Positions 1-64,000 of a DNA stretch of 64,000 nt are shown here, piece by piece. The translations under genes were made by a program, and so were the position numbers. Under the pieces are notes generated by a model. It did no database searches, had not been told where the DNA came from, and saw only the letters and a program-made list of their open reading frames with translations. Source of the stretch: a bacterium (GTDB taxonomy: Bacteria > Bacteroidota > Ignavibacteria > SZUA-365); NCBI GenBank assembly GCA_020444325.1, contig JAHLLD010000001.1:124001-188000 (forward strand), written 5' to 3'. The first letter of the stretch is position 1; the number at the start of each line of letters is the position of its first letter.

Positions 1-788
1 ATGTCTATCTGCTTCAGTCCACCGCAGCCCCAGTCAACGATAATTTCATGGAGCTGCTGTTCTGGATAGACGCCTGCAAACGCGCGAGCGCCGCGAGTGT
101 GACAGCCATCATCCCGTGGTTCAGCTACTCAAAGGGGGACAAGAAAGACGAACCCAGAGTATCGATCAGGGCGCGCGTCTGTGCCGATGCAATCGAAACC
201 GCCGGCGCTGACCGTGTGGTTACCGTGGATCTCCACGCTGCGCAGATCCAGGGTTTCTTTCGCATCCCCGTCGACGACCTGCGTGCCGCTCCCCTGCTCT
301 GTTCGGCTCTCGAAGCGGAAGTCCGCGGTCCCGCCGTCATCGTCTCGCCCGATGCCGGATTTGCAAAACGCGCCCGAATCTTTGCCGACCGCCTTGGTCT
401 TCCCCTGGCAATCGCGGAGAAACAGCGTGCTGCACATGACGAAAAGGCGTCAGTAGGTGGTATCATCGGGGATGTTGCCGGGAAGACGGCCATTCTGGTC
501 GACGATTTCACCATCAGTGCCGGCACACTGATTTCAGCAGCAGACCGGCTGCTCGAACATGGAGCCAGCCGCGTGCTCGCTGCAGTCACCCATGGCGTAT
601 TCGCATCAGATACCATTCGCCGCATCGACGAAAGCCGCATCGAGAAGCTCTTCATCACCGACACCGTCGAGCCAGCGCAGTCCCACCAAAGCGGAAAAAT
701 CACCATCTGCAGCATCGCCCCGCTCATCGGCGAAGCCATACGCAGAATCCACACCCGCCAGAGCATCAGTGTGCTGTTTGAGAGTTAA
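1..788 (+). CDS. prs: Ribose-phosphate pyrophosphokinase (PRPP synthetase), 5' end outside window
   Basis: The enzyme makes PRPP from ribose-5-phosphate and ATP for nucleotide, His and Trp synthesis in the cytoplasm. The reading frame is open from base 3, and about 261 residues are visible; the usual length is about 315, so roughly 50 N-terminal residues lie upstream. Family signatures are visible: LLQSTAAPVNDNFMELL, the catalytic flexible loop SKGDKKDEPRVSI (a DKKDEPR version rather than the enterobacterial RQDRK), DLHAAQIQGFF, and the PRPP-binding loop VDDFTISAGT (usually VDDxxDTxGT). The loop variants mean that substrate or allosteric properties may differ from class I enzymes. It ends with TAA at 786-788 and is followed by a palindromic repeat element. 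Confidence 0.93.
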   Translation, partial: VYLLQSTAAPVNDNFMELLFWIDACKRASAASVTAIIPWFSYSKGDKKDEPRVSIRARVCADAIETAGADRVVTVDLHAAQIQGFFRIPVDDLRAAPLLCSALEAEVRGPAVIVSPDAGFAKRARIFADRLGLPLAIAEKQRAAHDEKASVGGIIGDVAGKTAILVDDFTISAGTLISAADRLLEHGASRVLAAVTHGVFASDTIRRIDESRIEKLFITDTVEPAQSHQSGKITICSIAPLIGEAIRRIHTRQSISVLFES

Positions 789-814
789 GGCTGATGGAAA
801 ACGCAACCAGAGAT

Positions 815-962
815 AAAGGCAACCACAGATTCCACAGATTATTCCACAGATTCCACAGAAGAAATTTTCATGTCCGTTTGTGGAATCTGCTTGCCACGCC
901 GTAGTCCCGCATTGGCGGGACGAAGGCGGGTGTACGAATCTGTGGAATCTGTGGTTGCCTTT
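815..962. repeat. Palindromic element with 26-bp perfect terminal inverted repeats (CCACAGATT type)
   Basis: The left arm (815-840) begins AAAGGCAACCACAGATTCCA. The right arm (937-962) is its exact reverse complement. The arms contain tandem CCACAGATT words. The centre holds a GTCCCGC/GCGGGAC mini-hairpin (about 904-920). No ORF is present. It fills the gap between prs and rfbB and could form a long RNA hairpin. It has the same architecture as the ACGCAGATT elements elsewhere in the window but different sequence words. Confidence 0.85.
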
Positions 963-1028
963 TCCTGTGGCTGCCTTTCAGTAAATCCCGGGATTTTTCC
1001 TTAAGTTACAGGATTGAATCCGTCACTA

Positions 1029-2072
1029 ATGCCTGAACGCAACTTGAGCCCAAACACTTTCACCCCGACTTCCCTCCTCATTACCGGCGGAGCGGGATTT
1101 ATCGGCAGTAATTTTGTCCGCACCTATATAGAGAGCCATCCGGATGTGAAGGTTACGGTGCTGGATGCGCTGACATATGCGGGGAACCTGGAGAATCTGG
1201 CGGACCTTGAGGGACGCTTCTCTTTCGTGAAGGCGGATATAACGGATGCGGAGGCGGTGCGGAAAGCGCTGGCGGAGCATGCGGTGGATGCAGTGGTGCA
1301 CTTTGCGGCGGAGTCGCATGTGGATCGCAGCATTCTGGGTCCCATGGTCTTCACGCAGACGAACGTGCTGGGCACGCATGTAATGCTCGAGGAGAGCCGA
1401 CGCCACGGAATTATGCGCTTTCTGCATATTTCCACGGATGAGGTGTATGGTTCGCTCGGACCCGAGGGCAGTTTCACCGAAGCGTCGCCCATCGATCCCA
1501 CCTCCCCCTATGCGGCGTCGAAGGCGGCGTCGGACCTGGTGGTGCAGTCGTACATCAAGACCTTCGACTTCCCGGCACTCATCACGCGCTGCTCGAACAA
1601 CTACGGTCCCTGGCAGTTCCCCGAAAAGCTCATTCCCCTCATGCTCATCAATGCGATGAACGACAAGCCGCTGCCGGTGTATGGCGACGGGATGAATGTG
1701 CGGGACTGGATTCACACGCGCGACCACTCGCTGGCGGCTATGCAGGTTCTGCATAATGGCACGCCGGGCGAGGTCTACAATGTGGGCTCGAGCAACGAGT
1801 GGCCCAACATCGACATCGTGAAGCTGATTTTGAAGACGCTCGGCAAGCCCGAGTCGCTCATCACCTTCGTGAAAGATCGTCCCGCCCACGACCGCCGCTA
1901 CGCCATCGACTCCTCCAAAATCGCCCGCGACCTGAACTGGAAAGCCTCCGTGCCCTTCGATGAAGGCATCGCTGAAACCATCGCATGGTACCAGCAGAAT
2001 GAGCAGTGGTGGAAGCGTGTGATGAGTGGGGAATACGTGAAATACTACGAACAACAATATGCATCCCGATAG
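1029..2072 (+). CDS. rfbB: dTDP-glucose 4,6-dehydratase
   Basis: It is an NAD-dependent extended short-chain dehydrogenase that converts dTDP-glucose to dTDP-4-keto-6-deoxyglucose, the entry to rhamnose and other deoxysugars. From the ATG at 1029 it has 347 residues, the normal size. The Rossmann motif GGAGFIGSN lies near residues 20-28, followed by STDEVYGSLG, the catalytic SPYAASKAASD (YxxxK) and NVRDWIHTRDH. A TTG at 1014 would add five residues; I prefer the ATG, but neither has a clear ribosome-binding site. It is the first gene of the exopolysaccharide locus. No rfbA, rfbC or rfbD lies in the window, so the final sugar cannot be named. Confidence 0.95.
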   Translation: MPERNLSPNTFTPTSLLITGGAGFIGSNFVRTYIESHPDVKVTVLDALTYAGNLENLADLEGRFSFVKADITDAEAVRKALAEHAVDAVVHFAAESHVDRSILGPMVFTQTNVLGTHVMLEESRRHGIMRFLHISTDEVYGSLGPEGSFTEASPIDPTSPYAASKAASDLVVQSYIKTFDFPALITRCSNNYGPWQFPEKLIPLMLINAMNDKPLPVYGDGMNVRDWIHTRDHSLAAMQVLHNGTPGEVYNVGSSNEWPNIDIVKLILKTLGKPESLITFVKDRPAHDRRYAIDSSKIARDLNWKASVPFDEGIAETIAWYQQNEQWWKRVMSGEYVKYYEQQYASR

Positions 2073-2078
2073 ATACAT

Positions 2079-2189
2079 AAGAGTAACGCAGATTATCGCT
2101 GATTTTACGCAGATTATCGCAGAGGAAAATTTTTCATTCTCTCCCTGCGAAAATCAGCGTGTACTCTGCGAAAATCTGCGTTCCTCTTC
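2079..2189. repeat. Palindromic intergenic element (ACGCAGATT type)
   Basis: The left half has GAGTAACGCAGATTATCGC and a second ACGCAGATTATCGC. The right half has the reverse-complementary GCGAAAATCTGCGTTCCTC. The centre is AT-rich (AAAATTTTTCATT). No coding potential is seen. Copies of the same design lie at 18110-18258, 22680-22822 and 26851-27005. Confidence 0.85.
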
Positions 2190-2224
2190 ATTTTGCCTGA
2201 TAATCACTTAATCTTAGACTAGCT

Positions 2225-3547
2225 ATGACACTCGAACAAAAAATCACCTCGAAAGACATCACCATTGGTGTGGTGGGGCTTGGTTATGTGGGTTTGCCGC
2301 TGGCGGTGGAGTATGCCGCGCAGGGGTTCAAGACCGTTGGTATTGACGTCGATCAGAAGAAGGTCGATGCCCTGAACAAGGGGAAGAACTACATCGATGA
2401 TGTGGATTCGAAGCTGCTGGCGTCGGTGGTGAAGGAAGGCTGGTTCAAGGCCGAGAATCACTACCGCAGCGTCAAGAAGCTGGATGTGATTTTCATCTGT
2501 GTCCCGACGCCCTTCACGGAAACGAAGGATCCGGATATTACCTACATCATCGACAGCGCCGAGGGCGTGGCGACGGGACTGCGGAAGGACCATATCGTCA
2601 TCCTCAAAAGCACGACCTTCCCCGGTACCACCGAGTATCACGTGCAGCCTATTCTCGAGCGCACGAAACTCAAGGCCGGGAAGGATTTCTGGCTGGCGTT
2701 CTCCCCCGAGCGCATCGACCCGGGCAACAAGACCTGGAATACGTCCAACACCCCAACCGTCGTCGGTGGCGTGACCAAGCAGTGCACGAAGTATGCCGCA
2801 CTTGTCACACAGCAGGTGATTGCGACTGTCGTGCCCGTGAGCAATCCGAAGATCGCCGAGATGGAAAAGCTGCTCGAGAACATCTTCCGCTCCGTCAACA
2901 TCGCCCTGGTCAATGAACTCGCGCAGCTCTGCGACCGCATGGAAGGCATTGACATGTGGGAAGTCATCGACGCCGCAAAAACCAAACCGTTCGGCTTCAT
3001 GCCGTTTTATCCGGGTCCCGGCATTGGTGGACACTGTATTCTCATCGATCCCTACTACCTGAGCTGGATCGCGCGCAAATATGATTTCCAGACGAACTTT
3101 ATCGGACTCGCGGCCGAGACCAATGAGAGCATGCCGTTTTACGTGAAGAACATGATCTTCCGGGAAATCAGCATGCTGCCCGTGGCGATGAAGGATGCCA
3201 ACATCCTCATGCTCGGCGTGGCCTTCAAGAAGGATGTTGACGACACCCGTCACTCCCCCGCCCTCCGCGTCATGGAGCTGCTGCTCGAAGACAACGTCCG
3301 CAAGCTGCATTACAACGACCCGTGGGTCCCGCAGGTCCGCGTCAACGGCTCGACGCTCAAGTCCAAAAAACTCACGCCCGCACTCATCGAGAAAATGGAC
3401 GTCGTCGTCATCACCACCGACCACAGCGCCTACGACTACGACATGATCTGCAAACACGCCAAAGTCGTCGTCGACACGCGGAATGCGACGCGCGATGTGC
3501 GCGGCAAAAAGAAGCACGTGACCGTCCTCGGAGACGGGCGGAAATAG
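2225..3547 (+). CDS. Nucleotide sugar dehydrogenase (UDP-GlcNAc/UDP-ManNAc 6-dehydrogenase type)
   Basis: It oxidises C6 of a UDP-N-acetylhexosamine to the uronic acid with two NAD+. It has 440 residues. The N-terminal NAD-binding GLGYVGLP lies at 18-25, with IFICVPTPF, FSPERIDPGN and the active-site segment GPGIGGHCI, whose cysteine (Cys271) forms the thioester intermediate. The C-terminal UDP-binding domain has GVAFKKDVDDTRHSPA. GGHCI and SPERIDPG resemble WbpA/WecC enzymes more than UDP-glucose dehydrogenase (GGSCFPKD). The adjacent UDP-GlcNAc 2-epimerase gene suggests that UDP-GlcNAcA and/or UDP-ManNAcA is the product. The start is the ATG at 2225; no strong ribosome-binding site is seen. 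Confidence 0.92.
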   Translation: MTLEQKITSKDITIGVVGLGYVGLPLAVEYAAQGFKTVGIDVDQKKVDALNKGKNYIDDVDSKLLASVVKEGWFKAENHYRSVKKLDVIFICVPTPFTETKDPDITYIIDSAEGVATGLRKDHIVILKSTTFPGTTEYHVQPILERTKLKAGKDFWLAFSPERIDPGNKTWNTSNTPTVVGGVTKQCTKYAALVTQQVIATVVPVSNPKIAEMEKLLENIFRSVNIALVNELAQLCDRMEGIDMWEVIDAAKTKPFGFMPFYPGPGIGGHCILIDPYYLSWIARKYDFQTNFIGLAAETNESMPFYVKNMIFREISMLPVAMKDANILMLGVAFKKDVDDTRHSPALRVMELLLEDNVRKLHYNDPWVPQVRVNGSTLKSKKLTPALIEKMDVVVITTDHSAYDYDMICKHAKVVVDTRNATRDVRGKKKHVTVLGDGRK

Positions 3548-3583
3548 CAGATTGCAAATTGCAAATTGCAGATAACAGATAAC

Positions 3584-3699
3584 ATCGTCCCCACGCTCTG
3601 CGTGGGGACGGATATCCCGAACGCTCTGCGTTCATTCAATCCGTGAAATCGCCGCAGAGCGGCGCATAAAGACGTCCCCACGCAGAGCGTGGGGACGAT
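3584..3699. repeat. 116-bp element with paired CGTCCCCACGC hairpins, copy 1
   Basis: A perfect hairpin at 3586-3610 (CGTCCCCACGC / GCGTGGGGACG around a CTCTGC-like centre) and its counterpart at 3673-3697 form terminal inverted repeats ATCGTCCCC...GGGGACGAT. The interior has GAACGCTCTGCGTTC and CGCCGCAGAGCGGCG palindromes. It is intergenic, between the dehydrogenase and epimerase genes. Other copies lie at 6811-6925, 14436-14551 and 41260-41375. Confidence 0.9.
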
Positions 3700-3708
3700 G
3701 AGGACTCG

Positions 3709-4827
3709 ATGTTAACATTCCTCTCGGTCGTTGGAGCCAGACCCAATTTCATGAAAGTCGCGCCGTTGCACAGGGCGTTTGCGAAGTATGCAGGCGATGT
3801 GCGGCATATGATCTGTCATACCGGACAGCATTACGACGAGAAGATGTCGAAGATTTTCTTTGATGACCTGGAACTGCCGCAGCCGGATATTTACCTGGGC
3901 GTGGGCTCGGGGTCGCATGCTGAGCAGACGGCACGTGTGATGGTGGAATTCGAGAAGGTGCTGCTGGAGCATAAGCCGGACTGCGTGATCGTGGTCGGCG
4001 ATGTGAATTCCACTCTCGCCTGTTCTGTGACCGCCGCCAAGCTGCATATCCCCGTGGCGCATGTGGAAGCAGGACTCCGCAGCTTCGACCGCGACATGCC
4101 CGAGGAAATCAATCGCCTGGTGACGGACGTCATTGCCGATCATCTCTTCGTCACCGAAAAAGCCGGTATGCAGAATCTGCATAATGAAGGCGTGGCGGAC
4201 GCCAAAGTGCATTTTACGGGGCATGTGATGATCGACTCGCTGGCCCATTACCGCGAAAAATCGGCGACCAGCAGTGTGCTGGCAGATTTCGACCTCCTGC
4301 CGAAGGCGTATACGCTGGTCACCCTGCATCGTCCCTCCAATGTGGATTCCCGCGAAAACCTCGAGCGCATTCTCACGCTGTTCGAAGCGCTGCAGACGGA
4401 AACGCGTTTCCTCTTCCCCGTCCACCCCCGCACGCGCACGCGCATCGCGGAGTTCGGACTCGAGGAGCGCGTCCGTGCCATCACCTCGCTCACGCTCTGC
4501 GACCCCATCGGCTACCTGGATTTCCTGAAGCTGATGGACAATGCCGCGCTCATCCTCACTGACTCCGGCGGCATTCAGGAGGAAAGCACCTGGCTGCAGA
4601 TTCCCTGCATCACCCTGCGGGAAAACACCGAGCGTCCCATCACCGCCGAAATCGGTACCAATGAAGTGGTCGGACTCAATATCCCCCTCGCAGTGGAAAA
4701 ATCCCGCGCTGCATTGAATGGAAAGGCAAAAGAAGGTACTATTCCCGAGTTATGGGATGGACATGCTGCCGAGAGAATCGTTGCCATCCTTGTGGACGCA
4801 TATACCATCAAGGAGAACACGGATTGA
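3709..4827 (+). CDS. wecB: UDP-N-acetylglucosamine 2-epimerase (non-hydrolysing)
   Basis: It interconverts UDP-GlcNAc and UDP-ManNAc in the cytoplasm and has a GT-B fold. It has 372 residues, the family length. Visible motifs are GARPNFMKVAPL at the N-terminus, HTGQHYD, HVEAGLRSFDRDMPEE (catalytic acid region), TLHRPSNVD, HPRTR and DSGGIQEE (UDP binding). The start is the ATG at 3709, directly after the 116-bp repeat. Together with the upstream dehydrogenase it can supply N-acetylmannosamine or its uronic acid to the polysaccharide. Its 3' end lies next to the Wza-like gene, whose long open frame overlaps it if an upstream start is used. Confidence 0.95.
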   Translation: MLTFLSVVGARPNFMKVAPLHRAFAKYAGDVRHMICHTGQHYDEKMSKIFFDDLELPQPDIYLGVGSGSHAEQTARVMVEFEKVLLEHKPDCVIVVGDVNSTLACSVTAAKLHIPVAHVEAGLRSFDRDMPEEINRLVTDVIADHLFVTEKAGMQNLHNEGVADAKVHFTGHVMIDSLAHYREKSATSSVLADFDLLPKAYTLVTLHRPSNVDSRENLERILTLFEALQTETRFLFPVHPRTRTRIAEFGLEERVRAITSLTLCDPIGYLDFLKLMDNAALILTDSGGIQEESTWLQIPCITLRENTERPITAEIGTNEVVGLNIPLAVEKSRAALNGKAKEGTIPELWDGHAAERIVAILVDAYTIKENTD

Positions 4828-4863
4828 ACGGATCGGACGGATTTTCACGGAGGTTTTTCTTCA

Positions 4864-5003
4864 CGCGTCCCGTGAAGTCCCTCATGCGGGACGAACGGGA
4901 CTCAAGCGTCCCACGAAGTCCCGCCTGCGGGACGAGTGGGACTCACGCCTGCGCGCCGGAGTCCGAGCAGAGCGATGGACGAAGGCGGGCGTGCCGCGCA
5001 GCG
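4864..5003. repeat. Hairpin mosaic at the N-terminus of the Wza-like ORF
   Basis: Successive short inverted repeats are present: GTCCCGTGAAGTCCCTCATGCGGGAC is imperfect, while GTCCCACGAAGTCCC / GCGGGACGAGTGGGAC is nested and GTCCCGC...GCGGGAC is clear. They are joined by TCAAGC and TCACGC words. The array covers the possible start codon and the residues before the signal peptide of the downstream export protein, so it is probably translated. Confidence 0.7.
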
Positions 5004-6707
5004 GTACTCACGCTTTTCCTGATCTTCCTGGCTGTTCCAAGCTTCGCCCAGATCGATGGAGGCAGCAATCCACTCGATAAACTCCTTGGCGGAGAGAAGT
5101 CGACAGATAAGGCAAGTGCGATGCTCAGCAAAGAACCAGTTCCTGTTGCGCGTACGGTGAAGGCTGATGAGTACGTCTGCGGGGCGGGGGATGTGCTGAG
5201 TTTGATTACGACGATGCCGGTGAATTCGGAGGCGGTGCTGCCGGTGACGGCGGATGGCGCTCTGCTGCTGCCGCGTGTGGGCGCCGTGCAGATCGCCGGG
5301 AAGACGCTGGCGGAGACGCGGGAGTCCGTCTATGCCGCGCTGCGCGCGAAGTATCCGGCTTTTGAAGGGACACTGTCGCTCCTCCAGCCGCGTCCCATAC
5401 TCGTGACCGTGCAGGGCGAAGTGAAGACGCCCGGACTCCTGAAACTTACTGCCGCCACACCGGTTTCGGTGGCCCTGCGCATGGCGGATGTGAAGCAGGA
5501 TGACAATCAGAAATCCCCCATGCAGATTCTGCAGGGAGGGGAACCGTCGAACAATCCCGGCTATCGCGAACGCCTCGGCAGCCGCTTTTTCGGCGCGAAT
5601 GAAATGGATGCGCGGGCGCTGCGTCGTGTGCTCGTGCAGCATGCGGACGGAACGACCAACCGCGCTGATATCCCGATGTACGAAGCGACGCGTGATGGAC
5701 GCTACGATCCGCTCCTTCGCGAAGGCGATATCATCGTCGTACCGCATCGCGATGCCGGTGCTCCCACCATCGCCGTGCTCGGCGCAGTACAGCGTCCGGG
5801 AGTCTTTGACTTTGTCGAAGGCGACCGGCTGTCGGACCTCCTCCGCATGGGCTTCGGCGTCGATCGTTCGCGCATGCTCACAGGAGCCGAACTCACGCGC
5901 GCCAGTGGCGAGAACATTGAACTGGATATCTCTGAACTGAAAACCGGCGTCCCTTCACAGGATATCGCACTGCAGCCGGGCGATCGCGTGCTCGTGTATG
6001 CCGTGCCGCACCGCGCCAGCAACGGCAGTGCCGTGGTGGATGGCGAAGTACTGAATCCCGGTGCCTATCCCGTCACCCCGGGCAAGACCACCATTGCGGA
6101 ACTCGTGCGCATGGCCGGCGGCTTCACTGCCGATGCGTATCCCGGACAGGCAGAACTCTATCGCCGGCAGACCGGAGCCGACGGTTTCGCCATCGATCGC
6201 GATCGCGAGAAATACCGCAACTTCGCCAAGAGTACACTGGTGACGGAAGACACGCTGTACTGGCGCATCAACTCCAAGGTGCGGGAAGGACAGGTGGCCG
6301 TGGATTTCCATCGGCTCTTTGTGAAAGACGACCGCACGGCGGACGTCCCGCTGCAGGATGGCGACATTCTCCTCATTCCCCGCAATTCGGGCACGGTTTA
6401 TGTGTATGGTTCCGTTCGCAACAGCGGCTTCGTGCCCTGGAAAGAGGGAATGGATTTCGACGACTTTATCGCCGGAGCCGGTGGCTATACCGAAAGTGCG
6501 GATGAATCGCGCGTGGCCGTCATCAAAGGCAACTCCGGCGCCTGGATCGAACCCGACGACGCCGTCATTGAACCCGGTGACCTGATCTACGCCACGCCCG
6601 AAGCCCTCGTGCCCCTCGCGCGAACGACCGACATCCTCGCCGTCGCCGCCGCCATCGTCGGTGGACTCGCCGGTGTCGCGGGACTTGTTATCTCGGTCAC
6701 CCGGTAG
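4884..6707 (+). CDS. Polysaccharide export outer-membrane protein (Wza/SLBB family)
   Basis: It is a periplasmic/outer-membrane protein that forms the export channel for exopolysaccharide. From the ATG at 4884 it has 607 residues. A hydrophobic signal segment (AAVLTLFLIFLAVPSFAQ) starts only near residue 40, because the first 40 residues are encoded by hairpin repeats. Next comes a polysaccharide-export domain (GAGDVLSL...LLPRVGAVQIAGKTL), then repeated SLBB-type units (VLGAVQRPGVFDFVEG, VDGEVLNPGAYPVTPG, VYGSVRNSGFVPWKEG). A C-terminal membrane helix (ILAVAAAIVGGLAGVAGLV) is present. There is no obvious lipobox cysteine. No ATG, GTG or TTG lies in frame between 4884 and the signal peptide; the only upstream ATG (4752) would overlap wecB. 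Confidence 0.9.
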   Translation: MRDERDSSVPRSPACGTSGTHACAPESEQSDGRRRACRAAVLTLFLIFLAVPSFAQIDGGSNPLDKLLGGEKSTDKASAMLSKEPVPVARTVKADEYVCGAGDVLSLITTMPVNSEAVLPVTADGALLLPRVGAVQIAGKTLAETRESVYAALRAKYPAFEGTLSLLQPRPILVTVQGEVKTPGLLKLTAATPVSVALRMADVKQDDNQKSPMQILQGGEPSNNPGYRERLGSRFFGANEMDARALRRVLVQHADGTTNRADIPMYEATRDGRYDPLLREGDIIVVPHRDAGAPTIAVLGAVQRPGVFDFVEGDRLSDLLRMGFGVDRSRMLTGAELTRASGENIELDISELKTGVPSQDIALQPGDRVLVYAVPHRASNGSAVVDGEVLNPGAYPVTPGKTTIAELVRMAGGFTADAYPGQAELYRRQTGADGFAIDRDREKYRNFAKSTLVTEDTLYWRINSKVREGQVAVDFHRLFVKDDRTADVPLQDGDILLIPRNSGTVYVYGSVRNSGFVPWKEGMDFDDFIAGAGGYTESADESRVAVIKGNSGAWIEPDDAVIEPGDLIYATPEALVPLARTTDILAVAAAIVGGLAGVAGLVISVTR

Positions 6708-6767
6708 ATCGAACCACGATGTCGAGAATGTGAACCACGATGTCGCGATGGTACGAAGGAAAATAGG

Positions 6768-6925
6768 CGTCCCCACGCAGAGCGTGGGGACGATGAACCC
6801 CAGCTTACCCATCTTCCCCACGCTCCGCATGGGGACGGAAATCCCGAACGCTCTGCGTTCATTGAATCCGTCGAATCGCCGCAGAGCGGCGCATGAAGAC
6901 GTCCCCACGCAGAGCGTGGGGACGA
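6768..6925. repeat. CGTCCCCACGC element, copy 2 plus a solo hairpin
   Basis: A single hairpin CGTCCCCACGC...GCGTGGGGACG lies at 6768-6792. A full 115-bp element at 6811-6925 follows. Its left arm is degenerate (TTCCCCACGCTCCGCATGGGGACG) and its right arm is intact. The interior palindromes are the same as in copy 1. The gap between the Wza-like and Wzz-like genes (6708-6955) holds nothing else recognisable. Confidence 0.88.
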
Positions 6926-6955
6926 TGAACATCTCCAACACCAGCGCTGAGCACT

Positions 6956-8152
6956 ATGAGCGAAAACACTGAGAATGTAACTGAGAACAGGCCGTTTGTG
7001 CGGTCGGTGTTTGTGCTGTTGCGGCACTGGCGCTTCCTGGCGCTGAGTTTTGTGGTGGCCGCGGTAGTGGCGGTGGTGTTCGCGCTGATGATGCCTAACT
7101 GGTTCAAATCCACCGCAACCTTCCTTCCGCCCGCGGGCGGGAGTGGATTGCTGGATAAGGTGTCCGGCGGACTCTCTACCACCCTGCGCACGTTCGGGAT
7201 ATCCGGCATCGGCGGAGAAAGCGGCGGGTACAGCTACCTGTCCATTCTCGAAAGCCGGCGCATGGGCGAACGCATCGTCAACGAGTTCGACCTGATCAAG
7301 GTCTACGACATCGGCGACGGCTCGATGGAAAAGGCGCTGGGCAATCTCGAAGACAATACGAACTTCGAATTCGATGAAGATGGACGCGTGGTGATTTCGG
7401 TGTGGGACACCGATCCGAAACGCGCGGCCGAAATGGCCAACACGTACTTTACGAATCTCAATGATATCAGCACGGAACTCAACAGCGCCGAGGCGCGTGG
7501 CAACCGCGAGTTCGTCGAACTGCAGTACACCACCGTGCGCGACAGTCTGCACCGGCTTGAAGAACGCATGGCCGCGTTTCAGCGAAGGACGAAAATCCTC
7601 TCCCTCGAAGAGCAAACCAAGGCCACGATCAAGGCCGCCGGGGAAATGTACGCGCAGCTCGAATCGTACCGCGTGATGCTCGGTGTGCTCGAACGCAACC
7701 TGGGGAAGGACGATGCAGAAGTGCGTTCGCTGCGCATCGCCATCAGCGAAATGGAGAAGCGCGTGCCCGGACTCGGAGACAACGAGCTCACCGGGATGCT
7801 GGGTGACAACGTGGGTGACATTTCCGAAGAAGGCATCACCTACCTGCGCCTGTACCGTGACATTGAAATCCTCAGCAAGCTGCAGGCGTTTCTTCTGCCG
7901 ATGTATCAGCAGTCCCTCATCGACGAACAGAAAAAAATGCATGTGCTCGTGCCGCTGGATGTCGCCGTTCCCGCCGAGCGCAAAAGCCGTCCCCGCCGAT
8001 CCATCATCGTGCTCGCGGCCGGACTCTCGGTGCTGTTTCTCGCCGCCGCTTTTCTCCTCATTCGCGAGCGCCTGCGTTATTACAGCGCGCAGCACGCGGA
8101 TGAATGGTCCAGCGTCCGTCGCAGCATAGGATTCAAACGCAGCAAGGAATGA
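6956..8152 (+). CDS. Chain-length determinant family protein (Wzz/PCP)
   Basis: It is an inner-membrane polysaccharide co-polymerase that controls modal chain length and works with the export protein. It has 398 residues. A transmembrane helix lies near residues 27-47 (FLALSFVVAAVVAVVFALMM), then the Wzz-type segment NWFKSTATFLPP. A long periplasmic helical region with coiled-coil character (about 160-260) follows, and a second membrane helix lies near 345-365 (IIVLAAGLSVLFLAAAFLL). No Walker kinase domain is present, so it is a PCP without a BY-kinase part. The TGA stop (8150-8152) overlaps the next gene's ATG, so translation is probably coupled. Confidence 0.88.
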   Translation: MSENTENVTENRPFVRSVFVLLRHWRFLALSFVVAAVVAVVFALMMPNWFKSTATFLPPAGGSGLLDKVSGGLSTTLRTFGISGIGGESGGYSYLSILESRRMGERIVNEFDLIKVYDIGDGSMEKALGNLEDNTNFEFDEDGRVVISVWDTDPKRAAEMANTYFTNLNDISTELNSAEARGNREFVELQYTTVRDSLHRLEERMAAFQRRTKILSLEEQTKATIKAAGEMYAQLESYRVMLGVLERNLGKDDAEVRSLRIAISEMEKRVPGLGDNELTGMLGDNVGDISEEGITYLRLYRDIEILSKLQAFLLPMYQQSLIDEQKKMHVLVPLDVAVPAERKSRPRRSIIVLAAGLSVLFLAAAFLLIRERLRYYSAQHADEWSSVRRSIGFKRSKE

Positions 8153-9630
8153 CCCGCTTCCTGCAATACATGCATGCCGACACGGCATTTGAAACCGACA
8201 CGCCTGTTTCCTGGAAAGAGGCTGTCGGTTTCCTTCTTGGCGTCGTCGCCTTCATGGTCGTTGCTTTCCTCATGCATCTCGAATTTTTCGCCGCCATCGC
8301 CGTCGTGGGCGTCATCGGCGGCGTGCTGGTGCTGCAGAGTCCCATGACCTGGATGACGCTCTCCATCCTCGGCTTCCTCGGCGTGTTCTGGGCGCCCGAG
8401 GCCGGGATGACCCCGATCGAGCTCCTGCATTCCATGCTGATATTCGGCGGGATGCTGTGGTGGACCTTCCACCGCCTCGTCATCGCGAAAAAGCCTATAG
8501 AGTGGACCGTGGGCGGACTGCTTTTCTTCGCGCTGTTCCTCCAAATGGTGCTGATGGTGCCACTCTCCCTCGGCTATGACGCGGACGGCTATATCCTGCT
8601 GCGCGAGCTGGCCATCCTTTCCACCATCCTGCTCTTCATTCCCATTGCACATGAAGCCGACACCTTCTTCAAGCAGAAAGTGCTGTTCGGCGCCATGGTT
8701 GTCGTCCTCTCCCTGCTTGCGGTGCGGAATATCTACACGTACAAGACGCGCGTGATCGAAGCCGTGTACGCCTGGCAGGTCGGCGCCAGCCGTTCCGCCG
8801 AAACCTTTTTCCTCATCTTCATCGCCACCGTCATTGGTGCGGCGCTGCTGATTTCCGCCTGGCGCTTCCGCAGCTGGATATTCTGGGCCGCGTTTTTCGT
8901 CCTCGGTGCCGCCGCGACCATCCTCTCCTTCTACCGCACGCTGTGGGTGGCATTCTTCGTGAGCGTCGCCACGATGGGCGTGGTGCTCGGCGCGCAGTAC
9001 TGGAAGCGCGGGCTGGCCTATTTCGCCGTGAGCATTGTACTGCTCGGGGCCATGTACCCGGTGTTTCTCGAGGACGTTATTCCCTTCGACGTCATGTGGC
9101 GCTCGATATCCGCCCGCTTTGAATCCATCGGCGAGTACGGGCAGGATGTCTCCGTACGCAACCGCGACGCCGAAGCCTGGGCCAGCATTGACGACATCGA
9201 CGGGAACTGGTTTCTGGGGAAAGGACTCTCCACTCCCGTCCAGCATTACAAGCTCACCACCGAAAGCACCATTTTCACGACGTGGACGCACAACGGCTAC
9301 GCCTGGATACTCAACCATTACGGCATACTCGGCACGCTGCTGCTGTTCTCATCGTACTTCGCGTACATCTTTCTCGGACTGCGCATGGAGCGGCAGCTGC
9401 GACGGCTGCCCGACATTCCCCCGCACATCCGCTTCCGATGGCGCACGGCCATTGCCTGCGGTATCGCCATCATCGTGGCGAATTTCTTTGTGTCCATCAC
9501 CGTGAATCAGTTCCTGAGTCATGAGGGGGGGTTGGTGTTCGCCATGGTGTATGGGTTGTTTGAGGCGTGGAGGAGGAAGATAAACGACCTCGAGAAAGCG
9601 AAAATCACAGCTTCTGAGGCGAACGCGTGA
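8149..9630 (+). CDS. Wzy polymerase / O-antigen ligase-like membrane protein
   Basis: The protein has 493 residues and about 10-12 predicted membrane helices. A large loop near residues 310-385 contains RNRDAEAWASIDD, FLGKGLSTP and TWTHNGYAWILNHYG; the His-Asn plus GxG pattern is typical of the Wzy/WaaL periplasmic loop. By family and context it probably polymerises repeat units. An ORF start at 8104 is possible, but I chose the ATG at 8149 because it overlaps the Wzz stop (ATGA) and is preceded by AAGGA. Its last codon and stop lie in a GCGTGA hexamer that begins a hairpin array. Substrate specificity cannot be read from the sequence. Confidence 0.8.
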   Translation: MTRFLQYMHADTAFETDTPVSWKEAVGFLLGVVAFMVVAFLMHLEFFAAIAVVGVIGGVLVLQSPMTWMTLSILGFLGVFWAPEAGMTPIELLHSMLIFGGMLWWTFHRLVIAKKPIEWTVGGLLFFALFLQMVLMVPLSLGYDADGYILLRELAILSTILLFIPIAHEADTFFKQKVLFGAMVVVLSLLAVRNIYTYKTRVIEAVYAWQVGASRSAETFFLIFIATVIGAALLISAWRFRSWIFWAAFFVLGAAATILSFYRTLWVAFFVSVATMGVVLGAQYWKRGLAYFAVSIVLLGAMYPVFLEDVIPFDVMWRSISARFESIGEYGQDVSVRNRDAEAWASIDDIDGNWFLGKGLSTPVQHYKLTTESTIFTTWTHNGYAWILNHYGILGTLLLFSSYFAYIFLGLRMERQLRRLPDIPPHIRFRWRTAIACGIAIIVANFFVSITVNQFLSHEGGLVFAMVYGLFEAWRRKINDLEKAKITASEANA

Positions 9631-9705
9631 GTCCCGATAAATCGGGACGCTGGAGCTCCGCTGACGCGGAGCGCGGGAGCGCCTCTGACGAGGCGCGCGT
9701 GAAGA
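9625..9705. repeat. Hairpin-hexamer array at the wzy/wzx junction
   Basis: GCGTGA (9625-9630) is followed by the hairpin GTCCCGAT-AA-ATCGGGAC, then GCTGGA, then GCTCCGC-TGAC-GCGGAGC, GCGGGA, GCGCCTC-TGAC-GAGGCGC and GCGTGA. The first hexamer contains both the TGA of the upstream gene and a GTG start for the downstream one. The array is translated as the first 25 residues or so of the Wzx-like protein if that GTG is used. Confidence 0.85.
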
Positions 9706-11174
9706 CGGAAGGGGCGGGGGTGCTGTCGCATGGGATTATTTCGATGCTGGCGTATGGGGTGAATTTCGGGGCGAGTTTTTTTGCTGTGATCGGGATAATG
9801 CGGTTGATGGACAAGGGGTCGTACGGACTCTTTTCCCTCGCGATTACGATAGTCGCGAGTACGTCGATGATTGCGGATTTCGGGATTAGTCCCGTCATCA
9901 TGCGCCGGCTCGCCATCAATCCCGGCCGGTCGGGGAGCATTTTGCTCGAGGCGACGTCGCTGCGCTTTCTGCTGCTGCTGCCGACATGGATTGTCACCGT
10001 GGCGGTGGGCTGGTGGCAGGAGCCGACATGGGATTTCATGTGGCTGCTCAACATCATGCTGCTCAATGCCGTGGTGAGTTCAAAAGTGCCCGTCATCCGC
10101 GGCACGCTCGAAGCGTTCTACCGGTCGCAGTCCCGCATGGGACTCCCCACCCTGACCATGGCCATCGACAGCCTCGTACTGCTTACCTCCGTGCTGCTCT
10201 TCCCCCTGCTCTTCACTGCACCCTACACCGCCATGCTGCTGTACACGGCCAGCAATCTCCTGGGCGCCGTGCTGCTGACCGTGTTGAGCGTTCGTTTTGC
10301 GCGCAAGCTCAACACCGAGCCCGTGCGGATTACGCGGGCGGGCATGCGCGATCTGCTGGTCGCCAGCGCTCCCCTCGCCGTGTACCTGCTGCTGCATGCC
10401 GTGCATCTCGGTGCGGATGCCGTTCTGCTCAAGCGTTTCCACGGCGCCGTGCAGGTCAGTGATTTTACCGCCGCGATGCGGATCATGAGTCCCCTCGCCG
10501 TCTTCCCCACCATCATCGCCATTTCCGTCGCGCCATATTTCGCCCGCGCCAGCGTGGCGGAGGATGAAGAGCAGCGGCAGCGCATGTCCCGTCTCTTCTC
10601 CCTCAGCGTCAAGACGCTGCTGGTGGGCGCCGTGCTGCTGGCGGGACTCGGCATCACCAATGCCGGCGTGATCATTGATCTGCTGGTAAAAGGGAAATTC
10701 GCCGATTCCATCATCCCGATGAGCATACTGTTCATCGCCTTCGTCCCGATGTCCCTCAACATGTTCCTCGTCGAAATCAACAATGCCCGGGGACACCTCA
10801 GCCTCAACACCCGCTTCGCCGGCATCCTCGCCGTGTTCACCGTTGCGGCCGGACTGCTGCTGATCGGCCCCTATTCCGCCACCGGCGCGGCCGTGGGACG
10901 ACTCATCGCCATCATCGCCGGCATGATTTACCTCCTCCTCCGCTCCCGCACCGGCATCACCGTCGCCATGAAACCCGTCATCTGGAAATCCGCCCTCCTG
11001 GGGTTTGTTCTCGTCGCGTCCAACGAGTTGCTGTCTTCTCTCCACTGGGTGGTCGCCAACAGCCTGTCCGTTGGTATCGTCGCAGTGCTCTTCATTGTGC
11101 TACGCGTGTACTCACCTGCCGAGATTGAGCAATGGCGCATGCAAATCTCGTCGCTGTTGCGACGAGATGCTTGA
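9627..11174 (+). CDS. Oligosaccharide flippase (Wzx, MATE/MOP superfamily)
   Basis: It is an inner-membrane protein expected to flip undecaprenyl-linked repeat units. It has 515 residues from the GTG at 9627 and about 14 hydrophobic segments. The first starts at HGIISMLAYGVNFGASFFAVIG, with the typical MRLMDKGSYGLFSLAITIV and a C-terminal polysaccharide-biosynthesis region. The first 25 residues or so (including SPDKSGR) derive from hairpin repeats. GTG at 9699, just after the array, is an alternative start that would give a conventional N-terminus. The ORF overlaps the preceding gene by 4 bases (GTGA). It forms the Wzx/Wzy/Wzz set with its neighbours. Confidence 0.88.
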   Translation: MSPDKSGRWSSADAERGSASDEARVKTEGAGVLSHGIISMLAYGVNFGASFFAVIGIMRLMDKGSYGLFSLAITIVASTSMIADFGISPVIMRRLAINPGRSGSILLEATSLRFLLLLPTWIVTVAVGWWQEPTWDFMWLLNIMLLNAVVSSKVPVIRGTLEAFYRSQSRMGLPTLTMAIDSLVLLTSVLLFPLLFTAPYTAMLLYTASNLLGAVLLTVLSVRFARKLNTEPVRITRAGMRDLLVASAPLAVYLLLHAVHLGADAVLLKRFHGAVQVSDFTAAMRIMSPLAVFPTIIAISVAPYFARASVAEDEEQRQRMSRLFSLSVKTLLVGAVLLAGLGITNAGVIIDLLVKGKFADSIIPMSILFIAFVPMSLNMFLVEINNARGHLSLNTRFAGILAVFTVAAGLLLIGPYSATGAAVGRLIAIIAGMIYLLLRSRTGITVAMKPVIWKSALLGFVLVASNELLSSLHWVVANSLSVGIVAVLFIVLRVYSPAEIEQWRMQISSLLRRDA

Positions 11175-11405
11175 GCGGCGCTACGCGCCGCGCGGGGGCA
11201 CCGCTACGCGGTGCGCGTGAGTTCCGCTGCGCGGAACGCGTGAGCGACACTTCGTGTCGCGTTTTTTCGCGCCGTCTCCGTCCGCCGAAGCTTGAGCGAA
11301 GCTTGAGCGAAGCTTGAGCGAAGGAGGAAGGCACTCAAGCGTGCCGCAAGGCACTCAAGCGTGCCGCAAGGCACTCAAGCGCGGAGCGAAGCGACGCTCT
11401 CGCGC
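11172..11405. repeat. Intergenic hairpin-hexamer array
   Basis: Clean modules occur in order: GCGGCGC-TAC-GCGCCGC, GCGGGG, GCACCGC-TAC-GCGGTGC, GCGTGA, GTTCCGC-TGC-GCGGAAC, GCGTGA, GCGACAC-TTC-GTGTCGC. After these come three tandem 11-bp units GCTTGAGCGAA (about 11288-11320) and 2.5 tandem 20-bp units containing GGCACTCAAGCGTGCC. The array fills most of the 284 bases between the flippase and the fusion gene. No ORF or promoter can be supported here. Confidence 0.85.
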
Positions 11406-11458
11406 GTCGAAGTACTGCTTCGATTGGCGCATACCGCTAAATGCCTTACTTTTGTAGA

Positions 11459-12871
11459 ATGACAAAGAAACGCACCATAATAGACTACTTCGACTCCCAG
11501 GCGGGGATGCGGGGGAAGGGCCGGCGGCGCTTTGGGTACTTTTACCGCATGCTGGAGAACTACCTGCGCTTTTATGTGCCGGAAGGCAGCCGCGTGCTGC
11601 TGGTGGGGTGTGGAACGGGGGAATTGCTCGCCGCATTGAATCCCGGCGAGGGTGTGGGAGTGGATATTAGTCCCGCCATGATCGCCGAAGCGCGGACCAA
11701 TTATCCCCACTACGAATTCATCGAAGGCGACATCGAAACGCTGGAAATGGACCGCCAGTTCGACGTGGTAATTTTTTCGGATGTGATCGGCTATCTCGAC
11801 GACATTCAGGCGACCTTCGACCGGGTGCGCCAGTGGTGTACCCCCGAGACGCGGGTGATGATCACGTACTTCAACATTTTCTGGCAGATGCCGCTGCGGC
11901 TGGCCGAGCGCATGCGCATGAAACTGCGCACGCCATTTTTCGCCTGGCTGGATCCGGACGACATCGCCAATCTGCTCGACCTCGCGGAATTCGACATCAT
12001 CCGCAAGAACCGCAAGGTGCTGTTTCCCGTCTGGCTCCCGCTTATCAGCTGGCTGTTCAACTACGTTTTCGCCAACCTGCCGCTGCTGCGCAACCTCTGT
12101 CTGCTCGAAGTCGTCTCGGCGCGACTCAAACCGGTGAAATCCGCCCGCGAGGAGAAATCCGTCACCGTGCTGATTCCCACACGCAACGAACGCGGCAACA
12201 TCGCCGCGGCGCTGGATCGTCTGCCGCAGTTCGGATCCCATGTCGAAGTGCTGTTTGTGGATGGACACAGTACGGACGGGACGCTCGACGAGATCGAGGC
12301 GCAGGCGAAGGCGCGACCTGAAATGGACATCCGCTGGTTCTCGCAGGATGGCAAGGGAAAAGGCGACGCCGTGCGCAAGGGTTTTGCGAACGCGAAATGT
12401 GATATCCTCATGATTCTCGATGCCGACCTGACCGTTCCCCCCGAAGAGCTGCCGAAGTTTTACGAGGCCATCGTCGAAGGCAAAGGCGAGTTCATCAACG
12501 GCTCGCGCCTGGTGTATCCGATGGAAGACCGTGCCATGCGTTTCCTCAATGTGCTGGGAAACAAGTTCTTCAGTGTCATCTTCACCTGGCTGCTGGATCA
12601 GCGCTTCAAGGACACGCTCTGTGGCACCAAGGTACTGACGCGCGAGAATTACAATCGCGTGGCGGCGGGACGACATTATTTCGGCGACTTCGATCCCTTC
12701 GGGGATTTTGACCTCATCTTCGGCGCGGCCAAGCTGAACCTGAAGATTACGGAAGTACCGATTCGCTACCGCGAGCGCACCTACGGCAGCACGAACATCA
12801 GCCGCTTTTCGCATGGATGGATTCTGCTGAAAATGTGCGTGTACGCATACAAGAAGATCAAGATGATTTAG
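11459..12871 (+). CDS. SAM methyltransferase - family 2 glycosyltransferase fusion
   Basis: A bifunctional protein of 470 residues from the ATG at 11459. Residues about 25-220 form a class I methyltransferase: VLLVGCGTGELLAAL (SAM motif I), GVGVDISPAM, and FDVVIFSDVIGYLDD. Residues about 233-470 form a GT2/DPM1-like domain: VTVLIPTRNERGNI, VLFVDGHSTDGT, ILDADLTVPPEEL (DxD-like DAD), and YRERTYGSTNISRF. The linker is hydrophobic (LFPVWLPLISWLFNYVFANL). It probably transfers a sugar to a polyprenyl phosphate or the growing glycan and methylates a related substrate. The fusion suggests the two steps act together; substrates are unknown. Upstream is the hairpin array; the next gene starts 21 bases downstream. 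Confidence 0.85.
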   Translation: MTKKRTIIDYFDSQAGMRGKGRRRFGYFYRMLENYLRFYVPEGSRVLLVGCGTGELLAALNPGEGVGVDISPAMIAEARTNYPHYEFIEGDIETLEMDRQFDVVIFSDVIGYLDDIQATFDRVRQWCTPETRVMITYFNIFWQMPLRLAERMRMKLRTPFFAWLDPDDIANLLDLAEFDIIRKNRKVLFPVWLPLISWLFNYVFANLPLLRNLCLLEVVSARLKPVKSAREEKSVTVLIPTRNERGNIAAALDRLPQFGSHVEVLFVDGHSTDGTLDEIEAQAKARPEMDIRWFSQDGKGKGDAVRKGFANAKCDILMILDADLTVPPEELPKFYEAIVEGKGEFINGSRLVYPMEDRAMRFLNVLGNKFFSVIFTWLLDQRFKDTLCGTKVLTRENYNRVAAGRHYFGDFDPFGDFDLIFGAAKLNLKITEVPIRYRERTYGSTNISRFSHGWILLKMCVYAYKKIKMI

Positions 12872-12892
12872 ACACCATCGGACTGCCCGCGT

Positions 12893-14407
12893 ATGCTCAA
12901 CCGCACTGCATTCCTCGGGACGCTCATTCTCGCCCTTGCGCTGGGAACGGCGTCCTTCTTCATCCATCAATCCAACTACCCCCTGACCTACGACGAAGGC
13001 GATTACTACGTCGCCGTGCAGCAGGGACTGTGGACGAACTGGACGGATAACGACGACATCTCCATCATCACCTTCGCGCAGATGGGCATCGACGCCATCA
13101 GCGATCCCGGCGCGCGGGCGCGACTGTCGGATTACATCCGCTCGTCCGGCAGCACCATGTTCCACCGTCACTACCATCCCCCCCTGGCGTTTTATCCCGC
13201 CATTGCGCTGCAGCCGATGCTCGACGCACTGCCCCTGCATGAGCAGCTGCGCTACGCAAACCTGTTCTGGCTTTTCCTCTGGATAGCCGTGCTCGCCGTG
13301 CTGGGATGGCTGTACGAGGATGTGCGGAGTCCCGTCTTCCTCATCCTCCCCGCCTCCGCCGCCTGGGGAATGGCCGTGGTGGGATTCAACATGCATCTGC
13401 CCTTCGGCATGCTCGCTTCGCTGTTTCTTCTCTGCTGGTACCTTTACGACAGACTGGGACACCGCGCACTGCGTCACGCCGCGCAGTTCTTTTTCGCGGC
13501 CTCCTGCGCCACGGTGGAATACGGCATGTTCCTGCTGTTCTTCATCGTCCTCTGGGGCGTGATCGCCTGGTGGCGCAGCGATGAAAAGCGCGCGTTCCTG
13601 CGTTCGGCACTTGCCGCGGCGGGATGGACACTGCTCTTTCTCGCGCTGCTCTGGCCCGCGGGCGTTATCAATGCGAACCTGGCCAAAAGCTGGACCTTCG
13701 TGATGTACATCTCGCTGTTCCGACTCGGCAGTGAGCCCGTGGCCTTTGCCGGGTGGGGGACGCTGCTGCTCGAGAAGTGGAATTCCAATCCCGTAGAACT
13801 TCTGATCATGCTGGGATTGCTGGTGAGCGTGCTCGTGCGCTGGCGCCGGATGCTCAAGTACGGCAGCCTGTTCACGACGGCGGGCTTCATGCTCGCGCTG
13901 CTGTACCTGCAGACAAATCCCACGCTCGTGTATCGCTGGTACCTGTTTCCCGCGGCGGCCGTGGCCTTTGTGCTTCCCGCCTTTGTGCTCAGCTGGCGCA
14001 TGCACAGCGCAGCGGGACGCATTGATTTGACGGACCGTCGTCCCTCACGCCGCGGCTGGATGCTCGCCGCCTGGCCCGTGCTGGCCATCGCGCTGTTCAT
14101 CTCCTCCGTCCTTCTCGTGCCGGAGCCCGACTACACCGATCTGAAAGCGATGAATTCCTATGTCCGCGCCGCGCAGCCCACGCACATCACGCTGCCCCGC
14201 AGTCTCTATTCCTCCCTTCGTCCCTACCTCCCCGCCACCACCATCGTCAGCTACCACGACGTCGCGTACCCCGACATGGCGATTGACGATAGCGTCGCAG
14301 TATGGCGCGCGCAGGGTATGACGATTCTGCCAGCCAGCACCGGCATCGCCGGGGATACGCTCATCGGGGAGTATGTGGTGATTGCGCGCAATGGAAAAAT
14401 GGAATGA
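12893..14407 (+). CDS. Polytopic membrane protein, probable GT-C (GT39/PMT-like) glycosyltransferase
   Basis: The 504-residue protein has one N-terminal helix (FLGTLILALALGTASFFI), a first extracytoplasmic loop with LTYDEGDYYVAV, then about 10 further helices and a soluble C-terminal tail of about 75 residues. An acidic Asp-Glu pair in the first loop is the catalytic hallmark of GT-C enzymes that use polyprenyl-phosphate sugars. The preceding gene encodes a DPM1-like domain that could make such a donor, which supports the assignment. I do not recognise a precise family. It may add a side sugar to the repeat unit on the periplasmic face. The start is the ATG at 12893. Confidence 0.62.
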   Translation: MLNRTAFLGTLILALALGTASFFIHQSNYPLTYDEGDYYVAVQQGLWTNWTDNDDISIITFAQMGIDAISDPGARARLSDYIRSSGSTMFHRHYHPPLAFYPAIALQPMLDALPLHEQLRYANLFWLFLWIAVLAVLGWLYEDVRSPVFLILPASAAWGMAVVGFNMHLPFGMLASLFLLCWYLYDRLGHRALRHAAQFFFAASCATVEYGMFLLFFIVLWGVIAWWRSDEKRAFLRSALAAAGWTLLFLALLWPAGVINANLAKSWTFVMYISLFRLGSEPVAFAGWGTLLLEKWNSNPVELLIMLGLLVSVLVRWRRMLKYGSLFTTAGFMLALLYLQTNPTLVYRWYLFPAAAVAFVLPAFVLSWRMHSAAGRIDLTDRRPSRRGWMLAAWPVLAIALFISSVLLVPEPDYTDLKAMNSYVRAAQPTHITLPRSLYSSLRPYLPATTIVSYHDVAYPDMAIDDSVAVWRAQGMTILPASTGIAGDTLIGEYVVIARNGKME

Positions 14408-14435
14408 TGGAAATATTGAAATATCACATCGATGC

Positions 14436-14551
14436 ATCGTCCCCACGCTCCGCGTGGGGACGGGGATCCCGAACGCTCTGCGTTCATTCGATCACACAAA
14501 TCGCCGCAGAGCGGCGCTTCAAGACGTCCCCACGCAGAGCGTGGGGACGAT
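14436..14551. repeat. CGTCCCCACGC element, copy 3
   Basis: A left hairpin at 14438-14462 and a right hairpin at 14525-14549 form ATCGTCCCC/GGGGACGAT termini. The interior again holds GAACGCTCTGCGTTC and CGCCGCAGAGCGGCG. It occupies most of the 178-base gap between the GT-C-like gene and the next GT2 gene. Confidence 0.9.
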
Positions 14552-14585
14552 GAGTTTTCTTCATATTCCCGATAACGGGTAACAT

Positions 14586-15488
14586 GTGCAGAGAGTAACC
14601 GCAGGCATATTGAGCTACAACCGGAAGGCGGCGTTGAAGGTGACGCTGGATGCGGTGCTGGCGATACCGGGATTACGCGTCGTGGTGATCGACAATGCAT
14701 CGAAGGACGGCAGTGCGGAAATGCTGCGTGCGGAATACGGGCGCGAGCAATGGCCACAGCTGCGCTGCATCTTTCTGGAAGAGAACCAGGGGATTGCCGC
14801 GCGCAACATTTTCATGCAGGAAGTAGTGACCGACTTTTTCCTGACGCTGGACGATGACAGCTGGCCGCGGTCGGCAAAGGATCTCGTGCGCATGCTGGAG
14901 CTGATGGAACGGGATGCGCGCGTCGCCTCGATATGCGCATCCTGCATACACCCCGACACCGGCGTGGCGGAGACCGCGGGCATCGAGCGCTTCGCTTCAG
15001 GCGGCGATGCCGCACGGGGATACGACGTTGTCAACATTGCGGCGGGCGGATCGCTGCTGCGGATGGAAGCGCTCAGGCAGACCCATGGCTACGGGGAAGA
15101 ATTTTTCTGGGGACGTGAGGAAAACGACCTCGCCTTTCAGCTGCTGCAGAAAGGATGGCGCGTGGTGTATTTCCCTGACGCCGTCGTCTGGCATGCCATG
15201 AGTGCCACGGGACGCAATGTGTACCGCCGCTTGCAGTACGTAACGCGCAACAGCATCTGGCTGCTGTGGAAATACTTCCCGCTCGTCATCGCTTTTCCCC
15301 TCGCCACGCTTTTCACATTGCGCCGGCTTCTTGCTATAATAGTTGATCCACGCCGCCTGGCGCCCGTGCTCAAGGGCGCAGCGAGCGGGTTTGCCGCACT
15401 CCCCGCGCGCCGCCGAAGCGGCCGGCGTTTCACGATGAAGCAGAGCTGGCAGCTGCGCGGCTGGTTCCTCAAAACGCTCTACGAATAA
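14586..15488 (+). CDS. Family 2 glycosyltransferase
   Basis: It is a cytoplasmic inverting GT-A enzyme of 300 residues. The N-terminus VTAGILSYNRKAALKVTL, VVVIDNASKDGSAEML (nucleotide-binding), and FFLTLDDDSWPR (the metal-binding DxD region, here DDD) are visible. GEEFFWGREENDLAFQLL is the C-terminal GT2 ED motif. The C-terminus has a hydrophobic stretch (FPLVIAFPLATLFTL) that may associate with the membrane. The start is GTG at 14586; an ATG two bases earlier is out of frame. The next gene starts 9 bases after its stop. Donor and acceptor cannot be deduced; rhamnosyl-type transferases share this layout. Confidence 0.85.
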   Translation: MQRVTAGILSYNRKAALKVTLDAVLAIPGLRVVVIDNASKDGSAEMLRAEYGREQWPQLRCIFLEENQGIAARNIFMQEVVTDFFLTLDDDSWPRSAKDLVRMLELMERDARVASICASCIHPDTGVAETAGIERFASGGDAARGYDVVNIAAGGSLLRMEALRQTHGYGEEFFWGREENDLAFQLLQKGWRVVYFPDAVVWHAMSATGRNVYRRLQYVTRNSIWLLWKYFPLVIAFPLATLFTLRRLLAIIVDPRRLAPVLKGAASGFAALPARRRSGRRFTMKQSWQLRGWFLKTLYE

Positions 15489-15497
15489 ATACCACCG

Positions 15498-16832
15498 ATG
15501 CCGTCCCCCCTCAACATCCTTCAAATCGCACCGCGTTTGCCCTGGCCTCCGACCGACGGCGGCGCCATCGGCATTTACAACATCACGCGTTTCCTGGCGA
15601 AGAGGGGACACCGCATCACCATGCTCACCTTTGCCGATGCGGATGCTGATCGCGGGGATCTCGAAGAATTCTGTGACGTGCTCACCGTGGAGAAGGACCT
15701 GCGGAATCGTCCCCTCCCCGCCCTGCTGAATCTCTTTTCCCCGCAGCCCTACACCATGACGAAGTATCAGAGCGCGGAGATGATGTCCCTCATGCGCACC
15801 GAGTTGCGCGAGCGGAAATTCGATGTCCTTCACATCGACCACATCCACATGATGCCTTATGGACGCCGGGCGAAGGAGGAATTCGGTATCCCCGTCCTTC
15901 TCCGCGAACACAACTTTGAAACCACCATCCACCGCCGTTTCGCCGCGCAGGTGCGCTGGCCCATCGCCTCCCACTGGCTCCGCTCCCAGGCCGAACGCCT
16001 CTTCCGCTTCGAATCGCTCATGCTCCGCCACCCCGACATCATCGCCGCGATAACTCCTCAGGACGCAGCGGAGGTGCAGGCTGTGTTGCCAGACGATCAT
16101 CATGATCGCGTGAAAGTTATCCCTGCCGGCGTGGACACGGAGCGCGTGAGTCCCGATAAATCGGGACGCGGGGGTTCCCCCGCGGAGCGGGGGAACGCGG
16201 GAGTCCCCGCTGGCGCGGGGACGCAGGAGACCCCGACTCCATCGGGGTCGCGGGAAGACGCTCCGCTGACGCGGAGCGAAGAGGGGCATGTAGTGTTATT
16301 AGGTCCGTTGAACTGGTCACCCAACAGGGATGCGGCGGAGTGGTTTGTGGAGGAGATATGGCCGTTGCTCGTGGAGGAAGTGCCGGAGGTGCGTTGTACG
16401 ATTGCGGGCTCACATCCCCCGAAAAATATGCAGAAAGTGCATATTCCCGGAGTGACGGTTGCGGGCTTCGTTGAAGATCTCGATGCGCTGCTGGATTCCG
16501 CCGATGTCATGGCGGTGCCACTTCGCGTCGGAGGCGGCATGCGCATCAAGCTGCTTGAATTTTTCGCGCGCGGCAAGGCCGTGGTTTCCACGCGCATCGG
16601 TGCGGAAGGAAATGCCGCCGTGCACCGCGAACATATCCTGCTCGCGGACACCGCGCAGGAATTCGCTTCCGCCATCGCAGAACTGCTCCGCAATCCGGAG
16701 CTCACCCGCAGCATCGCCCGCAACGCCCGCCAGCTCTCCATCCGGCGCTACGCCTGGCCGCATGTGGCGGAGATGTTCGAGTTGGCATACTTGGAGGTTG
16801 TCGCCCCTTCGGGGCGTTCTTTCGTCCCGTAA
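15498..16832 (+). CDS. Family 4 glycosyltransferase carrying an in-frame hairpin-repeat insertion
   Basis: It is a GT-B glycosyltransferase of 444 residues. The N-terminal domain starts LNILQIAPRLPWPPTDGGAIG and has HIDHIHMMPYG and LLREHNFET. The inter-domain region VIPAGVDTERV is followed by about 47 residues encoded by five perfect DNA hairpins (16141-16282). Domain 2 resumes at HVVLLGPLNWSPNRDAAEWF, with VPLRVGGGMRIKLLEFFARG and the E-x7-type nucleotide-sugar site. The insertion falls in the loop between the two Rossmann domains, so folding could tolerate it. The last codons (PSGRSFVP) also lie in hairpin DNA, and the stop TAA is inside a hairpin loop (CGTCCCGTAATACGGGACG). The start is the ATG at 15498. 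Confidence 0.88.
   Translation: MPSPLNILQIAPRLPWPPTDGGAIGIYNITRFLAKRGHRITMLTFADADADRGDLEEFCDVLTVEKDLRNRPLPALLNLFSPQPYTMTKYQSAEMMSLMRTELRERKFDVLHIDHIHMMPYGRRAKEEFGIPVLLREHNFETTIHRRFAAQVRWPIASHWLRSQAERLFRFESLMLRHPDIIAAITPQDAAEVQAVLPDDHHDRVKVIPAGVDTERVSPDKSGRGGSPAERGNAGVPAGAGTQETPTPSGSREDAPLTRSEEGHVVLLGPLNWSPNRDAAEWFVEEIWPLLVEEVPEVRCTIAGSHPPKNMQKVHIPGVTVAGFVEDLDALLDSADVMAVPLRVGGGMRIKLLEFFARGKAVVSTRIGAEGNAAVHREHILLADTAQEFASAIAELLRNPELTRSIARNARQLSIRRYAWPHVAEMFELAYLEVVAPSGRSFVP
16141..16282. repeat. Five-hairpin mosaic array inside the GT4 coding sequence
   Basis: Hairpins lie at 16150-16167 (8-bp stem, AA loop), 16174-16196 (10-bp stem, GGA), 16203-16222 (8-bp, TGGC), 16229-16249 (8-bp, CTCCA) and 16259-16278 (8-bp, TGAC). 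All are perfectly paired and have different stem sequences. The linkers are GCGTGA (before), GCGGGG, GCGGGA, GCAGGA and GCGGGAAGA. The first hairpin is identical to one at 9631-9648. There is no stop codon in the GT4 frame. Confidence 0.92.
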
Positions 16833-16955
16833 TACGGGACGAGGCATTTTCCCGCTCCGCGGGAAGTATTTTGCTTCGCAGTCTGTATCTACGAACCGCG
16901 AAGCGAACAACGCGCCGCAGGCGCAAAAACTCCCCGCACAGCGGGGAAAAAACTG
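16805..16955. repeat. Hairpin array, second linker class (AAAAACT type)
   Basis: Modules include CGCCCC-TTC-GGGGCG, CGTCCCGTAATACGGGACG, TTCCCGC-TCC-GCGGGAA, and CTCCCCGC-ACA-GCGGGGA. A composite GCTTCGC...GCGAAGC module with an imperfect TCTGTATCTACGA centre lies at 16873-16904; it is closely matched at 38342-38373. The linkers are T- or A-rich (TTCTTT, AAAAA). The array overlaps the end of the GT4 ORF and ends at the ribosome-binding site of the next gene. Confidence 0.8.
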
Positions 16956-16956
16956 T

Positions 16957-18111
16957 ATGCAAGCACTCTATTACACCATAGCAATCCTGTCAACCACTGC
17001 CCTGCTGGCGGCGTATGTGCTGTATCCGCTGGCGATGGCGCTGCTGGCGAAGTACAGGAATAGGCCGTGGCGGGTGGATGAGGAGACGCTGCCGGCGGTG
17101 ACGATGGTGGTGGCGGTGTACAATGAGGAAAAGGTACTCGAAGAAAAACTGCGGAATTTCCGGGAGCTGGATTATCCGAAGGATAAACTGTTCCTGCTGT
17201 TCGGCTCGGATGGTTCGAACGACAGTTCGCATGAAATTCTGGCGAGGGAAGAGGATGAGCGGGTTTCCTGGCATGCATTCGAACGGGGAGGAAAACTGCG
17301 CACCATCAACCGTCTTATGCAGTTTGTGCATACGCCCATCGTGGTGTACTCGGATGCGAATACCATGTATCGGAAGGACTCCATCCGCAAGCTCGTCCGG
17401 CATTTCGTGGACGAGGAAGTGGGAGCGGTATGCGGCAATCTGCATCTGCAGACGCCGACGGAAAGTGTGGGCGGGAAGGGAGAGCGTACGTACTGGACAT
17501 ACGAGAATTATATCAAACACTGGGAAGCGCAGTATCAGACCGCGCTCGGCGCGACGGGTGGGATTTACGCCATCCGCAGTTCGCTGTTCCACGAGCAGCC
17601 CGAGCATGCACAGGTCGCGGATGATCTGCTGCTGCCGCTGCGCATCACGGCGGACAACAGGCGCGTGCTCTATGAAAGCGAGGCCGTTGCCACGGAAGCA
17701 ACGTCGCCTACCATGCACGACGAATTCCGTCGGAAAGTCCGCATTGCCCGCACGAGCTTCAACTGTCTGCCTCCGCTCATGCGCGTCTTCAACCGCTATC
17801 CCGCGCGCGTAAAGTGGATGATCGTTTTCCACAAATTCCTCCGCTGGATGGCCCCGTTCTTTTTCCTCCTCCTCGCACTGAGCATCGTGCTGCTCGCGGG
17901 GGAGAACTGGATACGCCTCACGCTCTTCTACCCCCTGCTGGCCTTCCTCGCACTCGGCATCCTTGGCTGGATCGTCGACCTCGCGGGCAAGCGCATGGGA
18001 CCCCTTTCCCTGCCCTTCTATTTCCTCGCCATCAACGCCGCCTTCCTCGTCGCATGGCTGACCCTGCCCTTCCATCGTGGACAGGCTACCTGGGAACCGA
18101 CGAAACGGTGA
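16957..18111 (+). CDS. Membrane-anchored family 2 glycosyltransferase (cellulose/hyaluronan synthase-like)
   Basis: The protein has 384 residues, with an N-terminal helix (ILSTTALLAAYVLYPLAMALL) followed by a GT2 catalytic domain. Motifs are VTMVVAVYNEEKVLEEKL, LFLLFGSDGSNDSSH, VVYSDANTMY (DxN/DAN metal site), GNLHLQTPT and ATGGIYAIRSSLF, then VADDLLLPLRI. Three or four C-terminal helices follow, as in processive synthases, but the QxxRW motif is not obvious (RKVRIARTSFNCL is at its place). The upstream frame is open from 16459, but the ATG at 16957 is preceded by GCGGGGAAAA and fits the domain start. It probably elongates or modifies the glycan at the inner membrane. Confidence 0.88.
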   Translation: MQALYYTIAILSTTALLAAYVLYPLAMALLAKYRNRPWRVDEETLPAVTMVVAVYNEEKVLEEKLRNFRELDYPKDKLFLLFGSDGSNDSSHEILAREEDERVSWHAFERGGKLRTINRLMQFVHTPIVVYSDANTMYRKDSIRKLVRHFVDEEVGAVCGNLHLQTPTESVGGKGERTYWTYENYIKHWEAQYQTALGATGGIYAIRSSLFHEQPEHAQVADDLLLPLRITADNRRVLYESEAVATEATSPTMHDEFRRKVRIARTSFNCLPPLMRVFNRYPARVKWMIVFHKFLRWMAPFFFLLLALSIVLLAGENWIRLTLFYPLLAFLALGILGWIVDLAGKRMGPLSLPFYFLAINAAFLVAWLTLPFHRGQATWEPTKR

Positions 18112-18258
18112 TTGCGCAGAGAATAAAAGAGTAACGCAGATTCTCGCAAATTAAACGCAGATTTTCGCGGACTAGAATTTCACAAGGCCTATCCCGCGAA
18201 AATCTGCGACTAATCGGCGAAAATCTGCGTAGCTCTTCTATTCTCTGCGCAATCTCTA
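18110..18258. repeat. Palindromic element (ACGCAGATT type) between convergent genes
   Basis: The outer arms form an imperfect 33-bp inverted repeat. The left arm begins GATTGCGCAGAGAATAAAAG; the right arm is its near reverse complement ending CTCTGCGCAATC. The inner words are ACGCAGATT and AATCTGCG. It covers the whole gap and overlaps the stop codons of both convergent genes, where it could work as a bidirectional RNA hairpin. Confidence 0.85.
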
Positions 18259-19008
18259 AAGGCGGAAGATCTTCTTGATATACCGCCGGATGAGGAAGCT
18301 GCGGCGGGCGGAGTTGGTTTTTTGGTAGATGGAGGCGACGAGGTCGGCGCGATCGGTGGCGGTGTTGGCGTCCGGTTTTTTACGGGCCCAGGCCCAGGTA
18401 CCGTCGTACTCGAAGCTGTCGTAGGAGGGAGTGGGGACGACCAGGAGGTTGAAGATTTTCTCGACGTGTGCGACATCCTGTTCTTCCTGCGGCATATCGT
18501 CTACCCAGCTTTCCCCGGCGCATTCGGATGGGGTCCATGTCACATCATCGAACAGCACCCAGCCGCCCGGACGCAGCAGGCGATCGGCCAGCAGAAACGC
18601 GAAGCCATCAGAATCCCACGTGTGTCCCCCATCGATAAACACGAAATCAAACAGCGGTTCCGTCTTTCCATCCTTCGTCTGCTCTTCGATGAGCTTCATC
18701 AGTTCCCAGGTGTAGGAACGCTCTGCGTGCACAGGCTGGATACGGTTGCCGAGTCCCGTCTTCTCCATCAGCGTCGTAATATCCGGCTGCCGCTTTTTCG
18801 CCTCATGACTGTCCATCGTCAGCACCTGTCCTTCACCCAGCTCATCCATCGCCGCCGCCATGTAGCAGCTCGACGTTCCATGCGCGAATCCCAGCTCCAG
18901 CACGCGCTGCGGCTTCTGCTTCATCACGAATTCATACACGAGCTTCCCGCGCTCCGGCGGCATGTGCGGCACATTCTCAAGATGCGGAAGGACTTGTTCG
19001 AAGGTCAT
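18256..19008 (-). CDS. Class I SAM-dependent methyltransferase (Methyltransf_24/cephalosporin-hydroxylase-like)
   Basis: The 250-residue protein shows RVLELGFAHGTSSCYMAAAM (SAM motif I), VLTMDSHE (motif II acid), FDFVFIDGGHTWDSDGFAFLLADR (the IDGxHxxxxxxxD pattern of sugar and small-molecule methyltransferases) and RPGGWVLFDDV. It probably O-methylates a sugar of the polysaccharide, given its position. It is the only reverse-strand gene in the locus and must have its own promoter in 19009-19080. Its C-terminus is basic (RRSFLIRRYIKKIFRL). The start is the ATG at 19006-19008. Confidence 0.82.
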   Translation of the reverse strand: MTFEQVLPHLENVPHMPPERGKLVYEFVMKQKPQRVLELGFAHGTSSCYMAAAMDELGEGQVLTMDSHEAKKRQPDITTLMEKTGLGNRIQPVHAERSYTWELMKLIEEQTKDGKTEPLFDFVFIDGGHTWDSDGFAFLLADRLLRPGGWVLFDDVTWTPSECAGESWVDDMPQEEQDVAHVEKIFNLLVVPTPSYDSFEYDGTWAWARKKPDANTATDRADLVASIYQKTNSARRSFLIRRYIKKIFRL

Positions 19009-19410
19009 AGCGGCGTAGGTTGTCTCTGTTGCAGTCAGTTCAATTTTTCAATATAGCGGAAATTGCGGGGATTTGGAAAACGGCTTTGCCGCGCGGGAGT
19101 GCCTGCGGCACGCGGGAGCGCCTGACGGCGCGCGGGAGCCTCGTCCCGCTTCGCGTGGACTCGGCGCGGGAGTGCTTCGCACGCTTAAGCGCCGCTTTCG
19201 CGGCGCGCTCTTCACGCGCTCCGCGCAGCGGAGCTCTGGCGTCCCGACTTGTCGGGACTCACGCGTGACCCCGCGAAGCGGGGAAACTCAAGCGCGCCGA
19301 GCGCAGCGAAGGCGCTGACGCAGTCGGCAGACATCAGAGAAGGTGGCGTAGCGTACATTTTTCGTTAAATATGCATAATTTGAGGAATTACGCACGAACC
19401 ACGACGTCCT
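19009..19410. repeat. 402-base divergent intergenic region with hairpin-hexamer array
   Basis: Positions 19075-19325 are filled with modules: GTGCC-TGC-GGCAC, GCGCC-TGAC-GGCGC, GTGC-TTC-GCAC, GCGCCGC-TTTC-GCGGCGC, GCTCCGC-GCA-GCGGAGC and GTCCCGAC-TT-GTCGGGAC. They are joined by GCGGGA, GCTTAA and TCACGC. The orientation of the linker flips after about 19210. 19345-19400 is AT-rich (TTTTTCGTTAAATATGCATAATTTG) and is the likely promoter region for the rightward sugar transferase gene. No ORF can be supported. Confidence 0.8.
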
Positions 19411-20805
19411 TTGCTGAACCGGAAGACTGAGACCATACTGCTGCTGCTGATTGACCTGATCATGGTGAATGTGGCGTGGACGCTGTATTTCGAGTTTCGG
19501 GTGCGGTCGCAGCTGTTTGCGACGCCGACGGAACCGGCGTTCTTCGCGCCGATGATCGCGATCGGACTGTTCTGGCTGCTGCTCTTTCTGTTTTTCGGAT
19601 TGTATCGTCCATGGTACGCGGAGTCGCGCTTTGATGAGATCGTGACCATTTTCAAAACGGTCACGGCGGGCGTGGTGCTGCTGTTCTTCCTCATTTTCGT
19701 GGATGATACGCTGACGCAGGATCCGAGCGTCTCACGCCTGCTCATCCTGGCGTACTGGGCGGTGCTCATTTTCTCCCTGAGTTTCGGACGGCTCGCATAC
19801 CGCACGGTGCTCAAACGCCTGACACTGTCGGGCGTGGTCACGCGAGATGCCTTGATCATCGGGAGTTTCCAGCAGAGTCGTGAGCTGTATGACCAGGTGC
19901 TGCAATTCCCCATGCTGGGCTTTCGCATCGTCGGGTATGTCAGCACCGAACCTATCGAGGAGAAAACGCGCGTGCCGCATCTGGGCAGTGCCGACGACCT
20001 GGAACACATACTCGCACAGAGCAGTGTGCAGGAAGTGCTCGTCGCCCTGCCATCGTCGGAGCACGACAGGCTGCTCGACATCATCGGACGCTGCAGCGCC
20101 TTCAATGTGAAAATCAAGATTCGTCCCGACATGTACGACATTATCTCCGGGCAGGCAAGGACGAATCAGATATACGGCTTCCCGCTCATCGAGATCACTC
20201 CTACCCTGATGCAGCCGTGGGAGCGCGTGGTCAAACGTCTGCTCGACATTGTCGTGTCGCTGGTGGTGATTGTGCTGGGACTCCCGTTCTGGCTGCTGAT
20301 CGCAATGATGATCAAGCTGAGCAGCAAGGGACCGGTGTTTTACATGCAGGAGCGTGTCGGGAAAAACGGCCGCGTGTTTCGCATGGTGAAATTCCGTTCC
20401 ATGGCGGCTGACGCCGAAAAGCACTCGGGTCCCCGCTGGGCGGACAAAGACGACCCCCGTGTTACGACCATCGGACGCATCCTGCGACGCATGCATCTCG
20501 ACGAAGTGCCACAGTTCCTGAACATCCTCGAAGGCAGCATGAGTCTGGTGGGTCCTCGTCCCGAACGCCCCTTTTTCGTTGAAAAATTCATCCAGGAAAT
20601 CCCCCTCTACCGCCGTCGCCTCAACGTACGTCCCGGACTCACAGGCTGGGCCCAGGTCAAGCACCGCTACGACGCCAGCATGGAGGATGTCCGCCAGAAA
20701 CTCCGCTTCGATCTCTTCTACATCGAAAACATGTCTATTCGCATGGATATAAAAATTCTCATCCACACGTTTTTCCGCATGATCACCGCGAAGGGGCAGG
20801 CATGA
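19411..20805 (+). CDS. Undecaprenyl-phosphate sugar-phosphate transferase (exopolysaccharide initiation, WcaJ/WbaP family)
   Basis: It starts repeat-unit synthesis by moving a sugar-1-phosphate from a nucleotide sugar to undecaprenyl phosphate. It has 464 residues. Four N-terminal helices (about 5-120) are followed by a CoA-binding-like Rossmann part ([15 protein letters not shown]). The C-terminal bacterial sugar transferase domain has [58 protein letters not shown] (Asp-Glu catalytic pair), [16 protein letters not shown] and [14 protein letters not shown] at 19411 is the only start compatible with the first helix, since a stop lies 30 bases upstream. Its TGA overlaps the next gene's ATG inside a GCATGA hexamer (20800-20805). 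Confidence 0.93.
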
Positions 20806-22679
20806 GGTGTTCGCTCGGACTTCGTCCTCGCTCACGCGGCTGTTCCGTCACGCTTCGCGTTCCGGAACGCGGGAGTCTCGCTACGCTCGACGCGGGAGTG
20901 CTTCGCACGCTTGAGCTCCGCTGCGCGGAGCGCTCTTCACGCGCGCCGAAGGCGGACACGCGTTCCGACGCCGAAGGCGGAGGAACTCACGCGGCTCCCC
21001 GCATTGCGGGGAGGCTCACGCACCTTCTGATTCTGGCGTTGCTCGCACTTGCGGTCATGCTGCCGCAGACCGCGAGGGCTCAGGCCGAACACGTCGACAT
21101 CACGCATCCCGTGTATCATTTTCTGCAGAGGATGGAGCTGAGGGGAGCGATTGAGGGGTATTCGCGGGCGATGCTGCCGCTGGAGCGGAAACAGGTGACG
21201 GCGTTTGTGCGGGAACTGCAGGGGAGTACGGTGCGAATGAGCGGGGCGGAGCGAGCGCTGCTCGCACGCTTTGTGGATGAGTTCGTGGCCGAGGATGACG
21301 GGACGCAGGATGCGTACGTGCTGTTTGAAACGTCCCCCGGTGACGTTGTTCCGGACTTTTTCGATGACCGGGAGAAATTCCTCTACCGCTGGCGCTGCGA
21401 GGATGGGACTTCCCGCTTTTTCGCGGAATTCCTGGGTTCACTCGAATACCGCACGCTGCACGGGGACGATCAGGCTTCCAATGTCACACTCGGGACGATT
21501 GGTGGACGTTTCCGCGGCACGATGGGCGGCACAGTGGGCTTCAGCCTGATGGCGACCAACGGCACGGCGGCGGGAAATCGCTCGCTTGCGCTGAACGACG
21601 CTTCGCTCAAGCGGAATTTCAATTTTGCGGACCTGGACAAGGATTTCTTCGACTTCGCGGAGGCCTATATCACGGCGAGTTGGGACTGGGGGGCTGTTTC
21701 CCTCGGACGCGAAAAGCGTCTCGTCGGCAATGGCATATCCAACCAGCTGCTGCTTTCCACCAACGCCCAGCCTTTCGACGCGCTGCAGTTTACCGCGCAT
21801 GCGGGCAACCTGCGCTTTCTCTTCCTCCACGGCTTTCTGCTTTCCGAGAAGCAGCTGATCGAGGGCGGCTCGCGTCCTTTCTTCGACAGCAAGTACGTGG
21901 CCATGCATCGCGTGGAAGCCGACATCGCCTCGGCCGTGCGCCTTGGCGTCTTCGAAGCCGTCGTGTATTCGCAGCGCGAAGTGGATCCCGCGTATCTGAA
22001 TCCCATCAATTTTTACAAGTCCGCCGAACACGCGGGCGGGGATCGCGACAATCCCATGCTGGGTTTCGACCTCGCCACGCTGTTCATTCCCGGATCGCAG
22101 CTTTACGGCAGCTGGCTGATCGACGATATCGACTTCACCCTCTGGGGCAGTGAATGGTGGGGAAACAAGTTCATCTGGCAGGGCGGCGTACTCAATTCCT
22201 CCCTCCTCCCCAACACCGATATCGGTGTGGAATACACGCGTATCGAGCCTTACGTGTACACACATCGCCTGGCGGGAAATCAGTACACGCACAATGGCGA
22301 CGCACTCGGACTCGAACTCGCGCCAAACAGCGACGAGTGGTATCTGTCATTGCGGCACTGGCTGAGCGCGGAGCTCTGGCTGCAGCTTGAGCTGCATCGC
22401 CGGCGTCATGGACGCAATGAGGTCGACGCCGACGGCGCGATACTCGTCAATCACGGCGGTGACATTTACGAATCGCTGGATTACGCCCGCGACTCACAGA
22501 CCGCGCCTTTCCTCGACGGTCCCCTCGACCAGTCGACCATCCTATCCCTCACCCTCCGCTACGAACCCGTCCGCAACCTCATCCTCCGCAGCACCCTCCG
22601 CTACCGGGACATCACCTCCGAGCTGGATGGAGATAAAAGTGATGTTTATGGGGCGTTGTTGCTGGCAGTGGAGTTGTAG
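20802..22679 (+). CDS. Wzi-like capsule assembly outer-membrane protein with repeat-encoded N-terminal extension
   Basis: The 625-residue protein is predicted to be an outer-membrane beta-barrel that retains or assembles surface polysaccharide. The ATG at 20802 overlaps the previous stop and follows GGGGCAGG, so it is a strong start. Yet the signal peptide (THLLILALLALAVMLPQTARAQ) begins only near residue 72; residues 2-71 are encoded by hairpin DNA. The mature region begins VDITHPVYHFLQRMELRGAI, typical of this family, and the rest is rich in alternating aromatic/beta segments (FSLMATNGTAAG, WGAVSLGREKRLVGNG, EWYLSLRHWLSAEL). It is the last gene of the locus. Family assignment is by pattern and context. 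Confidence 0.8.
   Translation: MRCSLGLRPRSRGCSVTLRVPERGSLATLDAGVLRTLELRCAERSSRAPKADTRSDAEGGGTHAAPRIAGRLTHLLILALLALAVMLPQTARAQAEHVDITHPVYHFLQRMELRGAIEGYSRAMLPLERKQVTAFVRELQGSTVRMSGAERALLARFVDEFVAEDDGTQDAYVLFETSPGDVVPDFFDDREKFLYRWRCEDGTSRFFAEFLGSLEYRTLHGDDQASNVTLGTIGGRFRGTMGGTVGFSLMATNGTAAGNRSLALNDASLKRNFNFADLDKDFFDFAEAYITASWDWGAVSLGREKRLVGNGISNQLLLSTNAQPFDALQFTAHAGNLRFLFLHGFLLSEKQLIEGGSRPFFDSKYVAMHRVEADIASAVRLGVFEAVVYSQREVDPAYLNPINFYKSAEHAGGDRDNPMLGFDLATLFIPGSQLYGSWLIDDIDFTLWGSEWWGNKFIWQGGVLNSSLLPNTDIGVEYTRIEPYVYTHRLAGNQYTHNGDALGLELAPNSDEWYLSLRHWLSAELWLQLELHRRRHGRNEVDADGAILVNHGGDIYESLDYARDSQTAPFLDGPLDQSTILSLTLRYEPVRNLILRSTLRYRDITSELDGDKSDVYGALLLAVEL
20806..21020. repeat. Hairpin mosaic between start codon and signal peptide of the Wzi-like gene
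   Basis: Modules include GTTCCG/CGGAAC, GTGC-TTC-GCAC, GCTCCGC-TGC-GCGGAGC and TCCCCGC-ATT-GCGGGGA. Linkers are GCGGGA, GCTTGA and TCACGC. About 210 bases stay open in the frame set by the ATG at 20802, which sits in the hexamer GCATGA. Confidence 0.85.
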
Positions 22680-22822
22680 AAGAGAAGAGCAACGCAGAGA
22701 GAAGAGTAACGCAGATTTTCGCTGAGTAATCGCAGATTTTCGCAGAATGGAAATTATTAATGTCTAATCAGCGAGAATCTGCGATTAATCTGTGAGAATC
22801 TGCGTTGCTCTTCCCTCTGCGT
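22680..22822. repeat. Palindromic element (ACGCAGATT type)
   Basis: The left arm has GAAGAGCAACGCAGAGAG and GAAGAGTAACGCAGATTTTC. The right arm has GAGAATCTGCGTTGCTCTTC and CCTCTGCGTT. The centre is AATTATTAATG. It directly follows the last exopolysaccharide gene. 22823-22962 is AT-rich upstream DNA of the next gene, probably with its promoter; no exact motif is assigned. Confidence 0.85.
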
Positions 22823-22962
22823 TAAATCCGCGTACCGGGTTTTTACCCTATTCGTACCGTCCGATTTTCATGGTAATCATCTGAAAAATGTGATAATTTA
22901 AGGATCCGAAGAAATCCATTAATACGGATGAATTTACCATAGTTATTTGTTGAGGATTGAAC

Positions 22963-25581
22963 ATGCAGAGGATTGTAAAGACGCACCTTCCCAGGATAGC
23001 CGTGATGGGTCTTGCAGCAGTGGTTGTGTACCTGCTGGTACCGTCAGCTCCGACATGGTGGGATTCCTACTACTCGGGGATGGAAACGCAGCGGGCAGAG
23101 CGTATCCAGGGCAAACATGGAGCGGAAAAGCATGCGGTAGGACTCGAATATTTCCGCATGACGCGCCAGTACGGCAATGAAGGTGTGAACATCGACCGCG
23201 CGCTTTATGATGCGCAGCTGGAAGTGAACACGCGTTTCAACAAAGGACTTGGGAAAAGCAGCCTGGCCAGCGAATGGGAGCCGATTGGTCCCGCAAACAC
23301 CGCCGGCCGCGTCCGTGCAATCGCATTTCGTCCGGGAGACTACAACACTGTGTACGCAGGTGGCGCCTCGGGCGGCGTCTTTCGTTCGACCAACGGCGGC
23401 ATGAGCGGCTCCTGGGAGCCCGTGATGGATTTCGCGGAAGCCATTCCCTGCGCCGCAATCGCCATCGATCCTGTCACTCCCGACATCGTGTATGCCGGTA
23501 CCGGCGAACCCACAATGGATCTTTCCAAGGCTTACGGCGCCCCTTCGTACGGCGGCGTGGGCGTGATGAAATCCACCGATGCCGGCGACACCTGGCGTCT
23601 TCTCGACTGGCCTGACAACAGCAGTGCCATTCATCATATCGTGATTGATCCGACCAACACCGACATTCTTTTCGCGGCATCGCGCAACGGACTCTACAAG
23701 AGTGACGACGCCGGTGAAAGCTGGTCGCGTTCGCAGTCGGGCATCATTACCGACGTAGAACTGAAGCCCAACAATCCCAGCACCGTGTTCATCGCAATCG
23801 GCGTCGACGGTGGCGCCAGCGCGAACGGCGTGTACCGCTCCACCACCGGAGGCGGACGTTTCTCGTTCAGCAAGATGAATAACAACTGGCCTGCATCCGA
23901 CAGTATCGGCCGTATCGAGCTCGCCATCACGCCGGCCAATCCCGATCTTCTGCTTGCTTTCGTCCTTCGCAGCCGCGACACGCAGTCCGGCGACACCGAT
24001 TTCCTCGCCCTCATGAAATCCACGGATGACGGAGAGACCTGGGAACGCACGGTCAGCAACCTCCCGACCGATTACACGCAGGGACAGGGATTCTACAATC
24101 TCTGTGCGGCGATTTCCCCGACCGATGCCGATCTCATGCTCACGGGCGGATACGAAGTGTATCAATCCAAGAACGGCGGTGGCACGTGGGAGCGCGTGAC
24201 GCGCGGTAATTCCCCGGTGCACGTCGATCAGCATGTGCTGGAATTCACTCCTGACGCCAAATACCTGTATCTCGGAAATGACGGCGGTGTGTATCGCAGT
24301 GCCACGGGTGGCAGTTCTTGGACGCCGCTCGGTGAAAATCTCGAGACCATTCAGTTCTACACCTGTACGTACGATCCCAACGACCCTGAGCGCTTCTACG
24401 GCGGCGCCCAGGATCACGGCATTTTCCAGACCTTCGATTTCGGTGAGAAAGCCTGGCGTCTGCGCCGCGGCGGAGACGGCGGCTACGTCATCGTTGATCC
24501 GGAAAATTCGGATATCATCTACTCGCGCGTTGCCGTTGAAGGCGGCGTGTCCGCACCTTCCCGCAGTATCAACAGCGGACGCACCTGGGAAAAACTTTCC
24601 AACGGACTCGGTTCCGTCGAAGCGGACCGCTTCAACTGGCTCCCGCCGATGATACTCGCCCCGAACGACAACAGCCGTCTCTACACCGCATCCCAATTCG
24701 TCTATACCACACGTCCCGCGAACTCCGGTTCGCCCACATGGAAAACCGTTGGGGACAATGACCTCACGAAGCGGCAATCGCAGTTCAGTATCATTTCCAC
24801 CATGGATATCTGCCAGGACGACGCAGACTTCATGCTGATTGGCTGCGGTGACGGACGCGTGCAGTACAGTGACAACATCACCGCACTCGATCCCGAGTGG
24901 AATGACATCACCGACGGACTCCCCAACCGCTGGGTCAGCGAAGTGCGTCTGCACCCGACCAACCCTGACATCATGTTTGCCGTGATGTCCGGTTACGCAA
25001 CCGGTCACGTATGGCGCAGCACCGATCGCGGTGCCAACTGGGAAGACATCAGCGGCGATCTGCCTGATATTCCGGTCAACGGTATCGTCCTCGATCCGAC
25101 CAAGCCCGAGAGCGTGTATTTCATTGGAACGGACATCGGCCTGTGGTACACGCAGAACGGTGGTGAAAACTGGTACCGTTATGGTACGGGACTCCCGAAC
25201 GTCGTGGTATACGACCTCGTGATCGACGACAACGACCGTCTGATTGCAGGTACGCATGGACGCGGCATGTGGATTACCGACATCACCCTCGACGCCAGCG
25301 AAGTCAACACACCGGTCGATTTTGCCGTAACGCAGAACTACCCGAATCCCTTCACGGCCACCGACGGTACGACGATCACCTTCAGTCTCCAGCAGAACAG
25401 CGACATCAGCGTCCGTCTCTACGACGCCACCGGCCGCATGCTGCAGACCGTCGCTGAGGGAAGCTACGCTCCCGGCAGTCATCGTCTCCGCGTCGCCACC
25501 TCCCAGCTTCGTCCGGGAGTCTACTTCTACACCATCACCAACGGCAGCGAAAAACTCACCCGGAAGATGATGGTCATGTAA
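22963..25581 (+). CDS. Secreted BNR/sortilin-type beta-propeller protein with T9SS type A sorting domain
   Basis: The 872-residue protein is exported through the Sec system (signal/anchor AVMGLAAVVVYLLVP) and then T9SS. It carries many BNR/Asp-box repeats (for example STNGGMSGSWEPV, STDAGDTWRL, SDDAGESWSR, STDDGETWERT, STDRGANWEDI, TQNGGENWYR) that form one or more beta-propellers, as in VPS10/glycoside-hydrolase-74-like proteins. The last 80 residues or so, with NYPNPF, LYDATGRML and a C-terminal LTRKMMVM, are a Por sorting tail for surface attachment or release. The function is unknown; carbohydrate binding or hydrolysis is possible. The ATG at 22963 follows GAGG. A terminator is at 25702-25732. 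Confidence 0.88.
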   Translation: MQRIVKTHLPRIAVMGLAAVVVYLLVPSAPTWWDSYYSGMETQRAERIQGKHGAEKHAVGLEYFRMTRQYGNEGVNIDRALYDAQLEVNTRFNKGLGKSSLASEWEPIGPANTAGRVRAIAFRPGDYNTVYAGGASGGVFRSTNGGMSGSWEPVMDFAEAIPCAAIAIDPVTPDIVYAGTGEPTMDLSKAYGAPSYGGVGVMKSTDAGDTWRLLDWPDNSSAIHHIVIDPTNTDILFAASRNGLYKSDDAGESWSRSQSGIITDVELKPNNPSTVFIAIGVDGGASANGVYRSTTGGGRFSFSKMNNNWPASDSIGRIELAITPANPDLLLAFVLRSRDTQSGDTDFLALMKSTDDGETWERTVSNLPTDYTQGQGFYNLCAAISPTDADLMLTGGYEVYQSKNGGGTWERVTRGNSPVHVDQHVLEFTPDAKYLYLGNDGGVYRSATGGSSWTPLGENLETIQFYTCTYDPNDPERFYGGAQDHGIFQTFDFGEKAWRLRRGGDGGYVIVDPENSDIIYSRVAVEGGVSAPSRSINSGRTWEKLSNGLGSVEADRFNWLPPMILAPNDNSRLYTASQFVYTTRPANSGSPTWKTVGDNDLTKRQSQFSIISTMDICQDDADFMLIGCGDGRVQYSDNITALDPEWNDITDGLPNRWVSEVRLHPTNPDIMFAVMSGYATGHVWRSTDRGANWEDISGDLPDIPVNGIVLDPTKPESVYFIGTDIGLWYTQNGGENWYRYGTGLPNVVVYDLVIDDNDRLIAGTHGRGMWITDITLDASEVNTPVDFAVTQNYPNPFTATDGTTITFSLQQNSDISVRLYDATGRMLQTVAEGSYAPGSHRLRVATSQLRPGVYFYTITNGSEKLTRKMMVM

Positions 25582-25594
25582 TTCCTCCGTTCCT

Positions 25595-25700
25595 GCGGAA
25601 CGTCGTCATGCGACAGTCCCCGATTGCATCGGGGACGCAGGAGTCCCGCCCCGCAGAATGGGGCGGACGCGAGAGTCCCTCCGGGACGCAGGACCTCAAG
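25595..25700. repeat. Hairpin-hexamer array downstream of the T9SS gene
   Basis: Modules are TTCC-TGC-GGAA, GTCCCCGAT-TGC-ATCGGGGAC, GCAGGA, GTCCCGCCCC...GGGGCGGAC, GCGAGA, GTCCC-TCC-GGGAC and GCAGGA. They lie in the 390-base gap 25582-25971. The rest of the gap holds a terminator (25702-25732), one GTTTCACAACCGGTGGTTGTGAAAC palindrome (about 25768-25792, shown here only as its outer arms GTTTCACAACC and GGTTGTGAAAC) and AT-rich upstream DNA with no ORF. Confidence 0.8.
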
Positions 25701-25701
25701 C

Positions 25702-25732
25702 AAAACCCCGGCGCTTCAGCGTCGGGGTTTTT
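25702..25732 (+). terminator. Rho-independent terminator
   Basis: AAAACCCCGGCGC, loop TTCA, then GCGTCGGGGTTTTT. The stem is about 8-12 bp with a terminal T run. It ends transcription of the T9SS-sorted propeller gene. The A run on the 5' side means it may also work on the other strand. Confidence 0.85.
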
Positions 25733-25971
25733 CATGCGCGGCATCGCCAACGGCGTTGCCGCTCCCGCGTTTCACAACCGGTGGTTGTGAAACTCAATGT
25801 AACCTTTCCCGCCCCTTCTCTGTCATTCCCCCGCATCTGACTGCAGCCCCCATTGAAAATTTGTATGTGCCCTTAAACCCCAGATGCGATCAGTGTGTCC
25901 TACTCCCAGACGTCTCAAGGGCACAACGCTAATTCACTTCGACAACAACTTTATTTTCGATAGGTACAGTT

Positions 25972-26847
25972 ATGAGAAATATCCTTTTGTCCGCCCTCCT
26001 TGTTGCCGCATTGGCCCTGAGTGCCTGCGAGAGCAACGACAGTGTTACCGATCCCGTTTCGACGACCGGTGAAACCTCGACGTTGCTGCGTGCCGTGGAA
26101 AATCTCGACCTCAGTGATGCGCAGCTCGCGCAGATCGACGAGATGTATCTGCTCGGCGAAGACCTCTCCATCCTTCTCGACGACAATCAGCTCAATGAAC
26201 TGAACACGCTCATCAGTGCCATGGACGGCACCTTCGATGCGCGTGGACACCGTGGGCACTTCGGCTTCGACATGGGCGCGCTTGTGTATCTCCGCCTGAT
26301 TATTCAGGCCAATCCCGACCTCGACGACGCCACCCGCGAAGCCCTGCTCGAGCTGATCAAGAACTCAAACGCGACGCGTCTGCAGATTATTTCCGATTAC
26401 AAAGACGATCCTGAAACGATGAAAACCATGCTGCAGGCGGAGCATGACGCACTGATTGCCGCGATGACCGCTCTTCTCACCACCGAACAGATTGACAACG
26501 TTGAAACCCTGAAAGCCGAGCTGGAGCAATTGCGTGAAGAGCGCCGCGCCCTGTGGGTCGCCCAGCGCGTCGAACGCCTGGTGCTGTTCTACACTGAGAA
26601 GCTCGGACTCACGCAGGAGCAGGCCGACTCGATCAAAGTCATCCTCGAAAACCAGTACGCGAAAATTGAAGAGCTGCGTGCCCAGTATGCAGGTGATCCC
26701 GAAGCGCTGCGCACCGCACTCGAATCCCTCGCCGAGGATACCAACGCAGCCATCGAAGCCCTGCTGACCACCGAGCAGCTGACCATCTGGGAAGAGATGC
26801 GCAAAGCGCCTATCCGCTGGAGGCCCGGGCATCACCACCGGCGGTAG
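25972..26847 (+). CDS. Lipoprotein, helical, Spy/CpxP-like LTxxQ repeats
   Basis: The 291-residue protein has a lipoprotein signal (LLSALLVAALALSAC, lipobox LSAC near residue 19). Its body is almost entirely alpha-helical and acidic. It carries repeated segments LSDAQLAQIDEM, LTTEQIDNVETLKAELEQL, LTQEQADSIKVILENQ and LTTEQLTIWEEM, which resemble the LTxxQ motifs of periplasmic Spy/CpxP metal- or envelope-stress chaperones. The C-terminus ends in a His/Arg-rich tail (RWRPGHHHRR). By analogy it may be an envelope-stress protein that binds metal or unfolded proteins; this is inference. It is a single gene with its own upstream region. Confidence 0.7.
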   Translation: MRNILLSALLVAALALSACESNDSVTDPVSTTGETSTLLRAVENLDLSDAQLAQIDEMYLLGEDLSILLDDNQLNELNTLISAMDGTFDARGHRGHFGFDMGALVYLRLIIQANPDLDDATREALLELIKNSNATRLQIISDYKDDPETMKTMLQAEHDALIAAMTALLTTEQIDNVETLKAELEQLREERRALWVAQRVERLVLFYTEKLGLTQEQADSIKVILENQYAKIEELRAQYAGDPEALRTALESLAEDTNAAIEALLTTEQLTIWEEMRKAPIRWRPGHHHRR

Positions 26848-26850
26848 AGA

Positions 26851-27005
26851 TTACGCAGATTCAACGCGGCGGTAAAGAGTAACGCAGATTATCGCAAATG
26901 AAACGCAGATTATCGCGGAGTAGAATTTTTCAATTTTGCTCTGCGATAATCTGCGTATAATCAGCGAAAATCTGCGTTTCTCTAAAGCCTGCGCGTAATC
27001 CGCGT
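26851..27005. repeat. Palindromic element (ACGCAGATT type) between convergent genes
   Basis: The left half has ATTACGCAGATTCAACGCGG and AAAGAGTAACGCAGATTATC. The right half has GATAATCTGCG, AAAATCTGCGTTTCTCT and GCGTAATCCGCGT. It lies between the lipoprotein gene and the end of rho and could fold as a bidirectional terminator-like hairpin, though without a T tract. Confidence 0.83.
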
Positions 27006-27014
27006 GGTTGCCTT

Positions 27015-28175
27015 TTACAATCTCCGCCTACGGCGGCCACCACCACCGCTGCCATTTCCCGAGAACGCGCTTTCCATTTTCATGTCCCCGATGGTATCGA
27101 GGAGTTCGCGGTTGGTAGGGAAACGCTTGACGTATTGGAGGAGTCCCTGCATCGCTTCACGGTTACTGCCTTCCACGAGTGCGCGGCGCAGTTTGAAGTG
27201 CAGTTCGGTGTCCGCCCCGAGCAACAGTTCTTCGCGGCGGGTGCCGGAGAGCTGTACATTGATGGCGGGGAAAATGCGGAGGTCGGCGAGTTCGCGATCG
27301 AGCACGATTTCAGAATTACCCGTGCCTTTGAACTCCTGGAAAATCAGTTCATCCATCTGCGACCCCGTATCAACGAGAATGGTCGCGATGATAGTGAGCG
27401 AACCACCATGTTCGATATTGCGGGATGCGCCAAAAATCTTCTTGGGAATTTCCAGCGCGCGGGCATCCACACCGCCGGACATAATGCGTCCACTCCCCTT
27501 CATCCCTGCATTGAACGCGCGTCCCAGTCGCGTCAGCGAATCGAGAAGAATCACAATGTCCTTCCCCGTTTCCGCCTGGCGCTTGGCGTACTCGAGCGTC
27601 AGCTTGGCAACACGGGCATGCGAAGCGAAGTCGCGGTCGTTCGAGGAAGCGAACACCTTGCCTTTCACCGCGCGTTCCATCTCCGTCACCTCTTCGGGAC
27701 GCTCATCAACGAGCAGCACGAGAAGTTCGAGGTCTTTATGATTCCGCGTAATAGCCGCGGCCAGTTTCTGCATCAGGATGGTTTTTCCCGAGCGCGGCGG
27801 CGAAACGATCAGCGCCCGCTGTCCCCTGCCGATCGGTGAAATCAGATCCACCACCCGCGTCGTAGGATCGGGCGTTTCCAGTTTCAGCCGCTGATCAGGC
27901 GCAATCGCCACCTGCCGGGTAAGCTCCGGCACGGCCTTGTACTGATTGGGCGGTACGCCATTAATGTCATGAATGGAAAATACATGCCACTGGCGATTCT
28001 TGTCCCTCGCCACACCCGTGACCAGGCAACCATCCCGCAGGCCAAGATCGCGCACCATGCCCGTAGGCACGTACACATCACTTTGGTCGCGGTAAAACTC
28101 TCGCGTGATTTTGCGAACGAAACCGTAGCCTTTCGGCTCCAGCTCGAATATTCCGCTGAATTCGATCTCTTTCAT
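27015..28175 (-). CDS. rho: Transcription termination factor Rho
   Basis: It is a hexameric RNA-dependent ATPase that ends transcription. It has 386 residues, shorter than the usual 419 or more. The protein begins directly in the RNA-binding cold-shock-like domain (FSGIFELEPKGYGFVRK), so the N-terminal helix bundle is missing. The ATPase core has PIGRGQRALIVSPPRSGKT (Walker A, PRSGKT), LLVDERPEEVTEM, ILLDSLTRLGRAFN (Walker B, Q/R loop region) and SGGVDARAL. The C-terminus is Gly/Arg-rich (GGGGRRRRR). The ATG at 28175 follows CAGGGGAAT, a good ribosome-binding site, which supports a true short N-terminus. The gene is preceded by a 24-bp tandem hairpin array. Confidence 0.96.
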   Translation of the reverse strand: MKEIEFSGIFELEPKGYGFVRKITREFYRDQSDVYVPTGMVRDLGLRDGCLVTGVARDKNRQWHVFSIHDINGVPPNQYKAVPELTRQVAIAPDQRLKLETPDPTTRVVDLISPIGRGQRALIVSPPRSGKTILMQKLAAAITRNHKDLELLVLLVDERPEEVTEMERAVKGKVFASSNDRDFASHARVAKLTLEYAKRQAETGKDIVILLDSLTRLGRAFNAGMKGSGRIMSGGVDARALEIPKKIFGASRNIEHGGSLTIIATILVDTGSQMDELIFQEFKGTGNSEIVLDRELADLRIFPAINVQLSGTRREELLLGADTELHFKLRRALVEGSNREAMQGLLQYVKRFPTNRELLDTIGDMKMESAFSGNGSGGGGRRRRRL

Positions 28176-28259
28176 ATTCCCCTGGGAATAAAACTCTCAG
28201 GCAGGCGCGTGTGCAGGAACGCACATAGCTAATTACGCTCCTGTAATATACAATAATTG

Positions 28260-28451
28260 GCGTTTCCTCGCTAACGCTCGGAGGCGTTTCCTCGCTGACG
28301 CTCGGAGGCGTTTCCTCGCTGACGCTCGGAGGTGTTTCCTCGCTGACGCTCGGAGGTGTTTCCTCGCTGACGCTCGAAGGTGTTTCCTCGCTGACGCTCG
28401 GAGGCGTTTCCTCGCTGACGCTCGGAGGCGTTTCCTCGCTGACGCTCGGAA
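28260..28451. repeat. 24-bp tandem hairpin repeat, 8 copies
   Basis: The unit is (GCG or GTG) plus TTTCCTCGCTGACGCTCGG plus AG, repeated eight times with few substitutions (TAAC for TGAC in unit 1, CGAA in unit 5). Each unit can pair CCTC with GAGG and GC with GC around a TGAC loop. The array fills the 308-base gap between OsmC and rho (28176-28483). It lies upstream of rho in the direction of transcription. Three related units lie on the other side of the OsmC gene. Confidence 0.95.
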
Positions 28452-28483
28452 AGAGCTCTTCGCGACAGCTGAGAAACACCCAT

Positions 28484-28909
28484 TTACTCTTCTATTCTGT
28501 ACGAGTGCGTGACTTCCATGGCTTTTTCGAACATGGCGGTGACGCCGCAGTATTTGGTCTGGGAAAGATCGATGGCGCGTTCGACATCTTTTTCCTGGAT
28601 GTCGCTGCCGTATAAGACGTACTCGATGTGCAGTTTGGTGAAGACGATGGGATGTTCTTCGGACTCTTCGGCGGAGACGTTGATTTCGAAGTCGCGCAGA
28701 TTGACGCGCTTCTTTGCGAGAATGGATGCCACGTCGCTGCCGGTGCATCCTGCGATCGAGAGCAGCAGCAATTCTTTCGGACGCACACCTGCATCACTGC
28801 CGCCAAATTTCTCGGGTCCATCCATCACTACCCAGTGATTACTGTTCGTGCGTCCCGCAAAGGTCACACCGTTGTTTGCAATCTGCTTTACATACGCTGT
28901 TTTGGTCAT
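28484..28909 (-). CDS. OsmC family protein
   Basis: It is a small thiol-dependent peroxidase-like protein of 141 residues. It has the family layout: N-terminal strand region (MTKTAYVKQIANNGVTFAG), DGPEKFGGSDAGVRPKELLLLSIAGCTGSDVASIL with the first redox Cys (in AGCTGSD), and a second Cys in QTKYCGVTAMFEKA. The GGxDxGxxPxE segment is typical of the YhfA/OsmC group acting on organic hydroperoxides or unknown thiols. It is a single-domain cytoplasmic protein. Tandem hairpin arrays flank it on both sides, which may isolate it transcriptionally from IVP and rho. The start is the ATG at 28907-28909. Confidence 0.9.
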   Translation of the reverse strand: MTKTAYVKQIANNGVTFAGRTNSNHWVVMDGPEKFGGSDAGVRPKELLLLSIAGCTGSDVASILAKKRVNLRDFEINVSAEESEEHPIVFTKLHIEYVLYGSDIQEKDVERAIDLSQTKYCGVTAMFEKAMEVTHSYRIEE

Positions 28910-28981
28910 GGTACTGCTGTCGTTGGTTCAAGTTGCTATGTTTCAGGTATGATGCGCAGGATAGCGGACAGTTGCAAACAG

Positions 28982-29051
28982 GTGTTTCCTCGCTGGCGCT
29001 TGGAGGTGTTTCCTCGCTGGCGCTCGGAGGTGTTTCTCCGCTGACGCGGAG
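28982..29051. repeat. Three tandem copies of the 24-bp hairpin unit
   Basis: Units start at 28982, 29006 and 29030 (GTGTTTCCTCGCTGGCGCTTG-like). The last is 22 bp and contains the perfect hairpin CTCCGC-TGAC-GCGGAG, which also occurs as a module in the mosaic arrays. They lie between the four-helix-bundle gene and OsmC. Confidence 0.9.
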
Positions 29052-29059
29052 AGTATTTG

Positions 29060-29422
29060 TCAGTCAGGTTGCGAAAGTACCGATGATCTCAATTTGAAAA
29101 TCCGAAACTTCAGCCCTCTTGTTTCATATGCCAGGGGTCGGCTTTGTTCTTGATTGAGGAAACCGAGATCAACTGAGATGTCAAGCAGAAACTCTACTTC
29201 ACTGGCGGAACCAATTGCCTGTGTGAGAAAATGCGCTTTGTCCTTCGCCGTAGTTCTTCCAGCACCCTCAGCGATGTTGTTGCCAATTGAAACGCATGCA
29301 CGTCGAAGCTGCTGACATAATGCATAACGCTCATCCGGTGGGAACAATGGCATGAGCTTGTAAATCTTCACAGCCAACGCTCTGGCTTGACTGGTGACAT
29401 CCCATTTTCTGTAATCCTGCAT
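29060..29422 (-). CDS. Four helix bundle protein (23S rRNA intervening-sequence protein family)
   Basis: The protein has 120 residues, the family length. It has the signature pattern DYRKWDVTSQARALAVKIYKL, FPPDERYALCQQLRRACVSI, NNIAEGAGR and FLTQAIGSASEVEFLLDIS. Family members form a four-helix bundle; the biological role is unknown, and some are coded within rRNA intervening sequences, others alone as here. The long upstream frame (to 29752) is hairpin-array DNA, so I start at the ATG 29422, preceded by GGGAGAGCGGAG. It is a stand-alone gene. Confidence 0.9.
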   Translation of the reverse strand: MQDYRKWDVTSQARALAVKIYKLMPLFPPDERYALCQQLRRACVSIGNNIAEGAGRTTAKDKAHFLTQAIGSASEVEFLLDISVDLGFLNQEQSRPLAYETRGLKFRIFKLRSSVLSQPD

Positions 29423-29564
29423 CTCCGCTCTCCCTTTAGAATTGAACTGAAAACAGAACTTATAGCTGATTGCCAAAGCAAGAAAGTCAGCTAGTTGTCC
29501 CGGATAAATTACTCCTCCGCGCAGCGGAGGAAAGTCCGCGCGAGCCGAAGACGAGCGCAAATCC

Positions 29565-29696
29565 TGGCCCGCAAGGGCCAAACACCTGGCCCGTAAGGGC
29601 CAAACACCTGGCCCGCAAGGGCCAAACACCTGACCCGCAAGGGCCAAACACCTGGCCCGTAAGGGCCAAACACCTGGCCCGTAAGGGCCAAACACC
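29565..29696. repeat. 22-bp tandem hairpin array with GNRA-type loops, 6 copies
   Basis: Six hairpins TGGCCC-GCAA-GGGCCA or TGGCCC-GTAA-GGGCCA (one TGACCC variant, unit 4) are separated by AACACC, with a strict 22-bp period. As RNA, GCAA and GUAA are GNRA tetraloops. A different hairpin, GTCCCAC-GAA-GTGGGAC, follows at 29701-29717. Upstream, 29423-29564 holds only short hairpins (CTCCGC-GCA-GCGGAG) and AT-rich DNA. Confidence 0.95.
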
Positions 29697-29716
29697 GCGA
29701 GTCCCACGAAGTGGGA

Positions 29717-30165
29717 CGAGCCCAAAAAGTGGACCGCCGCAAGGGGGGTCAACTTGCGGCGGCTTGAGGTTCAAATCCTCATGTGATAAGTCGGGGTATG
29801 TAGCTATACCACTGAGGGTGCGGTATAGAAGGGGATCGCGAGGTAATTGCCCGTCGAAACGGACATGCGATAAGCTTTTGAGCCCCCTGTGTCAACGCAG
29901 GTGGGGTAAGAATAAGAGAGAGGAGGTGAAATTATATTCATGATATTAACATACAATCTTTGCAAAAAAAATACAAAATGATTATACGCGAGAACAGGGG
30001 AAAATGTCGGTATTCTCTGTATGTCTTTGTCATACAAACGGGAATTCATTACCTATTCCGGGTATTTAAGCCTAAAAAATCAGACCGAGACGAAATAGGA
30101 AGCGCTTCCATAAATTCGATCTTTTTCCTGAAAAAATACAACAATCTCAGGCAGGGAGAGTGGAC
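29717..30165. other. Non-coding region, partly structured, then AT-rich
   Basis: The 743-base gap 29423-30165 has no credible gene. From 29733 it has a 10-bp hairpin (CCGCCGCAAG...CTTGCGGCGG), a tRNA T-arm look-alike GAGGTTCAAATCCTC, GGTATGTAGCTATACC (self-complementary), and CCCCCTG...CAGGTGGGG. From 29925 it becomes strongly AT-rich. An 81-codon reverse frame (29804-30049) has no recognisable features and I leave it out. It may be the remains of a structured RNA or mobile element, or promoter DNA. Confidence 0.4.
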
Positions 30166-31950
30166 TCAATGACTCAGATGGTAGATATTCCCTGTAATTA
30201 CACTGATTATCTCCCACCTGCCGGCGTATTCTGCCTGAATATAGCTCTCTACTCCCAATAACACTTCCCCGTGGGAGAGGATGAGCGGATGCGGCGATCT
30301 GATGGCGTCACTGCTGAAGATGACGGGATTTCCAGTCTTCAGAAGCGCTTCCACGCGATCGTGGATGCGTTTCCATGCCCTGGCGGAATTATTTCTCTCG
30401 GATTGCAGGACTTCCGTGATGGAAAGAATGTTTTCGCGGCCACGCAACGCAAGCATATCACCCAGAATCCACTGATCGGCGACGATGATGAGTCCGTCGG
30501 AACCAGCGGCTTCGCTGAGTGCATGCGCGCGAACGGCATACATGTCGTTCTCCGCGCTGCGCAGCCAGTAAATGCTGCCCGCGAAATTCACGATGAACAA
30601 CAATACCGCCGCCGCGACAAGTACTCCCGTGCGCACAGCAGTCCGCTGCACGGGGACGCTTTGCGCGGGGACGTTGTGGGTTGATTTCCTGGGCCACATG
30701 CGGAGGCTGGCGAACCGTTTCGGCTGAATCGCATCTGATGCGCTGCCTGCATGGGCGCTGCCTGCATGGGCGCTGCCTGCATGGGTGTTGCCTGCATGGG
30801 CGCTGCCGAATGCGGCGGCGATGAGGATGAGGAAAAACACGGCGCTTTGAGGAATCCAGAATTCCGGGTTGGAGGGTTCCCACACGAGAAAGAACAGTGT
30901 GTAGGTGCCGAGAAAGGTCGTCAATGCGATGAGGATGCCGGGGGTGTGGCGGAAGGCCGCGCGCCAGCGGGCGCGCAGCAGCATCCAGGCGATGAGCAGC
31001 ACAATCGCGATGGAGAGAAGGACCAGCAGCAGCGCCGCCCATTCCGGAAGCGCGCGGACCAGGAAGTATTCATCGTCCAGCCATTTGGTCGGCAGCAGGC
31101 GCTGCATGAGTTCGCGCATGCGGGGGATGGCGAAGAGGAATTCTCCGCCGATGATGCTTTTCCCGAAGCCGATCAGCGCTTTCACCAGGGAGGCGGGACC
31201 CGGGATCTCATAGAAGCCGCTGTTTCCCGCGTAGCGGAAAAACCAGTGGAAATAACTTTGCGGCGTGCGATGACCGAGCGCGAATATCCCGATGCCGAGA
31301 TATGGCAGCGCGGCTCCGAGTCCCGCGGTGAGCGTGTAGGCGGCCAGGGGACGACCGGGACGCTGCTGCCAGGGGGGACCCGGCTGCCTGCGGAAACGCA
31401 GCCATATCATGACCACGGCCGGCACAATGAACAGCGCGTGCACCTGGTGAAAAAGCATGGCGAGGGCATGCGCGCAACCCGCCGCCACGACCAGGCGCAT
31501 GTTCACCCGCTCAGCCGACAATATGTACAGCGCCAGAAGAAGGAAGAACAGCGGAATGACATACACTTCGACGGTGACGGAGTAGAACCAGAGTCCGAAA
31601 GAAAATCCGGGCAGCAGCGCGCCGAAGAGCGCGGGAACAGGAGGAACAGACAGCCGCTCACGCAGCAGCAGGTGCAGCATGGCCACGCATCCCGCGCCGA
31701 ACAGTGCGTTCAGCCAGGCGACCAGTGTCACCGCCTGCAGCGAAGGCAGCACCGTCTGCCATAGCATCGTCCACAGTGCCGCAGCACCGTTGTAGAGAAG
31801 ATGATGTGGATGAAAATACTCCCCATTGCGCATCATCAGCAGGTAATCTGCTGCGTCATGCGCGGAACTGAGATTGCTGGATTGGGTCAGGATATAGAGC
31901 AGCAGCAGGGCGAGGCCCAGCAGCAGTGTCGTTCGCCGTGTGGGGTTCAA
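30166..31950 (-). CDS. Polytopic membrane protein, glycosyltransferase-39/DUF2723-like
   Basis: The 594-residue protein has about 11-12 membrane helices, beginning TLLLGLALLLLYIL. The first loop carries AHDAADYLLMMRNGEYFHPHHLLYN, the position of the catalytic acid in GT-C enzymes. The arrangement resembles DUF2723/GT39 membrane glycosyltransferases but I cannot name a substrate. Near residues 385-410 a hydrophilic stretch of HAGSA/HAGNT pentapeptides is encoded by a 15-bp tandem repeat. The start is TTG at 31948-31950, overlapping the TGA of the preceding barrel gene (TTGA), so the two are probably co-translated. No close downstream partner exists. Confidence 0.65.
   Translation of the reverse strand: MNPTRRTTLLLGLALLLLYILTQSSNLSSAHDAADYLLMMRNGEYFHPHHLLYNGAAALWTMLWQTVLPSLQAVTLVAWLNALFGAGCVAMLHLLLRERLSVPPVPALFGALLPGFSFGLWFYSVTVEVYVIPLFFLLLALYILSAERVNMRLVVAAGCAHALAMLFHQVHALFIVPAVVMIWLRFRRQPGPPWQQRPGRPLAAYTLTAGLGAALPYLGIGIFALGHRTPQSYFHWFFRYAGNSGFYEIPGPASLVKALIGFGKSIIGGEFLFAIPRMRELMQRLLPTKWLDDEYFLVRALPEWAALLLVLLSIAIVLLIAWMLLRARWRAAFRHTPGILIALTTFLGTYTLFFLVWEPSNPEFWIPQSAVFFLILIAAAFGSAHAGNTHAGSAHAGSAHAGSASDAIQPKRFASLRMWPRKSTHNVPAQSVPVQRTAVRTGVLVAAAVLLFIVNFAGSIYWLRSAENDMYAVRAHALSEAAGSDGLIIVADQWILGDMLALRGRENILSITEVLQSERNNSARAWKRIHDRVEALLKTGNPVIFSSDAIRSPHPLILSHGEVLLGVESYIQAEYAGRWEIISVITGNIYHLSH
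30741..30800. repeat. 15-bp coding minisatellite, 4 copies
   Basis: The unit CGCTGCCTGCATGGG is repeated at 30741, 30756, 30771 and 30786 (last unit TGTTGCC...). On the reverse strand it encodes HAGSA/HAGNT pentapeptides in a loop of the membrane protein. Copy changes keep the frame. Confidence 0.95.
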
Positions 31951-32675
31951 AATGCGGTGCCGAAATTCAACGCTATGTAGAATCCGTTTGCATTGGCCAG
32001 TTGTACGGGACGCCGGCCATCGGGGGCGTTCTCATCACCGACGACGACACTGGACACACCGTCCGGTACGGGGATGATGTAGTAGCGGACGTTGACGCCG
32101 AGCACGCTGGAGCGGTCGAAACCGAACTGCGCGCCGGCTCCCAGGAATCCGCCGAAGGTGTAATGCGTGGTCCCACCTCCGAGACTCGAGAGGAAATCGC
32201 CCTCGGGATCCGCAGGGGAAACGTAGAGCATGACCGGACCCGCGCCGCCATTGATGAAGGGACGGAAATTGTCAACGATTTCCTCCTTGAACAGGCGGTA
32301 CTGCAGTCCCAGGAAGAGCGGAATGCGGAACACGTAATGCGTCTTGTTCGGCGAATACTGTCCCGTCCAGGGATTGTAGAAATCCTTCTGCCGCTCATCC
32401 TTGGCTTCGGAAAGACTCAGATTCGCGAAACTCGACAGCACATCGCTGAACGCGTACCCGTAGAAAAAGCCCAGTCCGAAGCCGTCATTTCCTATCATGA
32501 GGTCCGCACCCCAGGAATGACGCCGTGGACGAAGGTCTTCCTCGCTCAGCACCTCATCACCCTCTGTCTTGGGATCGGTGAAGATGATGCGTCCGCCATC
32601 CTGCGCAAAAGCTGCGCCCTGGAGGAAGAAAAAGACTCCGAAGAGAAAAACGATATGTTTCGTCGTGAACTTCAT
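31947..32675 (-). CDS. Outer-membrane beta-barrel protein (porin family-like)
   Basis: The 242-residue protein has a clear signal peptide (FLFGVFFFLQGAAFAQ). Alternating amphipathic strands end in aromatics, for example WGADLMIGNDGFGLGFFYGYAF, YVFRIPLFLGLQYRLF, FGGFLGAGAQFGF and VLGVNVRYYIIPV. The C-terminal strand FYIALNFGTAF is typical of small 8-stranded barrels. Its role is unknown. The ATG at 32675 is chosen; a TTG at 32681 would add two residues. The stop overlaps the start of the downstream membrane glycosyltransferase-like gene. The 131 bases upstream hold short inverted repeats with AAACTCCC words. Confidence 0.75.
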   Translation of the reverse strand: MKFTTKHIVFLFGVFFFLQGAAFAQDGGRIIFTDPKTEGDEVLSEEDLRPRRHSWGADLMIGNDGFGLGFFYGYAFSDVLSSFANLSLSEAKDERQKDFYNPWTGQYSPNKTHYVFRIPLFLGLQYRLFKEEIVDNFRPFINGGAGPVMLYVSPADPEGDFLSSLGGGTTHYTFGGFLGAGAQFGFDRSSVLGVNVRYYIIPVPDGVSSVVVGDENAPDGRRPVQLANANGFYIALNFGTAF

Positions 32676-32806
32676 ACGCAAGACCAGTTAGATGTACCCG
32701 GTAAAATAGAAATGCCGGGATCGATGCACAAGCCCGAATTGCGTCCCCAGGGGAAAACTCCCCTATCGGAAACTCCCGCGAGGGAAACTCCCGATATGAG
32801 GATTCC

Positions 32807-34768
32807 CTAAGGAAGAACGGTCACGGGAAGCATGCGCGTGCTGCTGCCCGCCGCAACTGCGATAAAGTAATTTCCCGCCGTCAGGCGATGCAGCGGGAGC
32901 TGCAGCTGATGGTGTCCCGCCGTCAAACCGCCCAGCTGCCAGCTGCGGACTTCCTGTCCCAGCACATTCAACAGGCGCACATCCACCGCCGAAGACGGCC
33001 GCGTGAGCGTGAGCACCAGCTGCGCACTTCCCGTCGCCGAAAGCGACAGGGGCTGCGGATAGAGCTGCAGGGCAATTCCGGGATCGGGAAGCACGGAAAC
33101 AGCATTGACGTCGGTAGAAAGTGCCAGCGTTGCAATAACTTCCACCTTGTTCTCGAGCTGCTGGTGGTATGCAAGGAAGCTGTTCGCTTCCGCCGTATTC
33201 TGCCTTGTGAGGTTGTCGATGAACAGCGGTTTGACCGACTGATAGCACATTTCCACGTCCACGGTGAAAGGACCTCCATCGCCCACGCTCAGTGCATAGC
33301 GCAGTGCGTCGCCACCGCTGTTGCCGCTGCCGTCAAAATCATTGAAGCTGGCATCCGACAACGGGACGCCGACCGCACCGAAGTCCGGATCCAGCATACC
33401 TTCGTTGGTGAAGCCTGCGGGCGGCAGACGGTTATCCTTCAGATACTGCGAAGCACGCAGCAGCCGCGCGGTCACTTCCCCGTCGGTATTCCCGAGCACC
33501 GCTTCCCAGATCTGCACATCCCCGGCATCGGAGATGACATCGTGATGCGCCTCGAAGCCCGCTTCATCCACACCTGTGATCCTGCCATCGGCATCCCAGG
33601 CGCCGGATTCAAACACCGTGCGCTGCTGCGCATCCCTGACGACGACATGCAGCCAGGCACGCCGACTCGGGAAGCCGCTGGGGACCTTGTGTCCCGCCAG
33701 GTTTTCCACCTGCACGTCGACGGAAAGCTGCGACCCCTGCACTGTGGCGCTGCCGGTCAGCCGTACGGTGCCGGACTGCAGCTGCGTCCTGGTCCTTGCG
33801 ATACTGCGGTCGAAATCCGCGTCATACGCAGTGACACCGAGATCGTCGCCATGCGCCTTGATCAGCGTGAGCATGCTTGCATTACCGCCCACGAAATGAT
33901 GCTGGAAATACGGCGTACGCGCGGGCGAGGTACCCGGCATGCTCGAGATGGGAATGGCTTCCTGCAGCGCAGGCATGTGACAGCTCTGGCAGCTGCGGTT
34001 CTGCGAGGGATACACCGAGGCCTTCCATTCCAGGAACGGCGTCTGTTCGGGGAATTCACCGACGATGTTGCCGCTTGCATCGACATACGGCGTGTACAGC
34101 GTATGACAGGTGGCGCAGTGCTCGGACTGCTCCATGTGCGGCGCATGCTGCGGCTCGAATCCCGTGAGGTTGCGCATGGGATTGATGAGCGGATTCGAAT
34201 ACGGTCCGAACGCGACGCGCGTTTCGGAGATGTCATATCCCCCGGAAAAGCTCTCTTCCTCACCGAAATCCTCGTCCGTCACCTGATGGCACAGGGTACA
34301 GCTGACGCCATCCATCGAAAGCGGATCCAGTTCAGCCTCCGCCAGGGTGAACTCTGTGTCGCCCCCGACCTGCGCCTCTTCATGTCCCATCGGCGTGTGA
34401 CAGTTCGTGCACTTGTCCTGCACCACACCGGCAATCGCAGGCAGATCCCCCGCCTCATTCATCACCTGCGCCTGCCAGAACGGATCCCTCGCACTGTTGG
34501 CCATCATCGCCGAACGCCAGCTCGATGGCGGGGATACATCCTTCCCGTCCTTGTCGATATTCGCCTTCGTTCCCGCCGCGTGACACAGCTGACAGTTGCC
34601 GGAACCGCTGAACATGTCCGACTTGTCCGTCGGCAGCTCGCGCTGCGCAAGAACGTCAGCCGGTGCCATCAGGAAGGCTGCCAGCAGGATGATGCAGGAA
34701 GCCGTGGTGCGTAATGATTTCGGGGGAATAATTGTGGAAGCGAAAAGAGCTGTGAGATGAGTTCGCAT
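32807..34768 (-). CDS. Five-haem c-type cytochrome with T9SS type A sorting domain
   Basis: The 653-residue exported protein has a signal peptide (ILLAAFLMAPADVLAQ). Five CxxCH haem sites lie in the first half: CQLCH, CTNCH, CTLCH, CATCH and CQSCH. The layout resembles cytochrome c554/NrfA-related multihaem families. A middle beta-rich domain follows (VRLTGSATVQGSQLSVDVQVENLAGHKVPSG). The C-terminus has a Por tail (LYPQPLSLSATGSAQLVL, VRLLNVLGQEV, LTAGNYFIAVA). It is probably a surface electron carrier. The ATG at 34768 gives a sensible signal peptide; an upstream ATG (34828) adds 20 unlikely residues. The next gene diverges, with 187 bases between. Confidence 0.87.
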   Translation of the reverse strand: MRTHLTALFASTIIPPKSLRTTASCIILLAAFLMAPADVLAQRELPTDKSDMFSGSGNCQLCHAAGTKANIDKDGKDVSPPSSWRSAMMANSARDPFWQAQVMNEAGDLPAIAGVVQDKCTNCHTPMGHEEAQVGGDTEFTLAEAELDPLSMDGVSCTLCHQVTDEDFGEEESFSGGYDISETRVAFGPYSNPLINPMRNLTGFEPQHAPHMEQSEHCATCHTLYTPYVDASGNIVGEFPEQTPFLEWKASVYPSQNRSCQSCHMPALQEAIPISSMPGTSPARTPYFQHHFVGGNASMLTLIKAHGDDLGVTAYDADFDRSIARTRTQLQSGTVRLTGSATVQGSQLSVDVQVENLAGHKVPSGFPSRRAWLHVVVRDAQQRTVFESGAWDADGRITGVDEAGFEAHHDVISDAGDVQIWEAVLGNTDGEVTARLLRASQYLKDNRLPPAGFTNEGMLDPDFGAVGVPLSDASFNDFDGSGNSGGDALRYALSVGDGGPFTVDVEMCYQSVKPLFIDNLTRQNTAEANSFLAYHQQLENKVEVIATLALSTDVNAVSVLPDPGIALQLYPQPLSLSATGSAQLVLTLTRPSSAVDVRLLNVLGQEVRSWQLGGLTAGHHQLQLPLHRLTAGNYFIAVAAGSSTRMLPVTVLP

Positions 34769-34955
34769 GAGGAGCCTCTGAGAAAAAAGGTGCGTGTTTA
34801 TTTTGCGGGAATATGGCTTGTACGGCATTCCCGATTGCCGACTGTGTTTATCTTAAATAAAAAGAGGAAAATTATCCACTCCGCGGAGAACTTTTTTCAC
34901 CCCGTCAACTGTTGTGAGGCACAACGTTTTTCACATCCACCGTCCCATTTCTGCC

Positions 34956-35162
34956 ATGGTCGACCGCTGCGTCTGTTTTTCCCGCACATTTGATGAGCTC
35001 AAGCGCATCGCTGAGAGCGAAGACGTCCGTGATCTTCCCACACTTCAGTCCCGCGTCGACTTCGGCCAGAAATGCGGCCTCTGCAAACCCTACGTCGAAC
35101 GCATGCTCGACACCGGCAACACCCGTTTCCCCATCATGGCCCGGCGGCGGCCAGAAGAATAA
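34956..35162 (+). CDS. BFD-like [2Fe-2S]-binding protein
   Basis: The small protein of 68 residues has four cysteines in the bacterioferritin-associated ferredoxin pattern: CVC at the N-terminus and CGLC near residue 44 (GQKCGLCKPYVERML). The helical middle (TFDELKRIAESEDVRDLPTLQ) fits the BFD fold. BFD domains pass electrons to ferritins or enzymes, for example to release stored iron. A ferritin-like protein is coded 20 kb away (55565-55990), but no local partner is seen. I start at ATG 34956; the frame is open further upstream without resemblance to the family. Confidence 0.75.
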   Translation: MVDRCVCFSRTFDELKRIAESEDVRDLPTLQSRVDFGQKCGLCKPYVERMLDTGNTRFPIMARRRPEE

Positions 35163-35218
35163 CCCGCCTGGCCGGAAGATCGTCCGGTCTCACTTCAAAT
35201 CGTTTCAGGAAATGTGTT

Positions 35219-36070
35219 TCACGCCTCGGTGGCGAAGCTCCGGAAAGCGGTGAGCATGCGTGAGCCGTACCAGGAGTAGAGTTCGCCGTCGACGACACGG
35301 ATTGAGAGCTGCTCGGCGTATTCAGCATCCTGCACGTGCAGGGAGGCGCGGAGTTCGGCGATGTGTTCGCTGCGGAAACGGAAGGGTTCGCTGGAGAGGA
35401 GGATGTGCGAGGGACGCAGTTCGGCGATGTCGCGGGGAGTGAGTTCGGGGTAGCGGCGGGACGATCCGCTTCGTTCTTTTTCATCGAGCCACGCGTCTGT
35501 GATCACGTGCTCGTAACCTGCCTCGGCGAGCATGGAGTGAATGAAGGTCGTGGGACCGATGGTCATGTACGGGCGGCGCCAGATAAGGTACAGCGCGCGC
35601 TGCGGTTCTCGTCCCTTGAGTACGTCCCGTGCAGCGGTGATATCGGCGAGCAGGGCATCGGCTTTTTCCCCGGCACCGAGCAGCTTCCCCATATCGTGAA
35701 TCATGACCAGGGCATTGTCCACCGAGAGCGGATGGGTAACGTACACCCATGGCTGCGGTTTCCAGGCATCGAGCGCCTCCACGACATCCCGCGGATTTTC
35801 ATCCACGTTCGCGATGACGAGGTCGGGGTCGGCTTCACGGATACGGTCGGCATGCACGGTTTTTGTGCCGCCCATGTCGGGGATGTCTTCGACCTGGGGC
35901 GCAGGGTGCACGCAGAATTTCGTGCGTCCCACCACCTCGTCGCTGCCCAGTCCGAGGGCGAACAGCAACTCGGTGATGCTCGGTACGAGCGAAACAATGC
36001 GTGCGGGACGCTCGATCGGCACGAAGGTTTTGCCGCGGGCGTCCACGATCTGCTCAGAAGGTGACAACAT
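35219..36070 (-). CDS. TroA-like helical-backbone metal/cobalamin-binding protein without signal peptide
   Basis: The 283-residue protein matches the BtuF-type periplasmic-binding-protein fold: PARIVSLVPSITELLFALGLGSDEVVGRT (domain 1), DIPDMGGTKTVHADRIREADPDLVIANVDENP, a long backbone helix (VMIHDMGKLLGAGEKADALLADI), and domain 2 (PSHILLSSEPFRF). No signal peptide or lipobox precedes the domain (it starts MLSPSEQIVDARG), and no ABC permease or ATPase is nearby, so it may act in the cytoplasm or be mis-localised in prediction. ATG 36070 is chosen with AGGA five bases before; ATG 36076 is an alternative. It overlaps the upstream esterase gene by 17 bases. Confidence 0.82.
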   Translation of the reverse strand: MLSPSEQIVDARGKTFVPIERPARIVSLVPSITELLFALGLGSDEVVGRTKFCVHPAPQVEDIPDMGGTKTVHADRIREADPDLVIANVDENPRDVVEALDAWKPQPWVYVTHPLSVDNALVMIHDMGKLLGAGEKADALLADITAARDVLKGREPQRALYLIWRRPYMTIGPTTFIHSMLAEAGYEHVITDAWLDEKERSGSSRRYPELTPRDIAELRPSHILLSSEPFRFRSEHIAELRASLHVQDAEYAEQLSIRVVDGELYSWYGSRMLTAFRSFATEA

Positions 36071-36734
36071 GCTCATCCTGCTTTCTCGGGTCGTCCATGT
36101 CGATCCCGTACATGTGGCGATGGAGGAAGGCGCGGATATCCCGTGTTTCCTGGCTGGATACGCGGTGGGCGGTATCGTATTCATGGTACTCAACGTCGTA
36201 GCCCATGTCCTCAAGCACGCGCTGGTTTTCCCTGCCGGTTTCGACGGAAAGGATCTGGTCGCGCGTTCCATGCGCGAGAAAGATCGGGACGCGTGTGTTG
36301 GCCTTGTGCCGCTCCTCACGCAGAAAGTCGGGGTGAATGACATAGCCCGAAAGCGAAACGATGCCGCCGAGGCGCTGGGGATAGCGCAGCGCGGTGTCGA
36401 CGCTCATCACCGCTCCCTGGGAAAAGCCGACGAGAAAGATGTTCTCAGCCGCAATGCCATCGGTCAGCTGGCTGTCGATAAGCGCGTTGATTTCCTCCCT
36501 GCTCTGCTGCACTTCCACCGGATCGCGGCGGTCATTGTCATACCACCAGCGAACGTCGGGTGCATCATCGCTCGCAAAAGTCGCGGAAGGCAGCAGCCAG
36601 CGTGTATGCAGAAATCCCATCTGACGCACGAAGGGGAAGAACGCATACTTGTTGGCGTTGCGTCCATGCAGACCGATCATTGCATAATCGGCCCGATCGA
36701 GGTCGTCGGGGAATGTGATGTAATCAAGTGCCAT
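36054..36734 (-). CDS. Alpha/beta hydrolase (phospholipase/carboxylesterase family)
   Basis: The 226-residue cytoplasmic protein has the carboxylesterase/YpfH layout. MIGLHGRNAN is the oxyanion region, GFSQGAVMS is the nucleophile elbow with Ser in GFSQG, VPIFLAHGTRDQILSVE carries the catalytic Asp, and YDTAHRVSSQE the catalytic His. WWYDNDRRDP replaces the usual FDW segment. It probably hydrolyses small esters or lysophospholipids. The stop lies within the start region of the TroA-like gene, so the two form an operon. The 36 bases upstream separate it from the CYTH gene on the same strand. Confidence 0.88.
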   Translation of the reverse strand: MALDYITFPDDLDRADYAMIGLHGRNANKYAFFPFVRQMGFLHTRWLLPSATFASDDAPDVRWWYDNDRRDPVEVQQSREEINALIDSQLTDGIAAENIFLVGFSQGAVMSVDTALRYPQRLGGIVSLSGYVIHPDFLREERHKANTRVPIFLAHGTRDQILSVETGRENQRVLEDMGYDVEYHEYDTAHRVSSQETRDIRAFLHRHMYGIDMDDPRKQDEHVVTF

Positions 36735-36770
36735 GGAATAAAAATACGATTTCGGGTGCGAGATGGAAAT

Positions 36771-37289
36771 TCAGGGCCGTTGCTCCAACAGGTCGGAGTA
36801 GGACAGCGCGATGAAATCCTCCTCATGGATGTCGAAAAGTGATACGTAGGCATTGCACTGCTCGCGCAATGTATCCTCGCTGTGCTCCGGGGTCCGCTGG
36901 ATCGCCTCCACTTCAAGAAAATCACCGAGTCCTTCCACCTGATCGATATGGATTTTCACGTTGTCTTCGAAATAGATATCCCTTTGCTTGACCACCACGA
37001 CACGCACTCCGAGCGCGGCGACGAGAATTTCTTTCAGCGTGGGATCAGGATCCGGCCGGTACAGCTGCACGTGGGACGTTTTACTTCCCGCGAGGTTTTT
37101 TCTCAGATAGTGGATCAGGGCATGTTCGATATTCCCTTCACGCAGCTTCAGGCGTCCATGCTCGACAGGGAAATACGTATCTACCTGCACATCTCTCCCG
37201 ACAAACTCTGCGTTGCGTTTTTCAAGCAGCGCGCGGATCCGGTCGGGATCCGCGCAGCGTGCCTTGAACTCATGATTGATGAAGCCCAT
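36771..37289 (-). CDS. CYTH domain protein (class IV adenylyl cyclase/thiamine-triphosphatase-like)
   Basis: The 172-residue protein starts MGFINHEFKARCADPDRI, which contains the N-terminal ExK-type metal/triphosphate motif (EFKAR). It continues with charged beta strands of the triphosphate tunnel (VDTYFPVEHGRLKLREG, VKIHIDQVEGLGDFLEVEA), typical of class IV adenylyl cyclases. FLEVEA is the C-terminal ExE pair. The substrate may be ATP or another triphosphate-containing compound. The ATG at 37289 overlaps the TGA of phenylalanine hydroxylase (ATGA), so the pair is probably co-translated. The long upstream frame lies inside that gene. Confidence 0.8.
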   Translation of the reverse strand: MGFINHEFKARCADPDRIRALLEKRNAEFVGRDVQVDTYFPVEHGRLKLREGNIEHALIHYLRKNLAGSKTSHVQLYRPDPDPTLKEILVAALGVRVVVVKQRDIYFEDNVKIHIDQVEGLGDFLEVEAIQRTPEHSEDTLREQCNAYVSLFDIHEEDFIALSYSDLLEQRP

Positions 37290-38134
37290 CAGTCGTTCCA
37301 GCCCTTGGCGCGCGCCCAGGCGCGAAACTCCGAATCGAGCTGCTCGAAACTCTCGATGGCAAAAAGGATGGGCTGCAGATGCCACACTTCGTAATCCTGG
37401 GCACCGAGGCGCTCGGGTTCGAATTCGATCACTTTCACGTCATCAGACAGCGCATGCACCACTTCCTTGGGTGAGGAAAGGATACCAGCGCCATAAATGC
37501 GGCGTCCTTCAGGCGTGTTGATGAGGCCGAATTCCACCGTAAACCAGTAGAAGCGTTCGAGTTTGCGGATTTCCTCATCATCCTTCACGTTGAGGAACGT
37601 CTGCGCGAAATACTGGAAAAAATCCGAGAAAAAGGGATTGGTAAGTGTGGGCATGTGCCCGAAGATATCGTGGAAACAGTCCGGCGCGGGAGTGTATTCC
37701 AGTTCATCCGGCTGACGAATGTAATCGGTTGAAGGGAAACGCGCCTTTGCCATCAGTCCCAAAAAATCGTTGGTCGTGAGCAGACCGGGAATACGCGCGA
37801 TCTTCCAGCCCACGCTGTCATAGAGGCGCAGACTGATGTCTTTCAGACTGGGAATGCGGTCCGGCGTCAGTCCCAGTTCCTTCACCCCCTGCAGATACTC
37901 GTCACAGGCGCGTCCGGGCAACTCCCGCGCCTGCCGCTCATACAGCGTTTTCCATGTTTCATGATCATGCGCGGGATAATCCGGGTACACGAGTTCATCA
38001 TGTTCCGGGGGACGACCGTCCAGCGGCTGCGGTATGCAGCGCGGATCGACATCTTCCTGTTCCGCATATCTATCATAAGCCGACTTCGAAAAATCTTCTT
38101 CCTTTTCCGTATCAGGATGCAATTCTTCTGCCAT
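37289..38134 (-). CDS. phhA: Phenylalanine 4-monooxygenase
   Basis: It is an iron- and pterin-dependent hydroxylase that converts phenylalanine to tyrosine. The 281-residue protein has the catalytic domain only, as in bacteria. The iron ligands are visible as two His in CFHDIFGHMP and Glu in FYWFTVEFGL. Also seen are EYTPAPD, GAGILSSPKE and the C-terminal QPILFAIESFEQL. The N-terminus is acidic. The ATG at 38134 follows AGGAGCACGCT. It forms an operon with the CYTH gene. No pterin recycling gene (phhB) is in the window. Confidence 0.95.
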   Translation of the reverse strand: MAEELHPDTEKEEDFSKSAYDRYAEQEDVDPRCIPQPLDGRPPEHDELVYPDYPAHDHETWKTLYERQARELPGRACDEYLQGVKELGLTPDRIPSLKDISLRLYDSVGWKIARIPGLLTTNDFLGLMAKARFPSTDYIRQPDELEYTPAPDCFHDIFGHMPTLTNPFFSDFFQYFAQTFLNVKDDEEIRKLERFYWFTVEFGLINTPEGRRIYGAGILSSPKEVVHALSDDVKVIEFEPERLGAQDYEVWHLQPILFAIESFEQLDSEFRAWARAKGWND

Positions 38135-38204
38135 AGCGTGCTCCTGCCTGGTGATACCTGTATTATTCCGTGTTATGTCTGAAATATAGTAAATTACATG
38201 GTGT

Positions 38205-38485
38205 CACCGCTAGCGCCCGCGCCGAAGTCCAGAAGGGCCGAAGGCGGGTGCAGTGGTTTTTCCTCCCCGCTCGCGCGGGAAGGAGTTCTTTCCACGGCTT
38301 CGCGGTGGAGGCGTTTCCCCGCTGTCGCGGGGGAGTTTTTCGCTTCGCGGTATGTAAATACGAGCTGCGAAGCAAAAAACGCACCGCGACTCTGTCCGCC
38401 GAAGTTTGAGCAGAACGAAAACGAAGGCGGAAGCGGTGCGAAAACTCCGCGAAGCGGAAAAGACGTCCCCGCGCCAGCGGGGGCA
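38205..38485. repeat. Hairpin array (AAAAAC/GTTTTT linker class) in a 391-base gap
   Basis: The gap 38135-38525 between divergent phhA and the deiminase gene is nearly all hairpin modules: TCCCCGC-TCGC-GCGGGA, TCCACGGC-TTC-GCGGTGGA, CCCCGC-TGTC-GCGGGG, GCTTCGC...GCGAAGC (38342-38373, matched at 16873-16904), CTCCGC-GAA-GCGGA and CCCCGCGCCAGCGGGG. The linkers are T/A-rich. No ORF is seen. Promoters for both genes must lie at the array edges. Confidence 0.8.
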
Positions 38486-38525
38486 AAAACCGTCTCTGTG
38501 TTTATCAAGATAATTCTGGTCCATC

Positions 38526-39773
38526 GTGTCTCCCATCAATCTGAATTCTGAAATCGGCCGCATACGGCGGGTGCTGCTGCATCAGCCGGGACAGGAAATC
38601 GAACGTATGACGCCTTCGAATGCGGAGGAAGTGCTGTACGACGACATCCTGCATCTGCCGCGTGCGCTGCGCGAACACAATCAGCTCGAATTTGTGCTCA
38701 GCCGCGTGGCGGAGACCTGCGAGCTGATGGATCTTCTGCGTGAGGTACTCGAAGTGCAGGAGGCTCGGGAGAGCCTGGTGCACCGGCTGTGCGATGCGGT
38801 GGCGTGGCCGGATGTGGCCGAGGAACTGCTTGAGCTGAGTGCGACGGATCTCGCGTTCCGTCTCATTCACGGCACCGTCAAGCGCAACGACACGCTCGAG
38901 CGTTTTTTGAGCACGGACATGTACGCGCTCCCTCCCCTGCCGAACTTTTTCTTCATGCGGGATGCCGCCATGTGCGTCAACGACCGTGTGATCACCGGTT
39001 CGATGGCGAACCGCGTGCGCGTGGCAGAGGCGATGATCATGGAACACGTTTTCCGCTGGCATCCCGACTACCAGGCGGAAGGATTTTATTTCGACGGCAC
39101 ACGCGATGAGATTTCCGGACTCACCATCGAGGGTGGGGATGTTCTGATCCTGCGAGAGGACCTCGTACTGATCGGCAACAGCGAACGCACGTCCATCAGC
39201 GGCATCGACCGTCTCATCAAATCCTTCGCTGCAGCCGACCGCATCAAGCATGTGATCGTGGTGGAAATGCCCAAGGCGCGCGCCACCATACATCTCGACA
39301 TGATTTTCACCATGGTGGATCGCGATAAATGCGTGGTGTATCCCCCGCTCATCACGGGACATCAAGCCTGCCGCGCCCTGCATGTGGAAATCAGCGGACG
39401 CAAGGTGCGCTCCATCCGCGATGCGGGGAATCTGCTCGAAGCGCTGGGGACGGTCGGACTCGATCTCCAGCCCATTGCCTGCGGCGGATCGGATCCGGTA
39501 TATCAGGAACGTGAGCAGTGGACGTCAGGCGCCAACTTTTTCACCATTGCGCCGGGGAAAATCATTGGTTACGGACGCAACAAGCATACCTTCGAAGAAC
39601 TGGACCACCACGGGTTCGAAATCGTGCGTTTCGAAGACCTGAGGAGTGGACAGGTGGATCTCGATTCCCTCTCCTCCTATGCCATTTCCATCGAGGGGGC
39701 GGAACTCTCGCGCGGCGGCGGCGGCTGCAGGTGTATGACGCTTCCCGTTCAGCGCGACGACGTCGCCTGGTAA
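38526..39773 (+). CDS. arcA: Arginine deiminase
   Basis: It hydrolyses arginine to citrulline and ammonia. It has 415 residues, the family length. Guanidino-group-modifying motifs are present: FFFMRDAAMCVND (substrate Asp), FRWHPDY, IEGGDVLIL (Glu), ATIHLDMIFTMVDRD (His and Asp) and the nucleophile GGGGCRCMTLP (Cys403). No carbamate kinase or ornithine transcarbamylase gene is nearby, so ATP generation cannot be claimed; it may serve nitrogen supply or acid resistance. The start is GTG at 38526, the best fit to the domain start; no good ribosome-binding site is seen. Confidence 0.92.
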   Translation: MSPINLNSEIGRIRRVLLHQPGQEIERMTPSNAEEVLYDDILHLPRALREHNQLEFVLSRVAETCELMDLLREVLEVQEARESLVHRLCDAVAWPDVAEELLELSATDLAFRLIHGTVKRNDTLERFLSTDMYALPPLPNFFFMRDAAMCVNDRVITGSMANRVRVAEAMIMEHVFRWHPDYQAEGFYFDGTRDEISGLTIEGGDVLILREDLVLIGNSERTSISGIDRLIKSFAAADRIKHVIVVEMPKARATIHLDMIFTMVDRDKCVVYPPLITGHQACRALHVEISGRKVRSIRDAGNLLEALGTVGLDLQPIACGGSDPVYQEREQWTSGANFFTIAPGKIIGYGRNKHTFEELDHHGFEIVRFEDLRSGQVDLDSLSSYAISIEGAELSRGGGGCRCMTLPVQRDDVAW

Positions 39774-39887
39774 GAGCGGCCTCGCCCTGTCTGGTGGCCG
39801 GAACGGACGAATTTCCGAATCGCACGGACGGGGAAAGACATCCCATACGAATACGAAGCTTCTTTTTTCACGAAACAGGACAATTAT

Positions 39888-41231
39888 ATGAATCGCATCA
39901 CGCAATGGTTCAGCCATGCCATGCTCCTCACCGCGACACTGCTGCTTGTCAATGCCTGCAGTTCCAACGGACAGGAAGCGTCCAAGTCGCTCGATTCGCC
40001 GGAGTGGCAGCAGTTTACCACGCTCGCGGCGCGCTACGACTCGATGGCAACGGTGTTCCAGAAAATGGAAAAGGAAAACCCGGAATTCGCCGCCAATCCC
40101 ATGGCCGTCGCAGGCGAGGATATACAGAAATTCTATGCCCTGATGGATGAGATGCAGAAAGCCCTCCCCGAATCCTTCGCCGGAATGGAAGAAGTGGAAG
40201 GCTACGGACTCGAGGATCTCCGCGCTCTCAAGCTGGCCGCGCTGATGTCGGAAAACATGAAGCTCTTCCCGAAAATCAACGAGCAGCTCATCGGCGTGGT
40301 GAAGGACGAGGATTCTCTCCGCACGCTCAAGCTCGAAACCCTGCAGGTCGCCGCAGGCATGGGCAACATGGAGCTCGCGCAGAAGTACGCGACCGAAGAT
40401 GTGCTCGCGGAAGCGGAACCCCTCGCGCGCGCCAATATCTTCAGCAGTTTTTCCTCCAGTTTCCTCGATCATAAAGACATCGACAAGGCGAAGGAATACG
40501 CGCTCAAGGCCATCGGTGCATACGCAGAAGGCGCACGCGCAAACGCCGCCAGTGAGAATTCCGATCCCCGCATGCAGCAGTTTATCGACTCCCGCTACGG
40601 TGCCGTACTCGCCCCTGTGATGTTCGAAATCAAGGATCAGGGCGACGCCGCGGCAGTGGACGCCTTTTCGAACGAAGCCAAAGCGCTGCTCCCCGAGAGC
40701 GCAAGCTGGGACGCCGTCAAGGCCGTCATGAACCAGGAAATGGCCAAGATCTCCGAGGAGCGCGAAGCCATCAACAAGCCCGCCAAGGAATGGGCACCGC
40801 ATACATGGATCGGCAGCGAGCCGCTTTCGGTCGAAGGACTGAAGGGCAAGGTCGTTCTCGTCGACTTCTTCGCCACCTGGTGCAACCCCTGTATCCGCGC
40901 ATTCGAGCACCTGCGAAAATGGGAAAAGGAATACGCGGATGACGGACTCGTCATCGTCGGACTCACCACCTACCAGGGACGCTATGAAGGGAAAAGTGTC
41001 GAGAAGGAAGCCGAACTGGCCAAGCTGAAAGACGACTTCATTCCGAAACATGACATCACCTGGCCGATCGGTGTGGAAAAAGACGGACGCCAGACCATGC
41101 TCGACTACAAAGTCTCCGGCATCCCCCATGTCGTCCTGCTCGACCGCGAAGGCAAAGTGCAGTACGTCAAAGTCGGCGCCACCGACTATGACAAGACTGA
41201 GAAGAAAATCAAGGAGCTGCTGGCGCAGTAG
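39888..41231 (+). CDS. Lipoprotein with C-terminal TlpA/thioredoxin-like domain
   Basis: The 447-residue protein has a lipoprotein signal (LLTATLLLVNACSSNG, lipobox VNAC). A helical region of about 270 residues without recognised motifs follows and may be a TPR-like or AhpC-associated domain. The C-terminal TlpA-type thioredoxin domain (about 300-447) has VVLVDFFATWCNPCIRAFEHL with a WCNPC redox site, and cis-Pro segment VSGIPHVVLLDREG. It probably acts as a periplasmic disulphide reductase tied to the membrane. An AT-rich upstream region and ACAGGACAATTAT give a plausible ribosome-binding site for the ATG at 39888. Confidence 0.88.
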   Translation: MNRITQWFSHAMLLTATLLLVNACSSNGQEASKSLDSPEWQQFTTLAARYDSMATVFQKMEKENPEFAANPMAVAGEDIQKFYALMDEMQKALPESFAGMEEVEGYGLEDLRALKLAALMSENMKLFPKINEQLIGVVKDEDSLRTLKLETLQVAAGMGNMELAQKYATEDVLAEAEPLARANIFSSFSSSFLDHKDIDKAKEYALKAIGAYAEGARANAASENSDPRMQQFIDSRYGAVLAPVMFEIKDQGDAAAVDAFSNEAKALLPESASWDAVKAVMNQEMAKISEEREAINKPAKEWAPHTWIGSEPLSVEGLKGKVVLVDFFATWCNPCIRAFEHLRKWEKEYADDGLVIVGLTTYQGRYEGKSVEKEAELAKLKDDFIPKHDITWPIGVEKDGRQTMLDYKVSGIPHVVLLDREGKVQYVKVGATDYDKTEKKIKELLAQ

Positions 41232-41259
41232 TTTCGTCCCCGCGCCGCAACTCTTGCTT

Positions 41260-41375
41260 ATCGTCCCCACGCTCCGCGTGGGGACGTCTGTTTTACGCCG
41301 CTCTGCGGCGATGCACTGGGAAAATGAACGCAGAGCGTTCGGCTTATGCGTCCCCACGCAGAGCGTGGGGACGAT
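41260..41375. repeat. CGTCCCCACGC element, copy 4, interior inverted
   Basis: The outer hairpins lie at 41262-41286 and 41349-41373 with ATCGTCCCC/GGGGACGAT ends. The interior palindromes (GCCGCTCTGCGGCG then GAACGCAGAGCGTTC) are in the opposite order to copies 1-3, so the element is inverted. It lies between the TlpA-like and SGNH genes. 41376-41529 is otherwise AT-rich upstream DNA. Confidence 0.9.
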
Positions 41376-41529
41376 GGGTGCGTGGGGATGTTGGGCATGC
41401 GGTGATTTTTCCATTTTTCAATTTTTCCATTTTTTTATACTGAGCCATCAGCCTCGATGCGTGAACCTTTCTCGAAACTCCGCATGTTGCTATACTAGAC
41501 CTGTTACGGTACATCTCACAGGGACGCCA

Positions 41530-42510
41530 ATGCTTCGAATCCTCCCCGCCGCTCTGCTTATAATTACCAGTTTGATGGTTTTTCCTGCACAGGCCCAGAC
41601 GTCACTGCCGGATTCGCTGAGAGTTGTGGTGCTGGGGTCGTCGACGGCGGCGGGCGCGGGCGCTTCTCCGCGTGACAGCGCGTGGGTGTGGAAATACCGC
41701 GCATACCTGGAGAGTATCAATCCGGCGTACGAAGTGATCAATCTCGCCGTCGGAGGCTACACGACGTATCAGATACAGCCCGACGACTTCGTTTCTCCCG
41801 AGGGGCGTCCCTACCCGGACACGCTGAAGAATATCACCGAAGCGCTGGCCCGGCATGCTGACGCCATTATCATCAATCTGCCCAGCAACGATGCGGCAAG
41901 CGGTTTCAGCATACTCGAGCAGGCAAAGAATTTCGAACGCGTGACCGCCCTGGCCGACAGTGCTGGCGTCCCGATCTGGGTTTGCACCACGCAGCCCCGC
42001 AATCTCAGCGAGACAGGACGGCAGAATCTGATTGTGACGAGGGACTGGATTCTCGAGCGGTATGGTGAACGCGCGCTGGATTTCTGGACCACCATCGGGG
42101 AAGAAGAAGGTCGAATCGTTTCGACCTACAACTCGGGCGACGGCGTGCATCTTAACAATGCCGGACACCACGTGCTCTTCACCCGCGTACGTGACGCCGG
42201 CATCCCCGCAGCGCTGGGCGGAACCTCCTTCATCGCCGAAGCCGCGGCTCCCCTGTCCCCCGAACTCTCCGTGTATCCACAGCCCGCGCGTCATACGCTG
42301 TCCGTGCGCTACCGGCTGCATACACCCGCCGCCTGCAGCCTGCACCTGACTGATATTCAGGGACGAGAGTTGCTGCGAAAAGATCTCCATCCCCTCTCCA
42401 CATCTGAACACCACGTGTATCTGCCCATGTCTGACCTCCCCCGGGGCATATACCACCTCATTCTCCGCACTGGAACGCACGTCACCGCCACCGCTGTACT
42501 GCACATGTAA
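41530..42510 (+). CDS. Secreted SGNH/GDSL hydrolase with T9SS type A sorting domain
   Basis: The 326-residue protein has a signal peptide (LPAALLIITSLMVFPAQAQ). The SGNH esterase fold shows block I VVVLGSSTAAGAGA (nucleophile Ser), block II INLAVGGYTTYQ (Gly), block III INLPSNDAA (Asn) and block V DGVHLNNAGHHVL (Asp-x-x-His). A T9SS tail covers about the last 80 residues (LSVYPQPARHTLSVRYRL, LTDIQGRELLRKDL, LPRGIYHLILRTG). It probably deacetylates or cleaves an ester in a surface carbohydrate. The open frame extends 480 bases upstream inside the previous gene, but the ATG at 41530 starts the signal peptide. Confidence 0.87.
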   Translation: MLRILPAALLIITSLMVFPAQAQTSLPDSLRVVVLGSSTAAGAGASPRDSAWVWKYRAYLESINPAYEVINLAVGGYTTYQIQPDDFVSPEGRPYPDTLKNITEALARHADAIIINLPSNDAASGFSILEQAKNFERVTALADSAGVPIWVCTTQPRNLSETGRQNLIVTRDWILERYGERALDFWTTIGEEEGRIVSTYNSGDGVHLNNAGHHVLFTRVRDAGIPAALGGTSFIAEAAAPLSPELSVYPQPARHTLSVRYRLHTPAACSLHLTDIQGRELLRKDLHPLSTSEHHVYLPMSDLPRGIYHLILRTGTHVTATAVLHM

Positions 42511-42718
42511 AAGGTAGTTTTTCCGCATCCGCTGTCGCGAATGCGAAAAGTTCTTGCTCACTTCGTTCGCGTTTTTTCGTGCCGCTGTGCGGCACGAGGT
42601 CTTTGGACAATTGCTCGCCGAGCAACGCGAGGCGAAACTACTCCGCACTGCGGAAAAAACTCGTCTCCGTAACGCGGAGACGAAAAGACTTCCCAAGCGA
42701 AGCGAGGGAAAACTACCT
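42511..42718. repeat. Hairpin array bounded by inverted repeats
   Basis: The left end AAGGTAGTTTTTCC (42511-42524) and right end GGAAAACTACCT (42707-42718) are inverted repeats. Between them are hairpin modules CGCATCCGC...GCGAATGCG, GTGCCGC-TGT-GCGGCAC, TTGCTC-GCC-GAGCAA, TCCGC-ACT-GCGGA, GTCTCCGC-type (TCTCCGTAACGCGGAGA) and CTTCCC. The linkers are T/A-rich. The array fills the gap between convergent genes, and its end forms the stop codon of the reverse-strand gene at 42717. Confidence 0.85.
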
Positions 42719-43358
42719 ATACGAGGAGCCAGACGCCTACTGCGATGAGGATGAGGCGGAGGATGGTGTCGCCCATGGTGCCGGTGGTGATGGTGAGGGG
42801 ACGCGGGAGGATGCGGATGGAGCGGTGCGACAGCGGCCAGGTCAGGGGGAGTCCCGAAGGTGTCATCATATCGAGGATGAGATGGCTCAGATAGCCTGCG
42901 GTGAACCAGATCCATAGCGAGGGGAAACCGATGGCACCGCCGAGGAAATACGCACCGACACCGAGTGCGGCTGCGATGAGCAGCATATGCGTCGCGCCGC
43001 GATGTCCACCGGCAAGCACACGGATCAGCATGGCGAGTCCCGTCGTAATCCACTGCAGCACGGTGAGCAATGCACCCGCAGATTGCCGGGCACCGCGGTC
43101 TACTCCTTTTCGTCCTTTCCCGAGCCGCTGCTGCACAGCCCGCGGAGAATTGGCGATGAGGGATTGAGGTTCATCAATATCCGGGAGAAGTGACGCGATC
43201 AGCGCTGCGGCCATTCCGGGCACGATGACGGGAACGGCAATTCCGGCGACATCGATTGATTGTGGAAGCCTCGCGGCCAGTGCGGGCACGGCGCTGACGG
43301 ACCAGCTGAGCAATGCTCCCGCCGCGAATCCCCCGGTAAGATGCGTCTTTCCTGTCAT
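42717..43358 (-). CDS. Metal-dependent hydrolase-like membrane protein (YdjM/DUF457 family)
   Basis: The 213-residue inner-membrane protein begins MTGKTHLTGGFAAGALL, the His-containing start of YdjM-type proteins. It has five or so helices. LIASLLPDIDEPQS and HRGATHMLLIAAAL are the conserved Asp/His segments, and YLSHLILDMMTPSGLPLTWPL completes the DUF457 pattern. Family members are proposed metal-dependent hydrolases; the substrate is unknown. It lies 82 bases downstream of leuS on the same strand and may be co-transcribed with it. The terminal codon lies in the inverted repeat of the hairpin array. Confidence 0.88.
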   Translation of the reverse strand: MTGKTHLTGGFAAGALLSWSVSAVPALAARLPQSIDVAGIAVPVIVPGMAAALIASLLPDIDEPQSLIANSPRAVQQRLGKGRKGVDRGARQSAGALLTVLQWITTGLAMLIRVLAGGHRGATHMLLIAAALGVGAYFLGGAIGFPSLWIWFTAGYLSHLILDMMTPSGLPLTWPLSHRSIRILPRPLTITTGTMGDTILRLILIAVGVWLLV

Positions 43359-43440
43359 GCGGCCGCGTGCAGGCTGAGGATGCGTGCTTTCCAGCGAAAC
43401 ATCTGTTCCCGGAAATTCTGCTGCATGCGCGATACCTCCG

Positions 43441-45903
<2,463 letters not shown>

Positions 45904-45985
45904 GTCTACTATTAACTAACTGATTGCAAATGAACTGAATCTCAAAAATACCATCATCGTGGGGAAACAACAATCATCCAGCAGC

Positions 45986-46091
45986 GGGAACGCGGATCTT
46001 CACGGGTCTCACGGATCCGCACGGAGATTTTGGCGGGCGCTTTCCCCAGTCTCCGTGGGGATCCGTAGAATCCGTGCGGATCCGTGTTCTC
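45986..46091. repeat. Palindromic element (CGGATC type), copy A
   Basis: The left half is GGGAACGCGGATCTTCACGG followed by CACGGATCCGCACGGAG. The right half is CTCCGTGGGGATCCG and GATCCGTGTTCTC. It lies between leuS and the subtilase gene and reaches the subtilase stop codon. A second copy lies at 50588-50697, so the subtilase gene is bracketed by the pair. A half element is at about 4807-4860. Confidence 0.85.
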
Positions 46092-49000
46092 ATTGATTGA
46101 TGCTAATCATTCGCACATTGGTCAGGCCATGGGCACGCAGCAGGAGCATGTAGGTGCCTGCGGGAATGTTCATGGACTGCAGGGGTGCGGTGTGCGTGCC
46201 GGCAGGGTAATGACCGGTGGCGGGGAGGGCGATGAGCCTTCCGAGGAGGTCGCGCAGTTCGAGACGTACGTCCGCCGCCCGCGGCAGCGTGAAGCGCAGT
46301 GTGCTTCCTATGCGGGCGTCGAAGGGATTCGGATAGTTCGCGTGCAGCTGTGGAACGGACGGCGTTGCAAGGGCGCCCGCCGCGGTGGTGGTTAGCAGTT
46401 TGTTGCGGCGGCTTTCGGACCAGGGACCCCAGCCTGCGGCATTCCCTGCGCGCACGCGCCACCAGAATTCGCTTCCCTCTGCGAGTGGCAAAGCAAGCGT
46501 GGCGACAGTGTCGGTCAGTGTGCTGTCAGAGAGCAGAGTGGATGAAAACTGCTCGTCCTCTGCCAGCTGATGCCAGTAATGCGTAACCTCGGGGGTTGTG
46601 GTGGTCCATCGAAAAAGAACCGGACTGACCAGCTCGAAGTCATCGGCCGCGGCTTCCAGCAGCGTCACGGCACCTGGCAGGGCGAGCGGGATTTCCTCTG
46701 TGCTGAATTCCCAGGTATCGCTCCATTCCCCTTCCCCGCTTTCATTTTCCGCGCGCACGCGCCAGAAATATGACTGCAACTCGAAAAGCGAATCCGTCAC
46801 ACTGTGCTGCCAAGCAGCAAGTCCGTCTTCTGCAATCAATGGCGCGGTGAACGTGGTGTCCTCCGCCAGCTCAAAGCGATAGCTTTCGGCATACTGCACT
46901 TCCTCCCAGGTGAACTGCGGAAGCAGACTGATGTTCATACTGCCATCAGCCGGGGTGCGCAGCTGTACGCGTCCGGGTGAGGGACGAAGCGTCAGGAAAC
47001 GTCGCGGGGCGGACCATGGGCCATTCCCTGCCGAATTGCTTGCACGCACACGCCAGTAATACCACGTCGCCTGCTGGAGGTTGGATGCCGCATAACTGGT
47101 GAAGGGGATGTTCTTCACATCCAGCAGCGGCGCGGTGAACGCGCTGTCATCCGCCAGCTGCATGGCGTACGTCTCCGCACTTTCCACGCTCTCCCAGCGG
47201 AACTGCGGCGTGAGCGCAACACCATACTCATCCACATCAGGCACGATAAGTACCGGGGCTTCCGGTTCCGCCGGCAGTGTGGTGAAGCTCCATGTGTCGG
47301 ACCACTCGCTGCTGCCGCCGAAATTCATCGCACGCACGCGCCAGAAGTACTTCTGGAAATTCCCAAGATCCCGGGCGTCGACGCTGGGGGAAATGAGGTC
47401 TTCAGCATTGAGCACGAAACTCTGATCGAACAGCGAGTCGGTGGACACCTGTACGTGATAGCGCAGGGCGCGTGCGGGAGCGTTCCACAACAGCGTTGTC
47501 TGCACCGCGAGATTCTGTGCGCCGTTAGCCGGGGATACGAGCTGCGGTTTGTCTGGTGGAGCAATGGCGGTGGTGAACTTATGGGGAGTGGACCAGTCGC
47601 TGCTGCCAATGCCATTCGTTGCGTTGGCCCGCCACCAGTATTCACGTTCCGCATCGAGCGTACCGCCACCGGTCTGCGTGCCTGTTACATTCTTGCTGTC
47701 CAGCACCAGGTCGCTGAAGTCGGGTGTCCGAGACACCTGCACGCGGTAATGCATGGCGGAAGTGGATGCCTGCCAGCGCAGTGTGGGGACGACAGGGACA
47801 TTGATGCCGTTCTGCCCGGGATACAGCAGTACGGGAACGGGCGGGGGTGTCATGGGAACGGACGATACGAGCCAGACGGGACCCATCTGGAGTTCAGCTT
47901 CTTCCGATCCCGGCGGGGCCTTGCTCTGCAGACCGCGCGCATCGTCGCAGTTCATCACCATGGCGAGTCCTGCCTGCGTGCCGTCGAGCACATTGAACAT
48001 GTCGGCGTTAATCTCCGCCTCGCTGCGCGCGACAGACCAGATGCGGACTTCGTCGAGAATGCCGTGTCCGAAGGTATCGCTTCCCGACTTGCTGCCGCCG
48101 ACATACAGAAAACCGTCGGAGGTGTTCGCTATCGCTTCATCGTAATTGACTTCACATCGACGCGAACCATCGACGTACATGCGCAGCTTTCCTTCCGTCC
48201 GGTCATAACTGACGGCAACATGATGCCAGCTGTCCGTCGTCGGCGTGAAGCTGCAGGTTTCCGGATTCGTCGCGGTAAACTCCATGCGGCCATTACTGCG
48301 CAGTTGCAGTGACCAGCCCTCACCCGTCGTGCTGTTGTACTTTTCGACGATGGGGAAGCGGCCGTTCTGCCAGCTTCGCACATTCACCCAAGCTTCTATC
48401 GTCACTGCGTGCTGCTGCTCGATGTCGGCGAAGGCCGCGCGATGTGGCAGCACGACGACGTCATCATATCCATCGAAATACAGCGCATGTCCCGCGTCGG
48501 AAGGAACGCTGCCGGTTTCAAAACTCCAGATGTCCGACCATTCACTCGTACCCTGCGCATCGCGTGCGCGCACGTGCCAGTAATAGCGGTCGAGTCGGGG
48601 AAGGGAGTTCGGCGTGACCCAGGTCGACTGCACATCGGTTACGTCGTAAAGCGGCGACTTGAAGTCGGGCGTTGCCGCAACCTGCACGTCGTAGCCCGTG
48701 GCTCCCAGCGCGGGATACCACTGCAGTGCGGGCGTGGTGGAAAGCTCGGTGAGTCCGTCAGGCGGCGACATCAGCGCAGGCGCATTACTCACGCTCGCGA
48801 TAATGGATACCCACTGCGACCCGCCCTGCAATGCGCCCTTGTGCGTCACGCGCACGGTGTAATATCCCTCAGCAGGGGATGCGATAAACACCTGCTCGAT
48901 GTTGTCGACGATGTTGTCGCCATGCGCTGCAGGGGCGCCCGGCTGTGCGGGATTGAGCACCCAGGGGAGATGCTCCACGCGAGACGGATCCTCAATGCGC

Positions 49001-50529
49001 AGGTCGAGATCGTTGACGAGCACGGGATTGGTGGGATCCACGCGCGAGGGTTGTACGGGTCCCGCCGGATCGGTCCAGCATATCGTGATCTTCAGAGGAC
49101 CACGGCCCGGACTGTACACCTGGAATTCGACACTGCCGTCCTGCCACAGCTCATCCTCACGAATGATGGAGGAGGTGCTGCCGTCGGCATCCAGCTGCAT
49201 GAGCTTGGCCGCGGCACCGGTATTCATCAGTCCCCACCCGAAACGGTAGTCCGGTCCGGGAGCCGAACCCGCCTCATCGGCGGTGTGTAGGATGAGTCCT
49301 TTAATGGTTGAGGCACGCAGGCGCGTCGATCCATGCAGGTTGCGCTGATGTTCGATTAGCAGCCCGATACTGCCGGCCACCGAGGGTGACGACATCGACG
49401 TTCCGCTGGATGTTGCGTACGCAGCGTTGGAGGATTTTACACAGGAATACAGTGACGTGCCGTTGGCGACGATATCCGGTTTGATGCGTCCGTCGTCAGC
49501 GGGCCCCCAGCCGCTGAAGCTGGTCATGCGTACGTCACCCGCAGTGCTGTATCCCCCCGGGATATCCTCCACTGCTCCCACGGTCATGATGTTTTTCGCG
49601 TTGCCGTAGCTCGGGATGCAGTCGTAACCCTCCGTACCGCCGTCGCGATCGCGGACGTTGTTGACGAGCTTCCATCCCGCCTGGTATTCCCAGTGCTGCG
49701 TGGGCTGAGTTGAGGGACCGTCACCTCTGTCATTCCCTGCGGATTTGACGGGGAGGTAATACTGGGCGGTGTACACCACCTGATCCCAGTCCTGCGCCCT
49801 GCCTTCATACAGTCCGAAATTCCTGTCCTCCGGCGAATTATCATTGTAATCACCGAACCACACCCAGCGGCCGTCGCGTCGGTAATTATATATCCACCCT
49901 GACACGCTGCTGTAGGAGTGATTGGAAACCTGTACTCCCTCCGCCGCACGTGAAGCCATCTCACTGAGATCGTTGTTCCAGTCATGCGCCTGCAGCTGCG
50001 CGGCGGGTGACATCCCGCGCGCCTGTGCCTTGACGCCGGAAGCGATCATCGTGCCGCTGACATGCGTCGCGTGATCACTGAGAGAGGATGTCGCATCCAT
50101 CTGCGTCACGCGTCCCCCGAATTCCTGATGCGTCGTGCGCACCGACCCGCCATCCCACACCGCCATTGTCACACCCGCGCCGGAAAGCGCAAAACCCAGC
50201 GTTCCACCCGCATACACGCGGTCGGAGGAAATGCTTTCGGCGGAGGTGGCATTGTCGGTGATGTAATAGACCGGACGTCCCTCTTCGAAACGCTGCAGCT
50301 CGGCCACGCGTCCATCGGGCAGCACCTGCCGCAGCTGCAGTCCCTGCTGCCGGGCCAGCACTTCCGCCTCGCTGCGCTCGCGCGTCCACTTTGCCGACAG
50401 CGATGCAGCCTCCCCGCGCAGCGCATCCGCCCGCTGCACATCATCCCGCGGCACATCCTGCGCCATCAGCGACATCGAAACAAACATGAAAAGAACGGTG
50501 AGAAGGCAGGAGGTACAACGTATGTTCAT
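46090..50529 (-). CDS. Secreted subtilisin-like (S8) serine protease with LamG, fibronectin-like repeats and T9SS tail
   Basis: The 1479-residue exported protein has a signal peptide (CLLTVLFMFVSMSLMAQ). The S8 domain shows Asp in GVTMAVWDGG, His in SLSDHATHVSGTMIAS and Ser in SSGTSMSSPSVAG. A proprotein-convertase-like beta domain follows (SVEFQVYSPGRGPLKITICW). A LamG-like domain (GHALYFDGYDDVVVLPH) comes next, then at least five fibronectin-III-like repeats with YYWRVRA/FWRVRA motifs. The C-terminus has NYPNPFDARIGSTLRF and a Por sorting tail ending NVRMISINQ. It is probably a surface or secreted protease that degrades proteins for growth. The ATG at 50529 is chosen over an upstream one (50607) inside repeat DNA. 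Confidence 0.9.
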   Translation of the reverse strand: MNIRCTSCLLTVLFMFVSMSLMAQDVPRDDVQRADALRGEAASLSAKWTRERSEAEVLARQQGLQLRQVLPDGRVAELQRFEEGRPVYYITDNATSAESISSDRVYAGGTLGFALSGAGVTMAVWDGGSVRTTHQEFGGRVTQMDATSSLSDHATHVSGTMIASGVKAQARGMSPAAQLQAHDWNNDLSEMASRAAEGVQVSNHSYSSVSGWIYNYRRDGRWVWFGDYNDNSPEDRNFGLYEGRAQDWDQVVYTAQYYLPVKSAGNDRGDGPSTQPTQHWEYQAGWKLVNNVRDRDGGTEGYDCIPSYGNAKNIMTVGAVEDIPGGYSTAGDVRMTSFSGWGPADDGRIKPDIVANGTSLYSCVKSSNAAYATSSGTSMSSPSVAGSIGLLIEHQRNLHGSTRLRASTIKGLILHTADEAGSAPGPDYRFGWGLMNTGAAAKLMQLDADGSTSSIIREDELWQDGSVEFQVYSPGRGPLKITICWTDPAGPVQPSRVDPTNPVLVNDLDLRIEDPSRVEHLPWVLNPAQPGAPAAHGDNIVDNIEQVFIASPAEGYYTVRVTHKGALQGGSQWVSIIASVSNAPALMSPPDGLTELSTTPALQWYPALGATGYDVQVAATPDFKSPLYDVTDVQSTWVTPNSLPRLDRYYWHVRARDAQGTSEWSDIWSFETGSVPSDAGHALYFDGYDDVVVLPHRAAFADIEQQHAVTIEAWVNVRSWQNGRFPIVEKYNSTTGEGWSLQLRSNGRMEFTATNPETCSFTPTTDSWHHVAVSYDRTEGKLRMYVDGSRRCEVNYDEAIANTSDGFLYVGGSKSGSDTFGHGILDEVRIWSVARSEAEINADMFNVLDGTQAGLAMVMNCDDARGLQSKAPPGSEEAELQMGPVWLVSSVPMTPPPVPVLLYPGQNGINVPVVPTLRWQASTSAMHYRVQVSRTPDFSDLVLDSKNVTGTQTGGGTLDAEREYWWRANATNGIGSSDWSTPHKFTTAIAPPDKPQLVSPANGAQNLAVQTTLLWNAPARALRYHVQVSTDSLFDQSFVLNAEDLISPSVDARDLGNFQKYFWRVRAMNFGGSSEWSDTWSFTTLPAEPEAPVLIVPDVDEYGVALTPQFRWESVESAETYAMQLADDSAFTAPLLDVKNIPFTSYAASNLQQATWYYWRVRASNSAGNGPWSAPRRFLTLRPSPGRVQLRTPADGSMNISLLPQFTWEEVQYAESYRFELAEDTTFTAPLIAEDGLAAWQHSVTDSLFELQSYFWRVRAENESGEGEWSDTWEFSTEEIPLALPGAVTLLEAAADDFELVSPVLFRWTTTTPEVTHYWHQLAEDEQFSSTLLSDSTLTDTVATLALPLAEGSEFWWRVRAGNAAGWGPWSESRRNKLLTTTAAGALATPSVPQLHANYPNPFDARIGSTLRFTLPRAADVRLELRDLLGRLIALPATGHYPAGTHTAPLQSMNIPAGTYMLLLRAHGLTNVRMISINQ

Positions 50530-50587
50530 AGCGGTAGGATTGAGTGAGGTACGTGGATACCCACAAGATAACGATTCACTACAATCT

Positions 50588-50697
50588 ATGGGAACGCGGA
50601 TCTTCACGGGTTGTACGGATTTCCACGGAGACTATGGCGAGTGCTTTCTCTGTCCTCCGTGGAGATCCGTAAGACCCGTGAGAATCCGTGTTCCCAT
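50588..50697. repeat. Palindromic element (CGGATC type), copy B
   Basis: It has the same words as copy A: ATGGGAACGCGGATCTTCAC on the left, GAATCCGTGTTCCCAT on the right, with ACGGAG/CTCCGT in the middle. It lies between the subtilase start and the end of the phosphatase gene. Confidence 0.85.
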
Positions 50698-50707
50698 TGA
50701 TGGGACT

Positions 50708-51832
50708 CTACGTGTTCCCGTTGCCAGGCTTATAGCGGAGGAGCAAGAGGGAGATGTCGTCGTGCTGGCGGGCGTCGCCGGTGTAGCGGCGGATGCGTTC
50801 GATGATGTGATTGCCGACATGTTCGGCGTCGAGTTCGCCGATGCGCGAGAGCAGGCGGCGGAAGCGTTCGTCGCCGAAGAATTCGCCGCGTTCGTTGCGC
50901 GCCTCGGTGAGTCCATCGGAATACACGCAGAGCAGATCGCCGGGCTGGAGGGTAACGGACTGCGTGCGATAGGTAGCGCTGGCGAGGATGCCGAGGGCGG
51001 CGCTTCCGCGTTCGAGTTCAACGGGTTCACCGTCGCGGAGAAGGATGGGCGGCATGTGTCCCGCATTCACAAATTCCATTGCCCCGCTCTCCCGCGTGAT
51101 TTCCAGGTAGAGCAGGGAGGCGAAGCGATTGGGAATGCCGTCGCGTGCAAAGATCGCGTTGATCTGTCCCGCGAGATCGGCGACGGAACTGCGCTGCGGC
51201 GCGAGCGCGCGCATGGTGGCCTGCAGCTTCGCCATGAACAGTGCGGCACCGAGTCCCTTTCCCGCGACATCCCCGAGACAGAGTCCAAGCTTGTCGTCGC
51301 AGACCGTGATGTAATCCACGAGATCCCCGCCCACATCATTCGCAGGAATGGTGTGGATATAGATATCCCAGTTTTCAAACGTCGGATGCGTATCCGGCAT
51401 GAGCGCATCCTGCACCACGCGTCCCGCTTCGAGTTCATCGCGGGCCATGATCTTATCCTTCAGTTCCAGCAGGAGGATGAAGAGAATCAGGAAGCCCCCG
51501 ACGATGTGCCAGTTCGTCGTTGTGGACACATCCCCGGAGCTGACCGTGGTCTGCATGAACAGCAGCATGATGACGCCGATGAGGAGAAGGACGCGGCGGG
51601 CAGGCGTCAGATGCATGTACATGGCCTTGAACAGCCAGTAGGGCACGACGAACACTTTCTTGAACATGCTCATATGCTTGAGCCGCTCCTTGCGTTCATC
51701 GCTCAGGAAGAACTCGAGCACTTCCTGCCAGTCCTGCCGCACGCTTTTCCGAAAATCCTGCTGCTTGAAATCCGACCGCAGGGTTTCGCGGAAGCCCGCT
51801 TCTTTCTTCTCGTATGTATTCTGCTGGCTCAC
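50708..51832 (-). CDS. Membrane-anchored PP2C/SpoIIE-type serine phosphatase
   Basis: The 374-residue protein has a charged N-terminus (about 1-75), two membrane helices (VLLLIGVIMLLFM and VGGFLILFILLLEL), then a PPM phosphatase domain. Metal-binding motifs are DVGGDLVDYI (GGD), LGDVAGKGLGAALFMA, DLLCVYSDGLTEARN and ARQHDDISLLLLR. It resembles RsbU-like phosphatases that act on anti-sigma antagonists; RELEAGRVVQDALMP-like sequence (DELEAGRVVQDALMP) is the usual linker. No STAS or kinase partner is nearby, so its target is unknown. The start is the ATG at 51832. Confidence 0.9.
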   Translation of the reverse strand: MSQQNTYEKKEAGFRETLRSDFKQQDFRKSVRQDWQEVLEFFLSDERKERLKHMSMFKKVFVVPYWLFKAMYMHLTPARRVLLLIGVIMLLFMQTTVSSGDVSTTTNWHIVGGFLILFILLLELKDKIMARDELEAGRVVQDALMPDTHPTFENWDIYIHTIPANDVGGDLVDYITVCDDKLGLCLGDVAGKGLGAALFMAKLQATMRALAPQRSSVADLAGQINAIFARDGIPNRFASLLYLEITRESGAMEFVNAGHMPPILLRDGEPVELERGSAALGILASATYRTQSVTLQPGDLLCVYSDGLTEARNERGEFFGDERFRRLLSRIGELDAEHVGNHIIERIRRYTGDARQHDDISLLLLRYKPGNGNT

Positions 51833-51888
51833 AGGCCTCGCTGTATGATAGAGCGCATGATCCGATATACGGGGAAAGCAGGCAATTG

Positions 51889-52575
51889 TTACCTGCTGAT
51901 CATATCATGTTTTCCCGAACTCCAGAGCATGGCCGGGAGCACCCAGTCCGCCGTCGCCCTGTAGAAAAATCCCTTCGCCGCATTTTCCGGCATCTGGATT
52001 TCGTAATAGCGCCGCACCCCGTGCTTGAGGCAGAGTTCGAGATAATCGCGACAGGATGTACGGTCCGTCCCGGGGTGATAAATGGAAAGCACATTGCCGC
52101 TGAGATACTCTTCGTGCTCCTTCCAGTACGCGGTGAACACCTCGGTACACGTCGCCAGCAGCACGACCTGGATTTCCGGATTGCGCAGCTTGCTGGTGAT
52201 GATTACGGCAATGCCGCCGCCGACCCGGGCGCCGACAATACTGATATGCGATGCGGGGACACCGGCATCGAGAAGCTTCTGTATCTCCTTCACCGTCTCA
52301 TCGGCGAACAGGTACGGATGCGTATCCTTCTCGCGCGGATAACTGATGACCGTGAAGCCCTCAGCGGCGAAGCGATTGACGATCCCGGCATAATCATATT
52401 TCCCGTACTGCGGGTCCACCGGCTGCATGTCCTCGCCGGTCACCACATCGTCAGGGATGTAGAACATGTAGAATTTCTTCGGGTTGATGTCGTCAGGCAC
52501 GTGGGCAAAAATGCTCTGCGCCTGCGCGGCGGTCGTCAGCAGAAGCAGCAATGGCAGGATAAAAACGCGATGCAT
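51889..52575 (-). CDS. Exported alpha/beta-hydrolase-like protein lacking the nucleophile serine
   Basis: The 228-residue protein has a signal peptide (VFILPLLLLLTTAAQAQ). The core looks like a small alpha/beta hydrolase: KFYMFYIPDDVVTG, FAAEGFTVISYPRE, ISIVGARVGGGIAVIIT and QVVLLATC. The nucleophile elbow reads GARVGG where active hydrolases have GxSxG, so the usual Ser is absent. It could be a non-catalytic binding protein or have another nucleophile. The end lies close to the phosphatase gene on the same strand. The chosen ATG (52575) begins the signal peptide; an upstream frame is open but without features. Confidence 0.65.
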   Translation of the reverse strand: MHRVFILPLLLLLTTAAQAQSIFAHVPDDINPKKFYMFYIPDDVVTGEDMQPVDPQYGKYDYAGIVNRFAAEGFTVISYPREKDTHPYLFADETVKEIQKLLDAGVPASHISIVGARVGGGIAVIITSKLRNPEIQVVLLATCTEVFTAYWKEHEEYLSGNVLSIYHPGTDRTSCRDYLELCLKHGVRRYYEIQMPENAAKGFFYRATADWVLPAMLWSSGKHDMISR

Positions 52576-52714
52576 GAGGAGTCGTTTTCTGTGAAAAAGG
52601 GACGAAAAGCGGTCGAATACCGGAAAAATATGCAGAAAGTGCATAAAACCGGCGTCACCTTTATGCAGTTTCTGCATAATGTACGAAGGAAGAGCCTGCG
52701 TTACCACCTGCGCA

Positions 52715-53485
52715 TCAGTTCGCAGGACTTCTTTCCCAGTGCGTCTCCAGCGCGCACGCCGCCACGTCTCCGTTGCGAATTTCGTGCCGGGCGACGAGCA
52801 GGGTGGAGTTATCATCGGGCGGAAGCAGCTGCGTGGAAACGAGTATGTCGACGCCATAACGTACTTCCTTGCGGTAATGCACGATCAGTCGGCGGAGTGC
52901 GGCGTCACGCGGAATCTCCACGGGCATGGTTTCCAACGCCCATTCGACATAGCGGATATTGTTGACATGTCCGTTGCTGTCGATGTCGCTCATGCGAACG
53001 GAGAAATCCCGCTGTTCATCGACCCGCTCCACCGGCTGCGGCGATTGCGGGGTAGACAGCTCCTCGACATCCCCTTCGATGCCGTAGCGGGAAAATATCT
53101 CCATCGGGATGCGGGCGGGACGCTTGCGCGCGGTATCCACGTACACCCACTGTGAGTCCGCCTCCACAATAGGCTTTCCTTCCGCATCCTGCACCGCGTA
53201 GCGGCGATTGGCGAGGAAGCGGCGCATGGCCATGGGCTGCGTGAGAATATGTGCGACGTCGCGATGACGCAGCGTACCGTGGATGCGAATATCCCAGCGG
53301 CTCAGCAGCCAGGCAACCTGTTCCTTTTCATAGAACGCAATGCCCACGTCATAGTCTTCACTCTGCAGCAGCGCGAGATCTTCGAACCAGCGCAGCATGG
53401 CGAGCACGGTCGCCCGCAGCTGCGCATCACAGTCGTAATAATGTACCGGGTAATCGTGCCGGTACTCATGTCCCCCATTCATCAT
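52715..53485 (-). CDS. Acyl-ACP thioesterase
   Basis: The 256-residue cytoplasmic protein is a double hot-dog-fold thioesterase that releases free fatty acids from acyl-ACP. Seen are HYYDCDAQLRATVLAMLRWFEDLA, the N-terminal hot-dog start, QVAWLLSRWDIRI, and RRFLANRRY. The second hot-dog starts FSVRMSDIDSNGHVNNIRYVEWALE, with the active-site Asp-x-Asn-x-His pattern. IVHYRKEVRYGVDI follows. Bacterial members often supply free fatty acids for lipids or membranes. The ATG at 53485 overlaps the TGA of the DUF3267 gene (ATGA), so they are co-translated. Confidence 0.9.
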   Translation of the reverse strand: MMNGGHEYRHDYPVHYYDCDAQLRATVLAMLRWFEDLALLQSEDYDVGIAFYEKEQVAWLLSRWDIRIHGTLRHRDVAHILTQPMAMRRFLANRRYAVQDAEGKPIVEADSQWVYVDTARKRPARIPMEIFSRYGIEGDVEELSTPQSPQPVERVDEQRDFSVRMSDIDSNGHVNNIRYVEWALETMPVEIPRDAALRRLIVHYRKEVRYGVDILVSTQLLPPDDNSTLLVARHEIRNGDVAACALETHWERSPAN

Positions 53486-54147
53486 GCAGGTTCCTCCGTC
53501 TGCTGTGTTTCCTGCGCTGTCCGTTCCGCATCCTCGTCACCCCGTCCTGTTTCCCCTCCGGGACTCAGCGCCCCATCTTCCCCGGGAAGCAGCACATAGC
53601 AGCCGGCGCGTGTCGGATGATCTTCGATCAGTGCGGTGGAATCGATATCGCGCAGCAGCCAGAGGATAAGCATGTCGCCACCGGCGGCGAAAGTGAAGAA
53701 CAGTCCGAAAGCCGCCCAGGACGCACTGCCGAAAGCGACCGCGTACAGCGCGGGCAGAATGCCGAGCAGGATGAGGGGCATGACAGCGCCGATGCGATAG
53801 GGACGCGCCTCCATCGGCTCGCTGCAATGCGCGTAGGGCGTAACGGTTTTCCAGTCGAAGCCGAAACGGATCACGCCGAACGGTTTTCCCGTCAGCCATT
53901 TCCATGTCAGTCCATGAATTCCCTCATGCACCACGATGCCCACCGCAACCGCCACAAGCAGCGGCAGCAATCCCCCATCAACGAAAATCGACCGAATCCC
54001 ATCTGTCCCCCACAACAGCAAATACGGCACGCCAAGCACCAGTACCGCCGGCAGCGCAAAATACACCATCAGAAAATTCGCCTGCAGCAGGGAGACCGAT
54101 CGGTCCTCTCTTTGAAATTCTGCTCCGGAATACTGTTCCGCCATCAT
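53482..54147 (-). CDS. DUF3267 membrane zincin-like protein
   Basis: The 221-residue membrane protein carries HEGIHG (HExxH zinc motif) in VVHEGIHGLTWKWL, followed by YAHCSEPMEARPYRIGAVMP, as in the DUF3267 family of putative zinc peptidases. There are four helices or so (MVYFALPAVLVLGVPYLLL, LLPLLVAVAVGIVV and later ones). The C-terminus is Gly/Glu/Gln-rich and disordered. Function is unknown; intramembrane peptidase activity is an inference from HExxH. The upstream frame runs into hairpin DNA, so ATG 54147 is chosen. It is the first gene of an operon with the acyl-ACP thioesterase. Confidence 0.85.
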   Translation of the reverse strand: MMAEQYSGAEFQREDRSVSLLQANFLMVYFALPAVLVLGVPYLLLWGTDGIRSIFVDGGLLPLLVAVAVGIVVHEGIHGLTWKWLTGKPFGVIRFGFDWKTVTPYAHCSEPMEARPYRIGAVMPLILLGILPALYAVAFGSASWAAFGLFFTFAAGGDMLILWLLRDIDSTALIEDHPTRAGCYVLLPGEDGALSPGGETGRGDEDAERTAQETQQTEEPA

Positions 54148-54512
54148 CGCATGCGCTTGTGATACATTGACGCAAGATCGGTGCTTGAGAGTTGCTTCGC
54201 AACTCGCTTGAGACTCCGCGTTCCGCGGAGTCGCATGAGTTCCGCTTCCACCTACGCTTTCGCTTTGCTCAAGCTTCGGCGGACGGAGACGCGGAACGCA
54301 GGAGTGACACTTCGTGTCACGCGTGAGTCCCCCGATTTCATCGGGGGACGAACTCAAGCGCGCCGATAGGCGCTCCAGCGTGAGTCCCCAGATGGAATCG
54401 GGGACGAACTCCCGCGTGCCGGTAGGCGCTCCAGCGCGGCGCAGCCGCTATTCGCTATTCACACCTGAAGGTCGTATTTTCCTGTACTTTACATTGCCTG
54501 AGTAAGTGATAT
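54148..54512. repeat. 365-base divergent gap with hairpin-hexamer array (54178-54450)
   Basis: Modules are GAGTTGC-TTC-GCAACTC, GCTTGA, GACTCCGC...GCGGAGTC, GCATGA, a long GTTCCGC...GCGGAAC enclosing other words, GCAGGA, GTGACAC-TTC-GTGTCAC, GCGTGA, GTCCCCCGAT-TTC-ATCGGGGGAC and GCGCC-GATA-GGCGC. The hexamer GCNKGA is clearest here. The promoters of both divergent genes must be at the edges; 54455-54512 is AT-rich before the ATG at 54513. There is no ORF. Confidence 0.88.
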
Positions 54513-55424
54513 ATGACATCATCCCCACAGCAAGCCCGACGCATCTGGTTCTGGAGTGTCGTTGCGGCTGTGCTGTTTATCACACTGCATATTGTGGAGG
54601 ATCTGCTCGGAACGGTGCATCTCAGTACATGGGCGTTCGCGCTGCTGATACTGACGTACAGCATGTGGATATGGATCAGGCAGCATGCTTTGCTGCGCAT
54701 GACCATTGGTGTGATGGCGGCGACGCTGGGCATGCACTATGAGCTGGCGATGCATATGCAGACGATGCTTTCGCGGCAGAGCTGGACGCTGCACCTGATC
54801 GGCTTCGCGGTGCTGCTGCTGTTCAGTCTGCCCGCTTCCCTGCTGCAGCGCAAGCGCACGCGCACCTGGTATCGCTGGCTGTTCGATCGCGCGTGTGAGG
54901 GAAGCAGGAAGGATCCTGCCGAACCCGGGAAGGACAGTACCAACGACTCCGCCGGGCAGCAAGGGGATGATTATTCAGCAACCCCTGTCATGGTTCGTCA
55001 CACGCAGTACTCCATGAAAGAGCTGCGCCGCTTCGCGAGCTTCCTCAGTAAACGGCATATCGCTGTCTCGCAGTGGAACAACTCAACCCTCACACTGTTT
55101 CTGCCCGGGGAGCAGTATCTGTATCGGCGCAGGGGATTTGATCCCTCCGATGTCACGAAGGTGACGTTTGAGGAAAACGGAGACATGTACGTGCACATCT
55201 CCAGGATGGATTGTCAGCCGTACCTGCATGCCTGTCCCTACTCGAAACTGTGCGGTGGCATCGGTAATGTAATGTTCGACCTCCTGCAGCGGCAGCGTCA
55301 GGGCGAAGAGGATCTCATCCTTCGCGAGGTACATGACGATACGCGCCAGGCACAATCGGTGTTGATTATCATCGGGGGACTCGTGTTCATCTTCGCTGCG
55401 ATGCTTTATCTCGATGTGATCTGA
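54513..55424 (+). CDS. Membrane protein of unknown function with soluble C-terminal domain
   Basis: The 303-residue protein has four N-terminal helices (WSVVAAVLFITLHIVEDLL, FALLILTYSMWIWI, MTIGVMAATLGMHYELAM and LHLIGFAVLLLFSLPASLL). A charged linker follows (about 130-160). Then a soluble part of about 110 residues carries LSKRHIAVSQWNNSTLTLFLPGEQYLYRRRG and the cysteine-containing MDCQPYLHACPYSKLCGGIGNVM. A C-terminal helix (VLIIIGGLVFIFAAMLYL) is next. Not recognised. The cysteines could bind metal or form a disulphide. It is a single gene; the ribosome-binding site is weak. Confidence 0.6.
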   Translation: MTSSPQQARRIWFWSVVAAVLFITLHIVEDLLGTVHLSTWAFALLILTYSMWIWIRQHALLRMTIGVMAATLGMHYELAMHMQTMLSRQSWTLHLIGFAVLLLFSLPASLLQRKRTRTWYRWLFDRACEGSRKDPAEPGKDSTNDSAGQQGDDYSATPVMVRHTQYSMKELRRFASFLSKRHIAVSQWNNSTLTLFLPGEQYLYRRRGFDPSDVTKVTFEENGDMYVHISRMDCQPYLHACPYSKLCGGIGNVMFDLLQRQRQGEEDLILREVHDDTRQAQSVLIIIGGLVFIFAAMLYLDVI

Positions 55425-55468
55425 TCCCTGTACCTACTTCATTCCCCTCTTTCCCTTCTCCCCCCCCC

Positions 55469-55498
55469 AAAAAAACACCCCGCCGAATTGGCGGGGTG
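55469..55498 (-). terminator. Rho-independent terminator of the ferritin-like gene
   Basis: On the reverse strand: CACCCCGCC-AATTC-GGCGGGGTG (9-bp perfect stem) then seven T. It lies 66 bases after the stop of the ferritin-like gene. Confidence 0.93.
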
Positions 55499-55564
55499 AA
55501 GAGAGCTGTAATCCTGCGGAAGCGTTGTTCCGCTGTTACTCGGGTCGTGCGACGGCGGTCAGAA

Positions 55565-55990
55565 TTACAATGGCCAGTCGCGCAGGATGCGTTCGGTTTC
55601 CTCTGCGTGACCGCTTTCATCGCGCACCATGTCTTCGAGCTGCACGGCGAGTCCTTTATCGCCAAACTCTTCGGCCTGCTTTGCGCGCTCGGTGTAGCCG
55701 GCGATGGCTTTGCGCTCGGCTTCCACCACGGCTTCAAGCATTTCACGGTTGCTGCCGGCAGCCTTGATCGGAGCCGGTTCCGTCGTCGGTTCGCCGCCGA
55801 GTGCGACAATTTTGTTGGCTAGGAATTCTGCGTGCAACTGCTCGTCGGGCACTTCCGCCATGTAAAAGTCTTTCAACTGGGGACGGTAGGGACCCGTGGC
55901 CTTGGCCGCGTATGTGATGTACTGAATGATTGCGCTGAGTTCGTTCGAGAGATCTTCGTTGAGTTTTTCAATCAATGCTTTCTTGTCCAT
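55565..55990 (-). CDS. Ferritin-like (bacterioferritin/Dps-type) di-iron protein
   Basis: The 141-residue protein is a four-helix di-iron protein. The metal ligands fit: Glu in LSNELSAIIQYITYA, ExxH in PDEQLHAEFL, Glu in EAVVEAERKAIAGYTE, and ExxH in RDESGHAEETERIL. It is close to bacterioferritins without a haem Met or to the ferritin-like YciE/encapsulated families. It probably stores or detoxifies iron. The start is ATG 55990, with GAGGAG seven bases before; an ORF 24 bases longer lacks this. A strong terminator follows. Confidence 0.88.
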   Translation of the reverse strand: MDKKALIEKLNEDLSNELSAIIQYITYAAKATGPYRPQLKDFYMAEVPDEQLHAEFLANKIVALGGEPTTEPAPIKAAGSNREMLEAVVEAERKAIAGYTERAKQAEEFGDKGLAVQLEDMVRDESGHAEETERILRDWPL

Positions 55991-56103
55991 GTACTCCTCT
56001 ACATCATATATCATGAAACATCGTTCATGTAAATAGAACCCGAAATCGGCGAAAAGAGTTCAGGATTGCCGTTATCGGGATGCATGGAGAGAAGGGATTT
56101 CGC

Positions 56104-56643
56104 TCAGGTGTTCATGGACGCGAGATAGCGCGAAGTTATCACATTGAGATGATGCCGTTCGTGCCCGGCGATCATCCACGGTATCGCGCGCACACTCATT
56201 TCCTTGCCATCCGCCCTGCCCCTTCGGCGCTGCACATCCTCGCCCCAGGTTTCAAAGAGAAAAAGATTGGATGTGCGCAGTTGACGGTATTCGCCCGCAA
56301 GACTGTCGCGCGAACGCGCGTCAAAGTAACCTTCGCTGACATAGAGGTCCTGATCGTATCCCGGCAGGTCGGCGGACTCACCCCGCGCAAAGCATAGCGC
56401 CCGCGTGGCGAAAATGCGTTCGGTATCGACGATGTGGCCGATGACCTCACGTATACTCCATTTCCCCTCGGCATAGCGGTATCCCGCCTGCTCATCCGTC
56501 AGTCCTCGAAGCAGATCCACCACTTCCTTCATCTGCGCCTGCAGAATATCGAGCAGATCTCCCCGCTGCAGCGTATCGAGATACGCCTGATAATACGGCG
56601 CGTATTCATCGGGATTTGGAAAAAGATACTGCTGTGTCGACAT
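56104..56643 (-). CDS. DinB family protein
   Basis: The 179-residue four-helix protein is of the DinB/YfiT metal-dependent thiol-transferase superfamily. The three metal His are visible in REVIGHIVDTERIFA and IAGHERHHLNVI. The mid segment DEQAGYRYAEGKWSIREVIGHI is the DinB_2 pattern. Members may transfer bacillithiol or mycothiol or act on small substrates; the exact function is unknown. The ATG at 56643 follows AAGGAAGGAAACACC, a good ribosome-binding site. It lies 67 bases downstream of the TerC gene on the same strand. Confidence 0.9.
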   Translation of the reverse strand: MSTQQYLFPNPDEYAPYYQAYLDTLQRGDLLDILQAQMKEVVDLLRGLTDEQAGYRYAEGKWSIREVIGHIVDTERIFATRALCFARGESADLPGYDQDLYVSEGYFDARSRDSLAGEYRQLRTSNLFLFETWGEDVQRRRGRADGKEMSVRAIPWMIAGHERHHLNVITSRYLASMNT

Positions 56644-56710
56644 GGTGTTTCCTTCCTTTATAATTCCACTTGGTGTCTTTGCGTCTTTGTGACTTTGTGC
56701 TCCCAGGATA

Positions 56711-57469
56711 CTATTCCTGCTTTTCAGACTGCACCTCCCGGATAACATTACTGCGCTTCGCCGGGGGATCGTTCGGACGGCCTTCACGCCTGCGCCGGTT
56801 ATAACTGTAGCGCATCTGCAGCAGCTCGACCACGAGGGCGAATCCCATTGGCAGGTAGATGTAGGCCTTGGGAATATCGCTGTGCAATCCTTCGAGGAAA
56901 ATGGTAACACCGATGGTGACCAGAAAGGCGAGGGCGAGAATTTTCAGTGCCGGGTGTTTGAGGATGAAGTCGCCGATGGTTTTCGCGAAAGCGAGGATGA
57001 CGGCGAAGGATGCCACGACAGCGGTGATGATAACCCAGACTTCCGAGGTGAGTCCCACCGCCGTAATCACCGAGTCGATGGAAAAGACCACGTCGAGCAG
57101 CACGATCTGCGTGATCACGGCAGCGAAACCGGACGCTGTGCGCGCATGCACTTCCTCCTCATGCAGCTCCACCGTCTCGTGGATTTCTCTAACGGCCTTG
57201 TAGATGAGGAAGAGTCCGCCAAGCAACAGCAGCAGATCCCGCGCCGAGAGCGAGGCGACCAGCGGCTCGGTCAGATGTGCAAGCACGAGCACAAGCCCCA
57301 GCATCAGGATGCGCGCCACGAGGGCGAGGGCGAGTCCGATCACCCGCGCCCTGTTGCGCCTCGCTTCCTCGAGACGGGAGACGAAAATGGAGATGACGAG
57401 AATGTTGTCGATGCCCAGGACCAGTTCGAGTCCTACGAGCAATGCAAGGGTAGCGAGTGAATCGAGCAT
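56711..57469 (-). CDS. TerC family integral membrane protein
   Basis: The 252-residue protein has about seven helices. It opens LATLALLVGLELVLGIDNILVISIF, the TerC signature with GxDN, and has VVFSIDSVITAVGL, the second acidic motif (SxDS), then VTIGVTIFLEGLHSDIPKAYIYLPMGFALVVEL. These residues fit a metal-binding transporter; TerC proteins export Mn2+ or Ca2+ or act in tellurite resistance. The charged C-terminal tail is RRREGRPNDPPAKRS. The ATG at 57469 starts at the expected first helix. Confidence 0.93.
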   Translation of the reverse strand: MLDSLATLALLVGLELVLGIDNILVISIFVSRLEEARRNRARVIGLALALVARILMLGLVLVLAHLTEPLVASLSARDLLLLLGGLFLIYKAVREIHETVELHEEEVHARTASGFAAVITQIVLLDVVFSIDSVITAVGLTSEVWVIITAVVASFAVILAFAKTIGDFILKHPALKILALAFLVTIGVTIFLEGLHSDIPKAYIYLPMGFALVVELLQMRYSYNRRRREGRPNDPPAKRSNVIREVQSEKQE

Positions 57470-57485
57470 ACGTCAGGCAGATGGG

Positions 57486-57525
57486 AAAAAAAGTGGCGTC
57501 ACGGCAACATACGCGCATGACGCCA
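57486..57525 (-). terminator. Rho-independent terminator of mscL
   Basis: On the reverse strand the stem TGGCGTCA / TGACGCCA encloses a 16-nt loop and is followed by C and seven T. It lies 36 bases after the mscL stop, upstream of the TerC gene. Confidence 0.9.
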
Positions 57526-57560
57526 GCAAGACAACAGTCTCAAAGTGACCCGGTCGCGAA

Positions 57561-57971
57561 TCAGCCGTTCTGACTCTTGAGAATGTCGCGAATTTCCGTG
57601 AGCAGCACTTCGTCAGCGGGAGGTGCCGGGGGTTCGGCCGCGGCCTCTTCCTCTTTCTTCCTCTTCATGTTGTTCATGCCCTTGACCACCATGAAAATCG
57701 CGAAAGCGATGATGATGAAGTCGATGATAGTCATGAAGAACGTGCCGTAATTGACCGTAACGGCCGGAGTCTCACCGACAGCTTCCTGTACGACAATGAC
57801 GAGCTGCGTAAAATCCACTCCCCCGAGCAGCACACCTATCGGCGGCATCACAACATCGGCGACGAAGGATTTGACAATGGTTCCAAACGCTGCACCGATG
57901 ACAATACCGATCGCCATATCGATGACATTCCCGCGCACGGCGAATTCCTTGAATTCTTTCATCATGCTCAT
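57561..57971 (-). CDS. mscL: Large-conductance mechanosensitive channel
   Basis: The 136-residue channel opens under membrane tension to release solutes in osmotic shock. It begins [22 protein letters not shown], the canonical N-terminal helix and TM1. It has [21 protein letters not shown], a periplasmic loop, TM2 ([22 protein letters not shown]) and a C-terminal helix with LLTEIRDIL. All the expected parts are present. The ATG at 57971 follows GAGGAG; the upstream frame lacks features. A terminator is at 57486-57525. Confidence 0.97.
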
Positions 57972-58088
57972 GGGCAATTCTCCTCTGTTTTTATAAGGAT
58001 GCAAGATGTCTGAAAAGGGGACATCCAACAATACTGAACCAGTGGCATTTTGGCAAGCGCGCCGGGAAATGCGGCCATGAAACGAGTC

Positions 58089-58475
58089 CTATTTCGCGGG
58101 CTCGTACAGTGCGGCGACGGCTCCGCCGGGATCGCGAATCACGCAGAAGCGTCCGCTGCCGCCGAGGGAGCGCACTTCCGTCACTGCTTCGCCCCCGTGC
58201 TCGGCACAGGCCTTCAGGCTCGCATCCAGATCGTCAACGGTGATGTAAAGCAGCCACTGGGCGGGGAGCCCCGTATTCCCGCCCCGCGCATGACACACGC
58301 CCGCGGTAGCACGCCCGCTGTCGGGATCGTTCATGCTGTAATCTTCATAGTCCCCCATCGGCACGCCCTCGGGTTTCCAGCCCACGACGGCAGCATAAAA
58401 ATCGCGGACCTCCTCGGCATTCTCCACGGTGAGATCCGTCCATGTAATACTCCCCGTTTTCGCGGCTTCGCTCAT
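58089..58475 (-). CDS. VOC (glyoxalase/bleomycin-resistance-fold) protein
   Basis: The 128-residue protein begins ITWTDLTVENAEEVRDFYAAVVGW, the first beta-alpha-beta-beta-beta unit. It has LLYITVDDLDASLKACAEHGGE and GRFCVIRDPGGAVAALYEP, typical of the glyoxalase-like VOC family. The metal or substrate is unknown. The start is ATG 58475 with GAGGAA upstream. The bases 58476-58640 before the next gene carry no ORF or strong repeat. Confidence 0.85.
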   Translation of the reverse strand: MSEAAKTGSITWTDLTVENAEEVRDFYAAVVGWKPEGVPMGDYEDYSMNDPDSGRATAGVCHARGGNTGLPAQWLLYITVDDLDASLKACAEHGGEAVTEVRSLGGSGRFCVIRDPGGAVAALYEPAK

Positions 58476-58640
58476 AGTATTCCTCTGTGATGTGACCGTG
58501 ACTGAAATAATACAAAACCCGGGCTGCGCGGACAATATGCGGGACGGCAGATTCGGCATGGTGATACACCGTACATGTGCCCCAATGCAGCCAACGCGCT
58601 GCCTTTCTTCCGGCAGCCGCCCGACGTATTTTTATCCATC

Positions 58641-60236
58641 ATGCCGCGCTTGCCCGCATATCATCCCCTGTCCGCGTATTTCTGCATCCTGCTGTGCGCA
58701 CTGCTCCTCTCGCTGCTGAATCCTGCGCTTCATGCGCAAAGCACGGCAGACAGCGCCGAAGTTCTTATGCCCGTGCAGGATGCTGCGATGCGCATGCAGG
58801 AAATCCCCATTGGCAGCCTGCGCATTGAAGGAAGCGCGTCCGCCACTGAAGCCGAGCTGCGCGAGCTGTGCGACAGTGCCCCGGGATCGGTGTTTTCCGA
58901 GCAGGCGCTGCAGCAGGATATCGCGCGCATGCTTGATTTCTACGACCGCAGGGGATATCCCTTCGCCGCGATACGCATCGCGGATGTGGAACTGCGCAGC
59001 GCGGCCGATTCCACCTGCATGGATATTCGTCTCGAGGTTCACGAGGGCAGGGTTTTCCGCATCGAGGAAATCACGGTCGAGGGCAATACGCTCACCGACG
59101 CCGATGTCATCATCCGTGAAACGCGCATCGACGAGGGGGAAATCTACGATGGCGACAAAATCGGTGATATTCGCCGCCGCCTCGAGCGATTGCAGTATTT
59201 CGCTTCCGTCCGTGAGCCGCAGCTGTATGTGCGGGACGACAGTGTCGGGGGACTGCTGATCTCGGTGGAAGAGGGAAGCACAAATCGCTTCGACGGCGTG
59301 GTGGGATATCAGCCTGCCGCGGGGGAGGAAGGGTCAGGATACTTTACCGGACTGGTTGACGTACAGTTCGGGAATCTCTTCGGCACGGGACGACAGCTCT
59401 CCGCTCGCTGGGAAAAAGCGACGCAGGAATCGTCGGAACTCGAGCTGCACTACCTTGAACCCTGGATCATGGGATTCCCGGTAAATATCGCGGCCGGTTT
59501 TTTCCAGCGGCAGCAGGACAGTGCGTATGTGCGCCGCGCGGCGGATGGAGAAATCCGCCTCCTGGCTTCCAGCGATATCAGCATTTCCGCCACCCTGCAG
59601 GCGACGGAAGTCATTCCCTCGGTCAACAGCGCGATTGCGGGACTGTACCGCTCGAGCATACTGGCGGCGGGACTGCAGCTGCGCATCGACACGCGTGATG
59701 ATGTGTACAATCCTCGCAGCGGCATCGTACTGCGCAACGCATACAGCGGCGGGAATAAGCGTTTCACTGCGGGCGACGGCAGCGGAGTGACGGATTTCCT
59801 GCAGCACATCGAAATCGATGCCGGGTATTACCAGGAAATCCTCCCACGCGTGGTGGCGGCCATTGCCCTTCATGGACGAGAACTGACCGGTGATGAACTC
59901 GATGTGAGCGACCTGTATCGCATCGGCGGCGCCAACACCCTGCGCGGCTACCGGGAGGAGCAGTTCAGCGGTACCCGCTTTGTCTGGATCAACAACGAGC
60001 TGCGCTACAGTCTCGGACGGCGCACCTTCGCCTTCGCGTTCTTCGATTTTGGCTATATTTACCAGTCCCCCGACATCGCGCGTGGACGAGAGGAAATGAC
60101 CGCATTCCGGAATGGCTACGGACTCGGCGCGCGCATCGAGACCGGCCTCGGCATAGTGGGCGTGAGTTATGCACTCGGCCACGGTGACGGACTCTCGGAG
60201 GGAAAAATTCATTTCGGTCTCATCAACGCGTTCTGA
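58641..60236 (+). CDS. BamA/TamA-like outer-membrane protein with POTRA domains
   Basis: The 531-residue protein has a signal peptide (FCILLCALLLSLLNPALHAQ). At least two POTRA domains are visible: IGSLRIEGSASATEAELREL...YDRRGYPFAAIRI, and VFRIEEITVEGNTLTDADVI...LERLQYFASV. The C-terminal barrel has GLVDVQFGNLFGTGRQLSARWEKA, the YRIGGANTLRGYREEQF motif of surface antigens, and ending FGLINAF. It is shorter than BamA, so TamA-like or a Patatin-linked type. It probably inserts outer-membrane or exported proteins. ATG 58641 fits the signal peptide better than GTG 58575. The next gene starts 9 bases after the stop. Confidence 0.88.
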   Translation: MPRLPAYHPLSAYFCILLCALLLSLLNPALHAQSTADSAEVLMPVQDAAMRMQEIPIGSLRIEGSASATEAELRELCDSAPGSVFSEQALQQDIARMLDFYDRRGYPFAAIRIADVELRSAADSTCMDIRLEVHEGRVFRIEEITVEGNTLTDADVIIRETRIDEGEIYDGDKIGDIRRRLERLQYFASVREPQLYVRDDSVGGLLISVEEGSTNRFDGVVGYQPAAGEEGSGYFTGLVDVQFGNLFGTGRQLSARWEKATQESSELELHYLEPWIMGFPVNIAAGFFQRQQDSAYVRRAADGEIRLLASSDISISATLQATEVIPSVNSAIAGLYRSSILAAGLQLRIDTRDDVYNPRSGIVLRNAYSGGNKRFTAGDGSGVTDFLQHIEIDAGYYQEILPRVVAAIALHGRELTGDELDVSDLYRIGGANTLRGYREEQFSGTRFVWINNELRYSLGRRTFAFAFFDFGYIYQSPDIARGREEMTAFRNGYGLGARIETGLGIVGVSYALGHGDGLSEGKIHFGLINAF

Positions 60237-60245
60237 CCCCTACGC

Positions 60246-61115
60246 ATGTCCGACACCCCCACAGCAACCCGCACTCCCCTCGCAGCGACGATCTCCCTGG
60301 CGCGTCCCGCCAACGGCGCCATCGCCTTCGCCGGCACCGCCGCCGCCTGCGTGATTGCGGGAGCGCGGATGGCGGACTGGCTCCCAATCCTTCTTGCAGC
60401 CTGCGCGGCATTCATGGCTGGTGCTGCGGGCAACATGATCAATGACGTGTACGACATCGCAATCGACCGCGTGAACAAACCCTGGAGAGCGCTCGCGGCG
60501 CAGCAGCTGCGTCCCGCAACCGCTGCCCTGTTGTCTGCCCTGAGCGGCTGCGCCGCACTCGCACTCAGCATTCCCCTCGGCAGCACGGCGCTGCTCATCA
60601 TGGGCTGCAGCCTCGTCGCCATGTTCATGTACAGTGCCTGGCTCAAACGCATTCCGCTGCTCGGCAATGCGCTTGTCGCTGTTCTGACCGGCGCCGCGTT
60701 TCTGTACGGCGCGGCCGCTTTCGACAATCCTGCGGCGGGGCTTGTTCCGGCCGGCTTCGCGCTGCTGTTCAACTTTGCACGCGAAGTGCTCAAGGATGTG
60801 GAGGACATGCGCGGCGACAGCGCCGCTGCCGTGATGACCTTTCCCCTGCGTGCCGGAGAAAGCGCCGCGCTGCGCCTGGTCACCGTCATCCTCGTCCTGC
60901 TCATCGCGTCGACACTGCTCCCAATCTATTTCCATCTTTACGGCGCTGTATACGGCTGGGTCGTGATTTTTGGTGTTGATAGCGTGCTGTGTTTTGTGCT
61001 TTATGCGATGTGGAAGGATCGGTCGACGGCCAACATCCGGCGTCTGAACATCCTTCTCAAAATCGACATGCCGGCGGGAATCGCCGCGATATTGCTGGGG
61101 AGTTTGTATCCATGA
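60246..61115 (+). CDS. UbiA family prenyltransferase (GGGP-synthase-like)
   Basis: The 289-residue protein has about 8-9 helices. The two Asp-rich motifs of UbiA enzymes are present: GNMINDVYDIAIDRVNKPWR (NDxxDxxxD, N66-D74) and NFAREVLKDVEDMRGD (DxxED). NKPWR is also seen in geranylgeranylglycerol-phosphate geranylgeranyltransferases and some ubiquinone/menaquinone enzymes. It joins a prenyl chain to an aromatic or polar acceptor; the acceptor is unknown. The stop overlaps the start of rnhB (ATGA), so a translational operon with rnhB and the YraN-type gene is likely. Confidence 0.9.
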   Translation: MSDTPTATRTPLAATISLARPANGAIAFAGTAAACVIAGARMADWLPILLAACAAFMAGAAGNMINDVYDIAIDRVNKPWRALAAQQLRPATAALLSALSGCAALALSIPLGSTALLIMGCSLVAMFMYSAWLKRIPLLGNALVAVLTGAAFLYGAAAFDNPAAGLVPAGFALLFNFAREVLKDVEDMRGDSAAAVMTFPLRAGESAALRLVTVILVLLIASTLLPIYFHLYGAVYGWVVIFGVDSVLCFVLYAMWKDRSTANIRRLNILLKIDMPAGIAAILLGSLYP

Positions 61116-61765
61116 ACGAACTGACGAAACGGGAACGCGCGTTGCTGTCGCCGACGGTACGGTATATCGCCGGAGTGGACGAAGCGGGACGGGGTCCGCT
61201 CGCTGGTCCCGTTGTCGCCGCTGCCGTCATCTTCGCCCCGGACACGGGCATCGATGGCGTGGAGGATTCCAAGAAACTTCGTCCCGCACGCCGCGACCAA
61301 CTCGCCGATGAGATCTGTTCCGTCGCGCTGGCCTGGGCGACAGCCAGCTGCAGCGCTGCCGAGATCGACGAACACAACATCCTTCAGGCCAGCATTCTGG
61401 CGATGCAGCGCGCCATTGCCGCACTGGACCCGCAGCCGGATTTCCTGCTGGTGGACGGCAATCGTTTCCACCATCCGTCCCTGCCGTTCGAAACCGTTGT
61501 CAAGGGAGATGCGCATTGTTTCAGCATTGCGGCGGCATCCATACTTGCGAAAGTGGAGCGTGACCGCGTCATGGCGGAAATGGATCTCGCGTATCCCGGC
61601 TACGGCTTTGCGCAGCACAAGGGATATCCCACGCACGCGCATGTCGACGCCCTGCGGCGGCTGGGTCCATCGCCCGTACACCGCCGTTCATTTACCGTCA
61701 AAGCACTCGTCACTCAGGGGGAGATTTTCAATGATCGACAAACAGAAACTGGCCCGGGAGGGTGA
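61112..61765 (+). CDS. rnhB: Ribonuclease HII
   Basis: It cleaves RNA-DNA hybrids at the RNA 5' side of a ribonucleotide, mainly in ribonucleotide-excision repair. The 217-residue protein has YIAGVDEAGRGPLAGPVVAA (catalytic Asp23-Glu24 of DEAGRG), DSKKL, LLVDGNRFHHP (third acid) and KGDAHCFSIAAASILAKVERDRVM (fourth acid). It ends HRRSFTVKAL. The ATG at 61112 overlaps the ubiA stop. It overlaps the next gene by 35 bases. Confidence 0.97.
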   Translation: MNELTKRERALLSPTVRYIAGVDEAGRGPLAGPVVAAAVIFAPDTGIDGVEDSKKLRPARRDQLADEICSVALAWATASCSAAEIDEHNILQASILAMQRAIAALDPQPDFLLVDGNRFHHPSLPFETVVKGDAHCFSIAAASILAKVERDRVMAEMDLAYPGYGFAQHKGYPTHAHVDALRRLGPSPVHRRSFTVKALVTQGEIFNDRQTETGPGG

Positions 61766-62102
61766 GGAAGCGGCCGCGGAGTATTTGCGCGGGCTGGACT
61801 GGCACATCATCGAGAAGAATTTTCATTACGGGAAGGCCGGGGAAATCGACATCATCGCGCGGGACGGCGAATGGACCGTATTCGTGGAAGTGAAATCCCG
61901 CCGTTCTGTCAGCTACGGTCCCCCCGAATACTCCATCACCCCTTCCAAGCAGCGTCAGCTCATGCGTATTGCGCGCGGGTGGATGTATTTGCAGGGAGCG
62001 GGTGAACTTCTTTGCCGCTTTGATGTTATTATCGTGGAGTATTCCATCGGCGGCGAGCGCCGCATCAAACACTATCGCAACGCATTTACGTCCATGACCT
62101 GA
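61731..62102 (+). CDS. UPF0102/YraN family endonuclease-like protein
   Basis: The 123-residue protein is of the YraN type: GEEAAAEYLRGLDWHIIEKNFHYGKAGEIDIIARDGEWTVFVEVKSRR. The GEIDIIA...FVEVKSR segment is a PD-(D/E)xK nuclease core with Asp, Glu and Lys. PSKQRQLMRIARGWM and RFDVIIV follow. The family is commonly next to rnhB, which is so here, suggesting a shared DNA-repair role. The ATG at 61731 lies inside the end of rnhB. Confidence 0.93.
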   Translation: MIDKQKLAREGEEAAAEYLRGLDWHIIEKNFHYGKAGEIDIIARDGEWTVFVEVKSRRSVSYGPPEYSITPSKQRQLMRIARGWMYLQGAGELLCRFDVIIVEYSIGGERRIKHYRNAFTSMT

Positions 62103-62104
62103 CC

Positions 62105-62521
62105 ATGCTCGAAACCCTCGCCACATGGCATCACTTCCTCGTGCACTTCGCCGTGGCCTTCGCCATCGGCAGTGTCGCCTTCGACGTCCTCGATTTCTTC
62201 CTGAACAAGGAGAAATTCGAGCAAACCGGCTTTCACCTGATGATCGCCGCGATCCCCTTCCTCCTTCTCGCGGTGCTCACCGGCAACCTGGCCGAGACCT
62301 ATCTGACCGGACTCGCTTCGCACGCAGCGGATCTCGAAAAGCACAAAACCTACGCAAACATCGCCGTCTGGGTATTTTCCGCCGCCGGTCTCTGGCGCCT
62401 CTTCCTCCATTTCCGCCGCGAATACAACGGCATCCGCAAAGTCATCTACATTTTCATCATTACCACCGCGGCCATGAGCGTCTACCTCGCCGGCCTGCAC
62501 GGGGGTATGTTGCGCCACTAG
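62105..62521 (+). CDS. DUF2231-like four-helix membrane protein
   Basis: The 138-residue protein begins MLETLATWHHFLVHFAVAFAIG, with a His in the first helix as in DUF2231. FLLLAVLTGNLAETYLTG and KHKTYANIAVWVFSAAGLWRLFLHF follow, and VIYIFIITTAAMSVYLAGLHGG is the last helix. The conserved His residues may hold haem. Function is unknown. It starts two bases after the YraN-type stop, so it is probably in the same operon. The TAG stop at 62519-62521 is directly followed by hairpin arrays. Confidence 0.8.
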   Translation: MLETLATWHHFLVHFAVAFAIGSVAFDVLDFFLNKEKFEQTGFHLMIAAIPFLLLAVLTGNLAETYLTGLASHAADLEKHKTYANIAVWVFSAAGLWRLFLHFRREYNGIRKVIYIFIITTAAMSVYLAGLHGGMLRH

Positions 62522-62740
62522 AGCTCCCGCTCCGCGGTCGCGCGTGAGCGGCTTCGCCGCGCTTGAGCGCCGCTGCGCGGCGCGCAGGAGTTCTCCCGAC
62601 TTCGTCGGCGGAACGCTGGAGATCCCGCTTCGCGGGATCGCGTGAGCGTAGCGAACTCAAGCGTGAGCGTAGCGAACTCAAGCGTGAGCCCCGCCTCGGC
62701 GGGGCGAACTCCCGCGCGGCGAGTCCCAGAGGGACGAGCC
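62522..62740. repeat. Hairpin-hexamer array
   Basis: Modules are GCTCCCGC...GCG, GCGTGA, GCGGC-TTC-GCCGC, GCTTGA, GCGCCGC-TGC-GCGGCGC, GCAGGA, GTTC...GAAC with GAC-TTC-GTC, GCTGGA, GATCCCGC-TTC-GCGGGATC and GCGTGA. Then come two tandem copies of GTGAGCGTAGCGAACTCAAGC and GCCCCGCC-TC-GGCGGGGC. The rest of the gap to 62815 is AT-richer upstream DNA of the next gene. Confidence 0.87.
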
Positions 62741-62815
62741 GCTTTTTTCCATTGCAACACTCCCGGGCATTTCCGATACTGCATTGATTTTACACATAGA
62801 GTCCATTCAAACGGA

Positions 62816-64000
62816 ATGCCCATGCGAGTTGCTGCTGTTGTTATTGCCTGCGTTGTGATGTGTGCTGTGCCTGGACGGGCGCAGCAGGGTTGGGAGTGGC
62901 AGAATCCGCTTCCCCATGGACAGTCGGTGAATGATATCGTCATGCTGGATGACATTCGGGGCGTGGCGGTGTGTGAAAATGGATATTACATGCACACGGC
63001 CGACGGCGGGAAAACGTGGAGTACCTGGCGGCTCGGACGCATGAACCTCGAGAAGGTGATTGCACTCCATGATGGCAGTCTTATCACGATAGCCGACCAA
63101 CAGCGCATTTACCGCAGCACGGACTTTGCCTATTCGTGGGACCTGGTGTACGAGGGCGGAACCTCCAATTCCGGGCTGCCGTCGGATATGGTGCTGGCGG
63201 ATGAGAACACGCTGGTGGGCTTCCTCAACGGTGCGCATGTCGTGATCTCGGAGGATGGCGGCAAAACCTGGAGACAGTTCACGAATTTCAATGTCTTCGG
63301 ACAGACACTCTACAGCATCAGCGCACAGTCGTCGACCACCTGGTATATCGTCACTTCCACCAATCTGTATAAAACCACCGATCGCGGGAAAAGCTGGTTC
63401 AACAATAATGGCAGTTTTGATGTGCGCGGGCTCACCCGTTTCGTGTACGTCGACTCATTGTATGGCTACCAGTTGCGGGAGGGACAGCTGCTCCGCACAC
63501 ACGATGGGGGACTGGGCTGGGAGGAGATGGATATTTTCGGTTTCGATACCGTCACCGATCTCGAAGCAGGACCGAAACTCGGCAGTACAGTATTCTGCAT
63601 GAGTGCGGGCCGCTATATCATCAATAAATCGAGTGACGCCGGTGGGAGCTGGAATATCAGCCTCACCGGATCCGCCTTCCCCGACGCCAATCCAAAGACC
63701 ATCGCCTTTGCCAACAGTCAGCTCGGATTTGTCGCCGGTGATGGGGGACGCATTCTCCGTACGGAAGATGGCGGACTCTCCTGGGCTATCGTGCATGGTA
63801 TCGGATACATTTCCACAATTTCAGACCTCGTCTTTTCAACTCCCGATTTCGGTATGGCGGCCACGTTCTCCTCCACCCTGTTGATCACAACGAATGGCGG
63901 ACGACGATGGGATGAAGTGCTACCCTCCTCGGAACATACACTGAGAAATGTCGCCGTGGCACCTGACGGGACATGGTACCTGACCGGGTTGACCAGTGCG
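62816..64000 (+). CDS. Secreted BNR/YCF48-like beta-propeller protein, 3' end outside window
   Basis: The frame is open to the window end (395 codons). A signal peptide (VAAVVIACVVMCAVPGRAQ) precedes QGWEWQNPLPHGQSVNDIV. Asp-box/YCF48-like repeats recur: TADGGKTWSTW, STDFAYSWDLV, SEDGGKTWRQF, TTDRGKSWFNN, THDGGLGWEEM, SSDAGGSWNIS, TEDGGLSWAIV and TTNGGRRWDEV. The spacing of about 40-55 residues fits one or more beta-propellers. A T9SS tail is likely but lies beyond the window. ATG 62822 is an alternative start with CGGAA before it. It resembles the gene at 22963. Confidence 0.88.
   Translation, partial: MPMRVAAVVIACVVMCAVPGRAQQGWEWQNPLPHGQSVNDIVMLDDIRGVAVCENGYYMHTADGGKTWSTWRLGRMNLEKVIALHDGSLITIADQQRIYRSTDFAYSWDLVYEGGTSNSGLPSDMVLADENTLVGFLNGAHVVISEDGGKTWRQFTNFNVFGQTLYSISAQSSTTWYIVTSTNLYKTTDRGKSWFNNNGSFDVRGLTRFVYVDSLYGYQLREGQLLRTHDGGLGWEEMDIFGFDTVTDLEAGPKLGSTVFCMSAGRYIINKSSDAGGSWNISLTGSAFPDANPKTIAFANSQLGFVAGDGGRILRTEDGGLSWAIVHGIGYISTISDLVFSTPDFGMAATFSSTLLITTNGGRRWDEVLPSSEHTLRNVAVAPDGTWYLTGLTSA

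Follow-up and report, generated by a model that had tools for sequence, protein, structure and literature searches.

Rickettsia palindromic elements (RPE) are palindromic DNA found in frame in protein genes, and they are longer, sequence-conserved repeats. A conserved sequence is what usually identifies REP elements. Ordinary repeat searches would miss a family whose common features are pairing, loop and spacing, and such a family would allow a natural test of the way in which structure is read by single-strand transposases.

Among REP elements, those of TnpA-REP (RAYT) group 3, such as REP-Mb of Marinomonas and REP-Sm of Stenotrophomonas, are closest to the units described here. Both are short perfect palindromes with loops of 3–4 nt and a 5' leader, their structure and loop are read more than the stem, and they are mostly intergenic (PMC8266576). 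REP-Mb has a 5-bp stem and a 4-nt loop and lies 2 nt from its tetranucleotide. The group 3 TnpA-REP enzymes tolerate some stem changes; a mismatched stem impairs them, and certain loop bases are required (PMC8266576). The REP families with GTAG and CGTC termini resemble the units in being dispersed palindromes, some of them in frame in ORFs, with termini that give stop codons. Their in-frame clusters encode 43–82 residues, and GTAG REPs supply stop codons to upstream ORFs (PMC3733652). Two further likenesses are the REPINs, which form hairpins, are probably moved by RAYT and include some tandem arrays (PMC3116915), and the mitochondrial GC clusters and double-hairpin elements, which are small mobile GC-rich palindromes (PMC4478555).

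The array in the glycosyltransferase gene

The window, which is the whole analysed stretch of 64,000 nt from a bacterium of the Ignavibacteria, contains five perfect hairpins with their linkers inside the gene of a GT4 glycosyltransferase (Table 1), at the positions and with the sequences originally described. When the 142 nt were shuffled 3000 times under a dinucleotide-Markov model, 2885 shuffles contained no such hairpin, 113 contained one and two contained two. With its five hairpins, the array exceeds shuffled DNA in hairpin density, as does the whole window, with 36 perfect stems of at least 8 bp against 9–17 in shuffled windows, partly because several repeat families occur in the window.

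The array fills the gap between the two enzyme domains, since PF13439 (residues 20–216, N domain) ends at 216 and PF13692 (264–399, C domain) starts at 264. Only one of the three forward frames through the array is open, and it is the frame of the gene. Absence of the 142 bp from homologues had been proposed as a check. Among 16 aligned GT4 homologues, from Ignavibacteria and other Bacteroidota MAGs, 14 have no insert here, and their VIPAGVD motif leads straight to the C domain. The GT4 protein of a congener (G002; loci L008/L114) is 62% identical, and at the same codons its gene carries a different hairpin array, also in frame, whose linkers are AAATAC and whose stems are unrelated to those of the array studied here. 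Another homologue (L010) has an insert slightly upstream, which looks unrelated and is not clearly of the hairpin-array kind.

In both domains, dN is ~0.27 and dS is >1.2, and selection on both is purifying. The insert does not align, and dN is ~0.9 in the aligned insert. The AlphaFold model of the protein has a mean pLDDT of 85.8, with residues 220–258 below 50, and the insert is predicted to be a disordered loop. Together, the dN/dS of the domains and the low pLDDT of the insert indicate that the enzyme is apparently functional and that the insert is probably a tolerated disordered loop. This is a clear case of an array that has become part of an enzyme still under purifying selection.

The stop codon TAA of the GT4 gene lies inside hairpin 16822–16842 of a second array, and the congener also has an array at the same place after its GT4 gene (L114 9064–9268). 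Another palindrome, AATATGCA-GAAAG-TGCATATT, is seen at 16425–16445 in the C domain. It belongs to a third family of dispersed palindromes, with the form TTATGCAG-aaa-CTGCATAA and further members in L046, L060, L087, L091 and L106, yet no clear difference in length is seen at this point of the protein alignment.

Table 1. Positions of the GT4 gene, hairpins, linkers and arrays in the window, and of Y1 loci in relatives
Feature	Position	Strand	Remark
GT4 (GT-B fold) glycosyltransferase ORF, 444 aa	15498–16832	+	array host; Pfam, AlphaFold
First linker, GCGTGA	16144–16149	+	
Hairpin 1, GTCCCGAT-AA-ATCGGGAC, 8 bp	16150–16167	+	identical unit also at 9631–9648
Linker GCGGGG	16168–16173	+	
Hairpin 2, GTTCCCCCGC-GGA-GCGGGGGAAC, 10 bp	16174–16196	+	
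Linker GCGGGA	16197–16202	+	
Hairpin 3, GTCCCCGC-TGGC-GCGGGGAC, 8 bp	16203–16222	+	
Linker GCAGGA	16223–16228	+	
Hairpin 4, GACCCCGA-CTCCA-TCGGGGTC, 8 bp	16229–16249	+	
Linker GCGGGAAGA	16250–16258	+	
Hairpin 5, CGCTCCGC-TGAC-GCGGAGCG, 8 bp	16259–16278	+	
Second array, overlapping GT4 3' end	16802–16947		linkers T-rich on left, A-rich on right; hairpins 16802–16816, 16822–16842, 16849–16865, 16912–16924, 16931–16947
Class A array, 3 units	9625–9702	+	first linker GCGTGA supplies stop codon of ORF 8149–9630
Class A array, 5 hairpins	11145–11260	+	linker GCTTGA supplies stop codon of ORF 9627–11174
Class A array, 2 identical units GTGCCTTGCGGCAC	11335–11380	-	
Class A array, 2 units	19093–19137	+	
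Class A units, both orientations	19166–19283		
Class A units	20892–20992		covariance-model match
Class A units, long stems	25616–25797		
Class B array, GGTGTT linkers	29563–29696	-	~6 copies of 22-nt unit
Class A array, both orientations	54183–54449		between divergent genes
Class A array	62542–62705	+	after ORF 62105–62521
IS200-type Y1 loci with flanking palindromes, relatives	L215 1200–2276; L205 1201–2387; L207 2046–2778; L208 1187–2190		

Unit design, distribution and stem variation

The data support the proposed reading as a repeat system that builds arrays, in which the linkers are constant and the self-complementary cores vary. It recurs genome-wide and in relatives of the same family. 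The genome sample comprised 1.62 Mb in stretches, and its array densities are not unbiased because some stretches were picked for a pattern match. In the 1.62 Mb, 21 hairpins are flanked on either side by a GCNKG[AG] linker, against 0 in a shuffled copy. In a linker-only test, intervals between two linker hexamers were taken first and then scored as hairpins, which avoids preselection of hairpins. GCNKGA intervals are perfect hairpins in 64/900 cases, against 1/359, 5/218 and 1/176 for permuted control hexamers (7/753 in total). GG[TC][GA]TT intervals are perfect hairpins in 19/101 cases, against 0/41 and 0/11 for controls. Such linker-based tests were adopted because generic chaining of hairpins with mismatches gave mostly chance chains.

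The unit consists of a 6-nt linker or leader and a perfect stem of 5–10 bp, with a loop of mostly 2–5 nt, and units are strung head to tail. In both classes A and B, the loop is usually T-N-C or T-N-N-C and is oriented with the linker. Class A units have an outer G-C pair (as required by the selection) and nearly always a C-G fifth pair, and their pairs 2–4 are of many types; 33 distinct fully paired inserts are seen. The spacer is 6 nt long in 67/99 gaps of the own genome and in 6/7, 14/18 and 4/4 gaps of three relatives (G002, G006 and G009). Its sequence varies between arrays and species: GCNKGA, GGTGTT, GTATTT (AAATAC), GTGGTT, GTTCTT, GGATGA, GGGGGT and GCGGGG. A reading of the GGA-containing linkers as CsrA decoys was dropped, since other dialects are without GGA. 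The units of the GT4 array differ from one another. Near-identical head-to-tail units are found in L045 (12 identical hairpins) and in L058, where the array is uniform except for the stem of a single unit.

Several other arrangements were observed. In L048, two three-hairpin arrays (7757–7827 and 11209–11281) lie in inverted orientation ~3.4 kb apart, on either side of a predicted large ORF (7949–11050); their stems are similar and follow in mirrored order. In G006, an array at L191 1467–1648 alternates the linker dialects GCGTGAGC and TCGGTGTT and is followed by an ACCCCC-linked array. In the window, 28259–28450 contains eight copies of a 24-nt unit, GGCGTTTCCTCGCTGACGCTCGGA, which looks like class B and has an internal mismatch in its consensus stem. 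Palindromes of the form CGTCCCCACGC-nnn-GCGTGGGGACG occur in pairs, their starts ~87–132 bp apart, at 3586–3697, 6768–6924, 14438–14549 and 41262–41373, and several of the pairs enclose small GAACGC/CGCCGC hairpins. These palindromes are a separate, sequence-conserved REPIN-like family, present also in L105, L111 and G002.

Model matches number 70 in the own genome; G002 and G006 have 5 each, G009 has 4 and G003 has 1, and these genomes all belong to one family. The covariance model, which is biased to the dialect of the own genome, has no match in the other genomes of a 61-genome set or, under stricter filters, elsewhere in a 296-genome sample of the phylum. The assembly undercounts arrays because several contigs end inside them (the starts of C2, C18 and C22, and the end of C9). 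About 35 of 37 arrays are intergenic. The other two are in predicted genes, one of them at a doubtful start codon, and the GT4 array is the only one that is clearly intragenic. Array-bearing intergenic regions are co-directional in 13 cases, divergent in 7 and convergent in 4, which is close to the background (384, 139 and 85). Three ORFs take their TGA stop from a linker: one in L054 and, in the window, those with ends at 9630 and 11174.

The covariance model was built from 23 two-unit stretches, permits G-U pairs and mismatches, and has 61 matches in the 1.62 Mb. Among 508 stem cells, which count sequences and not events, 97.2% are paired, 97 carry a change on each side, 4 hold G-U and 14 are unpaired; the pairing counts lean upward because the model expects pairing. 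A count from the cell table assigns 61 of these double changes to the transversion type. Co-varying stems with few G-U pairs fit self-complementarity at the DNA level better than slow RNA compensation via G-U. This is a clear case of hairpin arms changing together, almost without wobble intermediates.

Possible origins of the arrays

The evidence inclines us to regard the GT4 array as one array of a lineage-specific REP-like family, in which recognition would read pairing, loop and 5' leader, and not stem sequence. The plan of the unit is that of REP-Mb (a 6-nt leader, a perfect stem of at least 5 bp and a loop usually starting with T), which favours this reading. Because the units lack a GTAG or CGTC tag and a conserved stem, and flank no transposase in the own genome, they are called REP-like and not REPs.

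We infer that a Y1 (HUH) enzyme similar to those of TnpA-REP/IS200 copies the units, or formerly did so, through a hairpin of single-stranded DNA. The enzyme would check perfect pairing, the loop and the 5' leader and would ignore the stem sequence, so that any perfectly paired stem would be acceptable. The leader hexamer might consist of a guide tetranucleotide and two bases, and the different leaders might be dialects of it. Arrays could grow through tandem duplication and unit insertion. Stems could drift in sequence and yet stay perfect through template switching from arm to arm during replication, a process able to generate hairpins and to preserve them (PMC8794818). The GT4 array may have settled in a flexible inter-domain linker, in a stop-free frame, where ~45 disordered residues would be tolerated. 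The original prediction had proposed that translation of the array is either tolerated or selected for. Tolerance agrees with the data, and selection is not supported, nearly all arrays being intergenic.

Against this reading speak the missing GTAG tag and the only Y1 gene found in the own genome (C4:175149), which scores 49.7 bits against a RAYT cut-off of 80 bits and has no hairpins around it. Also against it, no array is linked to a transposase at the loci examined in genomes with this dialect, and no empty site or excision was seen within one species. In its favour, relatives within the family have IS200-type Y1 genes with multicopy palindromes on either side, whose stems differ in each genome. 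Their 5' arm is C-rich, as in the units, and their loops are mostly T-N-N-C (T-C-A-C or similar).

It can be speculated, rather tentatively, that the units represent a structure-addressed mobile repeat, whose identity lies in self-complementarity, the loop and the 6-nt length of the leader, with the stem left free. One enzyme could then spread an open-ended set of hairpins, build arrays and occasionally make new coding sequence inside genes.

Identical-unit tandem arrays of the L045 type need no transposase, and this counts against copying by such an enzyme. The units might instead be transposase-free, self-correcting palindromic tandem repeats, multiplied by slippage, in which template switching between arms keeps the pairing perfect and rewrites the stems. 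The uniform arrays of L045 and L058, the single deviant stem in the latter, and the transversion-type double changes, which a wobble intermediate cannot explain, are all consistent with this, and template switching is documented as a route to arm homogenisation (PMC8794818, PMC8604942). However, such repeats do not explain how units spread to dozens of places apart from one another in intergenic DNA, why spacers stay at 6 nt while their sequence varies, or why the loop rule is shared, and we consider this origin rather improbable.

The strong covariation of stems, and the arrays kept by relatives at the same intergenic place after GT4, could also point to a structured RNA element, acting in transcripts through mRNA stability, attenuation or protein binding, with the pairing kept by selection. 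This is unlikely in view of the 4 G-U cells among 508, the occurrence of arrays in either orientation and between divergent genes, and the linker sequences that differ between species, and no family of Rfam 15 matched the window at gathering thresholds. Least probable is selection of the GT4 array for the protein it encodes, or as a switch giving phase variation of a surface glycan enzyme, in which the frame would shift whenever a 26- or 29-nt unit is added or removed: two congeners have arrays at the same inter-domain site and the gene lies in a glycosyltransferase neighbourhood, but the insert residues are not conserved and are predicted to be disordered, nearly all other arrays are intergenic, and slippage should be rare because the units differ.

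Comparison with described palindromic repeats

The REP-like family shares in-frame palindromic insertion with RPE, and differs from them in its short units and variable stems. The mitochondrial GC clusters and double-hairpin elements differ in being organellar. REPINs are inverted pairs with highly conserved ends (PMC3116915), whereas here the stems vary and the linkers are constant.

No described family of hairpin arrays matching these was found in the open-access literature, and the variability of stems within one genome behind a fixed 6-nt linker was likewise not found described there. The original statement that no described family has such a design is nevertheless too strong, since structure-read palindromes and in-frame clusters are known for REPs (PMC8266576, PMC3733652). 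The insertion in GT4 itself has a precedent in the latter. GTAG and CGTC REPs are defined by a conserved terminal tetranucleotide and family-specific stems, and the units carry neither tag. Neither GTAG nor a close variant of it stands 5' of the hairpins, where the leaders are GCNKGA, GGTGTT, GTATTT/AAATAC and others, and a CGTC terminus is not part of the units, the CGTCCCCACGC palindromes of the window being a separate family.

Of the features of REPs, the units are short hairpin-forming palindromes, multicopy and mostly extragenic; flanking of a RAYT gene (REPtron) in the own genome and a stem conserved within the family are not seen. Compared with group 3 REPs, they have no GTAG and no linked transposase in the own genome, and they are tandem units 6 nt apart, with dozens of stems behind one leader in one genome.
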